From Gaiellaceae bacterium (lineage in GTDB: Bacteria; Actinomycetota; Thermoleophilia; Gaiellales; Gaiellaceae), in contig BPGK01000001.1 in assembly GCA_026002995.1 (NCBI GenBank), positions 2,543,988 to 2,607,987 of the forward strand: a DNA stretch of 64,000 nucleotides, written 5' to 3'. The notes under the pieces were generated by a model. The model ran no database searches and had not been told where the DNA came from. It saw nothing but the letters and a program-made list of their open reading frames with translations. Below, piece after piece: positions 1-64,000 of this stretch (its first letter is position 1; every line of letters begins with the position of its first letter). Position numbers and translations under genes: made by a program.

Positions 1-350
1 CCCGGCGGCCCCTGCGGCCCGGTCGGACCCGGCGGCCCCTGCGGCCCGGTCGGCCCGGTCGGCCCCTGCGGGCCGGCGGGGCCCTGCGGGCCAGCGGGAC
101 CTCGCGCTCCCCGACGGTTCCAGGTCACGCGCTTCTCGCCTTTCCGGCAGCCCTTCGTCCCGGGTACGAGGCGGAGCGTGCCGGTTCCCGTCTCATGGCA
201 GGCCGAGAACACACCGCGGGAGTTCGGAATACCCGTGCGAGAGGCCGCATCGCCCCCGGCGCTCGCGACCTGGGTCGTGAGCAGCGCGACGAGGGCGAAC
301 CCTGTCAGGCTGCCGAGCCGCAGTCGCGTTTGTGTACCCGTTCCTCTCAC
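1..350 (-). CDS. Secreted collagen-like (Gly-X-Y) repeat protein, N-terminal part
   Basis: Read from a GTG at 350, the minus strand gives a signal peptide (hydrophobic core GFALVALL, likely cleavage after VASA near residue 31). A small head follows with two cysteines (ACHE and KGCRKGEK) and ends in VTWN. About nine Gly-X-Y triplets ([19 protein letters not shown] type) then run off the window start, so the C-terminus is missing. The Cys-containing head directly before collagen triplets is a recurrent arrangement in actinobacterial surface proteins. A TGA at 383-381 closes the frame upstream, and the GTG is the only standard start before the signal peptide. The role is presumably an exported fibrous or adhesive protein; no function is proven. 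Confidence 0.8.
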
Positions 351-459
351 GCGCGCCGCATCGCGTGGTCTTGCCGCTTGTCACTCCCCGTGTGGGGCCC
401 CTACGAGTACCACACCGGCCGGACGACTCCTCCCCGGCACGGACACTACTCTCCGCCCC

Positions 460-2358
460 GTGTCCGTGGTCATCGCGTCCGCGCTCCGCAAGGAGCTCTC
501 CGGCGAGCCGCTCTTCGACGGCGTCTCGTTTACCGTCCGCCGTCGCGACCGACTCTCGCTCGCGGGCGCGAACGGCGCCGGCAAGACGACGCTGCTGCGG
601 GCGATCGCGGGCGAGACCCCGCTCCATGGCGGCACGCTCGCGCTCGCGAAAGACACCCGTATCGCTCTGCACGACCAGCGTCCTCCCCTCGACGTCGATG
701 TCACGCTGTACGCGTACGTCCTCTCCGGCGCTCGGGACGTGCTCGAGGCCGAGCGCGTCCTCCGCTCCCTCGAGCAGGCGATGGCGCATGGGGCCCACGA
801 CGAGGCGACGCTCCGGCGCTACGCCGAGGCCCAAGCGAGGCTCGAGCACGCAGGCGGGTGGGCGTGGCGGGAGCGCGCGGCGGCGACCGTACGCGGCCTG
901 GGCTTCGTCGACGACGACCTCGGCCGCCCGCTTCGCACCTTCTCCGGGGGAGAGCTGACGCGCGCCTCGCTCGCGCGCGCTCTCGCCGGCGATCCCGACC
1001 TCCTGCTGCTCGACGAGCCGACGAATCACCTCGACTTCGACAGCCTCGAGTGGCTCGAGAGCGAGCTCGAGTCGCTCGACGCGGCCGTGATCCTCGTCGC
1101 CCACGACCGCTGGTTCCTGGAAGCCGTGACGACGGCGGTGCTCGAGCTCGCACCCGGCGGCGCGCACTTCTTCGCCGGCCCCTGGCACGAGTGGCGGCGC
1201 GAGAAGGAGGCCCGAGCCGCAGCGGCCGGGAAGAGCGCGGAGCGCGTCTCCGCGGACATCGCTCGACTCGAGCGCTTCGTGGAGCGGTTCCGCTACAAGC
1301 GCTCGAAGGCGAAGCAGGCGCAGGCGAAGCTCACCCAGATTGGCCGGCTGGAAAGAGAGCGAGCCGCCGCTCGGAGGGAGCTCGAGTCGCTGACGACGAG
1401 GCGGCGCTCGCTGGCATTCGACTTCCTCCGGCCCGCACGGAGCGGCCGCATCGTGCTCGAGATCGACAAGCTCACGCTCTCGGCGGGCAGCAGACCGCTC
1501 CTCGAGGATGCGAGCATGGTGCTCGAGCGGGGGGAGAAGGTCGGGCTCTTCGGCCCGAACGGCGCCGGCAAGACGACGCTCCTGGCCGCGATCGCCGGCC
1601 GACATCCCGTCGAGCGCGGCTCGATTCGACTCGGCCACGGCGTCGAGCTCGGGCTCTTCTCCCAGCACGCGCTCGAGCTTCCCGAGCACGGAACCGCGCT
1701 CGAGGCCACGCTGCATGCGACGGGGCTGAGCCGACCGCAGGCGCAGGCGCTGCTCGGCCGCTTCCTCTTCTCGGGACGAGAGATGCACGAGCGGCCCGTG
1801 CGCGCGCTCTCGGGTGGAGAGCGCCGCCGCCTCGCGCTCGCGCTCCTCGTCGCCTCCGGGGCGAACCTCCTCCTGCTCGACGAGCCGACGAACCACCTCG
1901 ACGTCGAGAGTCGCGAGGCGCTCGAGGCCGCGCTCGAGGCGTTCCCGGGCACCGTGCTCCTCGTCTCGCACGACCGGGCGCTGCTCGACGCCGTCCCGAC
2001 CCGCATCGTCGCCATCGAGGGTCGAGCCCTCCGCTCGTACGAGGGTGGCTGGGTCGACCTCGTGCGCGAGCGCGAGGCGGCGGCCAGACCCACGGGCGAC
2101 GACGCCGACCGAGCGAGGGAACGGAGGAAGCGCCCGCAACGTCCGGGCGAGGCCTCGACGGGTCCGACGGAGCTCGACCGCGTCGAGACCCGGATCACCG
2201 AGCTCGAGCAGCGGGTGGCAGGGCTCGAGGCCAGCCTCGCCGAGGACTGGACGGACCTCGACGTCCTCGCCGCCCACCGCGCAGCCCGCAACGAGCTGAC
2301 AGCGCTGCTCGCACGCTGGGAGGAGCTCTTCGACGCCGGGGACCGCTCGTCGCCGTGA
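460..2358 (+). CDS. ABC-F family ATP-binding protein (two ABC domains, no membrane domain)
   Basis: Two complete ATPase cassettes lie in one chain of about 632 residues. The first has Walker [10 protein letters not shown] (36-44), signature FSGGE (161-165) and DEPTNHLD (185-192). The second has Walker [10 protein letters not shown] (365-373), LSGGE (450-454) and DEPTNHLD (474-481). A charged linker (about 250-325) joins them, and the last 70 residues form a likely coiled coil. This is the ABC-F plan: cytoplasmic ATPases acting on ribosomes (translation factor or antibiotic protection), not transport. The frame stays open further upstream, but that extension is antisense to the collagen-like gene, so GTG 460 (or 466) is the likely start. 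It diverges from the collagen gene. Confidence 0.88.
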
Positions 2359-2415
2359 GCGCTCGCGAGGCCAGGCGTACGTGACGTGCGGCGCCGCCGG
2401 CGACGTAGAGGCGAC

Positions 2416-2955
2416 GTGCAGGTAGCGACGATCGACGCGCTGCGGCGGGACGCGGGGGCTCGGCCGACCTTCGCGGCCGCGGCGGAAGAGCTCCTCGACG
2501 ACGTCTACGGGTACCTGCTGTACCTGACGAAGGACTGGGCGCTCGCCGAGGACCTCACGAGCGAGACGTTCGAGACCGCGCTCCGGAGGTGGAGCCGTTT
2601 CGACCCACGACGAGGGAGCGCGCGGGCGTGGCTCCTCGCGATCGCCCGCTCGAGCGCGCTCGACTGGTTCCGAGCCGAGCGACGGCGGCGGCGACGCGAG
2701 GAGCGCGCCGAGGCCCGTGAGGTGCGCAGCGAGCCCGAGCGCGCGTTCGGAGAAGCGCTCTCTCCCGAGCTCGAGACGGCCCTCGCGGAGCTGAGCGCAG
2801 GGGAGCGGGAGGTCATCGCCCTCCGCATCGTGCTCGAGCTCGACGGCGAGGAGACCGCACGCCTCCTCGGGATCACTCCGACTGCGGTGTCGACTCGTCT
2901 GCACCGCGCCCTGACGAAGCTCGAAGAGAGGATGAGAGACGATGACGTCGCCTGA
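2416..2955 (+). CDS. ECF (sigma-70 family) RNA polymerase sigma factor
   Basis: The protein has about 179 residues. A region-2 segment (about 22-95; YLTKDWALAEDLTSETF, then a WLLAIARSSALDWFR helix) is joined by an Arg-rich linker to a region-4 helix-turn-helix (about 120-175; LSAGEREVIALR, GITPTAVSTRLHRAL). The length is normal for ECF factors. GTG 2416 is chosen because AGAGG lies 4-8 nt upstream; another GTG at 2386 would add an odd poly-Arg tail. The gene overlaps the next by 14 nt, so the two are translationally coupled. That membrane partner may control this sigma factor, but it carries no recognisable zinc-finger anti-sigma domain. Confidence 0.88.
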   Translation: MQVATIDALRRDAGARPTFAAAAEELLDDVYGYLLYLTKDWALAEDLTSETFETALRRWSRFDPRRGSARAWLLAIARSSALDWFRAERRRRRREERAEAREVRSEPERAFGEALSPELETALAELSAGEREVIALRIVLELDGEETARLLGITPTAVSTRLHRALTKLEERMRDDDVA

Positions 2956-3946
2956 CCTGATCCACGAGCTCCGCTCGTCTCGTCCCACCGCGCCGGCAGC
3001 ACTGCGAATGCGCGTGCGCGAGATCGCGGGGCGCGAGCGAGAGCGCCCGCCGCTCCGCGAGCGCGTTCGGCTCCCGCTTCGGCGGATCTCGCTCGCCGCC
3101 GTTCCCGCTGCGGCCGCGCTCGCGGTCGTTGCTGCCGGCGTGGTGGGGATCTCGCGCTCCGGGAGTCACGCCGACGCGCTCCGGGATCGCGCAACCGTCA
3201 CGCAAGCCGCCCCCGAAGCGACGAAGGGCTCGTCGCCGAGCTTCGCGGACTCGAGCTCGCAGACGATCAGGGCGCAGCGGGTTGGCGCGACGCTCACGCT
3301 CGAGGTCGACGACCCGGACGCCGTCTCCCGTGCGGCCCAGGCCACGCTCGACCTCACCCGCCGGCTCGGCGGCTACGTCGTCAGCTCGTCCGTCGCGACC
3401 GGGGAGGAGGGGCGCGCGCAGCTCGTCGTGCGTGTCCCGGTGGAGAAGGTGCAGGACGCCATCGTCGGACTCTCCGGGCTCGGCCGCATCGTCGCGCAGC
3501 AGGTCACGGTGGACGATCTCCAGGAGCAGCTCGATGCGCTCGCCGCGCGCGAACAGGAGCTGAGGAACCGAATCGCCCGCGTGCGGGCGCGACTCGCGAG
3601 CGAGGGGCTCGAGCCCCGGGGCGAGGCGATCCTCCGCGCGCGACTCGGGTCGCTCCGCGCCGAGCTCGTCGGGGTGCGAAGCGAGTCGGCGGCGACGAAG
3701 GCCGACGCACGCATGGCGACGCTCTCGGTCACCGTCGCGACGCCCGACGCGATCAGCGTGGCTCACGTGCCGTCCCGGCTCGACCGGGCGCTCGACGAGG
3801 CCCTGAACGTGCTCGCCTGGGAAGGCGTCGTCGCTCTCGCGGCGGCGATCGTGCTCGCGCCGCTCGTCCTGCTCGGCGCAGGCGTCTGGCTCGCGCGCAG
3901 GCTCTACCGCCGCCGCGACGACGAGCGCCTCCTCGCGGCTCCGTAG
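2942..3946 (+). CDS. DUF4349-type membrane-anchored protein, putative sigma-factor partner
   Basis: The 334-residue protein has a cytoplasmic basic N-terminus (1-48), a first membrane helix (about 49-71), an extracytoplasmic DUF4349-like region (about 100-285) including a heptad-rich coiled coil (LQEQLDALAAREQELRNRI), and a second helix (about 294-316) followed by an RRLYRRR stop-transfer. DUF4349 proteins have no established biochemical activity. ATG 2942 lies inside the sigma-factor gene, which argues for one transcript and stoichiometric production. By position it could be an anti-sigma or signal-transducing partner; this is inferred from context only. Confidence 0.78.
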   Translation: MTSPDLIHELRSSRPTAPAALRMRVREIAGRERERPPLRERVRLPLRRISLAAVPAAAALAVVAAGVVGISRSGSHADALRDRATVTQAAPEATKGSSPSFADSSSQTIRAQRVGATLTLEVDDPDAVSRAAQATLDLTRRLGGYVVSSSVATGEEGRAQLVVRVPVEKVQDAIVGLSGLGRIVAQQVTVDDLQEQLDALAAREQELRNRIARVRARLASEGLEPRGEAILRARLGSLRAELVGVRSESAATKADARMATLSVTVATPDAISVAHVPSRLDRALDEALNVLAWEGVVALAAAIVLAPLVLLGAGVWLARRLYRRRDDERLLAAP

Positions 3947-3983
3947 CCACGTGCACGCCGACACGGAGCGCACGGACTGTGAT

Positions 3984-4000
3984 ATATAGGACTCCTATAT
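3984..4000. promoter_or_regulatory. Perfect 17-bp palindrome, probable MarR operator
   Basis: The arms ATATAGGA (3984-3991) and TCCTATAT (3993-4000) are exact reverse complements around one base. The right arm runs into the ATG at 3999, and the left arm lies in an AT-rich TATATA stretch that would make a -10 box, so the transcript may be leaderless. AT-rich palindromes of this size are typical MarR dimer sites. Binding here would block transcription of marR and the protoglobin gene. Confidence 0.7.
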
Positions 4001-4622
4001 GTCTGCCGATCCGAGCAGCGTCAGCCCCGCCCGCACCGCGGCCGTCGGCCTCTCGAAGATCGGCCTCGCGCTCCGTCACCACGCCTGGGAGGAGCGCGAG
4101 CGGACGGGGCTGACCCCGACTCAGGGACAGATCGTCGCGCTCCTCGGCAGCCGCGGGCCGCTCCGGATCGGCGAGATCGCAGCCGGCTTGGCCGTCTCCC
4201 AACCAACCGTCAGCGACGCGGTCGCGGCGCTCGAGAGGAAGAGCCTCGTCGCGCGACGCCCGGCCACCGACCGGCGGGTGCAGATCGTGGAGCTGACCGA
4301 CCAGGGAGGGGCCGCCGCAGCGGCCGCCGCGGAGTGGCCCGACGCGCTCCTCGCCGCCGTGGACGCGCTCGAGCCCGACGACCAAGCCGCGTTCCTCCGC
4401 GGCCTCCAGCGCATGATCCTGGAGCTCCAACGGCGCGGGCGGATCCCCGTGCAGCGGATGTGCGCGACGTGCCGGTTCTTCCGACCGCACGTCCACCCCG
4501 ATCCGATCCGACCGCACCACTGCGCGTTCGTCGACGCGCCGTTCGGCGACCGCGAGCTTCGGCTCGACTGCGCCGACCACGAGCCCACGCCAGACAACGC
4601 GATCGAGAAGGAGGCAGCATGA
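3999..4622 (+). CDS. MarR-family regulator with Cys/His-rich C-terminal tail
   Basis: Residues about 15-140 form a MarR winged-helix domain (LTPTQGQIVALLGSRG; IGEIAAGLAVSQPTVSDAVAAL recognition helix; RRPATDRRVQIVELT wing). At 207 residues it is longer than the usual 140-160 because of a tail (148-207) holding Cys155, Cys158, His164, His166, His173, His174, Cys175, Cys191 and His194. The spacing looks like a metal- or cofactor-binding cluster (inference). The stop overlaps the protoglobin start (ATGA), so both are made together. The palindrome at its start codon suggests autoregulation, with the tail as a possible redox or metal sensor. Confidence 0.88.
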   Translation: MSADPSSVSPARTAAVGLSKIGLALRHHAWEERERTGLTPTQGQIVALLGSRGPLRIGEIAAGLAVSQPTVSDAVAALERKSLVARRPATDRRVQIVELTDQGGAAAAAAAEWPDALLAAVDALEPDDQAAFLRGLQRMILELQRRGRIPVQRMCATCRFFRPHVHPDPIRPHHCAFVDAPFGDRELRLDCADHEPTPDNAIEKEAA

Positions 4623-5176
4623 GTGCAACCGCCCGAGGCCAGGTGACGCTCGAGCACCTCGAGCTCCTGAAGCGCTCGACGCTCTTCACCGACGAGGACG
4701 TCGCAGCGCTCCGGCGCTCGGGAGAGATCCTCGCCGACCAGGTCGAGGACGTGCTCGACGTGTGGTACGGGTTCGTCGGCTCGAACCCGCACCTCGTGGC
4801 GACCTTCGCCCGCAGGTCGGACGGCCAGCCCGACCCCGACTACCTCGCTGCCGTGCGCGTCCGCTTCGGGCAGTGGATCCGCGACACGGCTGCGGCGAAC
4901 TACGACGAGGAGTGGCTCGCCTACCAGCTCGAGATCGGGCGACGACACCACCGCTCGGGCAAGAACCGGACCGATAGCGTGGACGCGGCCGAGCACGTGC
5001 CGTTGAGCCACATCATCGCGCTCGCCTACCCAATCACGGCCACACTCCGACCGTTCCTCGAGAAGGGCGGCGATCCCCCGGAGGAGGTCGACCGCATGCA
5101 GGACGCCTGGCGCAAGTCCGTTCTCATGCAAGTCGCGCTCTGGGCGCACGCCTACGTGCCGCACGAGGACTGGTAG
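4619..5176 (+). CDS. Protoglobin-domain heme protein
   Basis: A single-domain protein of 185 residues resembles the globin-coupled sensor/protoglobin family over its whole length: LKRSTLFTDEDVAALRRSG, an FVGSNPHLVATF segment, and EIGRRHHRSGKN. His110 or His111 in the last motif is the likely proximal heme ligand. No transmitter or output domain is attached. Protoglobins bind O2, CO and NO. Coupled to the upstream marR by ATGA overlap, it could bind or detoxify the gas that the regulator senses, or act as the heme sensor itself. The ligand is not predictable from sequence. Confidence 0.82.
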   Translation: MSATARGQVTLEHLELLKRSTLFTDEDVAALRRSGEILADQVEDVLDVWYGFVGSNPHLVATFARRSDGQPDPDYLAAVRVRFGQWIRDTAAANYDEEWLAYQLEIGRRHHRSGKNRTDSVDAAEHVPLSHIIALAYPITATLRPFLEKGGDPPEEVDRMQDAWRKSVLMQVALWAHAYVPHEDW

Positions 5177-5210
5177 AAGCCTCACACCTCGCCGCGGCGG
5201 CCATGTCCCG

Positions 5211-5250
5211 CCGACCGCTGACGCTCCCCGCGGAGGGCGTCAGCGGTCGG
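5211..5250. terminator. Bidirectional hairpin terminator between convergent genes
   Basis: Inverted repeats 5211-5224 and 5237-5250 (14 bp, CCGACCGCTGACGC arm) with a 12-nt loop lie between the protoglobin stop and the convergent response-regulator stop, overlapping the latter's last codons. There is no long U tract, as is usual in high-GC genomes. Confidence 0.7.
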
Positions 5251-5812
5251 CGAGGGTCGCGATGAGCGCTTCCGCCACCACCTTGAGGGGACGCCCCGAG
5301 ATCTGGCTCGCTTTGCGGAGCCGGGTGAATGCTTCCTGCTCAGTGAGCCCCTCGCGCTCCATGAGGATCCCCTTCGCCCGCTCGATCGCCTTGCGGGCGG
5401 CGAGCGCCTCGGCCAGAGAGTCCGCCTCCTCGCGGAGCGCCGTGAGCTCCTCGTGGCGGGCGATGGCCGTCGCGATCGCAGGCAGGAGGTCGGTCTCGCG
5501 GAACGGCTTGACGAGGTAGCCGAACACCCCGGCCTCCACCGCCTTGGAGACGAGATCCCGCTCGCCGTACGCCGTCACCATGACGATCGGGATCGGCCGT
5601 TCGTCGAGGATCCGCCGAGCCGCCTCGATCCCGTCGAGACGCGGCATCTTGACGTCCAGGAGCGCGACGTCGGGCTCCGTCGCCCTCGCGAGCTCGACCG
5701 CCTCCTCGCCGTCCCGCGCCTCGGCGCAGACCTCGAAGCCCGCTGCCTCGAGCAAGCCTCGGAGGTCGAGCCGGATCAGGGTCTCGTCTTCGGCGACGAG
5801 GACGCGCGTCAT
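5240..5812 (-). CDS. ANTAR-domain response regulator
   Basis: The 190-residue protein has a receiver domain (1-118; phospho-acceptor Asp53 in LLDVKMPRLDG, conserved Lys102 in YLVKPF), a short coiled linker, then an ANTAR RNA-binding domain (about 125-187; ARKAIERAKGILMEREGLTEQEAF). ANTAR proteins bind paired hexaloop hairpins in mRNA and act as antiterminators. Its ATG overlaps the kinase stop (ATGA), so the two form a two-component system controlling RNA rather than promoters. Targets are unknown; no tandem ANTAR hairpins were recognised nearby. Confidence 0.92.
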   Translation of the reverse strand: MTRVLVAEDETLIRLDLRGLLEAAGFEVCAEARDGEEAVELARATEPDVALLDVKMPRLDGIEAARRILDERPIPIVMVTAYGERDLVSKAVEAGVFGYLVKPFRETDLLPAIATAIARHEELTALREEADSLAEALAARKAIERAKGILMEREGLTEQEAFTRLRKASQISGRPLKVVAEALIATLADR

Positions 5813-7212
5813 GCGGGGAACACCACCTCGGCGCGAAGGCCCGGCCCGGACGAGAGCCTGAGCTGGCCGCGCAACTCGTCGCGAACGAGCGCCCGCACGA
5901 TCGACAGGCCCGTTCCCTCCGGCCGACCGTCGATCCCGGGCCCGTCGTCGGCGATCTCGAGCCGGACGGCGCCGTCGCACTCGCCGAGCTCGATCTCCAC
6001 GCGTCCCCCCCCGTGCTCGAGAGCGTTCTGGAAGAGCTCGGTGAAGACGAGCGCGAGCGCCGTCGCCCTCTGACCCGCAAGCGAGACGGCCTCGACCCGC
6101 GCCTCGACTGCCTTTCCCGAGGCGAGGCCCTGCACCAGCATCGCGCGCAGGCGCTCGACGAGCTCCCCGAGCTCGACGTCGTCTTCGCGGTGCTCGGTCA
6201 GCACCTCGTGCACCGCGGCGATCGCGAGGATCCGATTCACCGAGTCCTGCAAGGCCTTACGGGGGTCGACGTGCTCCGCCCTCGCCTGCAGGCGCAGGAG
6301 CGAGGCGACGGCCTGGAGGTTGTTCTTGACCCGGTGGTGGATCTCCTGGGCGAGAACGCCGCGCATCACCGCCCGCCCGTGCTCGAGCGCGACCGCCGCG
6401 TGGTGCGCGATCGCCTCGAGCAGCGCTCGGTCGTCGTCGGTGAAGGGCGTGTCCCGGTCGCAGACGAGCTCGCCGATCTGCCGACGCTTCCAACGTAGCG
6501 GCATGCGCACCGCGTACGCGCCCGCGCGACCCTCCGGCCACGCGATCTTGCCGTCCTCGAGGACGAGCGCCGCGCCGGTCGCGTGCAGCGACTCCATCGT
6601 CGTCTTCACGATCGCCTCGAGCGACTCCTCGAGGTAGAGCGACTCCGACACCGCCTCGGAGATGCGCGCGAGCGCCTCGAGCTCGGAGACGCGGCGCTGG
6701 GCCGCCTCGTACAGCTTCGCGTGCTCGATCGTCTGCGCGACCTGCGACGCGATCGCCACGAGGAGCTCGATCTCGTCCTCGGTGAACACGCGGGGCTCCC
6801 GCGTCCGCACGTTCAGCGCGCCCTCGAGCGTGTCCCGCGCGAGGATGGGCACGGCGAGGATCGATTCGTACTCGTCCTCGGGGAGGTTCGGGAAGCCCTT
6901 GAAGCGCGGGTCGAGGTGCGCCTCGGCCGGGATCATCACGGGCGCGCGCTCCAAAGCCGCGACGCCCGTGATCCCCTCGCCCGGCCGCATCCGGGGCATC
7001 CGCGTCAGCTCGTCGACATGGGTGCCGTGCGTCGCGCGGAGCACGAGCTCGTCGGCCCGTTCATCGTAGAGGTAGACGAAGCAGGCGTCCGTCCCGAGCG
7101 CATCAGCGACTTCCCGAGCGACGAGCTCGAGCACCTCTTGCAGATCGAGCGACGAGTTGACCGCCGCGATGGTCTCCGTGAGCAGGCGGAGATGACGAGC
7201 CGTTGCGTCCAT
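5809..7212 (-). CDS. Soluble sensor histidine kinase, GAF-GAF-HisKA_2
   Basis: About 467 residues without membrane helices. GAF domain 1 spans about 20-165 (FVYLYDERADELVLRATHGT), GAF domain 2 about 175-280, and the HWE/HisKA_2-type dimerisation domain carries the EIHHRVKNN motif (phospho-His near 293). The ATPase domain has the N box FQNALEHG (about 394-401) and DDGPG (about 422). It should phosphorylate the ANTAR regulator encoded immediately downstream. The GAF domains imply a cytoplasmic small-molecule or redox signal. ATG 7212 is preferred; ATG 7221 would add three residues. Confidence 0.88.
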   Translation of the reverse strand: MDATARHLRLLTETIAAVNSSLDLQEVLELVAREVADALGTDACFVYLYDERADELVLRATHGTHVDELTRMPRMRPGEGITGVAALERAPVMIPAEAHLDPRFKGFPNLPEDEYESILAVPILARDTLEGALNVRTREPRVFTEDEIELLVAIASQVAQTIEHAKLYEAAQRRVSELEALARISEAVSESLYLEESLEAIVKTTMESLHATGAALVLEDGKIAWPEGRAGAYAVRMPLRWKRRQIGELVCDRDTPFTDDDRALLEAIAHHAAVALEHGRAVMRGVLAQEIHHRVKNNLQAVASLLRLQARAEHVDPRKALQDSVNRILAIAAVHEVLTEHREDDVELGELVERLRAMLVQGLASGKAVEARVEAVSLAGQRATALALVFTELFQNALEHGGGRVEIELGECDGAVRLEIADDGPGIDGRPEGTGLSIVRALVRDELRGQLRLSSGPGLRAEVVFPA

Positions 7213-7230
7213 CGCGAGCATTGTCACCGC

Positions 7231-7236
7231 TAGGCT
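7231..7236 (+). promoter_or_regulatory. TAGGCT -10-like box, 8 nt before ATG 7245
   Basis: TAGGCT followed by 8 nt and an ATG fits the leaderless-start pattern repeated at many first genes in this window. Confidence 0.45.
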
Positions 7237-7244
7237 GCCTCGTG

Positions 7245-7712
7245 ATGAGCTACGAGTGGCTCCTCTTCGGGCACCTCGTGGGGGCGTTCCTCTTCGTCGG
7301 GGGTGCGGTCGCCGCCGCGGTGCTGCGCGTCGCGGCGATGGGGAAGGAGCGCCGCCCCGCGGAGGTGGCGGTCCTCCTCCGCAGCGCACGGCTCGCGATC
7401 CCGCCGATCGCCGTCGGGCTCGTCCTCGTCCTCGTCTTCGGCTTCTGGCTCACGGGTCGGCTCGACCGCAGCCTCGGCGAGACGTGGCTCTCGCTCACAT
7501 TCCTGCTCCTCGGATGGATCGTCGTCGTCGGCGCGCTCACGGGACGCCAGGATCGCCACACCCGCGAGCTCGCCGAGCGGCTCGCCCGCGACGGCGTCGA
7601 GCACCACGAGGAGCTCGCCCGCCGACTCCGCGATCCGTTGAACCTCGCTCTCAGCACCTCGCTCCTCCTGGCCACGGCGGCGATCGTCGCGCTCATGGTC
7701 TGGCAGCCCTAA
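7245..7712 (+). CDS. DUF2269-type integral membrane protein
   Basis: The 155-residue protein has four predicted helices: about 5-28 (LLFGHLVGAFLFVGGAVAAAV), 50-70 (IPPIAVGLVLVLVFGFWLTG), 80-100 (LSLTFLLLGWIVVVGAL) and 132-152 (ALSTSLLLATAAIVALMVW). A charged loop (100-130) lies between helices 3 and 4. The pattern matches DUF2269 membrane proteins of unknown function. It is divergent from the kinase with only 32 nt between start codons, so their promoters overlap. Confidence 0.72.
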   Translation: MSYEWLLFGHLVGAFLFVGGAVAAAVLRVAAMGKERRPAEVAVLLRSARLAIPPIAVGLVLVLVFGFWLTGRLDRSLGETWLSLTFLLLGWIVVVGALTGRQDRHTRELAERLARDGVEHHEELARRLRDPLNLALSTSLLLATAAIVALMVWQP

Positions 7713-7717
7713 CTGGA

Positions 7718-7745
7718 GCGAGGGCGAGGCAAGCCTCGCCCTCGC
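7718..7745 (+). terminator. 13-bp hairpin after DUF2269 gene
   Basis: GCGAGGGCGAGGC (7718-7730) and GCCTCGCCCTCGC (7733-7745) are exact reverse complements separated by AA, 5 nt after the stop codon. There is no U tract. A shorter relative (GGGCGAG-G-CTCGCCC, 7886-7900) lies beyond the palindromic element. Confidence 0.55.
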
Positions 7746-7770
7746 GCGGTGGCCGGTCGGGGCGACCGCG

Positions 7771-7854
7771 CAACACCGGGGGTCAGGTCTTTTTCGTTGC
7801 ACGCGTGCTCGGTGCCTTCCCTCGCTGCAACACGGGAGACCTGACCCCCTGTTG
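7771..7854. repeat. Nested palindromic element (possible REP/MITE-like repeat)
   Basis: Outer arms CAACA/TGTTG (7771-7775, 7850-7854), main arms GGGGGTCAGGTCT (7778-7790) and AGACCTGACCCCC (7837-7849, exact), and inner arms GTTGCA (7796-7801) and TGCAAC (7826-7831) make an 84-bp structure with a T-run just inside the left arm. GGGTCAGGTCT-type inverted repeats resemble REP-like elements mobilised by Y1 (RAYT) transposases; no transposase gene is nearby. Assignment to that class is an inference from the arm sequence. Confidence 0.6.
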
Positions 7855-8068
7855 CGCACCCTGGCAGGACGCGGGCGAGGGACGCGGGCGAGGCTCGCCC
7901 TCACTTGCATTCGTCCGGCAGATGACGGATGATGCGTCCTGCAGGGCCGCCGCAAGGCGAGCGGCGAGTCCTGTATCTGACGGCCGATCGCGGGCTCCCC
8001 TGGTGAGGAGCCCGTGGTCGTTCGGGGCCGGAACCAAGACACCCCCGCTCGGCTTCCGCGCGTCGGGG

Positions 8069-9496
8069 CTAGAGCGCCGCCAGGTAGCGCTCCTTCTCCC
8101 ACTCGGTCACCTGCGAGCGGTACTCGTCCCACTCCTTGCGCTTGAGCTCGACGTAGCGCGGGAAGATGTGGTCGCCGAGCGCTCGGGCCATCAGCTCGGA
8201 GCTCGCGAGCTCCTCGACCGCCTCCCCGAGCGAGCCCGGGAGCGCGACGATCCCCCGCTCCTTTCGCTGCTCCGCGCTGAGACGGTAGAGGTTCGTCTCC
8301 ATCGGCTCGGGGAGCTCATACCCGCGCTCGATGCCCTCGAGCCCCGCGTGGAGCAAGACCGCGAAGGCGAGGTAGGGGTTGCACGCTGGATCGGGGCAGC
8401 GGATCTCCGCACGCGTCGACTGCTCGGAGCCGGGCTTGTAGAGGGGGATCCGGATCAGTGCCGAGCGGTTCCGCTGCGACCACGCCACGTACACGGGCGC
8501 CTCGTAGCCTGGGACGAGCCGCTTGTACGAGTTCACCCACTGCGCGAGCACCGCGGACATCTCACGCGCGTGCACGAGCAGCCCGGCGATGAACGCCTTC
8601 GCAACCGGCGAGAGGTGGTACTCGTCGCGTCGATCGAAGAACTGGTTCCGCCCGTCCTTGAACAGCGACATGTGCGTGTGCATGCCGGACCCGTTCTCGC
8701 CGAAGAGTGGCTTTGGCATGAACGTCGCGTAGTAGCCGTGCCACGCCGCGACCTCCTTCACGATCAGGCGGTACGTGATCGTGTGGTCGGCCATCGAGAG
8801 CGCGTCCGCGTAGCGCATGTCGATCTCGTGCTGCGAGGGCCCGACCTCGTGGTGGTGGTACTCGATCGGGATGCCGACCGACTCGAGCGCGGCGATCGTG
8901 TCGTTTCGCACCTCGGTCGCCGCGTCCTGCGCGGTCATCGCGAAGTAGCCGCCTTCGTCGAGGGTCTGCGTGCCCTTGTCGTCCTCGAACAGGAAGTACT
9001 CGAGCTCCGGGCCGACGTTGAACGCGTCGAAGCCCATGCTCTTCATCCGCTCGAGCGCGCGCCGGAGGACGTAGCGCGGGTCGCCCTCGTACGGCTTCCC
9101 ATCCGGCGTCACGACATCGCAGATCATGCGCGCGACCTTCGACCCCAGGGGCTCCCCGTGCTCGTCGAGGGGTCGCGGCATGACCTGGAAGGTCGCCGGA
9201 TCGGGGATCGCGACCATGTCGGACTCCTCGATCGCGTTGAACCCGGTGATCGAGGAGCCGTCGAAGCCCATCCCGTCGTCGAGAGCATCCTTCATCTCCG
9301 CTGGCGTGATGGCGAAGGACTTGAGGTGCCCCTCGAGGTCCGTGAACCAGAAGAGGATGTGCTCGATGCCTTCGTCGGCGATGCGCTTCAGCACTGCGCG
9401 GCGTGCCGCCGGGCTCGAGGTCGCCCGATCTCTGCTCTGCACCATCTTGTTGCTGCGTGCGGCCGGCGTGGTCGCCTGCGTTCTCGGTCGTGCCAT
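8069..9496 (-). CDS. glnA: Glutamine synthetase, type I
   Basis: The 475-residue enzyme catalyses ATP-dependent amidation of glutamate with ammonium. It has the beta-grasp N-domain (ILFWFTDLEGHLKSFAI; DGSSITGF latch), the catalytic core (GPELEYFLF; YHHHEVGPSQHEIDMR; FGENGSGMHTHMSL; NRSALIRIP; RAEIRCPDPACNPYLAFAVLL) and a NLYRL loop where adenylylated enzymes carry their Tyr. The length is normal for a GSI. ATG 9496 is chosen because AAGGAGG stands 6 nt upstream; an ATG at 9544 lies inside a terminator-like hairpin. The leader holds a probable attenuator. Confidence 0.97.
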   Translation of the reverse strand: MARPRTQATTPAARSNKMVQSRDRATSSPAARRAVLKRIADEGIEHILFWFTDLEGHLKSFAITPAEMKDALDDGMGFDGSSITGFNAIEESDMVAIPDPATFQVMPRPLDEHGEPLGSKVARMICDVVTPDGKPYEGDPRYVLRRALERMKSMGFDAFNVGPELEYFLFEDDKGTQTLDEGGYFAMTAQDAATEVRNDTIAALESVGIPIEYHHHEVGPSQHEIDMRYADALSMADHTITYRLIVKEVAAWHGYYATFMPKPLFGENGSGMHTHMSLFKDGRNQFFDRRDEYHLSPVAKAFIAGLLVHAREMSAVLAQWVNSYKRLVPGYEAPVYVAWSQRNRSALIRIPLYKPGSEQSTRAEIRCPDPACNPYLAFAVLLHAGLEGIERGYELPEPMETNLYRLSAEQRKERGIVALPGSLGEAVEELASSELMARALGDHIFPRYVELKRKEWDEYRSQVTEWEKERYLAAL

Positions 9497-9570
9497 GGAG
9501 CCTCCTTCTCCTCGAAGAACGAAAAAAGCCCCGGGCGGGGGCATCCCCGTCCGAGGCCGCGTCGCCTCAT
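9388..9570 (-). other. Possible upstream ORF overlapping the glnA start
   Basis: An ATG at 9570 lies 10 nt after a TAGAGT box (9586-9581), so it would be nearly leaderless. It opens a 60-codon frame, rich in Arg at its start, that reads through the hairpin/T6 and overlaps the glnA start in another frame. Translation through the hairpin could control termination. It may also be a chance frame. Confidence 0.3.
9528..9542 (-). terminator. Hairpin plus T6 in the glnA leader (attenuator candidate)
   Basis: On the minus strand, GCCCC-N5-GGGGC (9542-9528) is followed by six Ts (9527-9522), 26 nt before the glnA start. An intrinsic terminator placed before the ribosome binding site implies premature termination control. 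An overlapping GGGGATGCCCC fold could be the competing structure. Confidence 0.6.
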
Positions 9571-9921
9571 TGACGGCGGCACTCTAGCAGCCCTCAGCGA
9601 CGGCGTCTCTCGACAGCACGCCTCCGCCGTCCGCACGAGCTCGATCGGCCGCCGAACGTGCGGCTCGCCCTCGACCCCGCGGCCGTTGAGGTAGAGAGCA
9701 CAGCCGAGCTGGAGCGAGCTCCAGAACTCCTCGACCCCGTCGTCCGGTAGGGCCACTGCGGCGAGCCTCTCCGCGGAGCACGAGCGCCCCGGCTGTGTCG
9801 CCCGCGTACATGCCCCCCCCGGCGCGAGCGCCGGGCCTCCGACCGCACCGTGTGCTCGATCCGCCCGGAGCTCTCCGCGTGGGTCACGACACACATGGTG
9901 CTGGACGACCGAGGAGGACAG
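9571..9921. other. Intergenic region between glnA and the ScyD-like gene
   Basis: About 350 bp. It holds the likely glnA promoter box (TAGAGT, 9586-9581) and, near 9812-9838, a GC-rich hairpin (CCCGGCGC-GAG-GCGCCGGG type). A short minus-strand frame across 9584-9811 resembles no family I recognise. Confidence 0.4.
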
Positions 9922-11105
9922 ATGCACAACCGACAGAGAGGGCGGCGCCGAATGGCCGGGATAGCCGCGCTCGGGGTCGTCGTCGTCGCGACTGCGCTGG
10001 CCATCGGCCCTGCGACCCAGGTGCAGTCCCCGATGACGACCATCGCATCGGGCCTGAACAGCCCGAGAGGACTCAACTTCGCAGCAACAGGCGATCTGAT
10101 ATCGTCACGGAGGCGGGTGACGGCGCTGCAACATGCAACATCGGCCAGAACACGACGGCGCTTCCGCCGCGCGACGTTCCGATCTGCGTCAACCGCTCCG
10201 GCTCGATCTGGGTGCGAAGCGCGGGCTCGGATGTCGTCGGACGCAACCAGGTTAACTGCCCGTCCTTGAGGAGCAACGTCCCCGGCCAGCCATTCGCGGA
10301 GGTGGTCGGTCCGCAGGATATCTCCTTCCCGTTCCGCGGCTGGGCGTTCGTCACGGTCGGCTGGGGCGGAACGCCGGCAGCCCGCCGCGACGCTCCGGTG
10401 CGCGGCCGCACGTTCGGGCTGCTCGTGAAGACGGGCCCGAGGGGCGGACGAACCGTGTGGGCCGATATCGCGGGCTACGAGCAGGCCTGGAACCCCGCGT
10501 CCGGGCCGGTGGATTCGAACCCGTACGGCGTGCTCGCGGAGAAGGGCGGCGTCTTCGTCGCGGACGCCGGCGCGAACGCCCTCTACGTCGTGCGCGGAAA
10601 GTGGAACACCTCGCTCGTGACGACGTTCCCGCGCACGCAGAACCCGGCCGAGTGCCGGATCCCCGTCGGACCGGGTGTCGTCGGGCCGCCTGCGCCCCCG
10701 TCCTCGGAGCCCGTGCCGACGACGGTCGCACGCGGCCCCGACGGCGCCCTCTACGTCGGCGAGCTCACCGGCTTCCCGTTCTGCGCCGGCGCCGCGCGGA
10801 TCTGGCGGGTGCAGGAGGCACAGGCGCCGACCGTCCACCTGACCGGCTTCAAGTCGATCATCGACATGGCCTTCGCCCGGGACGGCACCCTCTACGTCCT
10901 GCAGTACGCGTCGAGCCCGAGTGGGCTCGGCGGCCCCGGGCAGATCGTCCGGGTCGCCCGCGACGGGACGCGCACGGTGCTCCCGACCGGCGCGACGCTC
11001 CAGCAGCCGGCCGGGATCGCGATCGGGCCGTCGGACGGAGCCCTCTACGTGACGAACAAAACCGTCACCCCCGGTGGCGGCGAGGTACTCCGGATCGTCC
11101 CGTGA
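9922..11105 (+). CDS. ScyD/ScyE-like secreted beta-propeller protein, frameshifted near 10100
   Basis: ATG 9922 has GAGGAGG 4 nt upstream and starts a signal-anchor (AGIAALGVVVVATALAIG), then SPMTTIASGLNSPRGLNF, the usual opening of ScyD-type NHL/SMP-30 propellers. At about 10099-10104 the frame is lost; the family sequence resumes one frame over (VTEAGDGAATCNIG) and continues to 11105 with propeller repeats such as GPDGALYVGELTG, FARDGTLYVLQ and GPSDGALYVTN. One missing base explains it. Either this is a pseudogene or the base is an assembly error, since the rest is intact. The next gene overlaps its stop (GTGA). Confidence 0.75.
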
Positions 11106-11536
11106 CGACGCCGGTCACCTACGTCCTCCAGTTCCGGGGGCAGGCGGAGAGGTCGGGGGAGGTCGCGCACGCGACCTCCCGCGCCCCCAGCACGATGCTC
11201 GTCTCCGTCGTCGACCGCGACGGCCCGCACGGGCACTTCGAGGAGGTCGGCGCGAGCGAAGCCCTCTACCGCGTCCGTCTCGACGAGCCCGGGCCGGTCG
11301 AGGGGGAGATCGACTTCGGTGGCGGGAACGCGCTGCTGGTGCGGTCGGCGAAGCGAGAGGCGCCGCAGCGGGCGGCGGCGCCTCACCTCCGCCACGGCGC
11401 CGCGCTCCTCGAGGTCGTGGGCGGAACCGGCCGCCTCGCCTCGGCGACGGGCTGGATCGCCTCGAACTTCCTCCTCTCCGACTCCGGAGACCTCACGGAC
11501 AACCACCTCGGCCTGCTCTTCCTGAAGCGGCCGTGA
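11102..11536 (+). CDS. Hypothetical protein coupled to the ScyD-like gene
   Basis: A 144-residue cytoplasmic-looking protein starts at GTG 11102, which overlaps the preceding stop (GTGA). It has no signal peptide or membrane helix; the composition is beta-rich (YVLQFRGQAERSGE, ALYRVRLDEPGPVEGEIDFG, LEVVGGTGRLASATGWIASN, DNHLGLLFLKRP). The LEVVGGTGRL...GWIASNF run suggests a lipocalin- or allene-oxide-cyclase-like barrel edge, but I do not recognise a family with confidence. Codon bias and tight coupling support a real gene. It ends 17 nt before the next start. Confidence 0.65.
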   Translation: MTTPVTYVLQFRGQAERSGEVAHATSRAPSTMLVSVVDRDGPHGHFEEVGASEALYRVRLDEPGPVEGEIDFGGGNALLVRSAKREAPQRAAAPHLRHGAALLEVVGGTGRLASATGWIASNFLLSDSGDLTDNHLGLLFLKRP

Positions 11537-11553
11537 GCACGAAGGAGGTAACC

Positions 11554-12210
11554 ATGCGCACGATCGTCCTCGCAGCGCTCGCGGCGCTGCTATTTCCGGT
11601 CGCCGTCACCGCGGCGCCCGCTCAGAAGACGCTCTCCGGCAACCTCGTCAAGAATCCCGGCGCGGAGGCGGGTCCCGCGACGCCCGACTCGGCCCAGGCG
11701 GCGCTTCCCGTGCCCTCGTGGACCGTCACCGGAGGCTTCCATGCGGTTCAGTACGCAGGCTACCGGTGGGCACCGGCGGCGGCTGACAAGACGAAGGGCT
11801 CCGGCGCGAAGTTCTTCGTCGGCTGCTTCGCGGCGCCGGGTGAGACCGTGAACCGCGGCACCGCGGCTCAGACCATCTCGATCGCCCGCTTCGCGAAGGC
11901 GATCGACAAGGGCGGCGTGCAACTCCGGCTCTCCGCCGAGCTCGGCGGCTACGACGGCACCGAGAACATGGCCACCGCTGCGGCTGTCTTCCTCGACGCC
12001 GGTGGGAAGCGGATCGGAAAGGCGATCGGCCTGAAGGGCCCGACCTACCTGCAGCGCCAGGGTGTGACCCGGGTCGAGCCGCGGACGAAGACGGGAGCCG
12101 TGCCCGTCGGCGCCCGGTCGGTGCAGGTGACCCTCACGGGCAGCCGCACCGGGTCCGGCCCGTGCGGGTTCGTCGACAACGTGAGCGCCGTGCTCCTCTC
12201 GTCGAGGTGA
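11554..12210 (+). CDS. Secreted protein with N-terminal NLVKNPGAEAG motif, hypothetical
   Basis: AAGGAGGT (11542-11549) sits just before ATG 11554. A signal peptide (TIVLAALAALLFPVAVTAAPA, cleavage near residue 19) precedes NLVKNPGAEAG, a common opening of secreted carbohydrate-binding-like jelly-roll domains. The body has beta-strand patterns, and two cysteines (VGCFAAPGE, GPCGFVDNVS) may form a disulfide. It is 218 residues long, probably periplasmic or extracellular, and the third gene of the ScyD-like unit. No catalytic motif is visible. Confidence 0.72.
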   Translation: MRTIVLAALAALLFPVAVTAAPAQKTLSGNLVKNPGAEAGPATPDSAQAALPVPSWTVTGGFHAVQYAGYRWAPAAADKTKGSGAKFFVGCFAAPGETVNRGTAAQTISIARFAKAIDKGGVQLRLSAELGGYDGTENMATAAAVFLDAGGKRIGKAIGLKGPTYLQRQGVTRVEPRTKTGAVPVGARSVQVTLTGSRTGSGPCGFVDNVSAVLLSSR

Positions 12211-12381
12211 CGGTGCGGTGACGAGACTCCTGCTCTCGCTCAGCCCACTCACGTCGATCGCGACTGCGGTCATCGCCCAAAAGCGAGTGGGGGGAGGGGC
12301 GGTGACGTGACCCCTTGAGGTCGGTCCGGTCGCTCCGAGTGTCTTACCGTCCAGTCATGGGCAAGGAGGACAATCGAAGCG

Positions 12382-12726
12382 ATGGGACACCGACGTCGCC
12401 GGCACACGCCGGAGCAGATCATCAGGAAGCTCAGGGAGGCCGACCGGCTGCTCGGCGAGGGCCAGGAGGTCGCCGCAGTCGCCAAGCAGCTCGAGGTCTC
12501 CGAGCAGACGCTGCACCGCTGGCGTCAGCGCTACGGCGGCCTCAAGGCCGCCGACGCGAAGCGGCTGCGCGAGCTCGAGCGCGAGAACGCCAAGCTGAAG
12601 CGGATGGTGGCCGAGCAGCTGCTCGAGAACCAGGGGCTCGAGGAGATCGCGAGGGGAAACGTAGGGACGCCCGTCGCGCAGTCGCGAGGCCGTGCACATG
12701 CTGCAGGAGCGGCTCTCCCTGACTGA
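12382..12726 (+). CDS. IS3-family transposase OrfA (helix-turn-helix subunit)
   Basis: The 114-residue protein has the IS3 OrfA signature RRRHTPEQIIRKLREADRLL, the HTH segment (EVAAVAKQLEVSEQTLHRWRQRYGG) and the leucine-zipper stretch (ADAKRLRELERENAKLKRMV). OrfA binds the element's terminal repeats. Its normal end is near EEIARGN; beyond that it reads out of frame over the start of orfB, as is usual where programmed -1 frameshifting makes OrfAB. AAGGAGG lies 12 nt upstream of the ATG. Confidence 0.88.
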   Translation: MGHRRRRHTPEQIIRKLREADRLLGEGQEVAAVAKQLEVSEQTLHRWRQRYGGLKAADAKRLRELERENAKLKRMVAEQLLENQGLEEIARGNVGTPVAQSRGRAHAAGAALPD

Positions 12727-12831
12727 GCGGCGGGCATGCCGGATCGCGGGCCAGCACCGCTCGAGGAAGCGCCACCGCCCGCGGAGGCCAGATCGCGACG
12801 ACGCTCTCCGCTCCCGTCTGCGCGAGCTCTC
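12665..12831 (+). pseudogene. IS3-family transposase OrfB, N-terminal fragment
   Basis: In the frame of ATG 12692 the sequence reads SREAVHMLQERLSLTERRAC then RIAGQHRSRKRH, the standard OrfB N-terminus. It ends near LRSRLREL at 12830, where the copied acyl-CoA dehydrogenase block begins. The DDE integrase core is absent. Confidence 0.75.
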
Positions 12832-13119
12832 CCCGCTCGAGCAGCGGATTGCCGAGCGCGGCTCGATCGATCCGGCCGAGGTGGACGAGCTCCGTCGCAA
12901 GGCACGCGAGGCCGGGTTCTCGATGCTCAACATGCCCGCCGAGGTCGGGGGCAAGGATCTCTCCATGCTCGGCCAGGTCGCGCTCGAGGAGGAGTCCGGG
13001 AAGGCGACGAACGGTCTCGGCTTCGCGGTCGTCGACCGCGGGCCGCGCGAGCTGTACGAGATCGCGACCCCCGAGCAGATCGAGCGCTACGTGCTCCCGA
13101 TCGTCCGCGGCGAGTACCG
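12832..13119 (+). repeat. 288-bp exact copy of an internal acyl-CoA dehydrogenase segment
   Basis: These bases match the reverse complement of 18539-18826 exactly as far as I can read; translations agree in several frames. It encodes 96 internal codons (PLEQRIAERG to IVRGEYRE) without start or stop. The left flank is IS3 orfB, and the right flank is an ABC permease gene cut after 73 codons. The two copies are inverted relative to each other, about 5.4 kb apart. Confidence 0.9.
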
Positions 13120-13339
13120 AGAGCCCCTGCACCGAGCCGCCCTGCTGCTCCGCGGTCGTCGTCCAGACGACGAGGTAGATGACCGGCTCGGCGACCATCC
13201 CGAGCATGTACATGTAGTTGGCGGTGCGGTACTGGAACTGCTCCTGCACCGCGAGGCGCATCGTGGCGAGGTAGAGCCCGACGAGCGAGCGGACGCGCCC
13301 CGCCTCCGGAAGGGCGGGGCTCTCGTGGACGACCGTCAT
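13120..13339 (-). pseudogene. ABC-2 type permease, N-terminal fragment
   Basis: It starts at ATG 13339, overlapping the ATPase stop (ATGA), and encodes about 73 residues: cytoplasmic start, VRSLVGLYLATMRLAVQEQF, YRTANYMYMLGMVAEPVIYL and VVWTTTAEQQGGSVQG. This is the beginning of an ABC-2 permease of the COG4587 kind, usually about 260-280 residues. At 13119 the coding sequence stops and antisense dehydrogenase sequence follows, so the rest of the gene is lost. The exporter cannot be complete unless the remainder lies elsewhere. Confidence 0.8.
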
Positions 13340-14319
13340 CGTGGGCGCTCCTGCGCGAAGACGAGCTCGATGACGTCCTCGATCGGCGGATCCTCGATGG
13401 TCAGGTCGAGAACGGACTGGTCGGCGAGGAGCTGCGCGGCGACACGCGGGGTCTCCGCCTTCGGGACGCGCAGCGTGACCCAGTCGCCGTCCACGTGGAT
13501 GACCTCGCCGTAGCGCTCCAGCCCGGAGTGCCCGTTCTCGAGCGCGACGCCGATCGTCTTGTAGGCCGCGAACTGCTCCGCGAGACCGGCGAGCGGGCCG
13601 TCGCAGAGGATGTGCCCGTGGTCGATGACGATGACGCGCTTGCAGAGCGCCTGCACGTCGGCCATGTAGTGGCTCGTGAGCAGCACCGTCGCGCCGTAGC
13701 GGGCGTTGTACTCGGCCACGAACGAGCGGATCCGCTTCTGCATCGTCACGTCGAGCCCGATCGTCGGCTCGTCGAGGAAGAGCACCTGCGGGCGGTGCAG
13801 GAGGGAGCCGACGATCTCGACCTTCATCCGCTCCCCGAGCGAGAGATTGCGGACGGGCTTGCGCACGAGGTCGCCGACGTCGAGGAGCTCGATCAGCTCG
13901 TCGCGGATCGGGGTGAACTCCTCGCGTGGGATGCGGTAGACGGCGCGGCTCAGCTCGAAGGAGTCGAGCGCGGGGAGGTCCCACTGGAGTTGGTTTCGGT
14001 TCCCCATGACGAGCGTGATGCGGCGGAGGAAGTCGCGCTCCCGCTTCGAGGGGACGTGGCCGAGCACCCGAGTCTCGCCTCCGGTCGGGTAGAGGAGGCC
14101 CGAGAGCATCTTGAGCGTCGTCGTCTTGCCGGCGCCGTTGGGGCCGAGGAAGCCGACGACCTCGCCCGGCTCGATCTCGAACGAGACGCCGTCGACGGCG
14201 CGCACCTCGCGGGTACGGCGTCGGACGAGGCTCTTCGTGGCCGCGACAAGGCCCGCCTCGCGCTCGGGGACGTCGAAGACCTTCTCGAGCCCGTCGACGT
14301 GGATGGTCGGCTCTCGCAT
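13336..14319 (-). CDS. ABC transporter ATP-binding protein (ABC-2 exporter, COG4586-like)
   Basis: The 327-residue ATPase has Walker [11 protein letters not shown]-loop region ITLVMGNRNQLQWDLPA, signature LSLGERMK, Walker B VLFLDEPTIGLD and switch LTSHYMADV. The N-terminal extension with FDVPEREAGLVAATKSLVRR is typical of COG4586 ATPases that pair with two ABC-2 permeases. A C-terminal regulatory tail (VIHVDGDWVTLRVPKAETPRV) is present. It starts at ATG 14319, overlapping the upstream permease stop (ATGA), and its stop overlaps the truncated permease start. Confidence 0.9.
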   Translation of the reverse strand: MREPTIHVDGLEKVFDVPEREAGLVAATKSLVRRRTREVRAVDGVSFEIEPGEVVGFLGPNGAGKTTTLKMLSGLLYPTGGETRVLGHVPSKRERDFLRRITLVMGNRNQLQWDLPALDSFELSRAVYRIPREEFTPIRDELIELLDVGDLVRKPVRNLSLGERMKVEIVGSLLHRPQVLFLDEPTIGLDVTMQKRIRSFVAEYNARYGATVLLTSHYMADVQALCKRVIVIDHGHILCDGPLAGLAEQFAAYKTIGVALENGHSGLERYGEVIHVDGDWVTLRVPKAETPRVAAQLLADQSVLDLTIEDPPIEDVIELVFAQERPR

Positions 14320-15152
14320 CAGCCGCTTCGCTTCAGCTTCCCGGTCTTCTTCGCGTACAGCTCTCCGCGGCGGAACACCCACAGCCCGAGCGGGATCGAG
14401 ACGCCGCCGATCAGGAGCAGCGGCCAGACCTCGTCCCACATCGCGCTCAGCGGAGCGCCCTCGAGGATCGCCTCCCGCGTCCCCTCGAGCGCGTACGTCG
14501 CCGGCGAGAGCGTCGCGAGGAGCTGCATCCAGCCGGGCAAGACCTCGACCGGGTAGTAGACGCCCGAGACGACAAGCAGCGTCCCCTGCGCGACGAACCC
14601 GAGCTGCGTTCCCTTCTCCGGCGAGATGAGCGGCAAGACGGACGTCATCGCCCCGATCCCCAGGAACGAGACCGACGCGATCGCGACGACGACGAAGGCG
14701 GCGAGGAAGTTCGCGTCCGGCATCGAGAGCCGGAAGAAGAACGCGCAGGCCACGAACAGGAACACGGCGCGCAGGAGCCCGTAGGCGATCGCGAAGAGCC
14801 CCTGGCCCGCGAGGTGCATCGCCCGCGAGAGGGGCGCCATGAACGTGTACTCGATCGTGCCCTCCCAGCGCTCCCAGGCGACCGTCTCCATGAGGAACTC
14901 GAAGAGCACGCCGAGGTACGCCCAGATGACGGCGCCGATGAGGAGGCTCGTCATGACCGCGTTCACGTCGAGGGTGCCGCCTGTCGCCTCGATCCCCTTC
15001 GCGATGAAGACGATCGTGAGCGTGTTGGCGACGGTCCAGACGAACCACGCGAGGTCCCACCAGATGTAGCGCTTGGTGAGGTAGAAGTTGCGCTCGACGA
15101 CGCCGCCGGCGCCGACGAGCTCCGCTCTGAGTGTCGTCGCGAGCGCGCGCAT
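14319..15152 (-). CDS. ABC-2 type transporter permease
   Basis: A 277-residue membrane protein with six predicted helices (examples: WFVWTVANTLTIVFIAKGI; SLLIGAVIWAYLGVLFEFL; GLLRAVFLFVACAFFF; FVVVAIASVSFLGIGAMTSV; VLLLIGG region near the C-terminus). The motif ISPEKGTQLGFVAQGTLLVVSGVYYPVEVLP followed by LATLSPATYALEGTR is the standard ABC-2 permease signature. Start and stop overlap both flanking ATPase genes, giving a compact operon of ATPase, permease, ATPase, permease. The substrate cannot be deduced. Confidence 0.9.
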   Translation of the reverse strand: MRALATTLRAELVGAGGVVERNFYLTKRYIWWDLAWFVWTVANTLTIVFIAKGIEATGGTLDVNAVMTSLLIGAVIWAYLGVLFEFLMETVAWERWEGTIEYTFMAPLSRAMHLAGQGLFAIAYGLLRAVFLFVACAFFFRLSMPDANFLAAFVVVAIASVSFLGIGAMTSVLPLISPEKGTQLGFVAQGTLLVVSGVYYPVEVLPGWMQLLATLSPATYALEGTREAILEGAPLSAMWDEVWPLLLIGGVSIPLGLWVFRRGELYAKKTGKLKRSG

Positions 15153-16009
15153 CAGGCGAACACCTCCCGGTCGTCGTCCTCGTCGGTCTCGGCCTCGAAC
15201 TCGCGTCCCGTCGCGGCGAAGAAGGCTTCCTCGAGCGTCTCGGCGCCGTAGCGGCGCTCGAGCTCGTCGGCAGGCTCGAGCGCGAGCAGGTGCCCGCGGT
15301 CGAGGATCCCGACGCGGTCGGCGAGGCTCTCCGCCTCGTTCAGGTCGTGCGTGCAGAGCAGGATCGTCGAGTCGTGCGTCTCCCGGATTTCGCGGATGAA
15401 CTCCTGCACCTCGAGCTTCGAGCGCGGGTCGAGACCCGTCGTCGGCTCGTCGAGCAGGAGCACCACCGGCGAGGTGAGGAGCGCCCGCGCGAGCGCGACC
15501 TTCTGCTGCATGCCGCGCGAGAGGCTCTCCATCGGCTCGTCGCGGCGCTCGGCCGGGAAGCCGACGCGCTCGAGGATCTCCGGGATGAGGTCGCGCGTCT
15601 CCCTCGACGTCATGCCGTAGTAGCGCGCCGCGTAGCCGAGGTTCTCGGCCGGCGACATCTTCTTGAAGAACGACGCCTCGACCGAGACGCGGTTCACGAG
15701 CCGGCGGACGGCGCGCGGTTCCTTCACGACGTCGTGCCCGAGCACGCGCGCGTAGCCGCCGTCCGGCAGGAGGAGAGTGGAGAGGAGACGGACGAGGGTC
15801 GACTTCCCCGAGCCGTTCTGGCCGAGGATCGCGACGGTCTCGCCACGCTCGATCGTGAACGAGACGCCACCGAGCGCCACGCGCGGGCGCTTGTCGCCAC
15901 GACCGCGGTCGCGTCGCCTGAACTCCTTGCGCAGCTCGTAGACCTCGACGGCCGCGTTCCCTCGACGGGCCGGCGCCTCCACGAGCACTGCGTCCTGTAT
16001 GTCGGTCAT
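15152..16009 (-). CDS. ABC transporter ATP-binding protein (first gene of ABC-2 operon)
   Basis: The 285-residue ATPase has Walker A GQNGSGKST, signature LSRGMQQKVALARAL, Walker B VVLLLDEPTTGLD and switch LCTHDLNEAE, followed by an acidic C-terminus (ETDEDDDREVF). ATG 16009 has GGAG about 8 nt upstream; ATG 16111 would add a tail that crosses a palindrome. TGATG overlap links it to the permease. Two different ATPases for two ABC-2 permeases suggest either two exporters or one heteromeric exporter in one transcript. Confidence 0.9.
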   Translation of the reverse strand: MTDIQDAVLVEAPARRGNAAVEVYELRKEFRRRDRGRGDKRPRVALGGVSFTIERGETVAILGQNGSGKSTLVRLLSTLLLPDGGYARVLGHDVVKEPRAVRRLVNRVSVEASFFKKMSPAENLGYAARYYGMTSRETRDLIPEILERVGFPAERRDEPMESLSRGMQQKVALARALLTSPVVLLLDEPTTGLDPRSKLEVQEFIREIRETHDSTILLCTHDLNEAESLADRVGILDRGHLLALEPADELERRYGAETLEEAFFAATGREFEAETDEDDDREVFA

Positions 16010-16065
16010 CTGCTGCTCCTTCGAAGAAGTCCGTAGCGAGAAACGTGCAAGCCACTGCCTGGCCC

Positions 16066-16094
16066 TGACTCCCTTGAGTGGCTCAAAGGAGTCA
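16066..16094. promoter_or_regulatory. 29-nt near-perfect palindrome in the ABC operon leader
   Basis: TGACTCC-c-TTGAG-TGG-CTCAA-a-GGAGTCA: 12 paired positions per arm with one mismatch and a 3-nt centre, 57 nt upstream of the first ATPase start. It could be a repressor operator or an mRNA hairpin. It lacks the T run of a terminator. Confidence 0.5.
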
Positions 16095-16343
16095 CCGGTG
16101 GGCCCCGGCATTCGAGAACTCAGCTACGGAGGAGCAACATCAGGTCGCGCACGATAGCGACCCGACCGGAGGCGGTCAAACCGCGCGCGTCAGTGCTCGC
16201 CCGCGCCGAGAGCCGGGCCTGGCCCAGGCGGGATCGCGTGCTTCCTCGCGTATCTCATCCGCGACACCTTCTCTCGACGGGGACAACGCTCACGGCCTCG
16301 CCGGCGTGAGCAGAGCCGCGGCACTGTAGCAGCCGACGCAGGG

Positions 16344-16390
16344 GGCGCGAGGGGCGCCGCCCGCCGACTGCGAGCGGCGCCCCTCGCGCC
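16344..16390 (-). terminator. 17-bp stem hairpin after the SIMPL gene
   Basis: Exact inverted repeats 16344-16360 and 16374-16390 (GGCGCGAGGGGCGCCGC arm) with a 13-nt loop, beginning 6 nt past the SIMPL-domain stop. Very stable; no U tract. Confidence 0.7.
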
Positions 16391-16395
16391 GGCCC

Positions 16396-17094
16396 TCAGC
16401 GGAGGAAGAAGGTGACGCTGACCGTGGCGGTCGTGTCCTGCGCGCCGGGGACGATCGGCATCGCCGCGTTGGCGGCGACACGCTCGGCCGCATACGGGAT
16501 CGGAGCAGACCCCCCGGCCTCGACGATCGTGTGGATCCCCCCGAGGGAGCGACCGGACGCCTTCGCGAGCACCTCCGCCCGCGCGCGCGCCTCGTCGAGC
16601 GCCTTCGCGAGCGCCTGCCGGTAGAGCTCCTCGGCGTTCGTCGAGCTCATCACGGGCCCGGAGATCTGGTTCGCTCCGGCCTCGACGGCGGCGTCGATGA
16701 GCGCCGGCGCGTCCTCGACGTCGCTCACGGCGGAGACCGCGGTGGAGGCCGCGTAGCCCTCGATCCTGCCGCTCTCGCCCGAGACCGGGTAGACACTGAC
16801 CTGCTGCGTTCGGAGCTCGCGCCCGCCCGCCTGCCGGAGCGCGTTGACGATCTTCCGCGCGGCGTCCGCGCTCGCGCGAACAGCCTCACGGGCGGTCGCG
16901 GCGCGGGTCTCGACGCCGAACGAGAGCTCCGCCTCGTCGGGAGCGGCCACGACGATGCCGACCCCGCTCACGGTGAGCGTGTCGGGATCGGCCGCGGGAG
17001 CATCCTGGGCGCCGGCGAGGTCGGGAAGACCGACGGCGCCGGCGAGCGCGACGAGCGCGAAGCCGGCGGCGACGGCGAGGGCAAGTCGTTTCAT
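16396..17094 (-). CDS. Secreted SIMPL (DUF541) domain protein
   Basis: The 232-residue protein has a signal peptide (ALAVAAGFALVALAGAVG, likely cleaved before the QDAPAADPD segment) and a SIMPL/DUF541 domain: LTVSGVGIVVAAPDEAELSFGV near residues 40-61, then VSVYPVSGESGRIEGYAAST, and a C-terminal AKASGRSLGGIHTIVEAG. This extracytoplasmic family is known from oxidative-stress-related and outer-envelope proteins, without a defined activity. ATG 17094 has GGAGG 7 nt upstream. Monocistronic, closed by a strong hairpin. Confidence 0.88.
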   Translation of the reverse strand: MKRLALAVAAGFALVALAGAVGLPDLAGAQDAPAADPDTLTVSGVGIVVAAPDEAELSFGVETRAATAREAVRASADAARKIVNALRQAGGRELRTQQVSVYPVSGESGRIEGYAASTAVSAVSDVEDAPALIDAAVEAGANQISGPVMSSTNAEELYRQALAKALDEARARAEVLAKASGRSLGGIHTIVEAGGSAPIPYAAERVAANAAMPIVPGAQDTTATVSVTFFLR

Positions 17095-17148
17095 GAGCGC
17101 CTCCGCGGGTAGATGACGTCTCGGATACGCCGCAGGAGGCAGCCGCCG

Positions 17149-17556
17149 TCACGCGGTCGTGTCGGCGAGATCCCGTTCGAGCGCCTCGCGCTCCGCCTCA
17201 GTGAGCGGTCGCGAGCGGCCGGTCGCGCGGTCGCGGGCGACGAGGACCGCCTCGGCCTCGGCGGAGAGCTCCCCGTCTCGGGTCCGGATCTGCTCGCGCA
17301 GGGTCAGACTCGAGTTCCCGATGCGCTCGAGCGCGCAGGTGACGACGACGCCGTCGTCCTCGAGCGTGAGCTCCCGCCGGAAGTCGATCGCGACCCGGGC
17401 GAGCACGAAGTCCCAGAGGTCGCCGTTCGCCCCCAGTGCTCGCTCGAGCCACTCGTCCCGACACTCCTCGAGGTAGGTCGCGTAGACGGCGTTGTTGACG
17501 TGGCTGTACGCGTCCACGTCGCGCCAGCGAATCTCGATCTCCTTCGAGTGCGGCAT
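17149..17556 (-). CDS. Acyl-CoA thioesterase, 4HBT hot-dog fold
   Basis: The 135-residue single hot-dog protein has RWRDVDAYSHVNNAVYATYLEE, where the Asp (DVD) and HVNN motif mark the 4-hydroxybenzoyl-CoA thioesterase-like active site. It probably hydrolyses an acyl-CoA; chain specificity is unknown. It lies just downstream of the acyl-CoA dehydrogenase on the same strand, about 180 bp away, with its own TAGGAT box 7 nt before the ATG. That suggests separate, leaderless expression. Confidence 0.85.
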   Translation of the reverse strand: MPHSKEIEIRWRDVDAYSHVNNAVYATYLEECRDEWLERALGANGDLWDFVLARVAIDFRRELTLEDDGVVVTCALERIGNSSLTLREQIRTRDGELSAEAEAVLVARDRATGRSRPLTEAEREALERDLADTTA

Positions 17557-17563
17557 CGCGTGG

Positions 17564-17569
17564 ATCCTA
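17564..17569 (-). promoter_or_regulatory. TAGGAT -10-like box, 7 nt before ATG 17556
   Basis: Another case of the TANNNT-N6-9-start pattern, supporting ATG 17556 as a leaderless start. Confidence 0.45.
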
Positions 17570-17736
17570 CGAGACCTGATCTGCGAAGCGTTCGACGAGC
17601 TCCACCGGGAAGGCGATCGGCCTCGGGGCCCGACGCACCTCCAGCGCCAGGGCGCGACGAGAAGTCGAGCCGCGCACGAAGGCAGGTCGCGTGCCGATCG
17701 CCACCCGGTCGGTGCAGATCCCTCCGGAGCCGCCCG

Positions 17737-18903
17737 TCAGTCCCAGCCGAGGTACGGGGCGGCGCCGCGCTTGAAGAGGCCACGGGAGATGATCGAGCGC
17801 TGGATCTCGCTCGTCCCCTCCCAGATCCGGTCGACACGGAGCTCGCGGTAGAAGCGCGCCGCGGGGTTCTCGACCATGTACCCGCGACCGCCGAAGGCCT
17901 GGACGGCCCGGTCCGCCACCCGCCCGGCCATCTCCGAGGCGAAGAGCTTCGCCATCGAGACCTTCCCGTGCACGACCTTGCGGTCGGAGAGCGTGTCGAA
18001 GGCGTGCGCGGCGTGGTAGGTGAGCAGGCGCGCCGCGTGCAGCTCGGTCAGCGAGTCCGCGAGCGGGAAGGAGATGCCCTGGTACTCGGCGATCGGCGAG
18101 CCGAAGGCGACGCGATCCCTCGCCCACTCCGCCGTGAGGTCGACGAGCCGGAGCGCGGCGCCGCAGCAGCGCGCGGCGATGAACAGGCGCTCGACGAGGA
18201 TCCACTCCTTCGCGCCCTCGTCGCCCGACGCAGGGACGCGGTTCGCGTCCGGCACCCGGCAGTCAGTGAAGACGAGCTCCGGGTGGTGGTCGAGGTACGG
18301 GTCGTGGAGGAACGACGGCGTGCGGCGGATCTCGAGGCCGGGCGCATCCGGGTCGACGAGGAAGAGCGTCTGCTCGCCCTCGGCCAGCGCGAGCACGATG
18401 TAGACCCCCGGCGGGCCCTCGCTCGTCACGAACCACTTCTCGCCGTTCAGCAGCCACTCGTCGCCGTCGCGGGTCGCGGTCGCTTGGATACCCGCGAGAT
18501 CGGAGCCGGCACCGGGCTCGGTGAGCGCCCAGGCCTCCCGGTACTCGCCGCGGACGATCGGGAGCACGTAGCGCTCGATCTGCTCGGGGGTCGCGATCTC
18601 GTACAGCTCGCGCGGCCCGCGGTCGACGACCGCGAAGCCGAGACCGTTCGTCGCCTTCCCGGACTCCTCCTCGAGCGCGACCTGGCCGAGCATGGAGAGA
18701 TCCTTGCCCCCGACCTCGGCGGGCATGTTGAGCATCGAGAACCCGGCCTCGCGTGCCTTGCGACGGAGCTCGTCCACCTCGGCCGGATCGATCGAGCCGC
18801 GCTCGGCAATCCGCTGCTCGAGCGGGTAGACCTCGCGCTCGACAAAAGCCCCGACGGCCTCTTTCAGCTCGCGGATCTCCGCCGGCAGCTCGGGAACGAT
18901 CAT
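17737..18903 (-). CDS. Acyl-CoA dehydrogenase
   Basis: The 388-residue flavoenzyme oxidises acyl-CoA to enoyl-CoA with FAD. N-terminal helices span 1-120; the beta-domain motifs are WALTEPGAGSDLAGI and NGEKWFVTS; the C-domain ends with FGGRGYMVENPAARFYRELR and IWEGTSEIQR, the usual dehydrogenase close. Length is normal. Residues about 26-121 are the segment copied at 12832-13119; this gene is the intact copy. A TAGGCT box 7 nt upstream, inside the stop of the neighbouring oxidoreductase gene, supports ATG 18903. Likely part of fatty or branched acid degradation together with the thioesterase and acyl-CoA synthetase nearby. Confidence 0.93.
   Translation of the reverse strand: MIVPELPAEIRELKEAVGAFVEREVYPLEQRIAERGSIDPAEVDELRRKAREAGFSMLNMPAEVGGKDLSMLGQVALEEESGKATNGLGFAVVDRGPRELYEIATPEQIERYVLPIVRGEYREAWALTEPGAGSDLAGIQATATRDGDEWLLNGEKWFVTSEGPPGVYIVLALAEGEQTLFLVDPDAPGLEIRRTPSFLHDPYLDHHPELVFTDCRVPDANRVPASGDEGAKEWILVERLFIAARCCGAALRLVDLTAEWARDRVAFGSPIAEYQGISFPLADSLTELHAARLLTYHAAHAFDTLSDRKVVHGKVSMAKLFASEMAGRVADRAVQAFGGRGYMVENPAARFYRELRVDRIWEGTSEIQRSIISRGLFKRGAAPYLGWD
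18539..18826 (-). repeat. Source copy of the 288-bp duplicated segment
   Basis: This internal part of the intact acyl-CoA dehydrogenase gene is repeated exactly, in inverted orientation, at 12832-13119. Confidence 0.9.
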
Positions 18904-18910
18904 GGTGTGG

Positions 18911-18916
18911 AGCCTA
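18911..18916 (-). promoter_or_regulatory. TAGGCT -10-like box, 7 nt before ATG 18903
   Basis: The box includes the TAG stop of the upstream oxidoreductase gene. Its position fits a leaderless transcript beginning at the dehydrogenase ATG. Confidence 0.45.
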
Positions 18917-20845
18917 CGCGAGCGCGACGATGCGCTGCACGGCCTCCGTGCCTTCGAGGATCGCCTCCTCGAACGAGCGCGGCGAGAGGCAATCTCCTGC
19001 CTCCTCCACCTCGAGCCCCGCGGCTCGCAGCATGGGCGCGAGCGTGTCCTCTGGGACACGTCCCTGCGCGAGGACGAGGAGGTCGGCCTGCCGCCGCTCC
19101 CGCAGCTCCGGCGCGAACACGTTGGCGAGCTCGACCGAGCCGGCGTCGGCGCCGAGGAGCTCGCGGTGGTGGAGCACCTCCACGCCCACGCGGTACAGGC
19201 GCCGGAGGTAGAGGTTCCGTCGGTACTGGTGCACCCCCTCGCCGACCGCGACCGAGGCGACCGCGAGCGTGACTCGATTGCCGGCGGCGGCGAGCACCTC
19301 GGCACAGTCGAGTCCCGAGGGATCCCCGCCCCAGTCGGCGACGAGCACGTCGAGGCCCTCGGGGGCAGGTGCGGCGAGCACCTCCCAGGCCTGTCGTGCC
19401 GCGATGCCCCCGAGCTCGAGCGGGGGCTCGTACGGGCGTGCGCCGGTCGCGACAACGACGGCCTCCGGCTCGAGCCCCGCCACGAGGCCCGCGTCGGCCG
19501 CCACCCCGAGCCGAACCTCGACCGAGGCGAGCCGCCGCTCGAAGAGCGCGATCAGCTCGCGCGCGATCGAGCCCGTTCCCGGCGCGCGCAGCGCCAGCGC
19601 GAGCTGGCCGCCGAGCCGATCGGAGCGCTCGAGGAGGACGACCTCGCAACCCGCCTCCGTTGCCTCGGCGGCCGCCGCGAGACCCGCCGGCCCGCCGCCG
19701 ACGACGACGAGACGGCGTCGCCGTGACGCTCGCGGCAGAGAGAGCACACGCTCGCGCCCGGTGCGCGGGTTGACGGCGCACGCGATCGGCGTTCCCGCGT
19801 GGTAGTGGGCGATGCACGCGTTGCAGCCGACGCAGCGCAGCACGCTGTCGAGCGCGCCTCTCCTCGTCTTCGCGGGCAGATCGGGGTCGGCGATCAGCGC
19901 TCGTGTCATCCCGACCGCGTCGGCGACACCGGTCGCGACGAGGGCGGCCGCGCGCCGCGGATCGACGACGCGCGATGTGACGATCAGCGGCGGCCCGAGC
20001 GAGAAGCCTGCGGCGTGCACGGCCACGGCATCCTCCTCGACGGGCGGCGGCGGGACGATGCGGACCGAGCCGAGGTACGTCGACGATTCGCCCAGTGCGA
20101 GCGAGACGTAGTCGACACCCTCCTCCACCGCAACCTCGGCGATCCGTCGCCCGGAGGAGGTGTCGCCGCTCACGCGGACGCCGACCACGAGCTCGGGGGC
20201 GGCTGCTCGGATCGCGCGCAGGACGGAACGCAGGAAGCTCGCTCCGTCCGCCCACTCGTCCTCCCGTCGGTTCACGGTCGGGTCGAAGAGCTGCTCGACG
20301 AGGTAGCGGTGTGCAGCGGAGACCTCCACGCCGTCGAGACCGCCCTCCGCCGCGAGCTCGGCGGAGCGCGCGTAGCCCGCGACGAGCTCGTCGAGCTCCT
20401 CCGGGCGCAGCGCTCGGGGCTCGGTTCGAAAGCGGGGGCTCGGCACCGCGGACGGCGCGAGCGCCGGCGCTCGCGGCGGGGTCGCGATCTGCTCGCGGCC
20501 GCCGTGGAAGAGCTGGACGAAGAGCCGCGTCCGGTGCCGGTGCACCGCCTCGGCGACATGGCGGTAGCCGTCCACGATCCCCGGGAGGTAGCCGCCGAGG
20601 GTATGCGAGGTGAGGAGGCCGCTCGGATGGACCGCCGTCGCCTCGAGCACGATGAGCCCCACTCCGCCGCGCGCCCTCGCCTCGTGGTAGGCGACGAAGT
20701 CGGGGGTCGGGAGGTGCTCGTGGACGAGCGTCGTCTGGTGCGCCGTCGAGACGATCCGACTCGCGAGCTCGACAGGGCCGAGGGAGAGCGGATCGAACAG
20801 GGGCGCGAGCGCCGGGTCGAGGTCGGTCGCGGACGATCCGTTCAC
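18914..20845 (-). CDS. NADH:flavin oxidoreductase with Fe-S cluster (2,4-dienoyl-CoA reductase / trimethylamine dehydrogenase family)
   Basis: A 643-residue three-part enzyme. An old-yellow-enzyme TIM barrel for FMN (about 12-330; HHGG-like QLFHGGREQ, SAAHRYLVEQLFDPTVNRREDE) is followed by a 4Fe-4S site Cys338-X2-Cys341-X2-Cys344-X11-Cys356, then an FAD/NAD(P)-binding half (VVVGGGPAGLAAAA from about 380; ATGARP). Members include 2,4-dienoyl-CoA reductase, trimethylamine dehydrogenase and N-methylproline demethylases. The acyl-CoA neighbours favour the first; the amine cluster 5 kb away allows the others. GTG 20845 follows a TACCAT box by 10 nt. Confidence 0.88.
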   Translation of the reverse strand: MNGSSATDLDPALAPLFDPLSLGPVELASRIVSTAHQTTLVHEHLPTPDFVAYHEARARGGVGLIVLEATAVHPSGLLTSHTLGGYLPGIVDGYRHVAEAVHRHRTRLFVQLFHGGREQIATPPRAPALAPSAVPSPRFRTEPRALRPEELDELVAGYARSAELAAEGGLDGVEVSAAHRYLVEQLFDPTVNRREDEWADGASFLRSVLRAIRAAAPELVVGVRVSGDTSSGRRIAEVAVEEGVDYVSLALGESSTYLGSVRIVPPPPVEEDAVAVHAAGFSLGPPLIVTSRVVDPRRAAALVATGVADAVGMTRALIADPDLPAKTRRGALDSVLRCVGCNACIAHYHAGTPIACAVNPRTGRERVLSLPRASRRRRLVVVGGGPAGLAAAAEATEAGCEVVLLERSDRLGGQLALALRAPGTGSIARELIALFERRLASVEVRLGVAADAGLVAGLEPEAVVVATGARPYEPPLELGGIAARQAWEVLAAPAPEGLDVLVADWGGDPSGLDCAEVLAAAGNRVTLAVASVAVGEGVHQYRRNLYLRRLYRVGVEVLHHRELLGADAGSVELANVFAPELRERRQADLLVLAQGRVPEDTLAPMLRAAGLEVEEAGDCLSPRSFEEAILEGTEAVQRIVALA

Positions 20846-20880
20846 CGTTCGGGCGATGGTAACCAGGCTGGCGCGAGAGA

Positions 20881-22875
20881 ATGCGCGTCGTGCCCGACCT
20901 GCGCGCCCTCCTCTTCCCCCGCACGATCGCGATCGTGGGCGCCTCGCCGAGGAACGTCGAGGCGGTGGAGACCACGATCCGCAGCGGGGTGACGACGTGG
21001 GCGGTGAACCCGAACCGCGACGAGGTCGCGGGGCTCCCGTGCCACCCCAGCGTCGCCGACCTCCCCGAGACGCCCGAGCTCGCCTTCCTCCTCGTGAACC
21101 ACGAGCGCGTCGAGGCGGCCCTCGAGGACGCGGCGGCGGCAGGGGTGCGCGCGTTCGTGGTGCCGGGCGTCGGCGCCGAGGCGGGAGAGGCGGCGCGGCC
21201 CACGAGCGAGCGCCTCGCAGCCCGAGCGCGCGAGCTCGGCGCCACGCTCCTGGGGCCGAACTGTATGGGAACGTACGCGCCCGACGGGCCCGCCGCCTGG
21301 ATCGGCCGCGCCCCCGAGACGACCGCGCCCGGTCACGTCGCAGTCCTCTGTCAGTCGGGCTCGATCGCCGATGCCTTCCTCTCGCTCGGCGGACGCGTCG
21401 GCTTCCGCTGCGTCGTCTCCTCCGGCGCGGAAGCGGTGATCGACGCAGCCGACATCGTCGACTTCTTCGCCGACGACGAGGAGACGCGGGCGGTCGGCCT
21501 CTTCCTCGAGACCGTTCGCCGTCCGGAGCCCTTCGCGGAGGCGCTCGCCCGCTGCGCGGAGCGCGGGAAGATCGTCGTCTGCCTCAAGGTCGGCCGCTCC
21601 GACGCCGCCGCTCGGGCCGCGCTCACGCACACGGGCGCGCTCGTCGGCTCCGGGCGCGCGTTCTCCGCGCTCCTGCGTCGCTACGCCGCGATCGAGGTCG
21701 AGGACTTCCACGAGCTCGTCGAGACGCTCGAGATCGTGGGCCGGCGTCGGTGGCCTCGCGGCGCACGGATCGGGGCAATCTCGGAGTCGGGCGGGGAGTG
21801 CGCGCTCCTCGCCGACCACGCCGAGGCAGCGGGGATCCCCTTCGCGCCGCTCCCGGAGCGCCTCGCGGCGGCGCTGCGAGTCGAGTTCCCCAACTTCCTC
21901 TCGCCCGGGAACCCGCTCGACGCCTGGGCAGTCGCCGACGAGACCGTCGTCTACCCGCGCTCGCTGGAGCTCATGGCGGGGTCGGGAGCCTTCGACGTGC
22001 TCCTCGCCCAGGCCGACTTGTCGCAGTTCCGCGACCCGACGAACGACGAGTGGTGCGAGCTCACCCTGCGGACGCTCGGCCGCCTCGCTCGCGAGCACCC
22101 CGACCTCTTCACCGCCATGACGACCGTGCACAGCGCCGACCCGCCCCGCCCCTTCCAAGAGCTCGCACGCGAGCTCGACGTCGCCCTCCTACGCGGCGCG
22201 CGTGACTCGATGCGCGCCCTCGCCGCGGTGAGCCTGCGTCGGCGCTGGCATCCGCTCACGCGCGCGTGCGCCCCGCCTCCGGTGGCGGACCTCCTGCGGC
22301 CGGGGTCGCTCCCGGAGCACGAGTCCGCGCTCGTGCTCGAGCGTTGCGGCGTCCCTGTCGCCGAGCGACGGCGCGCACGGACTCCCGAGGAGGCCGTCGC
22401 CGCCGCACGCGAGCTCGGCTTCCCGGTCGTGGTGAAACGCGACGGGCCAGCGCACAAGGCCCGCGAGGGCGGCGTGGTGCTCGGCCTCGAGCGCCCCGCT
22501 GCCGTGCGGGAGGCAGCCTCCCGCTTGGGCTGTCCCGTCCTCGTCGCTCGTCAGGTCCCTCCCGGGGCGGAGGTCCTCTGCGGTATGACCCGCGATCCCG
22601 CCTACGGCCCGATCCTCGCCGTGGGCGCCGGAGGCGGCGACGTCGAGGAGCTCGACCGTGTCGCCCTCTGTGCCGCGCCTGTCGAGCGGGGGATCGCAGC
22701 CGAGCTCGTCGCCGAGGCGGCTGTGGACGATCCGCACGGCGTCGTCTCGGACACGCTCGTCGCGCTCTCCCGACTCGCGCTCGCGTACCCCAAGATCGCG
22801 TCGATCGACGTCAATCCGCTCATCATCGGCGAGAGCGAGACCGTCGCTGTGGACGCGCTCGTCGTCTGCGATTGA
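20881..22875 (+). CDS. ADP-forming acyl-CoA synthetase-like (acetate--CoA ligase family) protein
   Basis: The 664-residue protein joins a CoA-binding domain (about 10-135; PRTIAIVGASPRN, LGPNCMG), a flavodoxin-like ligase domain (about 150-300; LCQSGSIADAFLS and phospho-His250 in LTHTGALVGSG), and a C-terminal ATP-grasp part (about 450-664; GFPVVVKRDGPAHKAREGGVVLG; SIDVNPLII). This is the order of fused ADP-forming acyl-CoA synthetases, which interconvert acid + CoA + ATP and acyl-CoA + ADP + Pi. The same fold is found in protein acetyltransferases, but no GNAT domain is present. It diverges from the flavin oxidoreductase gene, 35 bp apart. Confidence 0.87.
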   Translation: MRVVPDLRALLFPRTIAIVGASPRNVEAVETTIRSGVTTWAVNPNRDEVAGLPCHPSVADLPETPELAFLLVNHERVEAALEDAAAAGVRAFVVPGVGAEAGEAARPTSERLAARARELGATLLGPNCMGTYAPDGPAAWIGRAPETTAPGHVAVLCQSGSIADAFLSLGGRVGFRCVVSSGAEAVIDAADIVDFFADDEETRAVGLFLETVRRPEPFAEALARCAERGKIVVCLKVGRSDAAARAALTHTGALVGSGRAFSALLRRYAAIEVEDFHELVETLEIVGRRRWPRGARIGAISESGGECALLADHAEAAGIPFAPLPERLAAALRVEFPNFLSPGNPLDAWAVADETVVYPRSLELMAGSGAFDVLLAQADLSQFRDPTNDEWCELTLRTLGRLAREHPDLFTAMTTVHSADPPRPFQELARELDVALLRGARDSMRALAAVSLRRRWHPLTRACAPPPVADLLRPGSLPEHESALVLERCGVPVAERRRARTPEEAVAAARELGFPVVVKRDGPAHKAREGGVVLGLERPAAVREAASRLGCPVLVARQVPPGAEVLCGMTRDPAYGPILAVGAGGGDVEELDRVALCAAPVERGIAAELVAEAAVDDPHGVVSDTLVALSRLALAYPKIASIDVNPLIIGESETVAVDALVVCD

Positions 22876-22933
22876 CGCGAGTGTCAGTCTCTGGTTGACT
22901 CGCCCGAGAGGCGACGCGCGCGAGGAGGTCAAG

Positions 22934-24172
22934 ATGGCGATGCATCCGCGAGAGTCGAGGTACGGACGGCGCGAGTTCCTGGGCCGCTCGGCAGTCGGGG
23001 TGATCGGCCTCTCGAGCCTCGGCACACTCCTCGCCGCGTGTGGCGGCGGAGACGGCGGAGCCGCAGCGCTCGAGCTCGCGTCGCCCTCCAACCCGGTGAC
23101 GCAGCCGCTCTTCGACGACAACCCGCCGGTCGCGTCCGGCCTCGAGCCGGAGAAGGGGACGCTCCGGATCTACAACTGGAGCGGCTACCTCTGGCCGCGG
23201 ATCAAGAAGGACTTCGCCAAGGAGTACGGCGTGCAGGTCGAGGAGACGTACTTCTCGACGACAGACGAGGCCGTCGCCAAGATCTCCTCCGGAGCGGTCG
23301 ACTTCGACGTCTTCTTCCCCACCACCGACCGCGTCGGCCGCCTTATCGCAGGCAAGGCGCTTCAACCGCTGAACCACGACTACCTCCCGAACCTGCGCAA
23401 CGTCTGGCCCTCCGTGCAGGACCCCTGGTACGACAAGGGGTCACGGTACACGGTCCCGTACACGACCTGGACGACCGGGATCGGCTACCGCGTGGACAAG
23501 GTCGCGACGCGGCCCGAGAGCCTCTCCAACCCGTACGAGATCTACTGGGACGAGGCGAATCGCGGCAAGGTCTACCTCCTCGACGACAGTCGCGACGCGC
23601 CGGCGCACATGCTCCTGAAGAACGGGATCATGAACGTCAACACCGAGGATCCCGAGGACATCGAGCTCGCGAAGAACGAGCTGAAGTCGCTCATCGACGC
23701 CGTGAACGTGAAGCTCTCGACCGACGACTACACGAACGTCCCCGAGGGCAAGGCGTGGGTGCACCAGATGTGGTCGGGGAGCGCGATCGGGGCGCAGTGG
23801 TACCTCCCCGAGGGCACCGGGCCGGAGGTGCTCGGCTTCTGGTTTCCAGAGGACGGCCGCGGCGTGATCGGCAACGACATGATCGCGATCCCGAGGAACG
23901 CGAAGCACCCCGTGCTCGCGCACCACTTCCTGAACTACCTGCTCGACGAGAAGCACGGCTACGACAACTTCGTGAACTACACCGGGTACCAGCCTCCGCT
24001 CACCGCGCTCGACCCCGATCGCCTCGTGTCCGACGGTGTCGTCCCGGCGAACCTGAAGACCGCCATCGTGCGCGAGAGCGACTTCGACGTCGCCATGCCG
24101 CTGACCGAGCTCTCCGCCGACGGACAGGCGCTCTGGCAGAACGCCTGGGCCGAGTTCAAGGCGGGTGTCTGA
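22934..24172 (+). CDS. potD: Spermidine/putrescine-type ABC transporter substrate-binding lipoprotein
   Basis: The 412-residue protein is a type-2 periplasmic binding protein of the PotD family: GTLRIYNWSGYLWPRIKKDF, VDFDVFFPTTD, YTTWTTGIGYRVDKV, HHFLNYLLDEKHG. The leader combines a twin-arginine-like RRREFLG-type motif (YGRREFLGRSAVG) with a lipobox (LLAAC, Cys about 37), so it is probably a Tat-exported lipoprotein. GAGGAGG (22922-22928) precedes ATG 22934. It overlaps the permease start by 8 nt. Ligand is likely a polyamine or related cation; PotD-type residues alone do not settle which. Confidence 0.92.
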   Translation: MAMHPRESRYGRREFLGRSAVGVIGLSSLGTLLAACGGGDGGAAALELASPSNPVTQPLFDDNPPVASGLEPEKGTLRIYNWSGYLWPRIKKDFAKEYGVQVEETYFSTTDEAVAKISSGAVDFDVFFPTTDRVGRLIAGKALQPLNHDYLPNLRNVWPSVQDPWYDKGSRYTVPYTTWTTGIGYRVDKVATRPESLSNPYEIYWDEANRGKVYLLDDSRDAPAHMLLKNGIMNVNTEDPEDIELAKNELKSLIDAVNVKLSTDDYTNVPEGKAWVHQMWSGSAIGAQWYLPEGTGPEVLGFWFPEDGRGVIGNDMIAIPRNAKHPVLAHHFLNYLLDEKHGYDNFVNYTGYQPPLTALDPDRLVSDGVVPANLKTAIVRESDFDVAMPLTELSADGQALWQNAWAEFKAGV

Positions 24173-25103
24173 GGACGCAGGAGCGGCCGCCGAGCGGCCT
24201 GTCGTCGATCGCCGGGGCAACGCCTTCTGGGCGAGCCTCGCACTCCCGGGGGTCGCGTGGCTCTGCCTCTTCTTCCTGCTGCCGTTCTACGTGATCCTGT
24301 GCGTCGCGTTCGGAAGCGTGCACCCGGTCTTCCTGACGCCACAACCCGCCTGGAACCCGCTCTCGTGGGACACACGGGCCTTCGAGTTCGTCCTCGAGGG
24401 CCTCTTCACCCCCGGCGCCGCCTTCCAGGTCGTGTTCCTCCGGACGCTCGCGTACGTCGCGATCGCGACGTCGCTCTCGCTCCTCATCGCCTACCCGGTC
24501 GCGTACTACGTCGCGCGGCACGGCGGCCGCTACAAAGGGCTCCTGCTCGCCGGCCTCGTCGCCCCCTTCTTCATCAGCTACCTCATGCGGATGCTGGCCT
24601 GGATCAACCTCCTCCAGGACGACGGCTGGGTCAACGACGTGCTCGTGTGGGCTGGAGTCCTCGACGGCCCCCGCAACTGGCTCGACGGTCGCGCGTCGAG
24701 TGTGATCCTGGGGATGGTCTACGGGTACGTGCCCTTCATGATCCTGCCTCTGTACGCCTTCCTCGACCGCATCGACGGCCGCTTGCTGGAGGCTGCGCGC
24801 GACCTCGGCGCGAGCCGGTTCCAGACCTTCCGACTCGTGACCCTCCCGCTCTCGGGGCCGGCGATCCTCGCCGCGGTCGCGATCATCGCGCTGCCGATGT
24901 TCGGGGACTACTACACCCCCGACCTCCTCTCGCAGTCCCCGAACACGAGCTTGATCGGGAACCAGATCAGCCTCTACATCCGAGGCGGACAGCAGGTTCC
25001 GGTCGGAGCGGCGCTCGTCGTCTGCCTGATGGCGTTCCTCGCCGTCTTGATGGCCTACTACCTCGTCGTCACCGTCCGCGCCCAGCGGAGGCTCGGCGGG
25101 TGA
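24165..25103 (+). CDS. potB: Spermidine/putrescine-type ABC transporter permease
   Basis: The 312-residue membrane protein has six predicted helices; the first is LPGVAWLCLFFLLPFYVILCVAF. The EAA loop EAARDLGASRFQTFRLVTLPL contacts the PotA ATPase. PotB-type features include the long periplasmic loop after helix 1 and SYLMRMLAWINLLQDDGWVN. GTG 24165 overlaps potD; its stop overlaps potC (GTGA). Confidence 0.92.
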   Translation: MSEDAGAAAERPVVDRRGNAFWASLALPGVAWLCLFFLLPFYVILCVAFGSVHPVFLTPQPAWNPLSWDTRAFEFVLEGLFTPGAAFQVVFLRTLAYVAIATSLSLLIAYPVAYYVARHGGRYKGLLLAGLVAPFFISYLMRMLAWINLLQDDGWVNDVLVWAGVLDGPRNWLDGRASSVILGMVYGYVPFMILPLYAFLDRIDGRLLEAARDLGASRFQTFRLVTLPLSGPAILAAVAIIALPMFGDYYTPDLLSQSPNTSLIGNQISLYIRGGQQVPVGAALVVCLMAFLAVLMAYYLVVTVRAQRRLGG

Positions 25104-26011
25104 CCTCGGTCGCTGGAGCTGGCGCCGGGAGCGCGCGTAACGGGCGCCTCCGCGAGTGGATCGCGAACCCGTGGGGGAAGCCGCGCGTCCTGCCGCTCGT
25201 GACCGTCGCCTACCTCGCCTGGTCGATCCTCCCGATCCTGATCGCGATCCGCTTCTCGTTCAACGAGGGGCGTTCCCGCTCGACCGCGCAGGGCTGGTCG
25301 TTCCGCTGGTACTGGGAGGATCCGGACCTCTCGGTCTGGGCGGATCCCGACCTCCGCACAGCGCTCTTCCAGAGCCTCCGGCTCGCGGGCATCGCGGTGC
25401 TCGTCACCGTTCCGCTCGGCACCGCGCTCGCCATCGGGCTGACGCGCTGGCGCGGGCGCGGTTCGGGAGCAGCGCGGGCGGTCTCGCTCGCCACCCTCGT
25501 GACTCCCGAGATCGTCATGGGGACCGCGCTCCTGCTCGTGTTCGTCAACCTGCTCACGTTCGTCCCCCTCGGCACGCCCGCCCAGGCGATCGGCCACATC
25601 ACGTTCTCACTCGTGTTCGTCCTCATCATCGTCCGCGGACGCCTGCTCGCGATCGGGCCCGAGTACGAGGAGGCGGCCCGCGACCTCGGCGCCTCCAGGC
25701 TGCAGGCGATCAGGCTCGCGCTCCTGCCCATGCTCTGGCCTGCGATCGTCGCCAGCGGGATCATCGTCTTCGCGATCTCGATGGACGACTTCGTGATCAG
25801 CCAGTTCCTCTCGTCGGGCACGAACACGGACACGGTGCCGGTCCGGATCTACGCCACCGGCCGCACCGCCCCGACCCCGGCGCTGAACGCGCTTGCGACG
25901 CTGACGCTCGCGGTGACGATCGCCTTCGCTGCCCTCGGGTTCCTGCTCTGGTGGCTCCTGAAGCGTGCCCGTGGCGACCGCGAGTCCGCACTCGAGCACC
26001 TCGCCCACTGA
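25100..26011 (+). CDS. potC: Spermidine/putrescine-type ABC transporter permease
   Basis: The 303-residue permease has an N-terminal helix (VLPLVTVAYLAWSILPILIAI), further helices, and the EAA motif EEAARDLGASRLQAIRLALLPM, followed by SMDDFVISQFLSSG, a PotC hallmark. It starts by GTGA overlap with potB. It ends the plus-strand transporter unit; the ATPase gene of the system is on the opposite strand at 28704-29783, an unusual split that puts two amine oxidase genes between. Confidence 0.92.
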   Translation: MTSVAGAGAGSARNGRLREWIANPWGKPRVLPLVTVAYLAWSILPILIAIRFSFNEGRSRSTAQGWSFRWYWEDPDLSVWADPDLRTALFQSLRLAGIAVLVTVPLGTALAIGLTRWRGRGSGAARAVSLATLVTPEIVMGTALLLVFVNLLTFVPLGTPAQAIGHITFSLVFVLIIVRGRLLAIGPEYEEAARDLGASRLQAIRLALLPMLWPAIVASGIIVFAISMDDFVISQFLSSGTNTDTVPVRIYATGRTAPTPALNALATLTLAVTIAFAALGFLLWWLLKRARGDRESALEHLAH

Positions 26012-26041
26012 GACGCGCCCGAAACGAACCTGGCCGAGTTC

Positions 26042-27391
26042 TCAGGCGTCCAGCACGCCGCGCGCGGCGGCCTCGCCCGAGCGCACGCCACCTTCCATGT
26101 GCATGTGCCCGACGCCGGCGATGTCCGCGCACGCCCAGTGGATCGGCCCGACGGGCTCGCGCAGGTACGGGCCGAACCGCGTGAGCCCGCCGATCCCGAA
26201 GGTCGCCGCGTACGCGCCGCGCGTCCACTCCTGCGCCGCCCAGTCCACCTCGATGTAGTCGCTGGCGCGGAGCGCCTCCGGGCCGACGAAGGCCGCCAGG
26301 CCCTCGAGGATCGCGGCGCGCCGCGCGCTCGGATCCAGGCGAGCGACGAGATCCGCCTGCTCGCCCGGGAGGAAGGTGCAGAGGACGCCGACCGACGCCG
26401 AGGGAGGCGTGTTGTCGTAGATCTCCCGTACGAGCTGGTGCGGGGCGAACCCCTCGCCGGAGAGGCCGTCTTCCCGCCAGAAGGGGTGGTCGTACACAGC
26501 GAGCACCTTCGTGACGCTGCCCTGCGAGATGGCCTGCTCGAGCTGGAGCCGCCAGGCGGGGAGCGCCGGCTCGAAGGCGATCGCGGTGGTCAGGTTCGGC
26601 GGGATCGCCACGATCGCGGCCCGAGCGCGGGCCCGGACGAGCCGGGACTCGACCTCTACCCCCGCTCGGTCCCACCGGATCGCGCGGACGGGGGACTCGA
26701 GCACGACGCGCTCGCCGAGTCGCTCGGCGAGCCGGATCGGGATGAGCTGCGAGCCGCCGACGACGCGGTAGGCGAGGCACTGCTCGGGCGCGAAGAGCTC
26801 GTACGTCCCCCCGGCGCCCGCGATCGCCCACAGCCCCTGGAGCACCGAGAAGCCGTGGGCGGGCTTCGTCAGGAACCCGTCCGCGAGGTACGAGCGCAGG
26901 TTCTCGCGGGCCTCCGCGTCGCGCACCTCCCGCCTGAGCCACTCGTCGAACGTCATCGTGTCGAGCTCGCGCGCGCGCTCGTGCGTCCAGGGCGCCTCCG
27001 GATCGAGCTCCTTCGCGAGCGCGTCGAGCTTCGCCTCCGCTTCGAGAAGCGCCTGCTCCGAGGCCTCGCCGAGGCCGTGCCCGTCTCCCGAGTGGCGATG
27101 CGCGCGCCCCTCCTCGTCCACGTACACGTCGTCCCCCTCGCGGTACGCCGGGAAGAGCTCGATCCCGAGCTCCGGGAGGAGCTCGCGGAGTCGCCGGTGG
27201 TAGGGAGCTACCCACTCACCTCCAAGCTCGTTCGCCTCGCCGCCGATCTCCGTGTTCCAGAGGCGTCCACCGACCCGGTCACGTGCCTCGAGGACGACGA
27301 CCTCGCGCCCCTCCGTACGAAGGACGTTCGCGGCCGCGAGCCCTGCCACGCCTGCCCCGATCACGACGACGTCCACCTCGAGCTCGTGCAT
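26042..27391 (-). CDS. Flavin-containing amine oxidase (monoamine oxidase family), copy 1
   Basis: The 449-residue flavoenzyme has the Rossmann start VDVVVIGAGVAGLAAANVL (residues 6-24), EARDRVGGR, the GGEW motif of MAO-type enzymes (NELGGEWVAPYH), FAPEQCLAYRVVGG and a C-terminal FAD-contact run WACADIAGVGHMHMEGGVRSGE. It oxidises an amine to an aldehyde with O2 as acceptor. It lacks a membrane tail, so it should be cytosolic. It follows the second oxidase gene with a TGATG overlap and converges on the Pot permease genes. Polyamine or putrescine-derived amines are likely substrates by context. Confidence 0.9.
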   Translation of the reverse strand: MHELEVDVVVIGAGVAGLAAANVLRTEGREVVVLEARDRVGGRLWNTEIGGEANELGGEWVAPYHRRLRELLPELGIELFPAYREGDDVYVDEEGRAHRHSGDGHGLGEASEQALLEAEAKLDALAKELDPEAPWTHERARELDTMTFDEWLRREVRDAEARENLRSYLADGFLTKPAHGFSVLQGLWAIAGAGGTYELFAPEQCLAYRVVGGSQLIPIRLAERLGERVVLESPVRAIRWDRAGVEVESRLVRARARAAIVAIPPNLTTAIAFEPALPAWRLQLEQAISQGSVTKVLAVYDHPFWREDGLSGEGFAPHQLVREIYDNTPPSASVGVLCTFLPGEQADLVARLDPSARRAAILEGLAAFVGPEALRASDYIEVDWAAQEWTRGAYAATFGIGGLTRFGPYLREPVGPIHWACADIAGVGHMHMEGGVRSGEAAARGVLDA

Positions 27392-28703
27392 CACGCCTCC
27401 TCTCCGAGCGCGGCCGCAGCCGCGCCCCGTCCCGTTCTCACTGCGCCCTCCATGTAGCCGGCGACCCACTGGTCGGAGCCGCACACGTAGAACGGTGGGT
27501 CGTGCGTCCCGTGCAGCGGCCCCACGCGCATGACGTCACCCGGCCACCAGTGCGTCGCGTATCCAAGGGTGAACGGGTCGAGCCCCCAGAGGCGCAGGAA
27601 GGTCTGCCGCGGGGAGCCCGCGTCCGGACCGTACATCCGCTCGAGCTCCGCGTGGAGCGCAGCGCAGCGATGCTCCTCCGCCGTCGCGACGAGCCACAGC
27701 AGGCGCTCGGGTGGGATCAAGCCGGAGAGCACGCCCTCCTGCTGCGGCCAGGTGGAGGCGAGGAGCTGCTCGCCCTCGGAGAGGCCGTTCGCTCCGAGAT
27801 CGGCCCAGACCGAGCGGTCGTAGACGGCGACGACCTTCGCCGCCCGCGCCTGGCGCTGCGCACGGAGCGACGCGAGCCGCTCGGGAGAGACGCCCTCGAT
27901 CGCGATCCCGTGCAGCACGGAGACGGGAAGCGCGCAGACGACCGCCTCCGCTCGTACCTCCTCACCCGTGTCGAGCGCGACGCGGCAGTCGGTCGAGCCG
28001 ACCGTGATGGCGCGCACGGTCGCGCCGAGCCGGATCCGGTCGCCGAGCTCAGCGGCCATCCGCAGCGCGACCTCCGCCGATCCTTCGGCGACCTGGTGGC
28101 ACTCCCACAGGTCGTAGGAGTAGAAGCCGTCGTCGCCCACGGCCGCAGCCTTGCGCAGCTCGGCGAGAAGCGAGGTGCGCTCACTCGACCCCGCGGCGAG
28201 CGCGAGCGCACCGGCCTCGATCGCCCGCACCGTCGACGGGAGCGCGTCGACGGAGCGCAGCCAGGACGCCCACGAGTGCCCGTCGAGCCGCGAGGCGTCG
28301 GGATGCGACCACGGGTCGTCCGGGTCGACGGTCCGGGCGAGCTTCGCGAAGAGCCGCTCGACTCGCTCGTAGTCGGCGCGCTCTTCGGGCGTCTGGAACG
28401 GGAAGCCGTCCTCCGAGCGCAGAACGCCGTCGAGGAGGTCGTACGTCGTCGCCCCGTCGAGGGCGGTGTACGTCGTCGTCAGCGTCAGACCGAGCTCCTC
28501 GACGAGGGCGAGGTAGGCCGTGTGCGCGGTTCCGACCATCTCGCCTCCGAGCTGGGCTCGTCGCCCGTCGGGGAGCGGCACCTGCTCGACCCTGCCGCCG
28601 ACGCGCTCCCGCGCCTCGAGCACGACAACGTCGGCGCCGCCGGCGGCAAGGTCGCGCGCCGCCGAGAGGCCGGCGAGGCCGGCGCCGAGCACGGCGACGT
28701 CGA

Positions 28704-28707
<4 letters not shown>
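27391..28707 (-). CDS. Flavin-containing amine oxidase, copy 2
   Basis: The 438-residue paralogue of the adjacent oxidase has IDVAVLGAGLAGLSAARDL at the N-terminus, EARERVGGR, AQLGGEMVGTAHTAYL (GGEM where copy 1 has GGEW), VVCALPVSVLHGI and the C-terminal FYVCGSDQWVAGYMEGAVRTG. GTG 28707 overlaps the stop of the PotA-like ATPase gene (GTGA). Two diverged oxidases in tandem suggest successive steps, or two substrates, in one amine pathway. Confidence 0.9.
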
Positions 28708-29779
<1,072 letters not shown>

Positions 29780-29783
<4 letters not shown>

Positions 29784-30415
29784 GAGGCGAGCTCCCGCTC
29801 GAGGCACGACGCGAGGAGCGACCGCGCTCGCGGCAGATCGACGAGGCCGAGGTAGAGCATCGAGTCGAGGCCATCCGCGACCGCGGCGAGGCGAAGCCCC
29901 GCAGTCGGCGCATCGACGTGTCGCGGCACCGAGCCGTCGTCCCGCCCTTCTTCGAGCAGACGGACGATCCGGTCCGCCCAGTCGCGGTAGCGGGCTTGCA
30001 GCAGCGGCCGCAGCTCCTCGTCCTCCGCGAGGCTCGACCAGACCTCGTTCCAGAGCGCGGGGATCTCGGGGAGCTCCGGATCGACAGCCCGCTCGAGCGC
30101 GCGCGCCACCTTGGCGGCGCCCGTGTCGAGGTCGGCGAGCTCCGCTTCGAGCGCCTCCACACGCCGTTCCTCCGCGAACGCGAACGTCGCGCGTAGGAGC
30201 GCCTGGCGCGTCGCGAAGTAGTAGTGGACGAGGGGTCGCGAGACGCCCGCCTCCCGCGCGACGTTCCCGATGCGCAACGCGTGGGCGCCCTCGCCGACGA
30301 CGACGCGGCAGGCTGCGCGGAGGATCTCGTCTACCCGGTCGGAGACGGCGGGTGTCGGGACTCGAGGGATCAGCGCTTGCTCCTCTCGACGGATGCCGAG
30401 TATCCTGACTGACAC
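29780..30415 (-). CDS. TetR/AcrR-family regulator of the amine cluster
   Basis: About 210 residues: N-terminal helix-turn-helix (RVDEILRAACRVVVGEGAHA, IGNVAREAGVSRPLVHYYF) and an all-helical ligand domain (LLQARYRDWADRIVRLLEEG; MLYLGLVDLPRARSLL). The start is uncertain. GTG 30415 is taken, a TTG at 30424 is possible, and a CTG at 30373 has a better ribosome site (GAGAGGAG, 6 nt away) that would leave room for a promoter. First gene of the operon with potA and the oxidases, divergent from the Rieske gene; a palindrome lies between. Confidence 0.88.
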
Positions 30416-30423
30416 TCCTGTCA
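30410..30423. promoter_or_regulatory. TGACA-N4-TGTCA operator candidate in the divergent promoter
   Basis: Exact 5-bp arms at 30410-30414 and 30419-30423. A plus-strand promoter (TTGCTC 30377-30382, 18 nt, TATCCT 30401-30406) would start transcription at about 30413, inside the site. A minus-strand TTGACA (30424-30419) overlaps the right arm. A TetR dimer here could repress both the Rieske gene and its own operon. Confidence 0.55.
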
Positions 30424-30441
30424 AAGCGCAAGGGCTGACCC

Positions 30442-31560
30442 ATGACGACCGTCGCGACGAAACCAGCGCTCCCCCCGCTCGAGCACGCGCTCGAGGACGG
30501 CTGGACGCTCCCCGCTTCCTGGTACTCGGATCCCGCGGTGCTCGCCCTGGAACGCGAGCGCATCTTCGCCTCCGCCTGGACGTACGCCGCGCCGGCAGAG
30601 TGGGTCGCCGAGTCGGGGAGCTACGTCGCCGCCCAGGTCGGACACGTGCCGATCGTCGTCGTGCGCGACCGCGACGGCGAGCTCCGGGGGTTCGTCAACG
30701 TCTGCCGGCATCGCGGCCACCTCGTAGTCGCCGGGAAGGGATGCCGCGAGACGCTCCAGTGCCCGTACCACGCCTGGACGTACGACCTCGACGGCACGCT
30801 GCGCAGAGCGCCCCGCTCCGAGCGCGAGCCCGGCTTCGACGCGACTGCCTTTTCGCTCCACCCGATCTCCGTCGGCACCTGGGGGCCGTTCGTGTTCGCG
30901 AACCCCGACCCGGAGGCCGAGCCGCTCGCGGACACCCTCGGCGAGCTCCCGGAGATCGTCGCCTCGAGCGGGCTCGACGTCGACGCGCTCCGCTTCCACT
31001 CGCACCACGAGTGGCCGATCGCGTCGAACTGGAAGGTCGCGATCGAGAACTACCTCGAGTGCTACCACTGCCCCGCCGCGCACCCGGGGTTCAGCAAGGT
31101 GATCGACGTCGGCCCCGACGCGTACGGCCTCGCGGTGCACGCGACGTTCTCGAGCCAGATCGGCCCGGTGCGCGCCTCGGCGCTCGCCGGAGACGGCCAG
31201 TCCCCGTACACGCCGCGGGGCGAGGTGACGCAGGCGCAGTACCACTTCCTCTTTCCCGCCACGACCGTCAACATCGCGCCGGGCTTCCCGAACGTGTCGC
31301 TCGAGCGCTGGATCCCGGACGGAACGCACCGCACGATCGAGGTGACGGACTACTACTTTGCGCCCGACATCCCAGCGGCGGAGCTCGAGGAGCTCATGGC
31401 CTGGGACAGCCAGGTCGCCGAGGAGGACGTCTCGCTCGTCGAATCCGTCCAGCGCGGGCTCGACTCGGGCGCCGTGCCGCAGGGCCGCCTCATGATGGAG
31501 AGCGAGCGGCTCATCGCCGACTTCCAGCGCCGCGTGCGCGACGCGCTCGTCGGGTCCTAA
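30442..31560 (+). CDS. Rieske non-heme iron oxygenase, alpha subunit
   Basis: The 372-residue protein has a Rieske 2Fe-2S site Cys88-X-His90 / Cys107-X2-His110 (NVCRHRGH, CPYHAWTYD) and a catalytic domain with the mononuclear-iron motif NWKVAIENYLECYHCPAAH (His209, His214). The architecture resembles glycine betaine, carnitine, stachydrine and choline oxygenases, which remove N-methyl groups or hydroxylate quaternary amines. No reductase gene is adjacent. Divergent from the TetR-potA-amine oxidase operon with a shared operator, so an amine substrate is likely (inference). Confidence 0.87.
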   Translation: MTTVATKPALPPLEHALEDGWTLPASWYSDPAVLALERERIFASAWTYAAPAEWVAESGSYVAAQVGHVPIVVVRDRDGELRGFVNVCRHRGHLVVAGKGCRETLQCPYHAWTYDLDGTLRRAPRSEREPGFDATAFSLHPISVGTWGPFVFANPDPEAEPLADTLGELPEIVASSGLDVDALRFHSHHEWPIASNWKVAIENYLECYHCPAAHPGFSKVIDVGPDAYGLAVHATFSSQIGPVRASALAGDGQSPYTPRGEVTQAQYHFLFPATTVNIAPGFPNVSLERWIPDGTHRTIEVTDYYFAPDIPAAELEELMAWDSQVAEEDVSLVESVQRGLDSGAVPQGRLMMESERLIADFQRRVRDALVGS

Positions 31561-31620
31561 CGCAACGAGCAACAGGCCTGCGGGGCGAGGCGAGCTCGGA
31601 GAGACAAGCCACGCTCGACC

Positions 31621-32853
31621 CTACAGGTTGTCGACGAAGCGGCGGCGGGCCTCCGCGAGTGCCTCCCGGATCCCTCCCGGGCCGGGAGCGGGACGAGGTG
31701 CCGCCCGCCGCGGCTTGCGGAAGGTCCCGTCTCGGACGCTCGCGGCGACCTGCTCGTGGGCGTCGCGGAAGGGCACACCCTTCCGGACGAGCGCTTCGGC
31801 GACGTCGGTCGCGAGCAGGAGGGGGTCCGCCGCCGCCTTCGCCATCCGCGCACGATCGACCTCGAGCCCGCTCACGAGCACTGTCAGCGCCTCGAGCGCA
31901 AGCCGGACGTCCCGCCGCGCGGCGAAGACGGGGGCCTTGTCCTCCTGCAGGTCGCGGTCGTAGGCGAGCGGGAGCCCCTTGACCGTGGCGAGGAGCCCGG
32001 TCAGCCGGCCGATCGCCGTGCCCGCCTTGCCGCGGACGAGCTCGGCGACGTCCGGGTTGAGCTTGTGCGGCATCATCGACGAGCCGGTCGCGGCGCTCTC
32101 GGGGAGCTTCACGAACCCGAACTCCTGGCTCGCCCAGAGGACGATCTCCTCGCCGATCCGCGAGAGGTGGGTGAAGAGGACGGCGGCGGCGTAGAGGTAG
32201 TCGAGGGCGAAGTCGCGATCGGCGACCGCGTCGATCGAGTTGCGCATCTGGCGCGGGGGCGGAGGGAGCGCGAGGGTGGAGCCCGCGAGCGCGCCTGCGC
32301 CGAGCGGGCTCTCGGCGGCCGCCTCGGCCGCCGCCGCGAAGCGCGTGCGGTCGCGATCGAGCATCTCCACCCACGCGAGCAGGTGGTGGCCGAATGTGAT
32401 CGGCTGCGCGCGCTGGAGGTGGGTGTATCCCGGCATGACCGTCTCCGCCTCGGTCTCGGCGAAGGAGAGGCAGACGAGCGCGAGCGCGTCGATCGCCTCC
32501 CGCGCCTCGGCGCAGGCGTCGAGCACGTACAGCCGGAACGCGGCGACGACCTGGTCGTTCCGCGAGCGCCCGGCGTGGATCTTCCGACCGACGTCTCCGA
32601 GCAGTCGCTCGATCGCCGAGTGCACGTCCTCGTCGGTCTCGAGGTAGCCGGAGGGGTCCTGCGCGATCTCGGCGAGGCGCGCCTCGACCTCGTCGAGCTC
32701 GTCCGCGCTGAGGATCCCGGCTGCGGCGAGGCGGCGCGCGTGCTCGGCGGTCGCCTCGCAGTCGTACGGGAGGAGCTCCGCGTCATCGGCACGCAGGAAC
32801 TCCCACACCTGCTCGTCGAGGCGGCCCTCGACTCGGCCCGACCAGGTCGTCAC
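31621..32853 (-). CDS. argH: Argininosuccinate lyase
   Basis: The 410-residue enzyme of the fumarase/aspartase superfamily cleaves argininosuccinate to arginine and fumarate. Signatures: IHAGRSRNDQVV, PGYTHLQRAQPITFGHH and the family loop GSSMMPHKLNPD with the catalytic Ser. Usual bacterial length is 455-470; here the C-terminal lid region is shortened and ends in a Pro/Arg-rich stretch (RKPRRAAPRPAPGPGG) before AEARRRFVDNL. Start GTG 32853 (TTWSGR), 8 nt after the argG stop. Last gene of the arginine operon. Confidence 0.95.
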   Translation of the reverse strand: MTTWSGRVEGRLDEQVWEFLRADDAELLPYDCEATAEHARRLAAAGILSADELDEVEARLAEIAQDPSGYLETDEDVHSAIERLLGDVGRKIHAGRSRNDQVVAAFRLYVLDACAEAREAIDALALVCLSFAETEAETVMPGYTHLQRAQPITFGHHLLAWVEMLDRDRTRFAAAAEAAAESPLGAGALAGSTLALPPPPRQMRNSIDAVADRDFALDYLYAAAVLFTHLSRIGEEIVLWASQEFGFVKLPESAATGSSMMPHKLNPDVAELVRGKAGTAIGRLTGLLATVKGLPLAYDRDLQEDKAPVFAARRDVRLALEALTVLVSGLEVDRARMAKAAADPLLLATDVAEALVRKGVPFRDAHEQVAASVRDGTFRKPRRAAPRPAPGPGGIREALAEARRRFVDNL

Positions 32854-32861
32854 GCGGCCGA

Positions 32862-34070
32862 TTATGCCCGCGTCTCGGCGCGCTCCCGTGCGGCGTGCAG
32901 CTCGGTCTCGAGCGACGAGATGCGGATGAAGCCCTCGGCGGCGTCGTGCGGGAAGGTCTCGCCGGTGCCGTAGGAGGCGAGGTCGGCCGCGTAGAGCATG
33001 TGCGGCGAGCGGCGTCCCGTAACGACCGCGACGCTCGGCCGCAGCGCGAGCCGCACCTCTCCCGTGACGAGCCGCTGCGTCGAGTCGACGAACGCGTCGA
33101 TCGCCTCGCGCGCCGGGCTGAACCAGCGTCCCTCGTAGACGAGCTCGGTCCAGCGCTGCGCGAGGCCGGCCTTCAGCCGTGCCTCGTCCTTCGTCAGGAC
33201 GACGTCCTCGAGCGCCTGGTGCGCGGTGATGAGCGCGATCGCGCCCGGCGCCTCGTATACCTCGCGGCTCTTGATGCCGACAGCGCGGTTCTCGATCATG
33301 TCGATCCGGCCGATCCCGTACGCCCCGGCGAGGTGGTTCATCCGCACGATGAGCTCGGCGAGCGCGAGCTCCTCGCCGTCGATCGACACCGGCAGCCCTC
33401 GCTCGAAGCCGACGACGACCTCGATCGGAGGCGGAGCCTGGGCCGGATCGGCGGTGAGCGCGTAGGGCTCGTCGGGCGGCGCGTTCCAGGGATCCTCGAG
33501 GACGCCGGCCTCGATCGCACGACCGAAGAGGTTCTCGTCGATGGAGTACGGCGAGGCCGCCGTCTGCACGACGGGGATGCCCTTGGCGAGCGCGTACTCG
33601 ATCTCCTCGTCGCGCGTCCAGATCCGGTCGCGCAGCGGCGCGATCACCTTTACCCCGGGGTAGTGCGCCTTGAAGGCGAGCTCGAACCGGAGTTGGTCGT
33701 TCCCCTTGCCGGTGCAGCCGTGCACGACGGCCTCGGCGCCGAGGTCCTGCGCGATCCCGGCGACCGCCTCCGCGATGACCGGGCGCGAGAGCGCCGAGAC
33801 GAGCGGGTACTTCCCCTCGTAGAGCGCGTTCGTGAGGATGGCGCGGGCGCACTGCTCCTCGGCGAAGGCGTCTTTGCGGTCGACGAGGAGCACGTCGTCG
33901 GCAGCGGCCGCCTTCGCCCGGGTGATCGACTCCTCGAGATCGAACTCCTGCCCCACGTCGACGAGCACGGCGACGACCTCGTCGAAGCCGTACCAGTCCT
34001 CTTTCAGCCACGCGAGGATGCAGCTCGTGTCGAGCCCGCCCGAGTAGGCGACGACGGCGGTCCGGGCCAT
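32862..34070 (-). CDS. argG: Argininosuccinate synthase
   Basis: The 402-residue enzyme joins citrulline and aspartate with ATP. The N-terminal PP-loop is AYSGGLDTSCILAWL (residues 8-22); other motifs are HGCTGKGNDQLRFE, SPYSIDENLFGRAIE and GRIDMIENRAVGIKSREVYE. The length matches the family. Its ATG overlaps the argR stop (TGATG) and it is followed by argH. Confidence 0.97.
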   Translation of the reverse strand: MARTAVVAYSGGLDTSCILAWLKEDWYGFDEVVAVLVDVGQEFDLEESITRAKAAAADDVLLVDRKDAFAEEQCARAILTNALYEGKYPLVSALSRPVIAEAVAGIAQDLGAEAVVHGCTGKGNDQLRFELAFKAHYPGVKVIAPLRDRIWTRDEEIEYALAKGIPVVQTAASPYSIDENLFGRAIEAGVLEDPWNAPPDEPYALTADPAQAPPPIEVVVGFERGLPVSIDGEELALAELIVRMNHLAGAYGIGRIDMIENRAVGIKSREVYEAPGAIALITAHQALEDVVLTKDEARLKAGLAQRWTELVYEGRWFSPAREAIDAFVDSTQRLVTGEVRLALRPSVAVVTGRRSPHMLYAADLASYGTGETFPHDAAEGFIRISSLETELHAARERAETRA

Positions 34071-34534
34071 CAGGCGGCCCCTTGCAAGAGGTAGCCGGTG
34101 AGCTCGTCGCGGAGCGCGTGCGCCGAGACGCCGTCGCGGGCGGCGACGAAGATCGTGTTGTCGCCCGCGATCGTGCCGGCGATGCCCGGATGAGCCGCCT
34201 CGTCGATCGCCTGCGCGAGCGCGCTCGCGTATCCGGACGGCGTCTGGACGACGACGAGGTTGCCCGCGACCTCGGTCGCGACGGCGTACCGGCGCATCGC
34301 GGCGGCGAGCGCGTGCAGCTTGTCGGCATCGGTCGTGCCCGGCGGTGCGTAGACGAGGCGGCCGCTCGGCGCGCGCACCTTGACGAGCCCGAGGTCGGCG
34401 ATGTCGCGGGAGACCGTGGTCTGCACGACGTCGAACCCCTCCTCGCGCAGCGCGGCGGCGACCTCGGCCTGGGTCGAGAGGGCCCGCTCGCGGACGAGCT
34501 CGAGGATAGCGTGCTGGCGCTCGCGTCGGTTCAT
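34070..34534 (-). CDS. argR: Arginine repressor
   Basis: The 154-residue protein has an N-terminal winged helix (RRERQHAILELVRERALSTQ; EGFDVVQTTVSRDIADLGLVKVR, the ArgR recognition helix) and a C-terminal hexamerisation/arginine-binding domain (GTIAGDNTIFVAARDG with the Asp pair region). It represses arg genes when arginine is plentiful. It sits inside the operon between argD and argG and has its own possible promoter (TAGAGT 34550-34545) with TATGC boxes like those before argC. Confidence 0.95.
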   Translation of the reverse strand: MNRRERQHAILELVRERALSTQAEVAAALREEGFDVVQTTVSRDIADLGLVKVRAPSGRLVYAPPGTTDADKLHALAAAMRRYAVATEVAGNLVVVQTPSGYASALAQAIDEAAHPGIAGTIAGDNTIFVAARDGVSAHALRDELTGYLLQGAA

Positions 34535-34536
34535 AG

Positions 34537-34562
34537 TATGCGGAACTCTAGCACGTTATGCG
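34537..34562. promoter_or_regulatory. Two TATGCG boxes 20 bp apart before argR
   Basis: TATGCG at 34537-34542 and 34557-34562, spacing 20 bp, across the argD-argR gap. The same spacing of TATGCA occurs before argC. Candidate ArgR (ARG) boxes. Confidence 0.5.
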
Positions 34563-35713
34563 TTAGCGGAGAGGACGTCCGCCAGAACCGCAACCGCCTC
34601 CTCGAGCTCGGACGCCTCGACGGTGAGCGGCGGCGCGAGGCGCAGCACGCGCTCCCCCGCGCTGAGCACGAGGAGCCCGCGCTCGCGGCAGGCGTCGACG
34701 ACCTCGGCTGCCGACCGCTCGAGGACGGCGCCGAGTAGGAGGCCTCGTCCGCGCACCTCCTCGACCCCCGGGAGCGTCGCCAGCTCGGCGACGAGCGTGG
34801 CGCCGTGGGCGCGCACGCGCGCGAGGAGGTCGTCGTCGATCGCCTCGACGACGGCGCACGCGGCAGCGCAGGCGACCGGGTTGCCTCCGAAGGTCGAGCC
34901 GTGGTCGCCGGGAGCGAACGCGTCCGCAACCTCGTCCGCGACGAGCAAGGCCCCGATCGGGAGGCCGTTTCCGAGCGCCTTCGCGAGCGTCACGAGATCC
35001 GGCCGAACGCCAGCCTGCTCGAAGGCGAAGAAGGTCCCCGTCCGCCCGACGCCGCACTGGATCTCGTCGAGACAGAGGAGCGCGTCGAGCTCTCGCGCGG
35101 CGGCGAGGAACTCGCTCGCGAGGGGGATCACGCCGCCCTCGCCCAGAATCGGCTCGAGGAGCACGAGGCCGACGTCGTCATGCATGGCGGCCTGGAGCGC
35201 GGCGACGTCGTTCGGCGGGACGAAGCGCACCCCGGGCAGGAGCGGCGCGAACGGGTCGCGCTTCCCCGGTTGCCCGGTTGCCGAGAGCGCCCCGAGCGTG
35301 CGGCCGTGGAAGCCACCCTCGAGCGCGAGGATGCCCGGCTTCCCGGTCGCCTTGCGCGCGTACTTGAGCGCAGCCTCGACCGCCTCTGCGCCCGAGTTGC
35401 AGAAGAACGCCCTTGCGCCTCCGAACCTCTCCGAGAGCAGCGTCGCGAGCTCGACTTGCGGCTCCGTCCAGTAGAGGTTCGAGGCATGCCAGAGGCGGTC
35501 GAGCTGCGCTTGCGCGGCCGCCAGCGGCGCGGGGTGGAGATGCCCGAGCCCGACGACGGCGATCCCGCCGCCGAAGTCGAGGTACTCGCGGCCCTCCGCG
35601 TCCCAGACACGAGTGCCCTCGCCGCGCACAATCGTCACCGGCGCCCGCGCGTACGTCGGCAGCAGACGCTCCACGGCTCGAGGGGCTCGCGCGATGCCCC
35701 GCGAAGCGGTCAC
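34556..35713 (-). CDS. argD: Acetylornithine aminotransferase
   Basis: The 385-residue PLP enzyme of class III converts N-acetylglutamate semialdehyde to N-acetylornithine. Motifs: FGGGIAVVGLGHLHP, FFCNSGAEAVEAALKYARK, EGGFHGRTLGALSAT, LCLDEIQCGVGRTG and TLAKALGNGLPIGALL with the PLP-binding Lys. Gene order (argB before, argR after) and ATGA overlap with argB support acetylornithine rather than another amino donor. Confidence 0.93.
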   Translation of the reverse strand: MTASRGIARAPRAVERLLPTYARAPVTIVRGEGTRVWDAEGREYLDFGGGIAVVGLGHLHPAPLAAAQAQLDRLWHASNLYWTEPQVELATLLSERFGGARAFFCNSGAEAVEAALKYARKATGKPGILALEGGFHGRTLGALSATGQPGKRDPFAPLLPGVRFVPPNDVAALQAAMHDDVGLVLLEPILGEGGVIPLASEFLAAARELDALLCLDEIQCGVGRTGTFFAFEQAGVRPDLVTLAKALGNGLPIGALLVADEVADAFAPGDHGSTFGGNPVACAAACAVVEAIDDDLLARVRAHGATLVAELATLPGVEEVRGRGLLLGAVLERSAAEVVDACRERGLLVLSAGERVLRLAPPLTVEASELEEAVAVLADVLSANA

Positions 35714-36378
35714 GCCGCGACCTCGGTCACGCCGATCTCGGCGCGGACGCCGAGTCGGGCGGCGCGCACCGCCGCGAGGAGCTTGGGGACGATTCCGCCC
35801 TCGAGCGCGCCGGCGTCGAGGAGCCGGTCGGCCTGGCTCGCCTCGATGCGTGCGGCGACTGCTCCGTCGAGGTAAACACCGGGGACATCCGAGACGAACA
35901 CGAGGCGATCCGCCCCCAGTCCGACCGCCAACGCGCTCGCCGCCTCGTCGGCGTTCACGTTGAGCGGGCCGACGGCGAGCGGAGCGACGACGGGAATGCG
36001 GCCGGCCGCGAGGAGCTCCTCGATGAGCGGCGGCCGGCAGGGCAGGGGATCGCCGACGAGGCCGAGCTCGGGCACGGGGACGGCTTCGAGCCCGATCTCG
36101 TCGCCCATGAGGGGCACTGCCGCGGGGCCGAGTGCGGCGGTGAGCTCGGCCCCGACGGCTCGGAGGGACGCGCGCACGACCGCGAGCGTCCGAGGGTCCG
36201 TCACCCGCCTGCCCGCGACGAACGTGACCGGGATGCCGAGCCGCTCGAGCTCGGACGAGATCTGCGGCCCGGCGCCGTGTACGACGACCACGTCGTGCCC
36301 CGCTGCGCGCAGCGCGAGCGCCTCGCCGGCGCTCTCCGCGGCGACGCGACCGCCGAGCTTGAGGACGACCCGGCTCAC
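35710..36378 (-). CDS. argB: Acetylglutamate kinase (short form)
   Basis: The 222-residue amino-acid kinase starts VVLKLGGRVAAE, has VVVHGAGPQISSELERLG (N-acetylglutamate/ATP loop) and LNVNADEAASALAVGLGADRLVFVSDVPGVYLDG, ending with EGGIVPKLLAAVRAARLGV. It is clearly shorter than common 260-300-residue ArgB; the arginine-binding N-terminal helix of feedback-sensitive hexameric forms is absent. GTG 36378 overlaps the argJ stop. Feedback inhibition may therefore act elsewhere. Confidence 0.92.
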   Translation of the reverse strand: MSRVVLKLGGRVAAESAGEALALRAAGHDVVVVHGAGPQISSELERLGIPVTFVAGRRVTDPRTLAVVRASLRAVGAELTAALGPAAVPLMGDEIGLEAVPVPELGLVGDPLPCRPPLIEELLAAGRIPVVAPLAVGPLNVNADEAASALAVGLGADRLVFVSDVPGVYLDGAVAARIEASQADRLLDAGALEGGIVPKLLAAVRAARLGVRAEIGVTEVAA

Positions 36379-37538
36379 GTCGTGTACTCCGCGTTCAGGC
36401 GCACGTAGTCGTACGTGAGGTCGGAGGCGAGGTACGACGCAGCGCCGTCTCCGAGCCCGAGGTCGAGCTCGATCGCGACCGCGCTGCCGGCGAGCTCGGG
36501 CAGGTGCCCCGTCGGGACGCCGCGCTCGAAGACGACGACGCCGTCGTAGGCGACCGTCAGCCGGCTCGGGTCGACGCGGGCGAAGCCGCCGTTCCAGGGC
36601 GCCGAGCCGGCGGCGGCGAGCACGCGTCCCCAGTTCGGATCGCGTCCGAACGTCGCGGTCTTGACGAGGGGCGAGGTGGCGATCCGCTGCGCGACGGCGA
36701 CCGCCTCCTCCTCCGAGGCGGCGCCCCGCACCCGGATCTCGAGCAGCACGGTGGCGCCTTCGCCGTCTTCGACGATGGCGCGCGCAAGCGCTCCACACAC
36801 TTCTCCGAGCGCGGCGGCGAACGCCGCGTCGGTCTCCGCGCTCCGCTCGACGTCGCTCGCTCCATTCGCAAGCAGGACGACCGCGTCGTTCGTCGAGCAC
36901 TCGCCGTCGACGGAGATGCGGTTGAAGCTCGCGTCGACGGCCGGCCGGAGGAAGGCGTCCGCCTCGCCCGGCTCGAGCGGGTAGTCGGTCGTGACGACGG
37001 CGAGCATGGTCGCGAGCCGGGGGTGGATCATCCCGGCGCCCTTAGCCATTCCTCCGACCGTGAAGCCCGCGCGAGCGGCGACCGCCTGCTTCGGACCGGC
37101 GTCGGTCGTGAGGATCGCGCGCGCGGCCGCGTCCCCACCGTCGGGGGAGAGCGCGGCAGCCGCCTCGCGCACCCCGCGGAGGAGCTTGTCCATCGGCAGG
37201 GGGACGCCGATCACGCCCGTCGAGAGCACCACGACCTCCTCGGCCTCGAGCCCGAGAGCCCGCGCAGCCTCCTCGGCCGTGCGCTCGGCGTCCTCCACGC
37301 CGCGCTCGCCGGTCGCGGCGTTGGCGACGCCCGCGTTGACGACGACCGCCTGCGGCTCCGCGAGCGCGAGGTGCCGGCGCGAGACCTCGACTGGAGCGGC
37401 TTGAACGCGGTTCGTCGTCCACAGCGCGCCTCCGACGGCGGGCTCGAGAGAGCGGACGAGCGCGACGTCGGGCGCCTCTCGTCGGATCCCCGCGTGAACG
37501 CCGCTCGCCGCGAACCCCGCTGCCGCGGTGACGGACAT
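36375..37538 (-). CDS. argJ: Glutamate N-acetyltransferase / amino-acid acetyltransferase
   Basis: The 387-residue protein transfers acetyl from N-acetylornithine to glutamate, making the cyclic arginine route. It is made as a precursor that cleaves itself before Thr in the KGAGMIHP...-ATMLAVVTTD module; the region KGAGMIHPRLATML is present, as is DGECSTNDAVVLLANGAS. FGRDPNWGRVLAAAGS is another signature. ATG 37538 overlaps the argC stop by one base. Whether it also uses acetyl-CoA cannot be told from sequence. Confidence 0.95.
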   Translation of the reverse strand: MSVTAAAGFAASGVHAGIRREAPDVALVRSLEPAVGGALWTTNRVQAAPVEVSRRHLALAEPQAVVVNAGVANAATGERGVEDAERTAEEAARALGLEAEEVVVLSTGVIGVPLPMDKLLRGVREAAAALSPDGGDAAARAILTTDAGPKQAVAARAGFTVGGMAKGAGMIHPRLATMLAVVTTDYPLEPGEADAFLRPAVDASFNRISVDGECSTNDAVVLLANGASDVERSAETDAAFAAALGEVCGALARAIVEDGEGATVLLEIRVRGAASEEEAVAVAQRIATSPLVKTATFGRDPNWGRVLAAAGSAPWNGGFARVDPSRLTVAYDGVVVFERGVPTGHLPELAGSAVAIELDLGLGDGAASYLASDLTYDYVRLNAEYTT

Positions 37539-38530
37539 CAGACGAGGACCCCGGAGAGCCGCAGACCGGCCGTCTCTTCGTAGCCGTACAGGAGGTTCAC
37601 GTTCTGCACGGCCTGACCCGCGGCGCCCTTGCCGAGGTTGTCGATGGCGCAGATGAGAACCGAGTCGCCGGTGAGGCGATCTTCGAAGACGCCGATCTCC
37701 GCTCCGTCCGTCGCCTGGACGCGCGCGAGCTCGGGGACGGCGCCCTCGGGGAGCACGGACACGATGTGGCTGTCCGCGTAGCGCTCCTCGAGGAGCTCGC
37801 GCAGATCCGGCCCCGTCGAGCGCACGTAGCAGGTGGCGATCAGGCCACGGCGGACGGGGAGGAGGTGCGGCACGAAGGTCACCGGGAACCCGAGGGCCTG
37901 AGCGATCTCGGGCGCGTGCTGGTGCGCCCCGACCTTGTACGGCGCGGTGTTCTCGAGCACCGAGCCGGCATGCGAGCGCTCGCTGAGGGTGCGCCCCGCT
38001 CCCGAGACCCCGGACTTCGCGTCGACGACGACGCCGCTCGGCTCGATCGCGTCCGCCACGGGAGCGAGCGCGAGCAGCGCCGCGGTGGCGTAGCAACCCG
38101 GGTTCGCGATGAGACGACCGCTGGGCGGCGAGACCTCGGGCAGGCCGTACGACCACTCGCCGAGGCGCTCCGGGAACGGGTGGCGGAATCCGTACCAGGA
38201 CTCGTAGATCGCGGGCTCGGCGAACCGGTGCCCGCCGGAGAGGTCGACGACGACGCCTCGCGGCGGGGGCTCGAGCGCGGCGGCCTCCTCGTGCGAGAGG
38301 CAGAGGAAGATCACGTCGGCGCCGGAGGAGAGAGCCGCGTCGTTCGTGATGAAGCGGGGGATCCGCCGAAAGCCGTTCCGGCCGAGGCGGGGATCGAGCG
38401 CGTCAGCCGGCCGCCCCGCGAGCGAGTCGGAGCCGAGCGCGTACAGCTCGAGCGCCGGGTGCGCGAGCACCCGGTCGAGGGTCTCCTGCCCCGTGTAGCC
38501 GGAGGCGCCGACGATGGCCACTGTCGCCAC
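37538..38530 (-). CDS. argC: N-acetyl-gamma-glutamyl-phosphate reductase
   Basis: About 330 residues. NADPH-binding start ATVAIVGASGYTGQETLDRV, catalytic Cys in LIANPGCYATAALLAL, DAKSGVSGAGR, HQHAPEI and a terminal IDNLGKGAAGQAVQN. GTG 38530 is preferred to an ATG at 38545 because CATAAT (38542-38537) lies exactly 6 nt before the GTG, fitting the leaderless pattern. First gene of the arginine operon, divergent from hom. Confidence 0.94.
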   Translation of the reverse strand: MATVAIVGASGYTGQETLDRVLAHPALELYALGSDSLAGRPADALDPRLGRNGFRRIPRFITNDAALSSGADVIFLCLSHEEAAALEPPPRGVVVDLSGGHRFAEPAIYESWYGFRHPFPERLGEWSYGLPEVSPPSGRLIANPGCYATAALLALAPVADAIEPSGVVVDAKSGVSGAGRTLSERSHAGSVLENTAPYKVGAHQHAPEIAQALGFPVTFVPHLLPVRRGLIATCYVRSTGPDLRELLEERYADSHIVSVLPEGAVPELARVQATDGAEIGVFEDRLTGDSVLICAIDNLGKGAAGQAVQNVNLLYGYEETAGLRLSGVLV

Positions 38531-38536
38531 CAGCGT

Positions 38537-38564
38537 ATTATGCACAACGTACGCAGCCTATGCA
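38537..38564. promoter_or_regulatory. argC promoter with two TATGCA boxes (ArgR operator candidate)
   Basis: TATGCA at 38539-38544 and 38559-38564, 20 bp apart. The first overlaps the argC -10 (CATAAT, 38542-38537) and the second the -35 position, ideal for repression. The paired boxes at the same spacing before argR support an ArgR site. Confidence 0.55.
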
Positions 38565-38578
38565 GTTCCTCCGTCGGC

Positions 38579-38584
38579 TAGGCT
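38579..38584 (+). promoter_or_regulatory. TAGGCT -10-like box, 8 nt before GTG 38593
   Basis: Supports GTG 38593 as the leaderless start of hom rather than the ATG at 38560. Confidence 0.4.
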
Positions 38585-38592
38585 GCGGCCCC

Positions 38593-39900
38593 GTGACCCC
38601 CGTCGACGTCCCTATCGCGCTCCTCGGCTACGGAACGGTCGGCGCCGCCGTCCACCGCCTGCTCGTCGAGACCGGCGACGACATCGAGCGTCTGACGGGC
38701 CGCAGGCTCCGCGTGACCCGCGCGCTCGTGCGCGATCTCGCGAAGGAGCGGGGATTCGCACCCGAGGACGGCGTCCTCACGACGGACGCCGAGGAGATCC
38801 TCGGTGACGGAGAGATCGCGCTCGCAGCCGAGCTCATGGGCGGGCTGGAGCCGGCCGGCTCGTACGTGCTTTCGCTCCTCGAGCGGGGCGTGTCGGTCGT
38901 GACCGCGAACAAGCAGCTCGTCGCGCACCGCAGCCCGGAACTCTTCGCCGCGGCGGCACGCGGGGGCGCGCAACTCCGCTTCGAGGCGTGCGTGTGCGCG
39001 GCGATCCCGGTGATCAAGGTCCTCCGCGAGGCGCTCGTGGCGACGCACGTGCACCGCGTCCTCGGGATCGTCAACGGCACGACGAACTTCGTCCTCGGCG
39101 AGATGGAGGCGGGCCGGACCTACGAGGAGGCGCTCGCCGAAGCCCAGCGTCTCGGCTACGCCGAGGCGGACCCCGTCGACGACGTCTCGGGAGCGGATGC
39201 CGCAGCGAAGATGGCGATCCTCGCCTCGGTGGCCTTCGGCGCCCGGGTCGCGCCCGAGGACGTCGAGGTCGAGGGGATCGAGGCCGTGCGGCCCGAGCAC
39301 GTGGCGGCCGCCCGCGCGCTCGAGATGACGGTGAAGCTCGTCGGGCAGGCGACCCTCGCGAACGGCGCGGCGGACGTCCGGGTGGGGCCCGCCCTCGTCG
39401 ACCGCCACCACCCGCTCGCGGCCGTCGAGGGCGCGTTCAACGCGGTCATGCTCCAGGGGGACGCGATCCGGGAGATCACGCTCTCGGGTCCGGGTGCGGG
39501 CGGCATCGAGACGGCCTCGGCGGTCGTGGCCGACCTCGTGTCGATCGTCGGCACCTCGGGGCCCGGCTTCCTCCAGGACGATCCCGCCCGCCGCTCGCTC
39601 GCGCGCGCCGACGCGGATGCGATCCGCTCCCCGTTCTACGTCCGCGTCGACGTCGATGACCGTCCCGGCGTGCTCGCCCGCGTGGCGGGCCAGCTCGCGG
39701 TCGAGGGCGTCTCGGTCGCCCGGCTCGTCCAGAACCAGACCGACGCGGGCGCGACCCTCCACATCGTGACGCACGAGGCGCCGGTCGGGAGCGTCGCGCG
39801 CAGCGTCCGCGCGATCGCGGCCATGCCGGAGACGCTCGAGCCGCCGACTGCGCTCCGCGTCGTCTCGGACCGAGGCGTCGAGGAGCTCGGCTGGACGTGA
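38593..39900 (+). CDS. hom: Homoserine dehydrogenase
   Basis: About 435 residues. Rossmann start PIALLGYGTVGAAVHRLL, catalytic region VNGTTNFVLGEMEAGRTYEEAL then DDVSGADAAAKMAILA, and a C-terminal ACT domain (FYVRVDVDDRPGVLARVAG) that usually binds threonine for feedback inhibition. It reduces aspartate semialdehyde to homoserine. It overlaps thrC (GTGA), making a three-gene threonine operon. Divergent from argC; the 62 bp between starts carries both promoters. Confidence 0.96.
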   Translation: MTPVDVPIALLGYGTVGAAVHRLLVETGDDIERLTGRRLRVTRALVRDLAKERGFAPEDGVLTTDAEEILGDGEIALAAELMGGLEPAGSYVLSLLERGVSVVTANKQLVAHRSPELFAAAARGGAQLRFEACVCAAIPVIKVLREALVATHVHRVLGIVNGTTNFVLGEMEAGRTYEEALAEAQRLGYAEADPVDDVSGADAAAKMAILASVAFGARVAPEDVEVEGIEAVRPEHVAAARALEMTVKLVGQATLANGAADVRVGPALVDRHHPLAAVEGAFNAVMLQGDAIREITLSGPGAGGIETASAVVADLVSIVGTSGPGFLQDDPARRSLARADADAIRSPFYVRVDVDDRPGVLARVAGQLAVEGVSVARLVQNQTDAGATLHIVTHEAPVGSVARSVRAIAAMPETLEPPTALRVVSDRGVEELGWT

Positions 39901-40868
39901 CGGTTCCCCTGATCGAGCGCTTCCGCGACCGGCTCCCGGTCGGCGCGGAGACGCCGATCGTGAGCCTCGGTGAGGGATCGACCCCGCTCCTCCCCGCGCC
40001 GCGCCTCTCGGAGCGGCTGGGAGTCGAGCTGTGGCTGAAGTGGGAGCCGGCGAACCCGTCAGGGAGCTACAAGGACCGGGGGATGACGGTCGCCGTCTCC
40101 AAGGCCCTCGAGCGAGGGGCGTCGGCGGTGATCTGCGCGTCGACGGGAAACACCGCAGCCTCCGCAGCCGCGTACGCGGCTCGAGCCGGGATCCGCGCGC
40201 TCGTGCTCCAGCCGGAAGGCGCTGTCGCCTCCGGCAAGCTCGCCCAGAGCCTCATGCACGGAGCCCGCGTGCTCGAGGTGCGAGGCAGCTTCGACGATGC
40301 GCTCGCGGCCGCGCGGGCGCTCGCCGAGCGCGGAACGCATGCGCTCGTCAACTCGCTCAACCCGCACCGCCTCGAAGGACAAAAAACCGCGGTTTTCGAG
40401 ATCGTCGACGAGCTCGGCGCCGTTCCGGACGTCTTCGTCGTCCCCTACGGGGGAGGTGGGAACACCGTGTCCTACGCGAAGGGCCTCTCCGAGCTCGCCG
40501 AGAGAGCGCGCCTTGTCTCCGTCCAGGCTGCGGACCGGCGGCGCACGGTGGCCTCCGCGATTCGCATAGCGGAGCCCGCCCACCGGGAGGTCGTGGCGTC
40601 GCTCGACGTCGAGATCTCGACGGTGACGGACGCGCAGATCCTCGAGGCCTGGGCGCAACTCGCAAAGCTCGAGGGCCTCTTCTGCGAGCCATCCTCTGCC
40701 GCCGGCTTGGCCGCGCTCACGCTCGACCCGCCGCGAGGCGCACGCGTGGTCGCGACGATCACAGGGCACGGCCTCAAGGATCCGGACGCGGCGGCGCGCG
40801 TCGCCCCCGAGCCCCTCGTCGTCGATCCGGATCCCGACGCGATCGCCGCGGCGGCGGCCGGCGCGTGA
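39897..40868 (+). CDS. thrC: Threonine synthase
   Basis: The 323-residue PLP enzyme makes threonine from O-phosphohomoserine. PLP Lys in NPSGSYKDRGMTVAVSKAL, phosphate loop GGGGNTVSY region (VVPYGGGGNTVSYAKGL), and ASTGNTAASAAAYAARAG. Short thrC type, typical of actinobacteria. GTG 39897 and GTGA overlap with thrB fix its place in hom-thrC-thrB. Confidence 0.95.
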   Translation: MTVPLIERFRDRLPVGAETPIVSLGEGSTPLLPAPRLSERLGVELWLKWEPANPSGSYKDRGMTVAVSKALERGASAVICASTGNTAASAAAYAARAGIRALVLQPEGAVASGKLAQSLMHGARVLEVRGSFDDALAAARALAERGTHALVNSLNPHRLEGQKTAVFEIVDELGAVPDVFVVPYGGGGNTVSYAKGLSELAERARLVSVQAADRRRTVASAIRIAEPAHREVVASLDVEISTVTDAQILEAWAQLAKLEGLFCEPSSAAGLAALTLDPPRGARVVATITGHGLKDPDAAARVAPEPLVVDPDPDAIAAAAAGA

Positions 40869-41701
40869 TCGTCCGCGCTCCCGCGACCTCGGCGAACCTC
40901 GGTCCGGGGTTCGACTGCGCCGGCGTCGCCCTCGACCTCTGGAACGAGCTCGAGCTCGACCACGGCCCCGCGGGCCGGGTGAGCGTGGAGATCGAGGGAG
41001 AGGGCGCCGACGAGCTCCCCGCGGACGACTCGAACCTCGTCGTCCGCGCGTACAGCCTGCTCGCGTCGCCCCGAGGCGTCCGCTTCCGGCTGCGCAACCG
41101 CATTCCGCTCGAGCGCGGGCTCGGCTCGTCCGCAGCCGCGATCGCGCTCGGCCTCGCAGCGGCACGGCGGGACGAGACCCCGGAGGAGCTCCTCGCGCAC
41201 GGGCTCCGGCTCGAGCCGCACGCCGACAACCTCGCTCCGGCGCTCGTCGGGGGCGTGTGCCTGACGTGGGAGGGGCGGATCGCGCGCGTCGCCGACCGAC
41301 TTCCGCTGCGCGCGGTCCTCGTCGTCCCGGGCGAGCGCACGCGGACGGACGAGGCCCGCTCACGCCTCCCCGATCGCGTGCCGCACGACGATGCCGCCTT
41401 CACCGTGGCCCGGGCGCTCTTACTCGGGACGGCGATCGGCGCCGGTGATGCGGCCCTGATGGGCGCCGCGCTCGTGGATCGCCTGCACGAGCCGTACCGG
41501 CCCTCGGAGCTCCTCGCCGCGATCCGCGCAGAGCTTCCCGCGGGGGCGGCGGGCGCCACCTTGTCGGGCTCGGGGCCGACCGTCGTCGTCTGGGCGACGG
41601 ACGCCGAGACGTGCGCGGCCGAGCTCCGCCGGCGCTTCCCCGAGCACGCCGTCAGCGCGGTCGCGGTGGCGACTCGAGGCGCGCTCGGAGAGCCGTCCTA
41701 G
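40865..41701 (+). CDS. thrB: Homoserine kinase
   Basis: The 278-residue GHMP kinase phosphorylates homoserine. Motif 1 is VRAPATSANLGPGFDCAGVALDL, motif 2 the ATP loop IPLERGLGSSAAAIALGLAA, and motif 3 GATLSGSGPTVVVWA. Length is slightly below the usual 300. GTG 40865 overlaps the thrC stop. Confidence 0.95.
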   Translation: MIVRAPATSANLGPGFDCAGVALDLWNELELDHGPAGRVSVEIEGEGADELPADDSNLVVRAYSLLASPRGVRFRLRNRIPLERGLGSSAAAIALGLAAARRDETPEELLAHGLRLEPHADNLAPALVGGVCLTWEGRIARVADRLPLRAVLVVPGERTRTDEARSRLPDRVPHDDAAFTVARALLLGTAIGAGDAALMGAALVDRLHEPYRPSELLAAIRAELPAGAAGATLSGSGPTVVVWATDAETCAAELRRRFPEHAVSAVAVATRGALGEPS

Positions 41702-41737
41702 GTTGGCTCGGTGGCCGTCGCGCCGCGCGCCCGGTGC

Positions 41738-41743
41738 TACCCT
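41738..41743 (+). promoter_or_regulatory. Extended -10 (TGC-TACCCT) 9 nt before GTG 41753
   Basis: TG-N-TACCCT upstream of the HNH gene; fits the leaderless pattern and supports GTG 41753 over GTG 41711. Confidence 0.4.
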
Positions 41744-41752
41744 CAGCGCGCA

Positions 41753-42280
41753 GTGGACCGGGTTCTCGTCCTCAACGCAAGCTACGAGCCCCTCAACGTC
41801 TGCAGCCTGCGCCGCGCCCACGTCCTCGTCTGGAAGGGCAAGGCCGAGATCCTCGAGAGCCACGACCGTCCCCTCCGCTCGGCGACCACGGCGCACCCGC
41901 GACCACACGTGATCCGACTCGTCACGTACGTCCGCGTCCCACGCACCGTAACGCGTCGGATCTCGCGACGCGTGCTCTTCGCCCGCGACGGCTGGCAGTG
42001 TGCCTACTGCGGATCGGAGACGACTCGACTCACGCTCGACCACGTCGTACCCCGCTCCCGCGGTGGCGCATCGGTGTGGGAGAACGTCGTCGCCTCCTGT
42101 GCTCCCTGCAACCACCGCAAGGGCGACCGGCTCCTCGAAGAGACCTCGATGACGCTGCGCACGAGCCCGCGGCCGCCGTCCCCCGTGCTCTTCATCCGCC
42201 TCGCGACCGAGCACATCCCGGACACGTGGCGTATGTACCTCCCAGGGCTCGAGCCCGCCTCCGCGGCCGCGGCGGCGTAG
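41753..42280 (+). CDS. HNH endonuclease family protein
   Basis: The 175-residue protein begins DRVLVLNASYEPLNVCSLRRAH, the typical opening of a stand-alone HNH family that is conserved in actinobacteria. The HNH core is ARDGWQCAYCGSETTRLTLDHVVPRSRGGASVWENVVASCAPCNHRKGD, with zinc pairs CAYC and CAPC and the catalytic His of LDHVVP. The biological role of this chromosomal family is unclear; there is no toxin-immunity or phage context here, so a housekeeping DNA or RNA processing role is as likely as defence. Confidence 0.9.
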   Translation: MDRVLVLNASYEPLNVCSLRRAHVLVWKGKAEILESHDRPLRSATTAHPRPHVIRLVTYVRVPRTVTRRISRRVLFARDGWQCAYCGSETTRLTLDHVVPRSRGGASVWENVVASCAPCNHRKGDRLLEETSMTLRTSPRPPSPVLFIRLATEHIPDTWRMYLPGLEPASAAAAA

Positions 42281-42296
42281 CGCGACCGGCAGCGGG

Positions 42297-42767
42297 CTAC
42301 CGAGCCATCGCGCGCTCGACCGCCTCCTGCTCCTCGGGCGAGAGCGCGACGGAGGCGCGGCCGCGATCGAGCTCTTTCACGTAGATGCGCGCGTAGTCGC
42401 GGCCCTGGATCGCCGTCACGACGGTGCCGGTCCGGTGCGCATCGAGGAGCGCGACGGACGCCGACTGCTGGCCACCGGTGCCTTCGTACGCGTCGTAGCG
42501 CACGACCGCCGTGTTCGTGATCGCGCCGTCGACCCGCCGGTCGACGCGAGAGAGCCCCGCGGCGACCTCGCTGACCGCGCGGCTCACGTCGTCGATGCGC
42601 CCCTGCAAGGCGACGGCGAACTCGAGCAAGTCGTGCCGGCCGCCGGCGAGCACGACCGCCTGCCGCTGCTCGAGCTTCGTCAGGCGCCGCCAGAGGACGA
42701 GCGCGACGGCGAGCGCGAGAGCAGCAACCGCCGAGGCAGCCGCCGCCAGCGCGAGCGAGACGGTCAC
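42297..42767 (-). CDS. DUF4446 membrane-anchored protein
   Basis: The 156-residue protein has one N-terminal helix (about 3-25), a coiled segment (WRRLTKLEQRQAVVLAG; GRIDDVSRAVSEVAAGLSRVD), then the DUF4446 domain (VVRYDAYEGTGGQQSASVAL, YVKELDRGRASVALSPEE). Function unknown. GTG 42767 overlaps the stop of the larger membrane protein gene. Confidence 0.87.
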   Translation of the reverse strand: MTVSLALAAAASAVAALALAVALVLWRRLTKLEQRQAVVLAGGRHDLLEFAVALQGRIDDVSRAVSEVAAGLSRVDRRVDGAITNTAVVRYDAYEGTGGQQSASVALLDAHRTGTVVTAIQGRDYARIYVKELDRGRASVALSPEEQEAVERAMAR

Positions 42768-43915
42768 AGCGTGAAGATGACCGGGTACTCGGCGGAGTTG
42801 TTCGCGAGGTTCGTCTCGCCCGGCACCGGGTCGACGTCCACCCGGACGGCGATCCGCTCCCCGAACGGGACGAGCGTGCCGATCTGGAACGTCACCGCCT
42901 TGATCTCGCCCGGGTCGATGATCGGGATGGTCTGCTTGCGGACGATCGGCTCGGGCTGCTTCGGGATCGTCAACGTCACGACGATCTGCACCTCCTGTGC
43001 ATCGCCCGTGTCTTCGACCCCGACCTCGAACGCGAGTTGGTCACTGACCCGGATCGTCGTCTCGGTCGTGGTCGAGAGGAGCTGCCCGCTCGGCAGCGCC
43101 TTGACGTACGAGATCCCGGTTCCGTGGAGCCCGGTCGGCGTCCCGCCGGTCGATGCGCCCTGGATCCGCTGCCAGATCGCGGCGAGCGCGCTCGCGCTCG
43201 TGATCTCGGGCGCAGTGACGAACTGCGACGGCGGCACCTCGACCCCGCTGATCCCCTCGGCCTCCAGCGCGAGCCGGGCGCGGGCCACGAACGAGTCCGT
43301 CCAGATCACGTCGCTCGCGAGCAGGCGCTGCATGGAGAGCGCGAGCTGAGCGCCGGCGGTGGCGGCGTCCGTCTCGCTCGTGAGCTCGGAGAACGAGACC
43401 TGGAGGCCCTTGACCCCGTTCGCGCGGTACTGGAGGGCCTCGATCGCCCCCGCGTGCGCGTCGAAGAGCGGGCCGGGCGGGCGGAGCGACTGCGCTCGCC
43501 GCACCTGGTTCTCGGCCGTCTGGACGAACCCGCGGAGCTTCGCGTCGAGATCCTCCAGCTTGAGGCCCGGGGTCGTCAGCGTCGTCGCGAGGTTGCGGCC
43601 GAGCCGCGCCGAGTTCGTTCCGACAACGCCGATCTCGGCCATGTAATCGGAGTAGCGAGCGGTCTTCCGTTCGGTCGTGCAGCCCTCGACCCAGACGACG
43701 AGGAGCACGACGACGAGGATCGCAAGCGCGATCAGCCCCACGAGCCGGAGCAGCGGCGTCAGGTTGCTCGGAGCGCCGAACCGTGGGCCGCGACCGCGCG
43801 GGCCGCGGGAGCTCCGCGAGAGCTCAGGCTCGCGCTTGGGGAGGTCCTCCCACGAGGGCGGCTCCTCCTCGTCGAAGAAGTCGAAGTCGAGGATGTCGTC
43901 GTCGCGAGCGCCCAC
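42764..43915 (-). CDS. Single-pass membrane protein, hypothetical
   Basis: A 383-residue protein with an acidic cytoplasmic N-terminus (DDDILDFDFFDEEEPPSWED), one helix (about 58-78; LVGLIALAILVVVLLVVWV), and a long extracytoplasmic part: helical 85-200 (ARYSDYMAEIGVVGTNSARL, LDAKLRGFVQTAENQVRRAQ) and a C-terminal beta-sandwich (about 285-383) ending VPGETNLANNSAEYPVIF, which looks like a CARDB/APHP adhesion fold. The acidic tail resembles cytoplasmic parts of envelope-scaffold proteins. Divergent from the membrane kinase gene, so a link to Ser/Thr phosphorylation is possible. Confidence 0.75.
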   Translation of the reverse strand: MGARDDDILDFDFFDEEEPPSWEDLPKREPELSRSSRGPRGRGPRFGAPSNLTPLLRLVGLIALAILVVVLLVVWVEGCTTERKTARYSDYMAEIGVVGTNSARLGRNLATTLTTPGLKLEDLDAKLRGFVQTAENQVRRAQSLRPPGPLFDAHAGAIEALQYRANGVKGLQVSFSELTSETDAATAGAQLALSMQRLLASDVIWTDSFVARARLALEAEGISGVEVPPSQFVTAPEITSASALAAIWQRIQGASTGGTPTGLHGTGISYVKALPSGQLLSTTTETTIRVSDQLAFEVGVEDTGDAQEVQIVVTLTIPKQPEPIVRKQTIPIIDPGEIKAVTFQIGTLVPFGERIAVRVDVDPVPGETNLANNSAEYPVIFTL

Positions 43916-43933
43916 GGATTGCAGGGACTCTAG

Positions 43934-45673
43934 ATGCTCGGCCGGAGAGACGACGCCGCGCGAAGCGGCTCGGCGGCCGACGCGCGAGAGGAGTTCTCAC
44001 CTGCGTGGCCAAGTGGGCGGGTACCCGTGTCCTCCGTCGCGCTCGCTCCGACACGAGAGCTCGTCCTCGGCCGCTACCGCGCGGTCCGCCCGCTGGGAAG
44101 CGGCGGCTCGGGCTCCGTCTGGCTCGCCCGCGACGAGCGGACCGGGCTCGACGTCGCGCTCAAGATCATCCCCCGCGAGGGGAAGGCGGCCGCGCGCGCC
44201 GAGCGCGAGGCCCAGGCAGCGCGCAGGCTCCGTCACGAGCGCTGCGTCCGCGCCTACGACGTCGGCCACGATGCGAGCCACGTCTACATCGCGTACGAGT
44301 ACGTCCCCGGCCGCACCGTGCGCGAGGCGCTCCGCGCGGGGGCCGTCTCCGACCGCGACGCCGTCGAGATCGCAGCGCAGATCCTCGACGCGCTCGCCCA
44401 CGCGCACCGAGCCGGCATCGTCCATCGCGACGTCAAGCCGTCCAACGTCCTCCTCGAGGACGCAGAGGAGGTGCGTGTGCGGCTCCTCGACTTCGGCCTC
44501 GCGCAGTTCGACGGCGCCGACACGCTGACCGCGGCGGGAGACGTACCGGGGACGCTCGCGTACATCGCGCCGGAGCGCCTCGCCGGCGCGGACGCGACGC
44601 CGGAGAGCGACGTGTGGTCGGTCGGGGTGATGCTCTGGGAGGCGCTCGCAGGCCGGCACCCGTTCTGGGGGCTCCCGCTGCAGGACGTAGCACGAGCGAT
44701 CGAGCGAGGAGCGCCCCCGCTCGCGGCCGAGCGACGCGACCTCCCGCGACGCCTCGTCGCCGCGGTGGACGCCGCGCTCAACCCCGATCCGGCGCGGCGG
44801 CCGCGCGCATCCGCGCTCGCGGCCGACCTGCGATCGGTGCTGCGCGACCGCCGCGCGCAGCCACCGGCACGGACCGCCGGTGCAGTCCGGGAGGAGCCCG
44901 TCGCCCGCGGCCGGGCACTCCTTCGCCGCCTCGCTCCCGCCGCCCTGGCAGCAGCGACCGCCGCTCTGGGGACGACGTTCCTCCCGTTCTGGCCGCCGCT
45001 CCTCATCGCGCTCCTCGTCGTGCTCGCCGCGCTCGCCTCGTGGCTCGACCCTCGCCTCGGTCTCGTCGTCGCGCTCGCTACCCCCGTGTTCCCGCTCGGG
45101 AACCTTGCCCAGAGCCTCGCGATCCTGTACGGGGCGCTCGCAGTCGCATGGCTCGCGATCTCCTGGCGGGACGCACGGCACGGCCTCCTCTTCGCCGGGA
45201 GCCTCGTGCTCGCAGGGCTCGGGCTGTGGGCGCTCGTCCCGCTCGCGGTCCAGCCCGCTCGCAGTCCGGCTCGCCGCGCCCTCCACGCGCTCGCTGCAGT
45301 CCTGACGGCTACGGTCGTGGTGGGAGTCACCGCGTCCCACCTCCCGGTCGGAGGCGGGAGCGCGCCTGTGCTCGAGATCGCGCCGCGCGACTCGGTCGCA
45401 GACGTCGCCGTCGCGCTCTGGAGCGCGCTCGCCGGAGAGCCGGCGCTCCTCTTCGCCGCCGCCGTCGCAGGCGTCGCCGCCGCGTCCCTGCGCTGGCTCG
45501 CGGCCCGTTCCGAGCACGGCGTCGCCGCGCTCGGGCTCGGGCTCGTCGCGTGCTCGACCGTCCTGGGCGCCGGCGTGCTCCCTACGCTCGTCGTCGCCTG
45601 CGCGTGGATCGCCGTCGGAGCGGCCGCTCGCGAGCGGAGGCGGCGCGGCGCTACGGTCGCGACCGCCATCTAG
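43934..45673 (+). CDS. Ser/Thr protein kinase with C-terminal multi-helix membrane domain
   Basis: About 579 residues from ATG 43934 (GTG 44027 would trim 31 residues that look non-native). The Hanks-type kinase domain has the glycine loop LGSGGSGSVWLA, VALKII Lys, HRDVKPSNVLL catalytic loop, DFGLAQF and GTLAYIAPERL. After about residue 320 come about eight hydrophobic segments (LLIALLVVLAALASWL; LLFAGSLVLAGLGLWALVPL; PALLFAAAVAGVAAASLRWL) without PASTA repeats. A kinase fused to a polytopic membrane domain at the 5' side of an FHA/PASTA-kinase operon suggests it takes the place of PknA. Confidence 0.88.
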   Translation: MLGRRDDAARSGSAADAREEFSPAWPSGRVPVSSVALAPTRELVLGRYRAVRPLGSGGSGSVWLARDERTGLDVALKIIPREGKAAARAEREAQAARRLRHERCVRAYDVGHDASHVYIAYEYVPGRTVREALRAGAVSDRDAVEIAAQILDALAHAHRAGIVHRDVKPSNVLLEDAEEVRVRLLDFGLAQFDGADTLTAAGDVPGTLAYIAPERLAGADATPESDVWSVGVMLWEALAGRHPFWGLPLQDVARAIERGAPPLAAERRDLPRRLVAAVDAALNPDPARRPRASALAADLRSVLRDRRAQPPARTAGAVREEPVARGRALLRRLAPAALAAATAALGTTFLPFWPPLLIALLVVLAALASWLDPRLGLVVALATPVFPLGNLAQSLAILYGALAVAWLAISWRDARHGLLFAGSLVLAGLGLWALVPLAVQPARSPARRALHALAAVLTATVVVGVTASHLPVGGGSAPVLEIAPRDSVADVAVALWSALAGEPALLFAAAVAGVAAASLRWLAARSEHGVAALGLGLVACSTVLGAGVLPTLVVACAWIAVGAAARERRRRGATVATAI

Positions 45674-45765
45674 ACTCGTCCGAGACCTGGGATGAGAATT
45701 CCTGCCCGGAGAGACCCCGCGCGCGTGGAGAGTGCGGCTCGAGGCGCGAGGCGCGGGTAGCCGCC

Positions 45766-46515
45766 ATGACGCTCCTGCGCACGCTCGAGTCGCGGATCGA
45801 GGGCCTGTTCGAGGGCCTGTTCGGACGAGCCTTCCGCAGCCACGTCCAGCCGATCGAGCTCGCACGCAAGCTCGTCAAGGAGATGGACGACCACCGCTCG
45901 GTCTCGGTCTCCCGCGTCTACGTCCCGAACGAGTACGCCGTCTACCTCTGTTCCAAGGACCGCGCCCAGTTCGCGGGCTACGAGGACGCGCTCCGCTCGG
46001 AGCTGGCCGAGTACCTCGCCGAGCACGCGCGGCGGGAAGGCTACGCGCTCCTGACCCCGCCACGGGTGCTCCTGCGAACCGACGACGACCTCGCGGTCGG
46101 CGAGTTCGGCATCGCGACCCGAATGGCGCCCGAGGACGCATCCGCCGAGGACGTCGCGGGCCTCCCCGAGCCGCCCGCCGAGGAGCCCGCGCACACGATG
46201 GTCTACCGCGCCGAGGCACCGGACGAGCCCGCCGCCGCCGTCCTCACGCTCGACGGCAAGAGCCGTCCGCTCACGAAGCCCGAGGTCGTCCTCGGTCGCT
46301 CGCGCGAGGCCGACATCCGGCTCGCGGATCCGAACGTCTCGCGGAAGCACGCGGCGATCCGTCGGATCGGGAGCGCCTACTGGGTCGCCGACCTCGGCTC
46401 GACGAACGGAACGCTCGTGAACGGGAGGCGCGTGACGCGACACGAGCTCGAGGACGGCGACCGAATCACCCTCGGCTCGACCGAGCTCGTCTTCGGGCTC
46501 CCGCGGGAGCGGTGA
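45766..46515 (+). CDS. fhaA: FhaA-like protein (DUF3662 + FHA)
   Basis: The 249-residue protein has an N-terminal DUF3662 domain (1-125; LESRIEGLFEGLFGRAFRSH, HVQPIELARKLVKEMDDH) and a C-terminal FHA domain (about 160-245; VVLGRSREADIRLADPNVSRKHA, STNGTLVNGRRV) with the phospho-Thr-binding Arg, Ser and Asn. Reads phosphorylated partners of the kinases encoded in the same locus. First gene of the locus equivalent to mycobacterial fhaA-fhaB-pstP-rodA-pbpA-pknA-pknB. Confidence 0.92.
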   Translation: MTLLRTLESRIEGLFEGLFGRAFRSHVQPIELARKLVKEMDDHRSVSVSRVYVPNEYAVYLCSKDRAQFAGYEDALRSELAEYLAEHARREGYALLTPPRVLLRTDDDLAVGEFGIATRMAPEDASAEDVAGLPEPPAEEPAHTMVYRAEAPDEPAAAVLTLDGKSRPLTKPEVVLGRSREADIRLADPNVSRKHAAIRRIGSAYWVADLGSTNGTLVNGRRVTRHELEDGDRITLGSTELVFGLPRER

Positions 46516-46991
46516 CGATCGACGCGCTCTCCGCCGACGAGACGCTCCTGCTCTTGAAGGTGGCCTTCCTCGTGCTCCTCTACCTCTTCATCGTGCTCGT
46601 CATGCGTAGCGCGACGAAGGATCTCGCCGGGGCGCCGCAGGAGAGCATCGTGCTCCGGGCGGCCGAGGCCGACGCCGCCCGCGCGAAGCTCGTGCAGCCC
46701 GCACGGCTCGTCGTCGTCTCCAGCCCGGCGCTCCCGCCCGGTCGCGTGCTCACGGTCACCGCGCCGACGGTGCTCGGACGACACGCGGAGGCCGATGTGC
46801 GCCTGGACGGGGACGACTTCGCGTCCGCGCGCCACGCGCGCCTCGTCCCGCGCGCCGACGGCCTCTGGGTGGAGGACCTGGGATCGACGAACGGCACCTT
46901 CGTGGGCGGGAAGCGCATCGAGGGCGCGCGTCGTCTCCGCCCCGAGGAGACGCTCACCGTCGGGCAAACGGAGCTCCGGCTCGAGCCGTGA
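46512..46991 (+). CDS. fhaB: FhaB-like membrane-anchored FHA protein
   Basis: The 159-residue protein has an N-terminal helix (LLLLKVAFLVLLYLFIVLVM), a short linker and an FHA domain (VLGRHAEADVRLDGDDFASARHA, GSTNGTFVGGKRI). GTGA overlaps on both sides tie it to fhaA and pstP. It would recruit phosphoproteins to the membrane near the division or elongation machinery. Confidence 0.92.
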   Translation: MTIDALSADETLLLLKVAFLVLLYLFIVLVMRSATKDLAGAPQESIVLRAAEADAARAKLVQPARLVVVSSPALPPGRVLTVTAPTVLGRHAEADVRLDGDDFASARHARLVPRADGLWVEDLGSTNGTFVGGKRIEGARRLRPEETLTVGQTELRLEP

Positions 46992-47965
46992 GCGGCCCGC
47001 GGATCAGGCTCGGACGCGCTGCTGGCGTCACCGACACCGGCCGCCGCCGGCTGCGCAACGAAGACGCGTTCGTGTGCGAGCCACCGCTCTTCGCGGTGGC
47101 GGACGGAATGGGTGGCGCCCGCGCGGGCGAGATCGCCGCGCGGCTCGCCGCGACGGCGCTCGAGGAGTCGTCCGACCAGGTGCACGGCGCCGAAGGACTC
47201 GTGGCGCTCATCGCAGAAGCGAACCGCCGAATATGGGAGCAGTCGGTCTCCGACCCGCAGACGGCGGGCATGGGCACGACGGTGACGGCTGCGCTCGTGG
47301 ACGAGGCCGCCGGCACGGTGACCATCGGCCACGTCGGTGACTCCCGCGCGTACCTCCTGCGCGCCGGCTCGCTCGCGCAGCTCACGGCCGATCACTCGCT
47401 CGTCGCCGAGCTCGTCGAGAGCGGCCTGCTGACACCGGAGGAGGCCGAGCGCCATCCGCAGCGCTCCGCGATCACGAGAGCGCTCGGCACGGAGCCCACG
47501 GTCGAGGTGGACGCGTTCACGCTCGAGGGCCGTCCCGGCGACCTCTTCCTGCTCTGCTCGGACGGTCTGCCGATCATGGTCGACGACGCCGAGATCCTCG
47601 CGACCGTCAGGGAGGCCGAGGGAGCTCCCGCGGAAGCGGCGGAGGCGCTCGTCGCGGCCGCGAACGCGCGGGGCGGCCAGGACAACATCACCGTCGTCCT
47701 CTTCGAGCTCCTCGGAGACGATGCGACCGACGAGGATGCCTCCGACGACGCGACGGAGCCCGCGCAGACGAGCGCGGGCGAAGCGGAGGTTCCCGGGAGC
47801 ATCCCGGAGACGTCCCCGCCGACCATCGAGACGACGAGCCTGCCGTCTCCCGCCAGCCTGCGCCGCCACGGTGCAGGCCCGGGTGGCCGGGCCGCCGCCC
47901 TCGCCGCGATCGCGGGCGCCCTGGCCGCGGCCGTCCTCGTCCTCTACTGGGGGCTCGCGCGATGA
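46988..47965 (+). CDS. pstP: PP2C-type Ser/Thr phosphatase
   Basis: The 325-residue enzyme has the PP2C core (1-240): RNEDAFV, FAVADGMGG (metal Asp), GMGTTVTAALV, HVGDSRAYLLR, ITRALGTEP and CSDGLP; AARGGQDNITVVLFEL closes it. An acidic linker (245-285) leads to a C-terminal membrane helix (AALAAIAGALAAAVLVLYWGL) with almost no external part. It reverses PknB-type phosphorylation. Confidence 0.94.
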   Translation: MSGPRIRLGRAAGVTDTGRRRLRNEDAFVCEPPLFAVADGMGGARAGEIAARLAATALEESSDQVHGAEGLVALIAEANRRIWEQSVSDPQTAGMGTTVTAALVDEAAGTVTIGHVGDSRAYLLRAGSLAQLTADHSLVAELVESGLLTPEEAERHPQRSAITRALGTEPTVEVDAFTLEGRPGDLFLLCSDGLPIMVDDAEILATVREAEGAPAEAAEALVAAANARGGQDNITVVLFELLGDDATDEDASDDATEPAQTSAGEAEVPGSIPETSPPTIETTSLPSPASLRRHGAGPGGRAAALAAIAGALAAAVLVLYWGLAR

Positions 47966-49263
47966 CGGCGCGCGGCCGCGAGCTCGTCGGGATCGTGCTC
48001 GCGGGGCTGATCGCGGGAGCCGCGCTCGCGAGCGTCGCCATCGCCCGTGAGGCGCATGCAGCCCCGGAAGTCGCGGCGTACGGCGTCCTCTTCTTCGCCC
48101 TCTACGTCGCCGCGCACGTCGTCGTCCGTCGAGCGGCGCCGTTCGCCGACGGCGGGCTGCTGCCGCTGGCCGCCGTGCTCACCGCCTTCGGCGTCACCTT
48201 CAACTACCGCCTGGACGCCGACGACGGCGCCCGGCAGGCGCTCTGGGTCGTCATCGGCGTCGGCGTCCTCGCGTTCGTCCTCGTCGCGCTCCGGCACGAC
48301 TACCGCGTCCTCGAGTCGTACCGCTACCTCTTCGGCGTCTCGGCGATCGTCCTCCTGCTGCTCCCGTCCGTGCCCGGGCTCGGCGAGCGCGTGAACGGCG
48401 TGCGGCTCTGGGTCTCCGCGGGACCGCTCCAGTTCCAGCCGGGCGAGCTCGCGAAGATCTGCCTCGTTGTCTTCCTCGCCGGCTACCTGCGCGAGAAGCG
48501 CGAGTCGGTCGCGAGCGGCCGGCTCAAGGACGTCGGCCCGCTGCTCGCGATCTGGGGCGCCGCCATGCTCGTCATCGTCCAGACGAACGACCTCGGCAGC
48601 GCGCTGCTCGTCTTCGGGATCTTCCTCGCGATGCTCTACGTCGCGACCGGGCGCGCGCTCTGGGTCGGGCTCGGGCTCGGGCTCTTCCTCGCAGGCGCGG
48701 TCGTCCTCTACGAGGCCATCGGTCGAGTCCGAGAGCGAGTCACGATCTGGCTCGAGCCCTGGACGGACGAGAAGGTCTACTGCGCGCTCAACGGGCAGCT
48801 CGAGTACCGCCAGGACTGCGGCTCCTACCAGCTCGTGAAGAGCCTCTACTCGATCGCCAACGGCGGCTTCGGCGGGACCGGCATCGGCCGGGGCACGTTC
48901 ACCTCGCCCGACGGAGGCGAGCTCATCCCCTACCTGCGCACCGACTTCATCTACTCGGCCATCGCGCAGGAGGTCGGTCTGATCGGCGCCGCCGCGCTGC
49001 TCCTCTGCTCGATGCTCTTCGTCGTCCGGGGGATGCGGATCGCGCTCGCGGCCGAGGACGGCTTCTCGAAGCTACTCGCGGCGGGCCTCACCTTCGGCTT
49101 CGCACTCCAGACCTTCATCATCGTCGGAGGCGTCCTCCGGGTCGTCCCGCTCACGGGGATTACGCTCCCGTTCGTCTCCTATGGGGGCACGAGCGTCGTC
49201 GCGAACTTCGTCGCCCTCGCACTCCTCCTCCTCGTCTCGAGCCGAGCGAACGTGCCGCGATGA
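47962..49263 (+). CDS. rodA: SEDS-family peptidoglycan polymerase (RodA/FtsW)
   Basis: The 433-residue polytopic protein has about ten helices and SEDS motifs: RLWVSAGPLQFQPGELAKI, QTNDLGSALLVFGIFLAML with the conserved Asp, and LPFVSYGGTSVVANFVALALLL near the end. A long external loop (CALNGQLEYRQDCGSYQLVK) contains a Cys pair. Synthesises glycan strands with the class B PBP encoded next (ATGA overlap). Synteny favours RodA over FtsW. Confidence 0.93.
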   Translation: MTARGRELVGIVLAGLIAGAALASVAIAREAHAAPEVAAYGVLFFALYVAAHVVVRRAAPFADGGLLPLAAVLTAFGVTFNYRLDADDGARQALWVVIGVGVLAFVLVALRHDYRVLESYRYLFGVSAIVLLLLPSVPGLGERVNGVRLWVSAGPLQFQPGELAKICLVVFLAGYLREKRESVASGRLKDVGPLLAIWGAAMLVIVQTNDLGSALLVFGIFLAMLYVATGRALWVGLGLGLFLAGAVVLYEAIGRVRERVTIWLEPWTDEKVYCALNGQLEYRQDCGSYQLVKSLYSIANGGFGGTGIGRGTFTSPDGGELIPYLRTDFIYSAIAQEVGLIGAAALLLCSMLFVVRGMRIALAAEDGFSKLLAAGLTFGFALQTFIIVGGVLRVVPLTGITLPFVSYGGTSVVANFVALALLLLVSSRANVPR

Positions 49264-50747
49264 ACCCGCGCATCGTCCGCGTCACCTACCTCGCGCTCGT
49301 GCTCCTCGCGGTGCTCGTGGTCGCGACGACGTACTGGCAGACGTGGGCCGCCGCGGGCCTCGCCGACCGCCAGGACAACTCGGTGCAGCGCGTCGCACAG
49401 CTCGCGATCGACCGCGGGCTCATCTTCTCCTTCGTCCCGCGCACGCGGCTCGCCCGCAACATCGAGCGAGAGGTGGACGGCCGCACGCTCTACTTCCGCC
49501 GGTACCCACAGCGGGGGCTGACCGCGCACGTCGTCGGCTACTCGACCGTCGAGCGCTCCCGTACCGGCCTGGAGCGCTCCCTCAACGACTACCTCACCGG
49601 CGCCTCGGGGAACCTCTCCTCCGTGCTCGACCGCACCCTCGACGAGCTGCGCGGCAGGCCGGTGCGGGGCAACGACGTCGTCACGACCCTCGACCTGGAG
49701 GCGCAGCGCGTCGCGTACGAGCAGCTCGGGACGCGCTGCGGCGCCGTGTTCGCCTTCGACCCTCGCACCGGGAAGGTGAAGGTCATGGCGTCCTCGCCGA
49801 CCTTCGACCCGAACCTCGTCGAGACCGACTTCGCGGCGATCTCCCGCATCACCGCCGACTGTACGCCCGCAGCGCCGCTGATCAACCGCGCGAGCGACGG
49901 CCTCTACGTCCCCGGCTCGACGTTCAAGGTGATCACCGCCGCGGCGGCGCTCGAGTCCGGGAAGTTCGAGCCGACCTCGACCTTCGTCGACCCGGGCTAC
50001 TGCACGGTGTACGGGAAGCGCGTGAACAACTTCGACACGACGCGCCCGTTCGGGACGATCACGCTCGAGACCGCGCTCGTCTACTCCGTCAACTCCGTCT
50101 TCTGCAACATCGGGCTCGAGCTCGGCGCGAAGGCCATCCTCCGCCAAGCGCGCCGCTTCGGCTTCTACGAGCGGCCGCCGCTCGAGACTCCAGCCGACGA
50201 GCGCTCCCCGAGCGGGCTCTACCGGGACGGGAAGCTCTGGACGCCGGCACGGGACTCGGACGTCGACGCGGGCCGGATGGCGTTCGGCCAGGAGCGGATG
50301 CTCGTGACCGCGGAGCAGATGGCGATGGTCGCCGGGGCGATGGGCGTCCGTGGACGGCTCGTCGAGCCACACGTCGTCGATCGGATCGTGGCGCCGAACG
50401 GGGACGTCGTCCGGCGCTCCCGCCCCACGCTCGTTCGACGAGCGGTGAGCGCGGAGACCGCCGCTGCGATCGCACGCATGATGCGGCTCGCCGTCGAGCG
50501 CGGCACGGGCACCGCGGCACGGATCCCGGGATGGTCGGTCGGCGGCAAGACGGGCACCGGCGAGACGGGCGTACCGGGAGTGAACACGACCTGGTTCATC
50601 GCCTTCGCGAGCCGTGACGAGGAGACGCCGGCCGAGCTCGCGATCGCCGTCGTGCTCGAGCGCCAGAGCGGGACCGGCGGCACGACGGCCGCCCCGATCG
50701 CCCGCGCCGTCATGGAGGCGATCCTGCGCGACACGGAGAATCCCTAA
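49260..50747 (+). CDS. pbpA: Class B penicillin-binding protein (transpeptidase)
   Basis: The 495-residue protein has an N-terminal anchor helix (VTYLALVLLAVLVVATTYW), a pedestal domain (60-160) and a transpeptidase domain with SXXK PGSTFKVI (catalytic Ser about residue 220), SXN YSVNSVFCN, and KTG GGKTGTGETG. Cross-links peptidoglycan made by the upstream SEDS protein. Several Cys (TRCGAVF, DCTPAAP, GYCTVYG, FCNIG) are more than usual and may form disulfides outside the cell. Confidence 0.94.
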   Translation: MNPRIVRVTYLALVLLAVLVVATTYWQTWAAAGLADRQDNSVQRVAQLAIDRGLIFSFVPRTRLARNIEREVDGRTLYFRRYPQRGLTAHVVGYSTVERSRTGLERSLNDYLTGASGNLSSVLDRTLDELRGRPVRGNDVVTTLDLEAQRVAYEQLGTRCGAVFAFDPRTGKVKVMASSPTFDPNLVETDFAAISRITADCTPAAPLINRASDGLYVPGSTFKVITAAAALESGKFEPTSTFVDPGYCTVYGKRVNNFDTTRPFGTITLETALVYSVNSVFCNIGLELGAKAILRQARRFGFYERPPLETPADERSPSGLYRDGKLWTPARDSDVDAGRMAFGQERMLVTAEQMAMVAGAMGVRGRLVEPHVVDRIVAPNGDVVRRSRPTLVRRAVSAETAAAIARMMRLAVERGTGTAARIPGWSVGGKTGTGETGVPGVNTTWFIAFASRDEETPAELAIAVVLERQSGTGGTTAAPIARAVMEAILRDTENP

Positions 50748-50758
50748 CCTCTAGGAAC

Positions 50759-52666
50759 GTGGCCACCCAGGACACCCTCTCCGGCACGCTCTTCGCCACC
50801 CGCTACCGGATCATCCGCAAGCTCGGTGGCGGCGGGATGGCCGACGTCTACCTCGCGGAGGACCAGGAGCTCGGACGGCGCGTCGCGGTCAAGATCCTGC
50901 ACGAGCGCTACGCGAACGACGAGCAGTTCGTCGAGCGCTTCCGCCGCGAGGCGACCCATGCAGCCGGTCTCTCGCACCCGAACATCGTCTCGATCTTCGA
51001 CCGCGGCGAGACGAACGGCTCCTACTTCATCGTCATGGAGTACGTCGAGGGGAAGACGCTCAAGGAGCTCATCCGCACGCGCGGCCGCTGCCCGGTGGCG
51101 GTGGCGATCGCTTACACGAGGCAGATCCTGAGCGCGCTCCGATACGCCCATCGCAACGGCGTCATCCACCGCGACATCAAGCCCCACAACGTGATCGTCG
51201 ACCCCGAGGGACAGCTCAAAGTGACGGACTTCGGGATCGCGCGGGCCGGCGCGAGCCAGATGACGGAGGAGGGCGCGATCATCGGCACCGCGCAGTACCT
51301 CTCTCCCGAGCAGGCGCGCGGCGCCCCCGTCGACCAGACCTCCGATCTCTACTCGTGCGGAGTCGTCCTCTACGAGCTCCTCACCGCCGAGGTGCCCTTC
51401 ACGGGTGAGACGCCGGTGGAGATCGCGATGAAGCACCTCTCGGAGGTCCCGCGGCCGCCGTCCGAGCTCCGTCCGGATATCCCACGCGACCTCGACCTCG
51501 TCGTCCTACGGGCGCTCGCCAAGGAACCGGCCGACCGCTACCAGTCGGCCGCGGCAATGGATGCCGACCTCGAGGCCGTCGCGCGCGGCGGACGCGTCCC
51601 GAGCGACACGACCGAGGCCGCGACGGTCGTCCTCTCGGGCGGTCGCGTCGTCGACGCGCCGACCGGCGTCACGCAGGTCGCACGCACGGGCACGACCGGA
51701 GGGCCTGCCGAGTACACGCCACTCGGACGCAGTCGGCGGCCCCTCTGGCCGTGGCTGCTCGGGCTGGGCGCCCTGCTCGCGCTCGTCGCCGGAGGCTGGT
51801 ACCTGTGGTCGTCGGGGACCTTCTCGGGCTCCGGCGACGTCGCCGTCCCCTACGTGGTCGCGCTCCGCGAGGCGCAGGCGGTCGACGCGATCACGAAGGA
51901 AGGCCTCGTGCCACGGGTCCGCCGCATGTCGAACTCGGAGGTCGAGGAGGGCGTCGTGTTCGCGCAAAGCCCCGACGCCGGCGTCCGCGTGGACGAAGGC
52001 TCCATCGTCGTCATCGACGTCTCCGCGGGGAGGCCGGAGGTGACCGTCCCGAGCCTCGTCGGCCAGAGCGTCGCGGACGCGGTGGCGGAACTCGGCCGCG
52101 TCGGGCTCGTGGCGCAGGTCGTGGAGGTCTTCTCGGAGCGTGAACAGGGAACGGTGACGGCGCAGCAGCCGGCCGCCGGGGTCTCGGTCGTCGAAGGGAC
52201 GAGCGTCCGGATCAACGTCTCGAAGGGAGCGAGACCGGTCGTCGTACCGAGCGTCACCAACATCCCGTACGACCAGGCTGCCGCCGAGCTCCAGGCAGCG
52301 GGCTTCGTCCCGGCCCGTACCGACGTCGCGTCCGACCTGCCCGCGGGCATCGTCGTCTCGCAGAGCCCGGCAGCGAACACGGAAAGCGCGCGCGGGACGA
52401 CCGTCACGCTGTCGGTCTCCACGGGGCCGCGGACCGTCGCCGTTCCCGACGTCACCGGCCTCGACGTCGCGATCGCGCGCGCGACCCTCCTCGACGCAGG
52501 GTTCCGCGTACGCACGGCCCTCGAGGACACCGAGGATCCTCTCTCCGACGGCGTCGTCCTCTCGCAGAGCCCACTCGGGGACACGCAGGCGAAGCCGAAC
52601 TCGATCGTGACGCTCTACGTCGGGCGCTACGTCCCGCCCGTGACCGAACCCGCGCCGTCTCCGTGA
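50759..52666 (+). CDS. pknB: PASTA-domain Ser/Thr protein kinase
   Basis: The 635-residue protein has a kinase domain (about 12-275; LGGGGMADVYLAED, VAVKIL, HRDIKPHNVIV, DFGIARA, GTAQYLSPEQARG), a linker, one helix (about 325-348; LWPWLLGLGALLALVAGGWYLW) and four PASTA repeats starting near 360, 430, 497 and 563 (VPYVVALREAQAVD, VPSLVGQSVADAV, VPSVTNIPYDQAA, VPDVTGLDVAIAR). PASTA units bind muropeptides and beta-lactam-like ligands. GTG 50759 lies 8 nt after TAACCT, so it may have its own promoter besides read-through. Confidence 0.96.
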   Translation: MATQDTLSGTLFATRYRIIRKLGGGGMADVYLAEDQELGRRVAVKILHERYANDEQFVERFRREATHAAGLSHPNIVSIFDRGETNGSYFIVMEYVEGKTLKELIRTRGRCPVAVAIAYTRQILSALRYAHRNGVIHRDIKPHNVIVDPEGQLKVTDFGIARAGASQMTEEGAIIGTAQYLSPEQARGAPVDQTSDLYSCGVVLYELLTAEVPFTGETPVEIAMKHLSEVPRPPSELRPDIPRDLDLVVLRALAKEPADRYQSAAAMDADLEAVARGGRVPSDTTEAATVVLSGGRVVDAPTGVTQVARTGTTGGPAEYTPLGRSRRPLWPWLLGLGALLALVAGGWYLWSSGTFSGSGDVAVPYVVALREAQAVDAITKEGLVPRVRRMSNSEVEEGVVFAQSPDAGVRVDEGSIVVIDVSAGRPEVTVPSLVGQSVADAVAELGRVGLVAQVVEVFSEREQGTVTAQQPAAGVSVVEGTSVRINVSKGARPVVVPSVTNIPYDQAAAELQAAGFVPARTDVASDLPAGIVVSQSPAANTESARGTTVTLSVSTGPRTVAVPDVTGLDVAIARATLLDAGFRVRTALEDTEDPLSDGVVLSQSPLGDTQAKPNSIVTLYVGRYVPPVTEPAPSP

Positions 52667-53685
52667 GCGACCGGATGAGAGTGGCCATCCTGGCCGGAGG
52701 CCGCTCGAGCGAGCACGAGATCTCCCTCGCCTCCGCCCGCTCCGTCCTCGCTGCTCTCGACCCCACGCGCTACGAGGCGACGGTCATCCGGATCGGTCGC
52801 GACGGCCGCTGGGAGATCACCGCCGAGCCTCACCGAGAGATCGGCGCCGGCGAGACGGCGGTCGAGACGCTCCCGGTCCTCTCCGACTCCTCGCCTGCGG
52901 CGGTGCTGGGACGGATCGACGTCGTCCTCCCGATCCTCCACGGCCCGTTCGGCGAGGACGGGACGGTGCAAGGGCTGCTCGAGCTCGCCGACGTACCGTA
53001 CGTCGGCGCCGGCGTCGCCGCGTCCGCGGTGTGCATGGACAAGGACCTCTGCAAGGCGGTGCTGCGCGACCGGGGCATCCCGGTGCCACGGAACGTGACG
53101 CTGCGGGAAGGTGATGCGATCGCGCATCCGTTCACGTACCCCGTCTTCGTGAAGCCGGCACGCCTCGGGTCGTCCGTGGGGATCTCGAAGGTGCGCGACG
53201 CCGACGAGCTCGAGCCTGCGGTGGAGCTCGCGCGCCGCCACGACGACAAGGTTCTGATCGAGGAGGCCGTCGCGGGCATCGAGGTCGAGTGCGGGGTGCT
53301 CGGGAACCGCAACCCCGTCGCCTCGGTCGTCGGCGAGATCGTCGCCCACGCGGAGTGGTACGACTACTCGGCGAAGTACGACGAGGGGGGAATGGAGTTG
53401 ATCGTCCCCGCTCGGATTCCCGACGAGACGGCCGAGCGCGTCCGCGCAATCGCCGTCGAGGCGTTCGTCGCGACCGAGTGCGAGGGCATGGCGCGCGTCG
53501 ACTTCTTCGTTCGCCCGGACGGGGAGGTCGTCGTGAACGAGATCAACACCATCCCCGGCTTCACCGCGACGAGCGTGTACGCGAAGCTCTTCGAAGCCTC
53601 GGGGGTGCCCTACGCGGAGCTGCTCGACCGGCTCGTCGAGCTCGCGCTCGAGCGCCACGAGCGGCGCTCCCGCCTCGCCTGGTGA
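52663..53685 (+). CDS. ddl: D-alanine--D-alanine ligase
   Basis: The 340-residue ATP-grasp enzyme joins two D-Ala for the peptidoglycan stem. Motifs: AILAGGRSSEHEISLASA, HGPFGEDGTVQGLLEL, KPARLGSSVGISK, and the metal site ARVDFFVRPDGEVVVNEINTIPGFT. GTG 52663 overlaps the pknB stop, coupling precursor synthesis to the kinase. That linkage is not part of the mycobacterial locus. Confidence 0.95.
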   Translation: MSDRMRVAILAGGRSSEHEISLASARSVLAALDPTRYEATVIRIGRDGRWEITAEPHREIGAGETAVETLPVLSDSSPAAVLGRIDVVLPILHGPFGEDGTVQGLLELADVPYVGAGVAASAVCMDKDLCKAVLRDRGIPVPRNVTLREGDAIAHPFTYPVFVKPARLGSSVGISKVRDADELEPAVELARRHDDKVLIEEAVAGIEVECGVLGNRNPVASVVGEIVAHAEWYDYSAKYDEGGMELIVPARIPDETAERVRAIAVEAFVATECEGMARVDFFVRPDGEVVVNEINTIPGFTATSVYAKLFEASGVPYAELLDRLVELALERHERRSRLAW

Positions 53686-53739
53686 GTAGGCGCTCGACCG
53701 TGTCGCACCTCGACGCGTCCGGGTGACTGTCACCGGCCC

Positions 53740-55062
53740 TCAGCCCAGCACCGCTTCGAGCGCGCCCTCCCAGGCGTCGAGCCCCTCCTCGAGCTCACCG
53801 TCCGAGATGGTGAGCGGACAGAGGACGCGGATGCAGTTCCCGTAGACCCCCGCCTTCAAGAGCAGGAGCCCGCGTTGCAGCGCCGCGTCGATCACCGCCT
53901 CGGCGAGCGCGGGCGCAGGCTCCTTGGATGCACGGTCGCGGACGAGCTCGATCGCGAGCATCGCCCCGAGGCCACGGACGTCTCCGATCTCCTGCCAGCG
54001 CGCCTGCCAGCCGAGCATGCGCGCCCGGATCGCGTCCCCTACCAGCGCGGCGCGCCCGACGAGGCCCTCCTCCTCGAACACGTCCAGCACCGCGTTCGCG
54101 GCCGCGCACGCGACCGGGTTGCCGATGAACGTGCCTCCGATCGCGCCCGCATGCGGATCGTCCATGATCGCCGCGCGGCCGACGACGCCCGACAGGGGGA
54201 GGCCGCCGGCGATCGACTTCGCGACGACGAGGAGGTCCGCTTCGACGTCGAAGTGCTCCATCGCGAACATGCGCGCCGTCCTGCCGAACCCCGTCTGGAC
54301 CTCGTCGGCGACGAGGACGATCCCGTGCTCGTCACAGAGCTCCCGCAACCCGCGCACGAAGGCCGGCTCCGCGGGGACGAACCCGCCCTCTCCCTGTTGC
54401 GGCTCGAAGACGATGGCCGCGACGTGGTCGGCCCCGACGTGCGTTTGGAGCATGCGTCGAAGCGCGGCCAGCGCCTCGTCCGAGCTCGGACCGCGGTACC
54501 CGTTCGGAAACGGGGCGCGGTAGACCTCCGGGGCGAACGGCCCGAGGCCCGTCTTGTAGGGGTGCGTCCGCGAGGTCATCGTGAGCGCGAGAAGCGTGCG
54601 CCCGTGGAAGGCGCCCTCGAACGCGATCACCGCGTGGCGACCGGTGTGCAGACGCGCGAGCTTCACGGCGTTCTCGACCGCCTCGGTGCCCGCGTTGAAG
54701 AAGGCCGCCCGTGTCTCGCCGGAGATCGGCACGAGGGCCGACAGGCGCTCGGCGAGGCGGATGTAGGGCTCGTAGGGCACAACCGTGAAGTCGGTGTGCA
54801 GGAAGCGATCGACCTGCGCGTGCACCGCCTCCACGACCCGCGGGTGGTTGTGGCCGACGTTGAGCACCCCGACTCCGCCGACGAAGTCGAGGAAGGTGTT
54901 CCCGTCGACATCGGTGATCGTGGCTCCTCGGGCCTCGGCGGCGACGATGGGCGCGTGCACGATGAGCGGCCTCGAGACGGCACGCTGCTCGCGCTCGAGG
55001 AGAGCCAGCGACCGCGGCCCGGGAATGGCCGTTCGGAGCTCGATCGTGCGGGTCGCCGCCAC
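53740..55062 (-). CDS. Class III aminotransferase (4-aminobutyrate aminotransferase-like)
   Basis: The 440-residue PLP enzyme has FLDFVGGVGVLNVGHNHP, FFNAGTEAVENAVKLARLHTG, EGAFHGRTLLALTMT, VLVADEVQTGFGRTARMF and VVAKSIAGGLPLSGVVG (PLP Lys). The profile fits GABA/4-aminobutyrate or omega-amino acid:2-oxoglutarate aminotransferases. Putrescine breakdown yields 4-aminobutyrate, so this may finish the amine pathway at 23-31 kb (inference). GTG 55062 is 7 nt from a TAGGCT box. Confidence 0.87.
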   Translation of the reverse strand: MAATRTIELRTAIPGPRSLALLEREQRAVSRPLIVHAPIVAAEARGATITDVDGNTFLDFVGGVGVLNVGHNHPRVVEAVHAQVDRFLHTDFTVVPYEPYIRLAERLSALVPISGETRAAFFNAGTEAVENAVKLARLHTGRHAVIAFEGAFHGRTLLALTMTSRTHPYKTGLGPFAPEVYRAPFPNGYRGPSSDEALAALRRMLQTHVGADHVAAIVFEPQQGEGGFVPAEPAFVRGLRELCDEHGIVLVADEVQTGFGRTARMFAMEHFDVEADLLVVAKSIAGGLPLSGVVGRAAIMDDPHAGAIGGTFIGNPVACAAANAVLDVFEEEGLVGRAALVGDAIRARMLGWQARWQEIGDVRGLGAMLAIELVRDRASKEPAPALAEAVIDAALQRGLLLLKAGVYGNCIRVLCPLTISDGELEEGLDAWEGALEAVLG

Positions 55063-55069
55063 CGGCTCG

Positions 55070-55075
55070 AGCCTA
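55070..55075 (-). promoter_or_regulatory. TAGGCT -10-like box, 7 nt before GTG 55062
   Basis: Leaderless-type promoter for the aminotransferase gene. Confidence 0.4.
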
Positions 55076-55139
55076 CCCGAGCCCGTCGGCCGCCGGTGGT
55101 CGCCTCCACCCCCGGGGGCGGAAGGCATGCTTCGGGGCC

Positions 55140-55733
55140 GTGGACGAGCGCGACCTCGATCCGGATCCGATCGCAGCCGTACGGACATGGCTCGAGGACG
55201 CTCGCGCAGCGCTCCCCGGGCGCTGGGACGCGATGACGCTCGCCACGGCCAGCGCCGATGGGCAGCCGTCCGCCCGCATGGTTCTGCTCCGGGGGTTCGA
55301 CGACCGGGGCGCCGTCTTCTTCACGAACCGCACGTCGCGGAAGGGTCGCGAGCTCGCCGAGAACCCGCGCGCCGCGCTCGTTCTGCACTGGTGGGAGCTC
55401 GGCCGGCAGGTGCGGATCGAGGGACAGGTCGAGCAGGTCGCCGACGCCGAGTCGGAGGCGTACTGGCGCTCGCGCCCGCGCGCGAGCAGGATCGCGGCCT
55501 GGGCGTCCCCGCAGTCTCGACCGCTCCGCGATCGCGCCGAGCTCGACGCCGCGTTCCGAGCGTACGCAGCTCGCTTCGAGGGCGGTGAGGTTCCGCTTCC
55601 ACCGTTCTGGGGCGGCTTCCGTGTCGTCCCCGAGGCGATCGAGCTCTGGACGCACGCGGACAACCGCCTCCACGATCGGGTTCGCTACGTGCGTGCGGAG
55701 GAGGGGTGGCGACGGGAGCGGCTCGCGCCGTAG
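55140..55733 (+). CDS. pdxH: Pyridoxamine/pyridoxine 5'-phosphate oxidase
   Basis: The 197-residue FMN enzyme has AMTLATASADGQPSARMVLLRG, VFFTNRTSRKGRELAENPRA, WWELGRQVRIEGQVE and the PNPOx C-terminal signature FWGGFRVVPEAIELW then RLHDRVRY. It makes pyridoxal phosphate, the cofactor of the aminotransferase divergently encoded 77 bp away. Slightly shorter than E. coli PdxH at the N-terminus. Confidence 0.95.
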   Translation: MDERDLDPDPIAAVRTWLEDARAALPGRWDAMTLATASADGQPSARMVLLRGFDDRGAVFFTNRTSRKGRELAENPRAALVLHWWELGRQVRIEGQVEQVADAESEAYWRSRPRASRIAAWASPQSRPLRDRAELDAAFRAYAARFEGGEVPLPPFWGGFRVVPEAIELWTHADNRLHDRVRYVRAEEGWRRERLAP

Positions 55734-55736
55734 GCG

Positions 55737-56930
55737 CTACGACGGGCTGAGCGCGCCCTCCGTGTAGACGCCCTCGGCGTTCCAGAGCAGGAAGCCCTTC
55801 GCCCCCGAGAGCCGCGCCGCCTCGATCTGCGCTCGAACCTCCTCGAGCCCATAGCGCGTAGCGAAGCTGAAGTCCTGCACCCATGGGGCGACGAGGACAT
55901 CGTGTCCGGCGAGTCGGCGCTCGAAGCGCGCGAGCGCGCGCCGGACGGTCTCGCCGGGCGATGCCGTCGGGTTCTCGATCCCGAGCTCGCCCGGCCCGAA
56001 GTGCGACGGGTACGTCATCGGGTAGATGAGATCGAGGTAGGGCGCCATCCGGCGCGGGAGCTGGCCGATCCCGAGGTCGCGCGCGGCGGAGAGCCCGAAG
56101 ACGGCCGCCGAGAGGCGGACGTCGTACGGCCGCAGGCGCCGCGTCGCGTAGCGAAGGAAGGCCGGAATGACGTCCCGCTTGCCGAGCCGTCCGGGGTTGG
56201 CGAAGACAGCCGAGCCGACCTCCCCGTCCGAAGGGAAGCGCACGTAGTCGAACATGATCTCGTCGAAGCCGGCTCGCGCCGCAGCGACTGCGATGTCGAC
56301 GTTGTACTTCCACACGCGCCGGTCGTAGGGGTTCGTCCACCCGAGCCCGGCCGCGTCCCGCCACACCGAGCCGTCGGGACGGCGAACCGCGAGCTCCGGG
56401 CGCGCCGAGGCAAGAACGGGGTCTTCGAACACGACGACACGGCCGATGAGGTAGAGCCCCCGGCTGCGCACCTCTCGTACGGCATCCCGCACGTCGTACG
56501 CCTCGCGCGCCGCACCGATCCTCCTAGCGAGCGGCGGGATCCCGCGAGCGACAAACCCGACGTGCCCGCTCTCGTCCTTCACGTCGAGCTCGATCGCCGT
56601 CAGGCCCTGGTCGACGAGAGCCGTGTACTCCTCGAGCTTTCCAGGGAGCGAGGCGAGCCCGATCGAGACGTGGACACCGCGGATCTCGAGCGGCAGCGGC
56701 CGGGGCCCTTCGACCGGCGCCGGGAGCGCAGGCGCCACAGCGGCGAGCGGCGCATCCGGGGCCGGCGCCTGCTCGCGGCCGACGAGCCGGGCGCCCGCTC
56801 CGAGGGCCGCCACCACCCCGAGCAGCACGGCGATCGCGAGCGCGCGTCGGAGGCGCTTCCTTCGCCGCGCCGCAGCACGCCGGGTACGGAACCGCTCGTT
56901 CGGGTCGATGGGTGGGTACAGCATCGACAC
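55737..56930 (-). CDS. DUF4015 (GH13-like fold) putative glycoside hydrolase, membrane-anchored
   Basis: The 397-residue protein has a basic N-terminus (RRAAARRRKRLRR), a signal-anchor (ALAIAVLLGVVAALGAGARL, about 30-50), a Pro/Ala linker, and a TIM-barrel-like DUF4015 domain (about 85-395): IRGVHVSIGLA, TAIELDVKDESG, RVVVFEDPVLA, GFDEIMFDYVRFPSDG, YLDLIYPMTYPSHFGPGELG, VAPWVQDF, AKGFLLWNAEGVYT. Conserved Asp/Glu in FDYVRFPSDG may be catalytic. GTG 56930 is 9 nt after TAAGGT. The family is envelope-associated; the substrate is unknown. Confidence 0.87.
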   Translation of the reverse strand: MSMLYPPIDPNERFRTRRAAARRRKRLRRALAIAVLLGVVAALGAGARLVGREQAPAPDAPLAAVAPALPAPVEGPRPLPLEIRGVHVSIGLASLPGKLEEYTALVDQGLTAIELDVKDESGHVGFVARGIPPLARRIGAAREAYDVRDAVREVRSRGLYLIGRVVVFEDPVLASARPELAVRRPDGSVWRDAAGLGWTNPYDRRVWKYNVDIAVAAARAGFDEIMFDYVRFPSDGEVGSAVFANPGRLGKRDVIPAFLRYATRRLRPYDVRLSAAVFGLSAARDLGIGQLPRRMAPYLDLIYPMTYPSHFGPGELGIENPTASPGETVRRALARFERRLAGHDVLVAPWVQDFSFATRYGLEEVRAQIEAARLSGAKGFLLWNAEGVYTEGALSPS

Positions 56931-56992
56931 CGGCGCAGGACCTTACCGCAGTCGCTCCTCGGCCGCGCCGCGGCGAGCGCGGGTCGCCGCCC

Positions 56993-56998
56993 TAGAAT
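56993..56998 (+). promoter_or_regulatory. TAGAAT -10-like box, 6 nt before GTG 57005
   Basis: Close to consensus, with the GTG at the expected transcription start; a clear leaderless case. Confidence 0.55.
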
Positions 56999-57004
56999 CG
57001 CCCC

Positions 57005-57574
57005 GTGGTTCTCGCCGACAGAGCGATCCGCCGGCTCATCGCCGAGGGGCGGATCGGCATCGACCCCTACGACCCGGAGCTCATGCAGCCGTCGAGCCTC
57101 GACGTCCGCGTGGACCGCTACTTCCGCGTGTTCCGCAACTCCCGCTACCCGTACATCGACGTCAAGGCGGAGCAGGAGGACCTGACCGAGCTCGTGGAGG
57201 TTCCGGTCGACGAGGCGTTCATCCTCCACCCGGGCGAGTTCGTGCTCGGCTCGACGCTCGAGCGGGTCACGCTCCCCGACGACCTCGTCGCGCGGCTCGA
57301 GGGCAAGTCGAGCCTCGGCAGGCTGGGGCTCCTCATTCACTCGACGGCGGGGTTCATCGACCCGGGCTGGGACGGCCACGTGACGCTCGAGCTCTCGAAC
57401 GTCGCCAACCTCCCGATCACGATCTACCCGGAGATGAAGATCGGCCAGCTCTCGTTCGTCCAACTCTCGGAGCCGGCGGAGCGCCCGTACGGCTCCGAGG
57501 GGATCGGCTCGAAGTACCAGGGCCAGCGTGGCCCGACGCCGAGCCGCTACTGGCAGAACTTCCGCGGCCGTTGA
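57005..57574 (+). CDS. dcd: dCTP deaminase (possibly dUMP-forming)
   Basis: The 189-residue trimeric enzyme of the dUTPase superfamily has [67 protein letters not shown] and the C-terminal [19 protein letters not shown]. The last run is shared with bifunctional deaminase/dUTPases of mycobacteria, so direct dCTP to dUMP conversion is plausible. GTG start. Confidence 0.95.
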
Positions 57575-57589
57575 GGCCGCGAGCCAGGC

Positions 57590-58069
57590 TCAGATCGCCG
57601 CGTCGCAGTCGTCGTCTGCGGCGCCGCGTCCGAGCTTCCGCAGGAGCGTCGCCAGCTCGGCGGTCTCCTCCTGATCGAGCCGCTCGGCGAAGAGCTCAGC
57701 GACCTGGGCGACGTGGCTTCGCTGGGCAGCGCGGATCTTCTCGAGCCCGGCGTCGGTCAGCACGGCGTAGACGACGCGGCGGTCCGTGTCGCACGAGCCC
57801 CGCTCGACGTAGCCGGCGGCCTCGAGGCCGTCGAGCAGGCGCGTGATGCCGGAGGCGGTCAAGAGCACCTGCTCGGCGAGATCGACGCGTCGCAGCCGTC
57901 GTCCGGGAGCTCGTGCGAGACGAAGGAGCACTTCGTAGTCGCTGAGCGTCAGGTCGTGCTCAGCGAGGAGAAGCGCGTTGAGGCGACGGGTCGCCCTGGC
58001 GTACGCGTGCAGCAGCCCCGCGAAGGCGTCACTCGAGGACGCCTGCTGAGTCAATGCTTGACGAGGCAT
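57590..58069 (-). CDS. MarR-family regulator next to yceI
   Basis: The 159-residue MarR has AEHDLTLSDYEVLLRLARAP, the recognition helix VDLAEQVLLTASGITRLLDGL, and the wing ERGSCDTDRRVVYAVLTDAG. ATG 58069 is favoured; an upstream GTG/ATG frame to 58135 crosses the operator and has unlikely composition. Divergent from yceI, with an ACAATA-G-TATTGT palindrome between. A Cys in the wing (GSCDTD) and two near the C-terminus could serve redox sensing. Confidence 0.9.
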   Translation of the reverse strand: MPRQALTQQASSSDAFAGLLHAYARATRRLNALLLAEHDLTLSDYEVLLRLARAPGRRLRRVDLAEQVLLTASGITRLLDGLEAAGYVERGSCDTDRRVVYAVLTDAGLEKIRAAQRSHVAQVAELFAERLDQEETAELATLLRKLGRGAADDDCDAAI

Positions 58070-58096
58070 ATACTTGCGTGTAGAGTAGTTGCGATC

Positions 58097-58109
58097 ACAA
58101 TAGTATTGT
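58097..58109. promoter_or_regulatory. ACAATA-G-TATTGT palindrome, probable MarR operator
   Basis: Exact 6-bp arms around one base, framed by a wider inverted pair TTGCGT (58074-58079) and ACGCAA (58110-58115), in the 59-bp space between marR and yceI. AT-rich against its surroundings. One dimer could control both directions. Confidence 0.65.
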
Positions 58110-58128
58110 ACGCAAAGGAGGAGTACGC

Positions 58129-58680
58129 ATGTCAATCCTGACAGAAGCGCCGGCCACGATCATCCCCGCCGGCACGTGGAGGATCGACCCGTCACACTCG
58201 ACGGTCGAGTTCCAGATCGAGCACATGGGCCTCGCGACGGTGAAGGGCCGCGCCCCCGTCGTCTCCGGCGAGATCGTCGGCGGCGAGACACCCGCGATCC
58301 GTGGCACTGTCGATGTCACCGCGCTGACGACGTTCGACGAGCAGCGCGACGCGCATCTGCGGGCGCCGGACTTCTTCGACGCCGACCGCTACCCGGAGCT
58401 CCGCTTCGAGTCGACCTCGGTCACTGTCCGCGACGGGACGTTGGTCGTCGACGGCGAGCTCACGATGAAGGGCGTCACCAAGCCCGTCACGCTCACCGGA
58501 ACGATCGTCGGCACCGCGACCGACCCGTGGGGGAACGAGCGTCTGGGAGTCCAGCTCGAGGCGACGATCGACCGCACCGCCTGGGGCCTGACCTGGAACG
58601 CGCCGCTCCCCGACGGGGGGTTCCTCCTGCCGAACGAGGTCACGGTGCTCGCGAGCTTCTCGGCGGTGAAGAAGGCCTGA
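58129..58680 (+). CDS. YceI-family lipocalin-like protein
   Basis: The 183-residue protein has the YceI pattern GTWRIDPSHSTVEFQIEHMG, the HLRAPDFFDADRYPELRFESTS run, and FGAR-like late strands (AWGLTWNAPLPDGGFLLPNEVTV). The fold is a beta-barrel binding polyisoprenoid or amide lipids. No signal peptide, so cytoplasmic. AAAGGAGG lies 7 nt before ATG 58129, unusual here where first genes are mostly leaderless. Followed 2 nt later by the FMN reductase gene. Confidence 0.93.
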   Translation: MSILTEAPATIIPAGTWRIDPSHSTVEFQIEHMGLATVKGRAPVVSGEIVGGETPAIRGTVDVTALTTFDEQRDAHLRAPDFFDADRYPELRFESTSVTVRDGTLVVDGELTMKGVTKPVTLTGTIVGTATDPWGNERLGVQLEATIDRTAWGLTWNAPLPDGGFLLPNEVTVLASFSAVKKA

Positions 58681-58682
58681 CG

Positions 58683-59237
58683 ATGCGACTCCTCGTCGTC
58701 CCGGGCAGCCTGCGGTTGGGCTCGTACAACGTCGCGCTCGCGCAGGCGGCCCGGGAGCTCGCTCCCGACGGCGTCGAGGTCGATGTGTATCGCGACCTCG
58801 GTGCCGTCCCGCCGTACGACGCGGACGCGGACGGGCCGGCCCCTCCCGCAGCCGTGCGCGAGCTTCGCGAGCGCATCGCCGAGGCGGACGCGGTGCTCTT
58901 CGTCACGCCCGAGTACAACGGCTCGGTCTCGGGCGTGCTCAAGAACGCCATCGACTGGGCGTCACGGCCGCCCGGTGCGGCGGCGCTGACCGGCAAGACG
59001 GTTGCGGTCGCGGGCGTGACGACGGGACAGTACGGCGCGATCTGGGCGCAGCAGGATCTGCGCCGGATCCTCGGGATCGCCGGCGCGCGGGTGATCGAGG
59101 GCGAGCTCCCGGTCGCGCGGGCGCAGGACGTCTTCGACGGAGAGGGACGGCTGCTCGACGACGGCGTCGCGGCACGCCTGCGACAGCATCTCGAGAACCT
59201 CGTCGCCGAGGCGAGCCGCGTCGCGATCGCCGCCTGA
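58683..59237 (+). CDS. NADPH-dependent FMN reductase family protein
   Basis: The 184-residue flavodoxin-fold enzyme has the phosphate loop VPGSLRLGSYNVALA, VLFVTPEYNGSVSGVLKNAIDW and AGVTTGQYGAIWAQQ. Members reduce FMN, quinones, azo dyes or chromate. In one transcript with yceI and opposed to a MarR gene, an arrangement usual for quinone or electrophile stress responses (inference). Confidence 0.92.
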   Translation: MRLLVVPGSLRLGSYNVALAQAARELAPDGVEVDVYRDLGAVPPYDADADGPAPPAAVRELRERIAEADAVLFVTPEYNGSVSGVLKNAIDWASRPPGAAALTGKTVAVAGVTTGQYGAIWAQQDLRRILGIAGARVIEGELPVARAQDVFDGEGRLLDDGVAARLRQHLENLVAEASRVAIAA

Positions 59238-59278
59238 GCGCCGGACGCGACGCCGAGGCCGCAGACGTCTCGAGAAGA

Positions 59279-59307
59279 GCGAGGGGCCGCGTCGGGCGGC
59301 CCCTCGC
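59279..59307 (+). terminator. 12-bp hairpin after the FMN reductase gene
   Basis: GCGAGGGGCCGC (59279-59290) and GCGGCCCCTCGC (59296-59307) are exact complements with a 5-nt loop, 41 nt after the stop codon. Confidence 0.7.
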
Positions 59308-59432
59308 ATTCGGTCACCAGCGTTGGAGTAGTAGAGGCGCTTCCGGCGCGGTCTCCGCTGAGACGCGCGCGGCGCGAGTCGCGAGCCCCCTACGCTGGCT
59401 AGGCGGTTCCCGGTGGTCCCGGGGGCACGCCT

Positions 59433-59477
59433 CTACCCGCTGGCACCTCCGCTGCCGGTACTGCCAGATTCGCTCAC
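59433..59477 (-). CDS. Possible 14-residue small ORF with strong ribosome site
   Basis: GTG 59477 follows AAAGGAGG by 10 nt and encodes a Gly/Ser-rich 14-mer ending in TAG. GGTGGTCC next to the ribosome site is complementary to GGACCACC downstream of the small frame, so the site may be sequestered. Too short to prove by sequence. Confidence 0.25.
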   Translation of the reverse strand: MSESGSTGSGGASG

Positions 59478-59543
59478 TGCCGGACCACCTCCTTTCCGCG
59501 GTACGCGCAGCATACGCGTCCGCAGCGGACAGAGGAAGGGGAG

Positions 59544-60140
59544 TCAGGACTCGTGGCCGACGACGACCGTCAGCTCGAGCCCTCGGTCGAGCGGGACGGT
59601 CACGCTGACGAGCGTCGGATCCGCCTGCCGGGCGGCCGAGTACGCCGCGAGCGTCTCGGCGTGCGAGAGCACGTTGTCGGCGACGACAAGCGCTCCCGGC
59701 TCGAGGAAGTGACGCGCGAGGGAGAAGAGCTCCTCGTAGTCCTCCTTCTCGGCGTCGAGGAAGACGAGGTCGAAGACGTCGTCCATCGCCGCGAGCGTCT
59801 CGCGAGCGTCGCCCTCGACGAGCTCGGCCCACTCCTCGAGCCCGGCAGCTGCGACGTTCTCGCGCCACCGCTCGCAGCGCTCGGGATCGCGCTCGAGCGA
59901 CGTGACGCGCCCGCCGAGAACGCGCGCACCGGCCGCGAGCCAGATCGAGGAGTAGCCGCGCGAGCCGCCGATCTCGAGCACCGCGATCCCCGGTTGTGCG
60001 GCTGCGAGGGCGAACAGGAACCGGCCGGTCGTCGGCTCCACCTGACGGGAGCGCCGGCTCGCCGGAAGCGCGGCCTCCCGCTCGGCGCGGTCCTCGGCTT
60101 CGAGTCGCGCGAGCGTCTCGAGGACGCGCTCGTCGAGCAT
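59544..60140 (-). CDS. O-methyltransferase (class I SAM-dependent)
   Basis: The 198-residue enzyme has the SAM motif I VLEIGGSRGYSSIWLA, the acidic SLERDPERCERWREN, and FDLVFLDAEKEDYEELF, the pattern of catechol-O-methyltransferase/caffeoyl-CoA-type (methyltransf_3) enzymes. Starts at ATG 60140, overlapping the Rieske ferredoxin stop (TGATG). Its place at the end of a suf-linked transcript gives no clue to its acceptor. Confidence 0.88.
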   Translation of the reverse strand: MLDERVLETLARLEAEDRAEREAALPASRRSRQVEPTTGRFLFALAAAQPGIAVLEIGGSRGYSSIWLAAGARVLGGRVTSLERDPERCERWRENVAAAGLEEWAELVEGDARETLAAMDDVFDLVFLDAEKEDYEELFSLARHFLEPGALVVADNVLSHAETLAAYSAARQADPTLVSVTVPLDRGLELTVVVGHES

Positions 60141-60454
60141 CAGCCCTCGACGTCCACGACGACCATGCCGTCGACGACCGACACGGGGAACGTCTGCACC
60201 GGCTGGAAGGCGGGGAGCGTCAGCGGGATCCCCGTCTCCAGGTCGAACCGCGCCCCGTGCCGCGGGCAGGTGACGACGCACGAGCCCGGCTCCCAGTCTC
60301 CCTCGCACAGCGGCCCGTCGTCGTGCGAGCAGCGATCCTCGATCGCGTGGTACCCGCTCTCGCAGTGGTAGACGCCGATCAGGCGCTCGCCCGCCGAGAC
60401 GAGGCGCATGGTGCCCGCAGGCAGCTCGTCTGTCGGGGCAACCGCGATCCGCAC
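60140..60454 (-). CDS. Rieske 2Fe-2S ferredoxin
   Basis: The 104-residue single-domain protein has cluster motifs CSHDDGPLC (Cys-X-His) and CPRHGARFD (Cys-X2-His), about 20 residues apart. It resembles non-cytochrome Rieske ferredoxins that often close suf operons in actinobacteria (SufBCD-linked). GTG 60454, 3 nt after the sufU stop. It could also feed the Rieske oxygenase at 30.4 kb, which lacks a local electron donor, but no sequence evidence decides this. Confidence 0.92.
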   Translation of the reverse strand: MRIAVAPTDELPAGTMRLVSAGERLIGVYHCESGYHAIEDRCSHDDGPLCEGDWEPGSCVVTCPRHGARFDLETGIPLTLPAFQPVQTFPVSVVDGMVVVDVEG

Positions 60455-60457
60455 GCG

Positions 60458-60898
60458 TCAGTCGAGGACGAGGTCCTTCGCCGCCGTCCCCCACTCCTCG
60501 GGGAGCGGCGTCCCCTTCGCCTTGTGGAGCGCGAGCTTGAGGACGCCGAGCCCGAGGATCGCGCACTTGAGCCGGACCGGGGTGAGCGGGATCCCGAGCT
60601 CGTTCAAGAGCTCTTCCTTCGGCATGAGGGCGACTTCCCCGGCCGTGCGCCCCTTTACGAGATCCGAGAGCATCGATGTCGCCGCCTGGCTGATGGCGCA
60701 CCCGCGCCCCTCGAAGCCGACCTCCTCGATCACGTCCCCGGCGCCGAGACGCACGGTGACCGCGATCTCGTCGCCGCAGAGCGGGTTCTGGCCCTCCGCG
60801 CGCGCGTCTGCCGGATCGAGGAGCCCGTGGTTGCGCGGGTTCTTGTAGTGGTCGAGGATGAGCTCGCGGTAGAGCTGGTCGAACTCTCCGGTGGTCAC
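60458..60898 (-). CDS. sufU: SufU iron-sulfur cluster assembly protein
   Basis: The 146-residue protein has the SufU/IscU zinc and sulfur-acceptor residues: NPLCGDEI, GRGCAISQAATSM and RLKCAILG. The 18-residue insertion between the second and third Cys regions typical of SufU is present (LVKGRTAGEVALMPKEELL). It receives sulfur from SufS, encoded just upstream with a GTGA overlap. Confidence 0.95.
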   Translation of the reverse strand: MTTGEFDQLYRELILDHYKNPRNHGLLDPADARAEGQNPLCGDEIAVTVRLGAGDVIEEVGFEGRGCAISQAATSMLSDLVKGRTAGEVALMPKEELLNELGIPLTPVRLKCAILGLGVLKLALHKAKGTPLPEEWGTAAKDLVLD

Positions 60899-62139
60899 GA
60901 GAATGCCTTTCGCACGCGGTAGAGGCCCTCGACGAGCCTGTCTATCTCCTCGCGCACCGTGTACACGTAGAAGCTCGCGCGGTTCGTTGCGGTGACCCCG
61001 AGCCGGCGCATGAGCGGTTGACAGCAGTGGTGGCCGGCCCGAATCGCAACGCCCTCGAAGTCGAGCACCTGCGCGACGTCGTGCGGGTGGACGCCGTCGA
61101 CGTCGAACGAGACGATCCCCGCGCGACGCTCGAGAGGCGGCCCGAACGTCGTGACCCAGGGGAGCTCCGAGAGGCGACCGAGCGCGTACGCGGTCAGCTC
61201 GTGCTCATGCCGCTCGATGGCGTCGAACCCGATCGCTTCGAGGTAGTCGATCGCAGCCGCGAGACCCACCGCCTCGGCCATCGGCGCGGTGCCGGCCTCG
61301 AACTTGTGCGGGAGCTCTCCCCACGTCGTCCGCTCGAGGCCGACGGAGCGGATCATGTGCCCGCCGGTGAGGAACGGCTCCATCGCCTCGAGCAGCTCCG
61401 CCCGTCCCCACAGCACCCCGATGCCGCTCGGCCCGCACATCTTGTGGCCCGAGAGAGCGAGGAAGTCGCACCCGAGCGCCTGCACGTCGAGCGTCCGATG
61501 GGGAGCGGCCTGCGCCGCGTCGGCGACCACGATCGCGCCGTGCTCGTGCGCCCAGCGCGCGAGCGTCTCGATCGGGTTCACGGTGCCGAGCGCGTTCGAG
61601 ACGATGCCTGCCGCGACGACCTTCACGCGCCCGCCGCCGACGAGGGCGTCGAGCGCGTCGAGGCGGAGCTCGCCGCTGTCGTCGAGCGGAAGGACGCGGA
61701 AGTCCGCGCCCGTCCGGCGAGCGACGTACTGCCACGGCACGAAGTTCGAGTGGTGCTCGAGCTCGGTCGCGACGACGACGTCCCCGGGCCCGAGGTTGGA
61801 GAGCCCCCACGCGTACGCGACGAGGTTGATCCCCTCGGTCGCGTTGCGGACGAAGACGACCTCGCGCGCGGCAGGCGCGTTCAGCAGGGTCGCCACCCGC
61901 TCGCGAGCATTCTCGAGGCCGGCGGTCGCCCGCTCGGCGAGCTCGTAGACTCCGCGATGGACGTTCGCGTACGACGTCTCGTAGAACCGCACCATCGCCT
62001 CGAGCATCTGACGCGGCTTCTGCGAGCTCGCCGCGGAGTCGAGGAACGCGAGCGGCTTCCCATGGATCGTCTGCTCGAAGATGGGGAAATCCGCGCGCAC
62101 GCGGTACGCGTCGAGCGCAGGCTGAGCAGTTACGGCCAC
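60895..62139 (-). CDS. sufS: Cysteine desulfurase
   Basis: The 414-residue PLP enzyme of group II has FLDSAASSQKP, EHHSNFVPWQ, DAAQAAPH, the PLP Lys in ALSGHKMCGPSGIGVLWG, and the catalytic Cys in RAGHHCCQPLM. It supplies persulfide to SufU. GTG 62139 follows TACGAT by exactly 6 nt; a longer frame upstream has unlikely composition. Confidence 0.96.
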   Translation of the reverse strand: MAVTAQPALDAYRVRADFPIFEQTIHGKPLAFLDSAASSQKPRQMLEAMVRFYETSYANVHRGVYELAERATAGLENARERVATLLNAPAAREVVFVRNATEGINLVAYAWGLSNLGPGDVVVATELEHHSNFVPWQYVARRTGADFRVLPLDDSGELRLDALDALVGGGRVKVVAAGIVSNALGTVNPIETLARWAHEHGAIVVADAAQAAPHRTLDVQALGCDFLALSGHKMCGPSGIGVLWGRAELLEAMEPFLTGGHMIRSVGLERTTWGELPHKFEAGTAPMAEAVGLAAAIDYLEAIGFDAIERHEHELTAYALGRLSELPWVTTFGPPLERRAGIVSFDVDGVHPHDVAQVLDFEGVAIRAGHHCCQPLMRRLGVTATNRASFYVYTVREEIDRLVEGLYRVRKAFS

Positions 62140-62145
62140 CGTCGA

Positions 62146-62151
62146 ATCGTA
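62146..62151 (-). promoter_or_regulatory. TACGAT -10-like box, 6 nt before GTG 62139
   Basis: Places the transcription start on the sufS start codon. Confidence 0.5.
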
Positions 62152-62194
62152 CTCGCGCGGGCTCGGGGCCCCGCGCAGCGGGTCGGCGGCCGGA

Positions 62195-62806
62195 TCAGTC
62201 GAGGTCAACTCTTCCGTTTCGCGAGGCACGCTCGACGGCGCGGCGGCGGACGCGTAGCGCCTCGACCGCATCCTCCAAGAATGCGCACAGCCGCTCGAGC
62301 CGAGACCGCTCCGAGGTATCGGCGAGAAGCTGGAGCTTCAGCTCCTCGTCGAGCTCTACGTGCGCAGCGAGCGCGAACGAGAGCTGGGGGTCGTCCGAGC
62401 TCGGGAGCTCGACATCGCTCCCGGCGATCTCCCGCAGCCGAGCGAAGAGCTGGAGAGCACGCGCCACGCTCGCGGGCGAGGCGGGATCGAACTCGTCGTC
62501 GAGCGATGCGACCTCCCCCGTGTGGAAGCTCTCGCCTCCCGTGAGCTCGAGGAGGCGGAAGCGGTCGCGACCCTCGACGAGGATGTTCAGACGCCCGTCG
62601 TCGAAGCGGTCGACCACCTCGACGACCGCAGCCCGCGTTCCGATGTCGCGGATCCCCTCCTCGTCGGCGAAGACGAGACCGAACTCCTCGTCGTGGGCGA
62701 GACAGCGCCCGATGAGATCCTTGTAGCGCTCCTCGAAGATGTGGAGCGGCACGCGCTCGGTCGGCAGGAGCACGATCCCGAGCGGGAAGAGGCCGATCTC
62801 CGCCAT
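62195..62806 (-). CDS. LON-substrate-binding-domain protein
   Basis: The 203-residue protein is a stand-alone N-terminal LON domain: IGLFPLGIVLLPTERVPLHIFEERY, EFGLVFADEEGIRDIGT, RLNILVEGRDRFRLLEL, and a helical C-terminal half with LLADTSERSRLERL. No AAA+ or protease part. Such proteins are common in actinobacteria, and the function is unknown. ATG 62806 is 6 nt after TACGCT. Confidence 0.92.
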   Translation of the reverse strand: MAEIGLFPLGIVLLPTERVPLHIFEERYKDLIGRCLAHDEEFGLVFADEEGIRDIGTRAAVVEVVDRFDDGRLNILVEGRDRFRLLELTGGESFHTGEVASLDDEFDPASPASVARALQLFARLREIAGSDVELPSSDDPQLSFALAAHVELDEELKLQLLADTSERSRLERLCAFLEDAVEALRVRRRAVERASRNGRVDLD

Positions 62807-62812
62807 CGCCCA

Positions 62813-62818
62813 AGCGTA
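62813..62818 (-). promoter_or_regulatory. TACGCT -10-like box, 6 nt before ATG 62806
   Basis: Same hexamer and spacing as before msrB; leaderless start. Confidence 0.5.
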
Positions 62819-62951
62819 GATGGACGAGAGGCTGTGGGGTCGTCGTAGCTCGACGGGGCTCGCGCGCCCCGTCGGTGTGCGACGCTCTCGGCTCGCTCGC
62901 TCGCGGGCCTGCACGCAGACGCGCACGCGCATGGCGCGCGGAACGCCTGAC

Positions 62952-63347
62952 CTACGTGCGGTCGAGGTCGAGCGCGGCCGAGTTGATGCAGTAGCGAAGC
63001 CCCGTGGGCTCCGGGCCGTCCTCGAAGACGTGCCCGAGGTGACCGCCGCACGTCGCGCAGCGAACCTCGGTACGAACCATTCCGTAGCTCGTGTCCACCG
63101 CGGTGACCACGCTGTCGAGCGAGGCGGGCTCGTAGAAGCTCGGCCACCCGCTTCCCGAGTCGAACTTCGTCTCCGAGCGGAAGAGCTCGCTCCCACAGCC
63201 AGCGCAGCGGTAGATCCCCTCGTCGTGCTCGTCCCAGTAGATGCCGGTGAAGGGCGGCTCCGTGCCCCCCTCGCGCAGGACGTGGTACTGCTCGGGCGTC
63301 AGGCGCCGCCGCCACTCCTCCTCGGTCAGGTCGTGCATCTCGCTCAT
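62952..63347 (-). CDS. msrB: Peptide-methionine (R)-S-oxide reductase
   Basis: The 131-residue enzyme repairs methionine-R-sulfoxide. Zinc Cys pairs are CAGCGSELF and [12 protein letters not shown], the substrate pocket [13 protein letters not shown], and the catalytic Cys in [14 protein letters not shown] 63347 is 6 nt from TACGCT. It sits between sufS/LON and sufD, linking oxidative repair with Fe-S assembly. Confidence 0.96.
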
Positions 63348-63353
63348 GCCCCG

Positions 63354-63359
63354 AGCGTA
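63354..63359 (-). promoter_or_regulatory. TACGCT -10-like box, 6 nt before ATG 63347
   Basis: Leaderless-type promoter of msrB. Confidence 0.5.
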
Positions 63360-63400
63360 GCCTGAACGCTCAGAGGGCGCGGGCTCGCACCGTGAGAGGG

Positions 63401-64000
63401 CTACGCCTCGGGGATCCGCGACTCGAGCGCCGCCGCGAGCGCCTCGCGCACCGGCTCGAGCTCGACCCGATCGAGGACGTCCTGGAAGAAGCCGCGCACG
63501 ATCAACCGCTCGGCCTCCGAGCGCGAGAGCCCGCGCGCCATGAGGTAGAAGAGCTGCTCGCGATCGACCTGGCCGAGCGTCGCGCCGTGCGTGCAGCGGA
63601 CGTCGTTGGCCATGATCTCGAGACCGGGAATCGAGTCCGCGTGGGCCGTCTTCGAGAGGAGGAGGTTGCGGTTCTCCTGGTAGGCGTTCGTCCGCTGAGC
63701 GCCCTCCTCGACCCGGATCATCCCGCGCCAGACGGCCCGCGCCGAGTCCCGCAGCGCGCCCTTGAAGGCGAAGTCGGAGGTCGTCGAGGGCGCGATGTGC
63801 TCCTGGAAGGTGTCGTAGTCGAGGTGTTGCGTCCCGTCGGCGAAGTAGGCCCCGGTGACGCGCGAGGTCGCGCCCGGGCCCGCGAGGTCGTTCTGGATGC
63901 GCACCTTCCCCTTCGCCGACCCGAAGCCCCCTGCGACCCAGTCGAGCTCGGCGTCCCGCTCGACGCGCGCGTGGTGAGAGGCGAAGTGCCACGTCCGCCG
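63401..64000 (-). CDS. sufD: SufD-like Fe-S cluster assembly protein, C-terminal part
   Basis: The frame enters at the window end and stops at 63401, giving about 199 residues of the SufBD beta-helix: [57 protein letters not shown] (with the functional His region) and [22 protein letters not shown]. The motif set fits SufD or SufB; the C-terminus ending [14 protein letters not shown] is nearer to SufD. The start is outside the window. Confidence 0.88.

Follow-up and report, generated by a model that had tools for sequence, protein, structure and literature searches.

The locus described here raises the question why the gene of a stand-alone protoglobin should be coupled to that of a MarR-family regulator with a Cys/His-rich tail, and to what signal such a pair would respond. 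It has been reported that the protoglobin of Methanosarcina isomerizes peroxynitrite and reduces nitrite (PMC4020757), and for stand-alone protoglobins several roles have merely been postulated (PMC4020757, PMC3820574). The pair lies in a stretch of 64,000 nucleotides from a Gaiellaceae genome (referred to here as the window; coordinates given without a locus number refer to it). An earlier note had described a perfect palindrome running into the start codon of the regulator and a translationally coupled globin gene, and had suggested that a metal- or redox-type repressor and a heme protein could form a small self-contained switch for gas or nitrosative stress.

Organization of the unit

The first gene (3999..4622, forward strand) encodes a MarR-family regulator of 207 residues with a four-cysteine C-terminal tail. 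Pfam searches identified MarR_2 (E 3.3e-11) and MarR (E 6.2e-11) in this reading frame, with scores of 42.5 and 43.6 bits for PF01047 and PF12802 against cut-offs of 24.6 and 27, which places the protein within the MarR family. Its stop codon overlaps the start codon of the second gene (4619..5176, forward strand), which encodes a single-domain protoglobin of 185 residues. The overlap is an ATGA at 4619-4622, and a putative Shine-Dalgarno-like purine run for the protoglobin (4609..4613, forward strand, in an AGGAGG context) lies within the 3' end of the MarR gene.

The operator-like palindrome ATATAGGACTCCTATAT (3984..4000, with no strand assigned) is indeed a perfect 17-bp palindrome, as the earlier note had stated, and its right arm holds the ATG of the MarR gene (3999-4001). 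It occurs once in the window, where no copy is expected. Of its 11-bp core, TAGGANTCCTA, the 2.62-Mb genome has a single copy; at two mismatches to the core the genome yields only two irregular look-alikes, a number equalled by a reversed control pattern. A candidate extended -10 element (TGATATATA, 3980..3988, forward strand) is overlapped by the operator, and would imply a transcript that is leaderless or has a very short leader. A promoter/terminator scan returned nothing near the operon, a full consensus -35/-10 pair included, and an Rfam search gave no match.

The unit is preceded on the forward strand (2386-3946) by genes for an ECF sigma factor and for a membrane protein with DUF4349 that may be its anti-sigma factor; the DUF4349 gene ends 52 bases before the MarR ATG, with no terminator found between them. 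Directly downstream of the protoglobin gene and convergent with it are reverse-strand genes for a response regulator whose C-terminal part is predicted to be an ANTAR-like RNA-binding output (5240-5980) and for a predicted GAF-type histidine kinase (5809-7389).

Phylogenetic distribution of the tailed MarR and its box

An alignment of six tailed MarRs, used to scan the genomes of 84,980 species, gave 390 places. The best 80 of these 390 are distributed among Pseudomonadota, Cyanobacteriota, Acidobacteriota, Planctomycetota, Actinomycetota, Bacillota, Chloroflexota, Thermomicrobiota, Gemmatimonadota, Nitrospinota, Deinococcota, Binatota, Poribacteria and Tectimicrobiota, and plasmid sequences added carriers from Bacteroidota and Thermus. 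Within Thermoleophilia a MarR match running through the tail was found in 6 of 199 genomes, this one included, and the genomes sampled from the same genus were without a tailed MarR; the MarR-protoglobin unit is patchy in its distribution and probably mobile.

In at least 12 phyla, operons with a gene for the same tailed MarR were found to be headed by the box TTAGGANTCCTAA. The exact core TAGGANTCCTA is present in 52 of 79 tailed-MarR loci (55 copies in 723 kb), against 0-1 copies in ten Markov simulations and no copy of the reversed pattern. Of 80 loci, 56 have a near-box no more than 300 nt upstream of the MarR gene; most of the others have the box far upstream, ahead of a preceding gene. 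Where a protoglobin and a tailed MarR occur together, the box stands ahead of the first gene whichever the gene order, e.g. in loci L038, L088 and L094, in which the protoglobin gene comes first and is preceded by the box. Among Actinomycetota loci found via the protoglobin alone, the box (with at most 2 mismatches) accompanies 9 of 10 that have a tailed MarR, and the nearest relative locus (L003, the same as L022, of the same family) has the same gene pair with ATTTAGGACTCCTAAAT at the ATG. Thus, a palindrome before its own operon has been conserved in independent lineages, as expected of an autorepressor with a conserved operator. A hairpin in the RNA that hides the start codon was discarded as another reading of the palindrome, since relatives have tens to thousands of bases between the box and the MarR gene downstream of it, and the box there stands ahead of other genes.

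Among 17 family members searched over the whole genome, the strict box is present in 8 (range 0-3 copies). Because it occurs once in this genome, and usually once in the other genomes in which it is present, the tailed MarR is, judging from the distribution of its site, a local regulator. A search of the open-access literature revealed no paper using the box in this context.

The four-cysteine tail of the MarR protein

The AlphaFold2 model of the whole MarR protein has a mean pLDDT of 88.7, and a fold search with it recovered MarR chains at a VIA Z of about 15 over residues 9-148; the full-model search covers the MarR part only. The tail (residues 147-207; 4437..4619, forward strand) contains the motif C155-X2-C158-X16-C175-X15-C191 together with H164, H166, H173, H174 and H194. 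The count of nine Cys/His residues given in the earlier note is therefore correct, and the conservation resides in the cysteines, the histidines being variable among relatives. None of the 89 relatives departs from the four cysteines, a conservation that partly reflects how the set was collected, since two of the four fall inside the search patterns used for it. They are also kept in all 14 sequences aligned from whole-length searches and in all ten complete MarRs that were found in Actinomycetota because they adjoin a protoglobin (L103 and L104 among these are repeats of L094 and L088). The core pattern across relatives is CX2C-X8..17-C-X15-C. A Pfam search with the tail gave no match, comparison of the tail profile with the PDB gave no meaningful match, and no solved structure in the PDB spans the tail. 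The tail probably binds a metal, and it falls into no family described so far. We class the regulator as a probable MarR autorepressor, distinguished by this four-Cys tail and by its conserved operator.

The protoglobin and its partnership with the tailed MarR

The protein encoded by the second gene matches PF11563 over its full length (E 2e-30, 106.3 bits against a cut-off of 25) and is thus a genuine protoglobin, the only one in the 2.62-Mb genome; the coupled stand-alone globin of the earlier note is hereby confirmed. A phmmer search aligned it nearly full-length with the Methanosarcina acetivorans protoglobin 2veb (E 1.4e-60). H109, W48, Y49 and F82 (numbered without the initiator Met) align to H120, W60, Y61 and F93 of the 2veb chain, which we take to be the proximal HisF8 and the distal TrpB9, TyrB10 and PheE11. 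All four positions, as named by helix in PMC4020757, are represented among the aligned residues.

Adjacency of the two genes proved to be conserved. A single-domain protoglobin is encoded in 25 of the 89 tailed-MarR loci, from at least 10 phyla, and the genes are often coupled by ATGA; this type of coupling is seen again in L003, L023, L037, L042 and L082. Starting from the globin, we found a protoglobin (E 1e-15) in 14 of 396 genomes of Actinomycetota, and in 10 of the 13 other than ours a tailed MarR is adjacent, within the flanks examined. In Acidobacteriota a protoglobin is present in 7 of 297 genomes; of the six besides the one at the centre of the search, none has a clear MarR neighbour, though in one a partial MarR lies at the locus edge together with a one-mismatch box. 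The link from protoglobin to MarR is therefore strong in Actinomycetota (10/13) and weak in Acidobacteriota (at most 1/6). The gene tree is poorly resolved, and we claim no single origin from it; on this tree the partnership with protoglobin takes 15 changes, where shuffles take about 21 on average, so that it is clustered yet has been gained or lost repeatedly. We found no paper on the MarR-protoglobin pair in the open-access literature.

In one acidobacterial contig (L054:4959-6269) the MarR, the tail and the protoglobin form a single open reading frame of 436 residues, with an internal Met before the protoglobin; this may be a natural fusion, a stop-free shared frame or a sequencing error.

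Other partners of the tailed MarR

No protoglobin was found within the stretch examined in 64 of the 89 tailed-MarR loci, in which the tail and the box are the same. Other globins are present in 11 and HTHP in 10 of the 89, and at least one of these heme proteins (protoglobin, other globin or HTHP) in 39. Further partners in the 89 loci are a redoxin (18), a glutamine amidotransferase (17), a small thioredoxin-like protein (15), a MOSC protein (8) and a thiol peroxidase (6). Of 120 proteins scanned among the co-directional neighbours, 21 are protoglobins and 21 redoxins. Two relatives from Thermoleophilia have the tailed MarR next to CMD/AhpD-like genes, with GGANTCC boxes, and Thermus has the box ahead of a cytochrome P460 gene, next to genes for nitrite reductase and cbb3 oxidase. 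Most of the partner genes speak for thiol redox rather than NO.

Several of these families have a characteristic arrangement. The thioredoxin-like protein of about 80 residues (L045:5606-5920 and 14 more loci) is the usual first downstream gene in sphingomonads, several planctomycetes and rhizobia, and the genes that come after it are often those of a ResA-like redoxin and a class I glutamine amidotransferase. HTHP is encoded in cyanobacterial loci such as L083:3608-4102 and L020:2394-2648, among others, and some of the 10 loci with HTHP carry two copies. We also found an apparently exported protein of about 240 residues in 33 of the 89 loci (L076:3495-4235, L016:4642-5358 and 31 more); this family has no Pfam or NCBIfam match and is probably part of the regulon.

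Since the same MarR and box occur mostly without a protoglobin, with other heme proteins or thiol redoxins instead, the protoglobin is most likely a regulated output and no required co-sensor. A metal- or redox-type repressor that acts as a local switch together with a heme protein is still the best reading of the pair, but the idea of a sensor made up of globin and repressor alone does not hold; the switch is, from its gene content across loci, wider than a globin device.

Proposed mechanism and alternatives

In the mechanism that we propose, a MarR dimer would bind the palindrome, over the promoter and the start codon, and repress its own gene together with the coupled protoglobin gene. The four cysteines of the tail would hold a metal centre that NO, peroxynitrite or a related oxidant would destroy or modify by nitrosylation or oxidation; a HiPIP-like [4Fe-4S] cluster is the most likely centre, and zinc the next. 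With the intact centre lost, the MarR would leave the DNA and the globin or thiol detoxification operon would be derepressed, the protoglobin then binding or converting the reactive species until repression returns. That the unit is a two-gene autoregulated stress operon of this kind, with a metal-tailed MarR as the repressor, an oxidant or NO as the releasing agent and the protoglobin as the output, seems to us fairly probable. The inducer is the weakest step: a reactive nitrogen or oxygen species of some sort is likely, and NO in particular is doubtful. The partners, which are heme proteins and peroxide or thiol enzymes, give hints about the signal, and the reactivity of protoglobin with nitrite and peroxynitrite, together with the peroxidases and redoxins, would fit the same chemistry. 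We propose only tentatively that the tailed MarRs constitute a phylum-spanning class in which a HiPIP-like [4Fe-4S] tail senses NO or peroxynitrite at TTAGGANTCCTAA, and that this class is the main dedicated control of the stand-alone protoglobins of Actinomycetota.

The spacing of the tail cysteines pointed to HiPIP before any fold search was carried out: the four-Cys arrangement is HiPIP-like in that the middle loop varies while the last spacing is fixed. When the tail was modelled alone with AlphaFold2, the best model reached a pLDDT of 89.9 and the other four were poor (50-69). In a Foldseek search of 350,542 chains its two best matches were the small subunit of 4-hydroxyphenylacetate decarboxylase and a HiPIP, at non-significant E-values of 1.2 and 2.1; both are HiPIP-like [4Fe-4S] folds (PMC12358834). 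VIA-align superimposed residues 13-57 of the tail model on residues 1-42 of 2y8n_B (Z 3.4, rmsd 2.6, 40 aligned residues). At the level of sequence, HHalign of the tail against seven HiPIPs gave non-significant probabilities of 10-21% over 14 columns, and the tail profile found neither a HiPIP nor a Pfam family. The likeness to HiPIP is a real hint and no demonstration; from the cysteine spacing and a weak fold match, a cluster of this type seems more probable than zinc. Four invariant cysteines with a CX2C pair would suit zinc equally well, and redoxins, thioredoxin-like proteins, thiol peroxidases and CMD proteins are common partners, so one may envisage a structural or redox-switch Zn(Cys)4 site in which HOCl or peroxides form disulfides, eject the zinc and free the operator, with no Fe-S cluster and no specificity for NO. 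We consider this rather unlikely; the top two Foldseek matches were HiPIP-like Fe-S folds, whereas no zinc-ribbon chain of useful probability was among the matches, an absence that is weak evidence.

Two other explanations assign the sensing to a different part of the unit. The protoglobin could be a heme co-sensor of O2, CO or NO that signals directly to the MarR, the two forming one gas switch, and the recurrent ATGA coupling and the frame shared by MarR, tail and protoglobin in L054 (436 residues) would agree with this; however, the partners are interchangeable, and the tail and the box are kept in the 64 of 89 loci with no protoglobin in the stretch examined, which makes a co-sensor very improbable. 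In its first 150 residues the regulator folds like an ordinary MarR protein, so it might respond to a small organic molecule bound in the classic dimer pocket, the tail being merely structural. This is improbable, as most partner genes encode heme and thiol proteins and do not serve efflux or catabolism, and the four tail cysteines belong to the most strictly conserved positions.

Whatever the centre, a conserved repressor with an easily searched operator makes the function of stand-alone protoglobins testable, as the inducer will tell when the cell wants the globin. In at least a dozen phyla, moreover, one regulator ties globins, HTHP, cytochrome P460, thiol peroxidase and the apparently exported family into a single regulatory scheme. 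Should the tail turn out to be a HiPIP-like Fe-S site, the MarR scaffold would have gained a new sensor module; if the class senses NO or peroxynitrite, the protoglobin would be a nitrosative or oxidative stress protein.

Comparison with known regulators

NsrR, a member of the Rrf2 family, is an Fe-S, NO-labile repressor of globin genes, and would work like the tailed MarR if our proposal is right. It belongs to a different protein family: a Pfam scan of the window MarR up to E 1 found no Rrf2 match. The two also differ in their sites, as NsrR of Thermus binds CTTGACCNNGGTCATGG (PMC5748679) and the box of the tailed MarR is TTAGGANTCCTAA. A MarR-family factor (called NorR) has been reported as conserved in the denitrification islands of Thermus (PMC9270275), and the tailed MarR that we found in Thermus (L019) lies beside nitrite reductase, behind a TTAGGAGTCCTAA box. 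The two are probably the same gene; the parts of PMC9270275 consulted describe neither tail nor box.

The zinc regulators AdcR and ZitR also combine a MarR fold with a metal, but the NCBIfam AdcR model scores the window MarR at 29.1 bits, short of its cut-off of 175, and the match stops before the tail. HiPIPs and the HiPIP-like accessory subunits (HPAD gamma, BSS beta) share with the tail a four-Cys site with a variable middle loop; they differ in the last spacing, which is X13 in HiPIPs and X15 in the tail, and show no significant sequence or profile similarity to it. The Methanosarcina acetivorans protoglobin belongs to the same family as the window protoglobin, the gene of which sits behind a tailed-MarR box; this comparison concerns the globin sequence only.

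ArnR of Corynebacterium glutamicum, the only MarR-like Fe-S regulator that we found in the open-access literature, is a winged-helix repressor reminiscent of MarR/ArsR with a C-terminal Cys Fe-S sensor; it represses the globin gene hmp and the nar genes, and is released by NO (PMC12343034). The NCBIfam ArnR model matches the window MarR in the HTH only, at 13.2 bits against a cut-off of 400, and by every test applied the protein falls outside the ArnR family. ArnR has three conserved cysteines (179, 193 and 223), whereas the tailed MarR has CX2C-X8-17-C-X15-C, and its targets are hmp and nar, whereas the tailed MarR adjoins a protoglobin. Since ArnR is an Fe-S, NO-released, MarR/ArsR-like repressor of a globin gene, a design of the kind proposed here does exist in nature.
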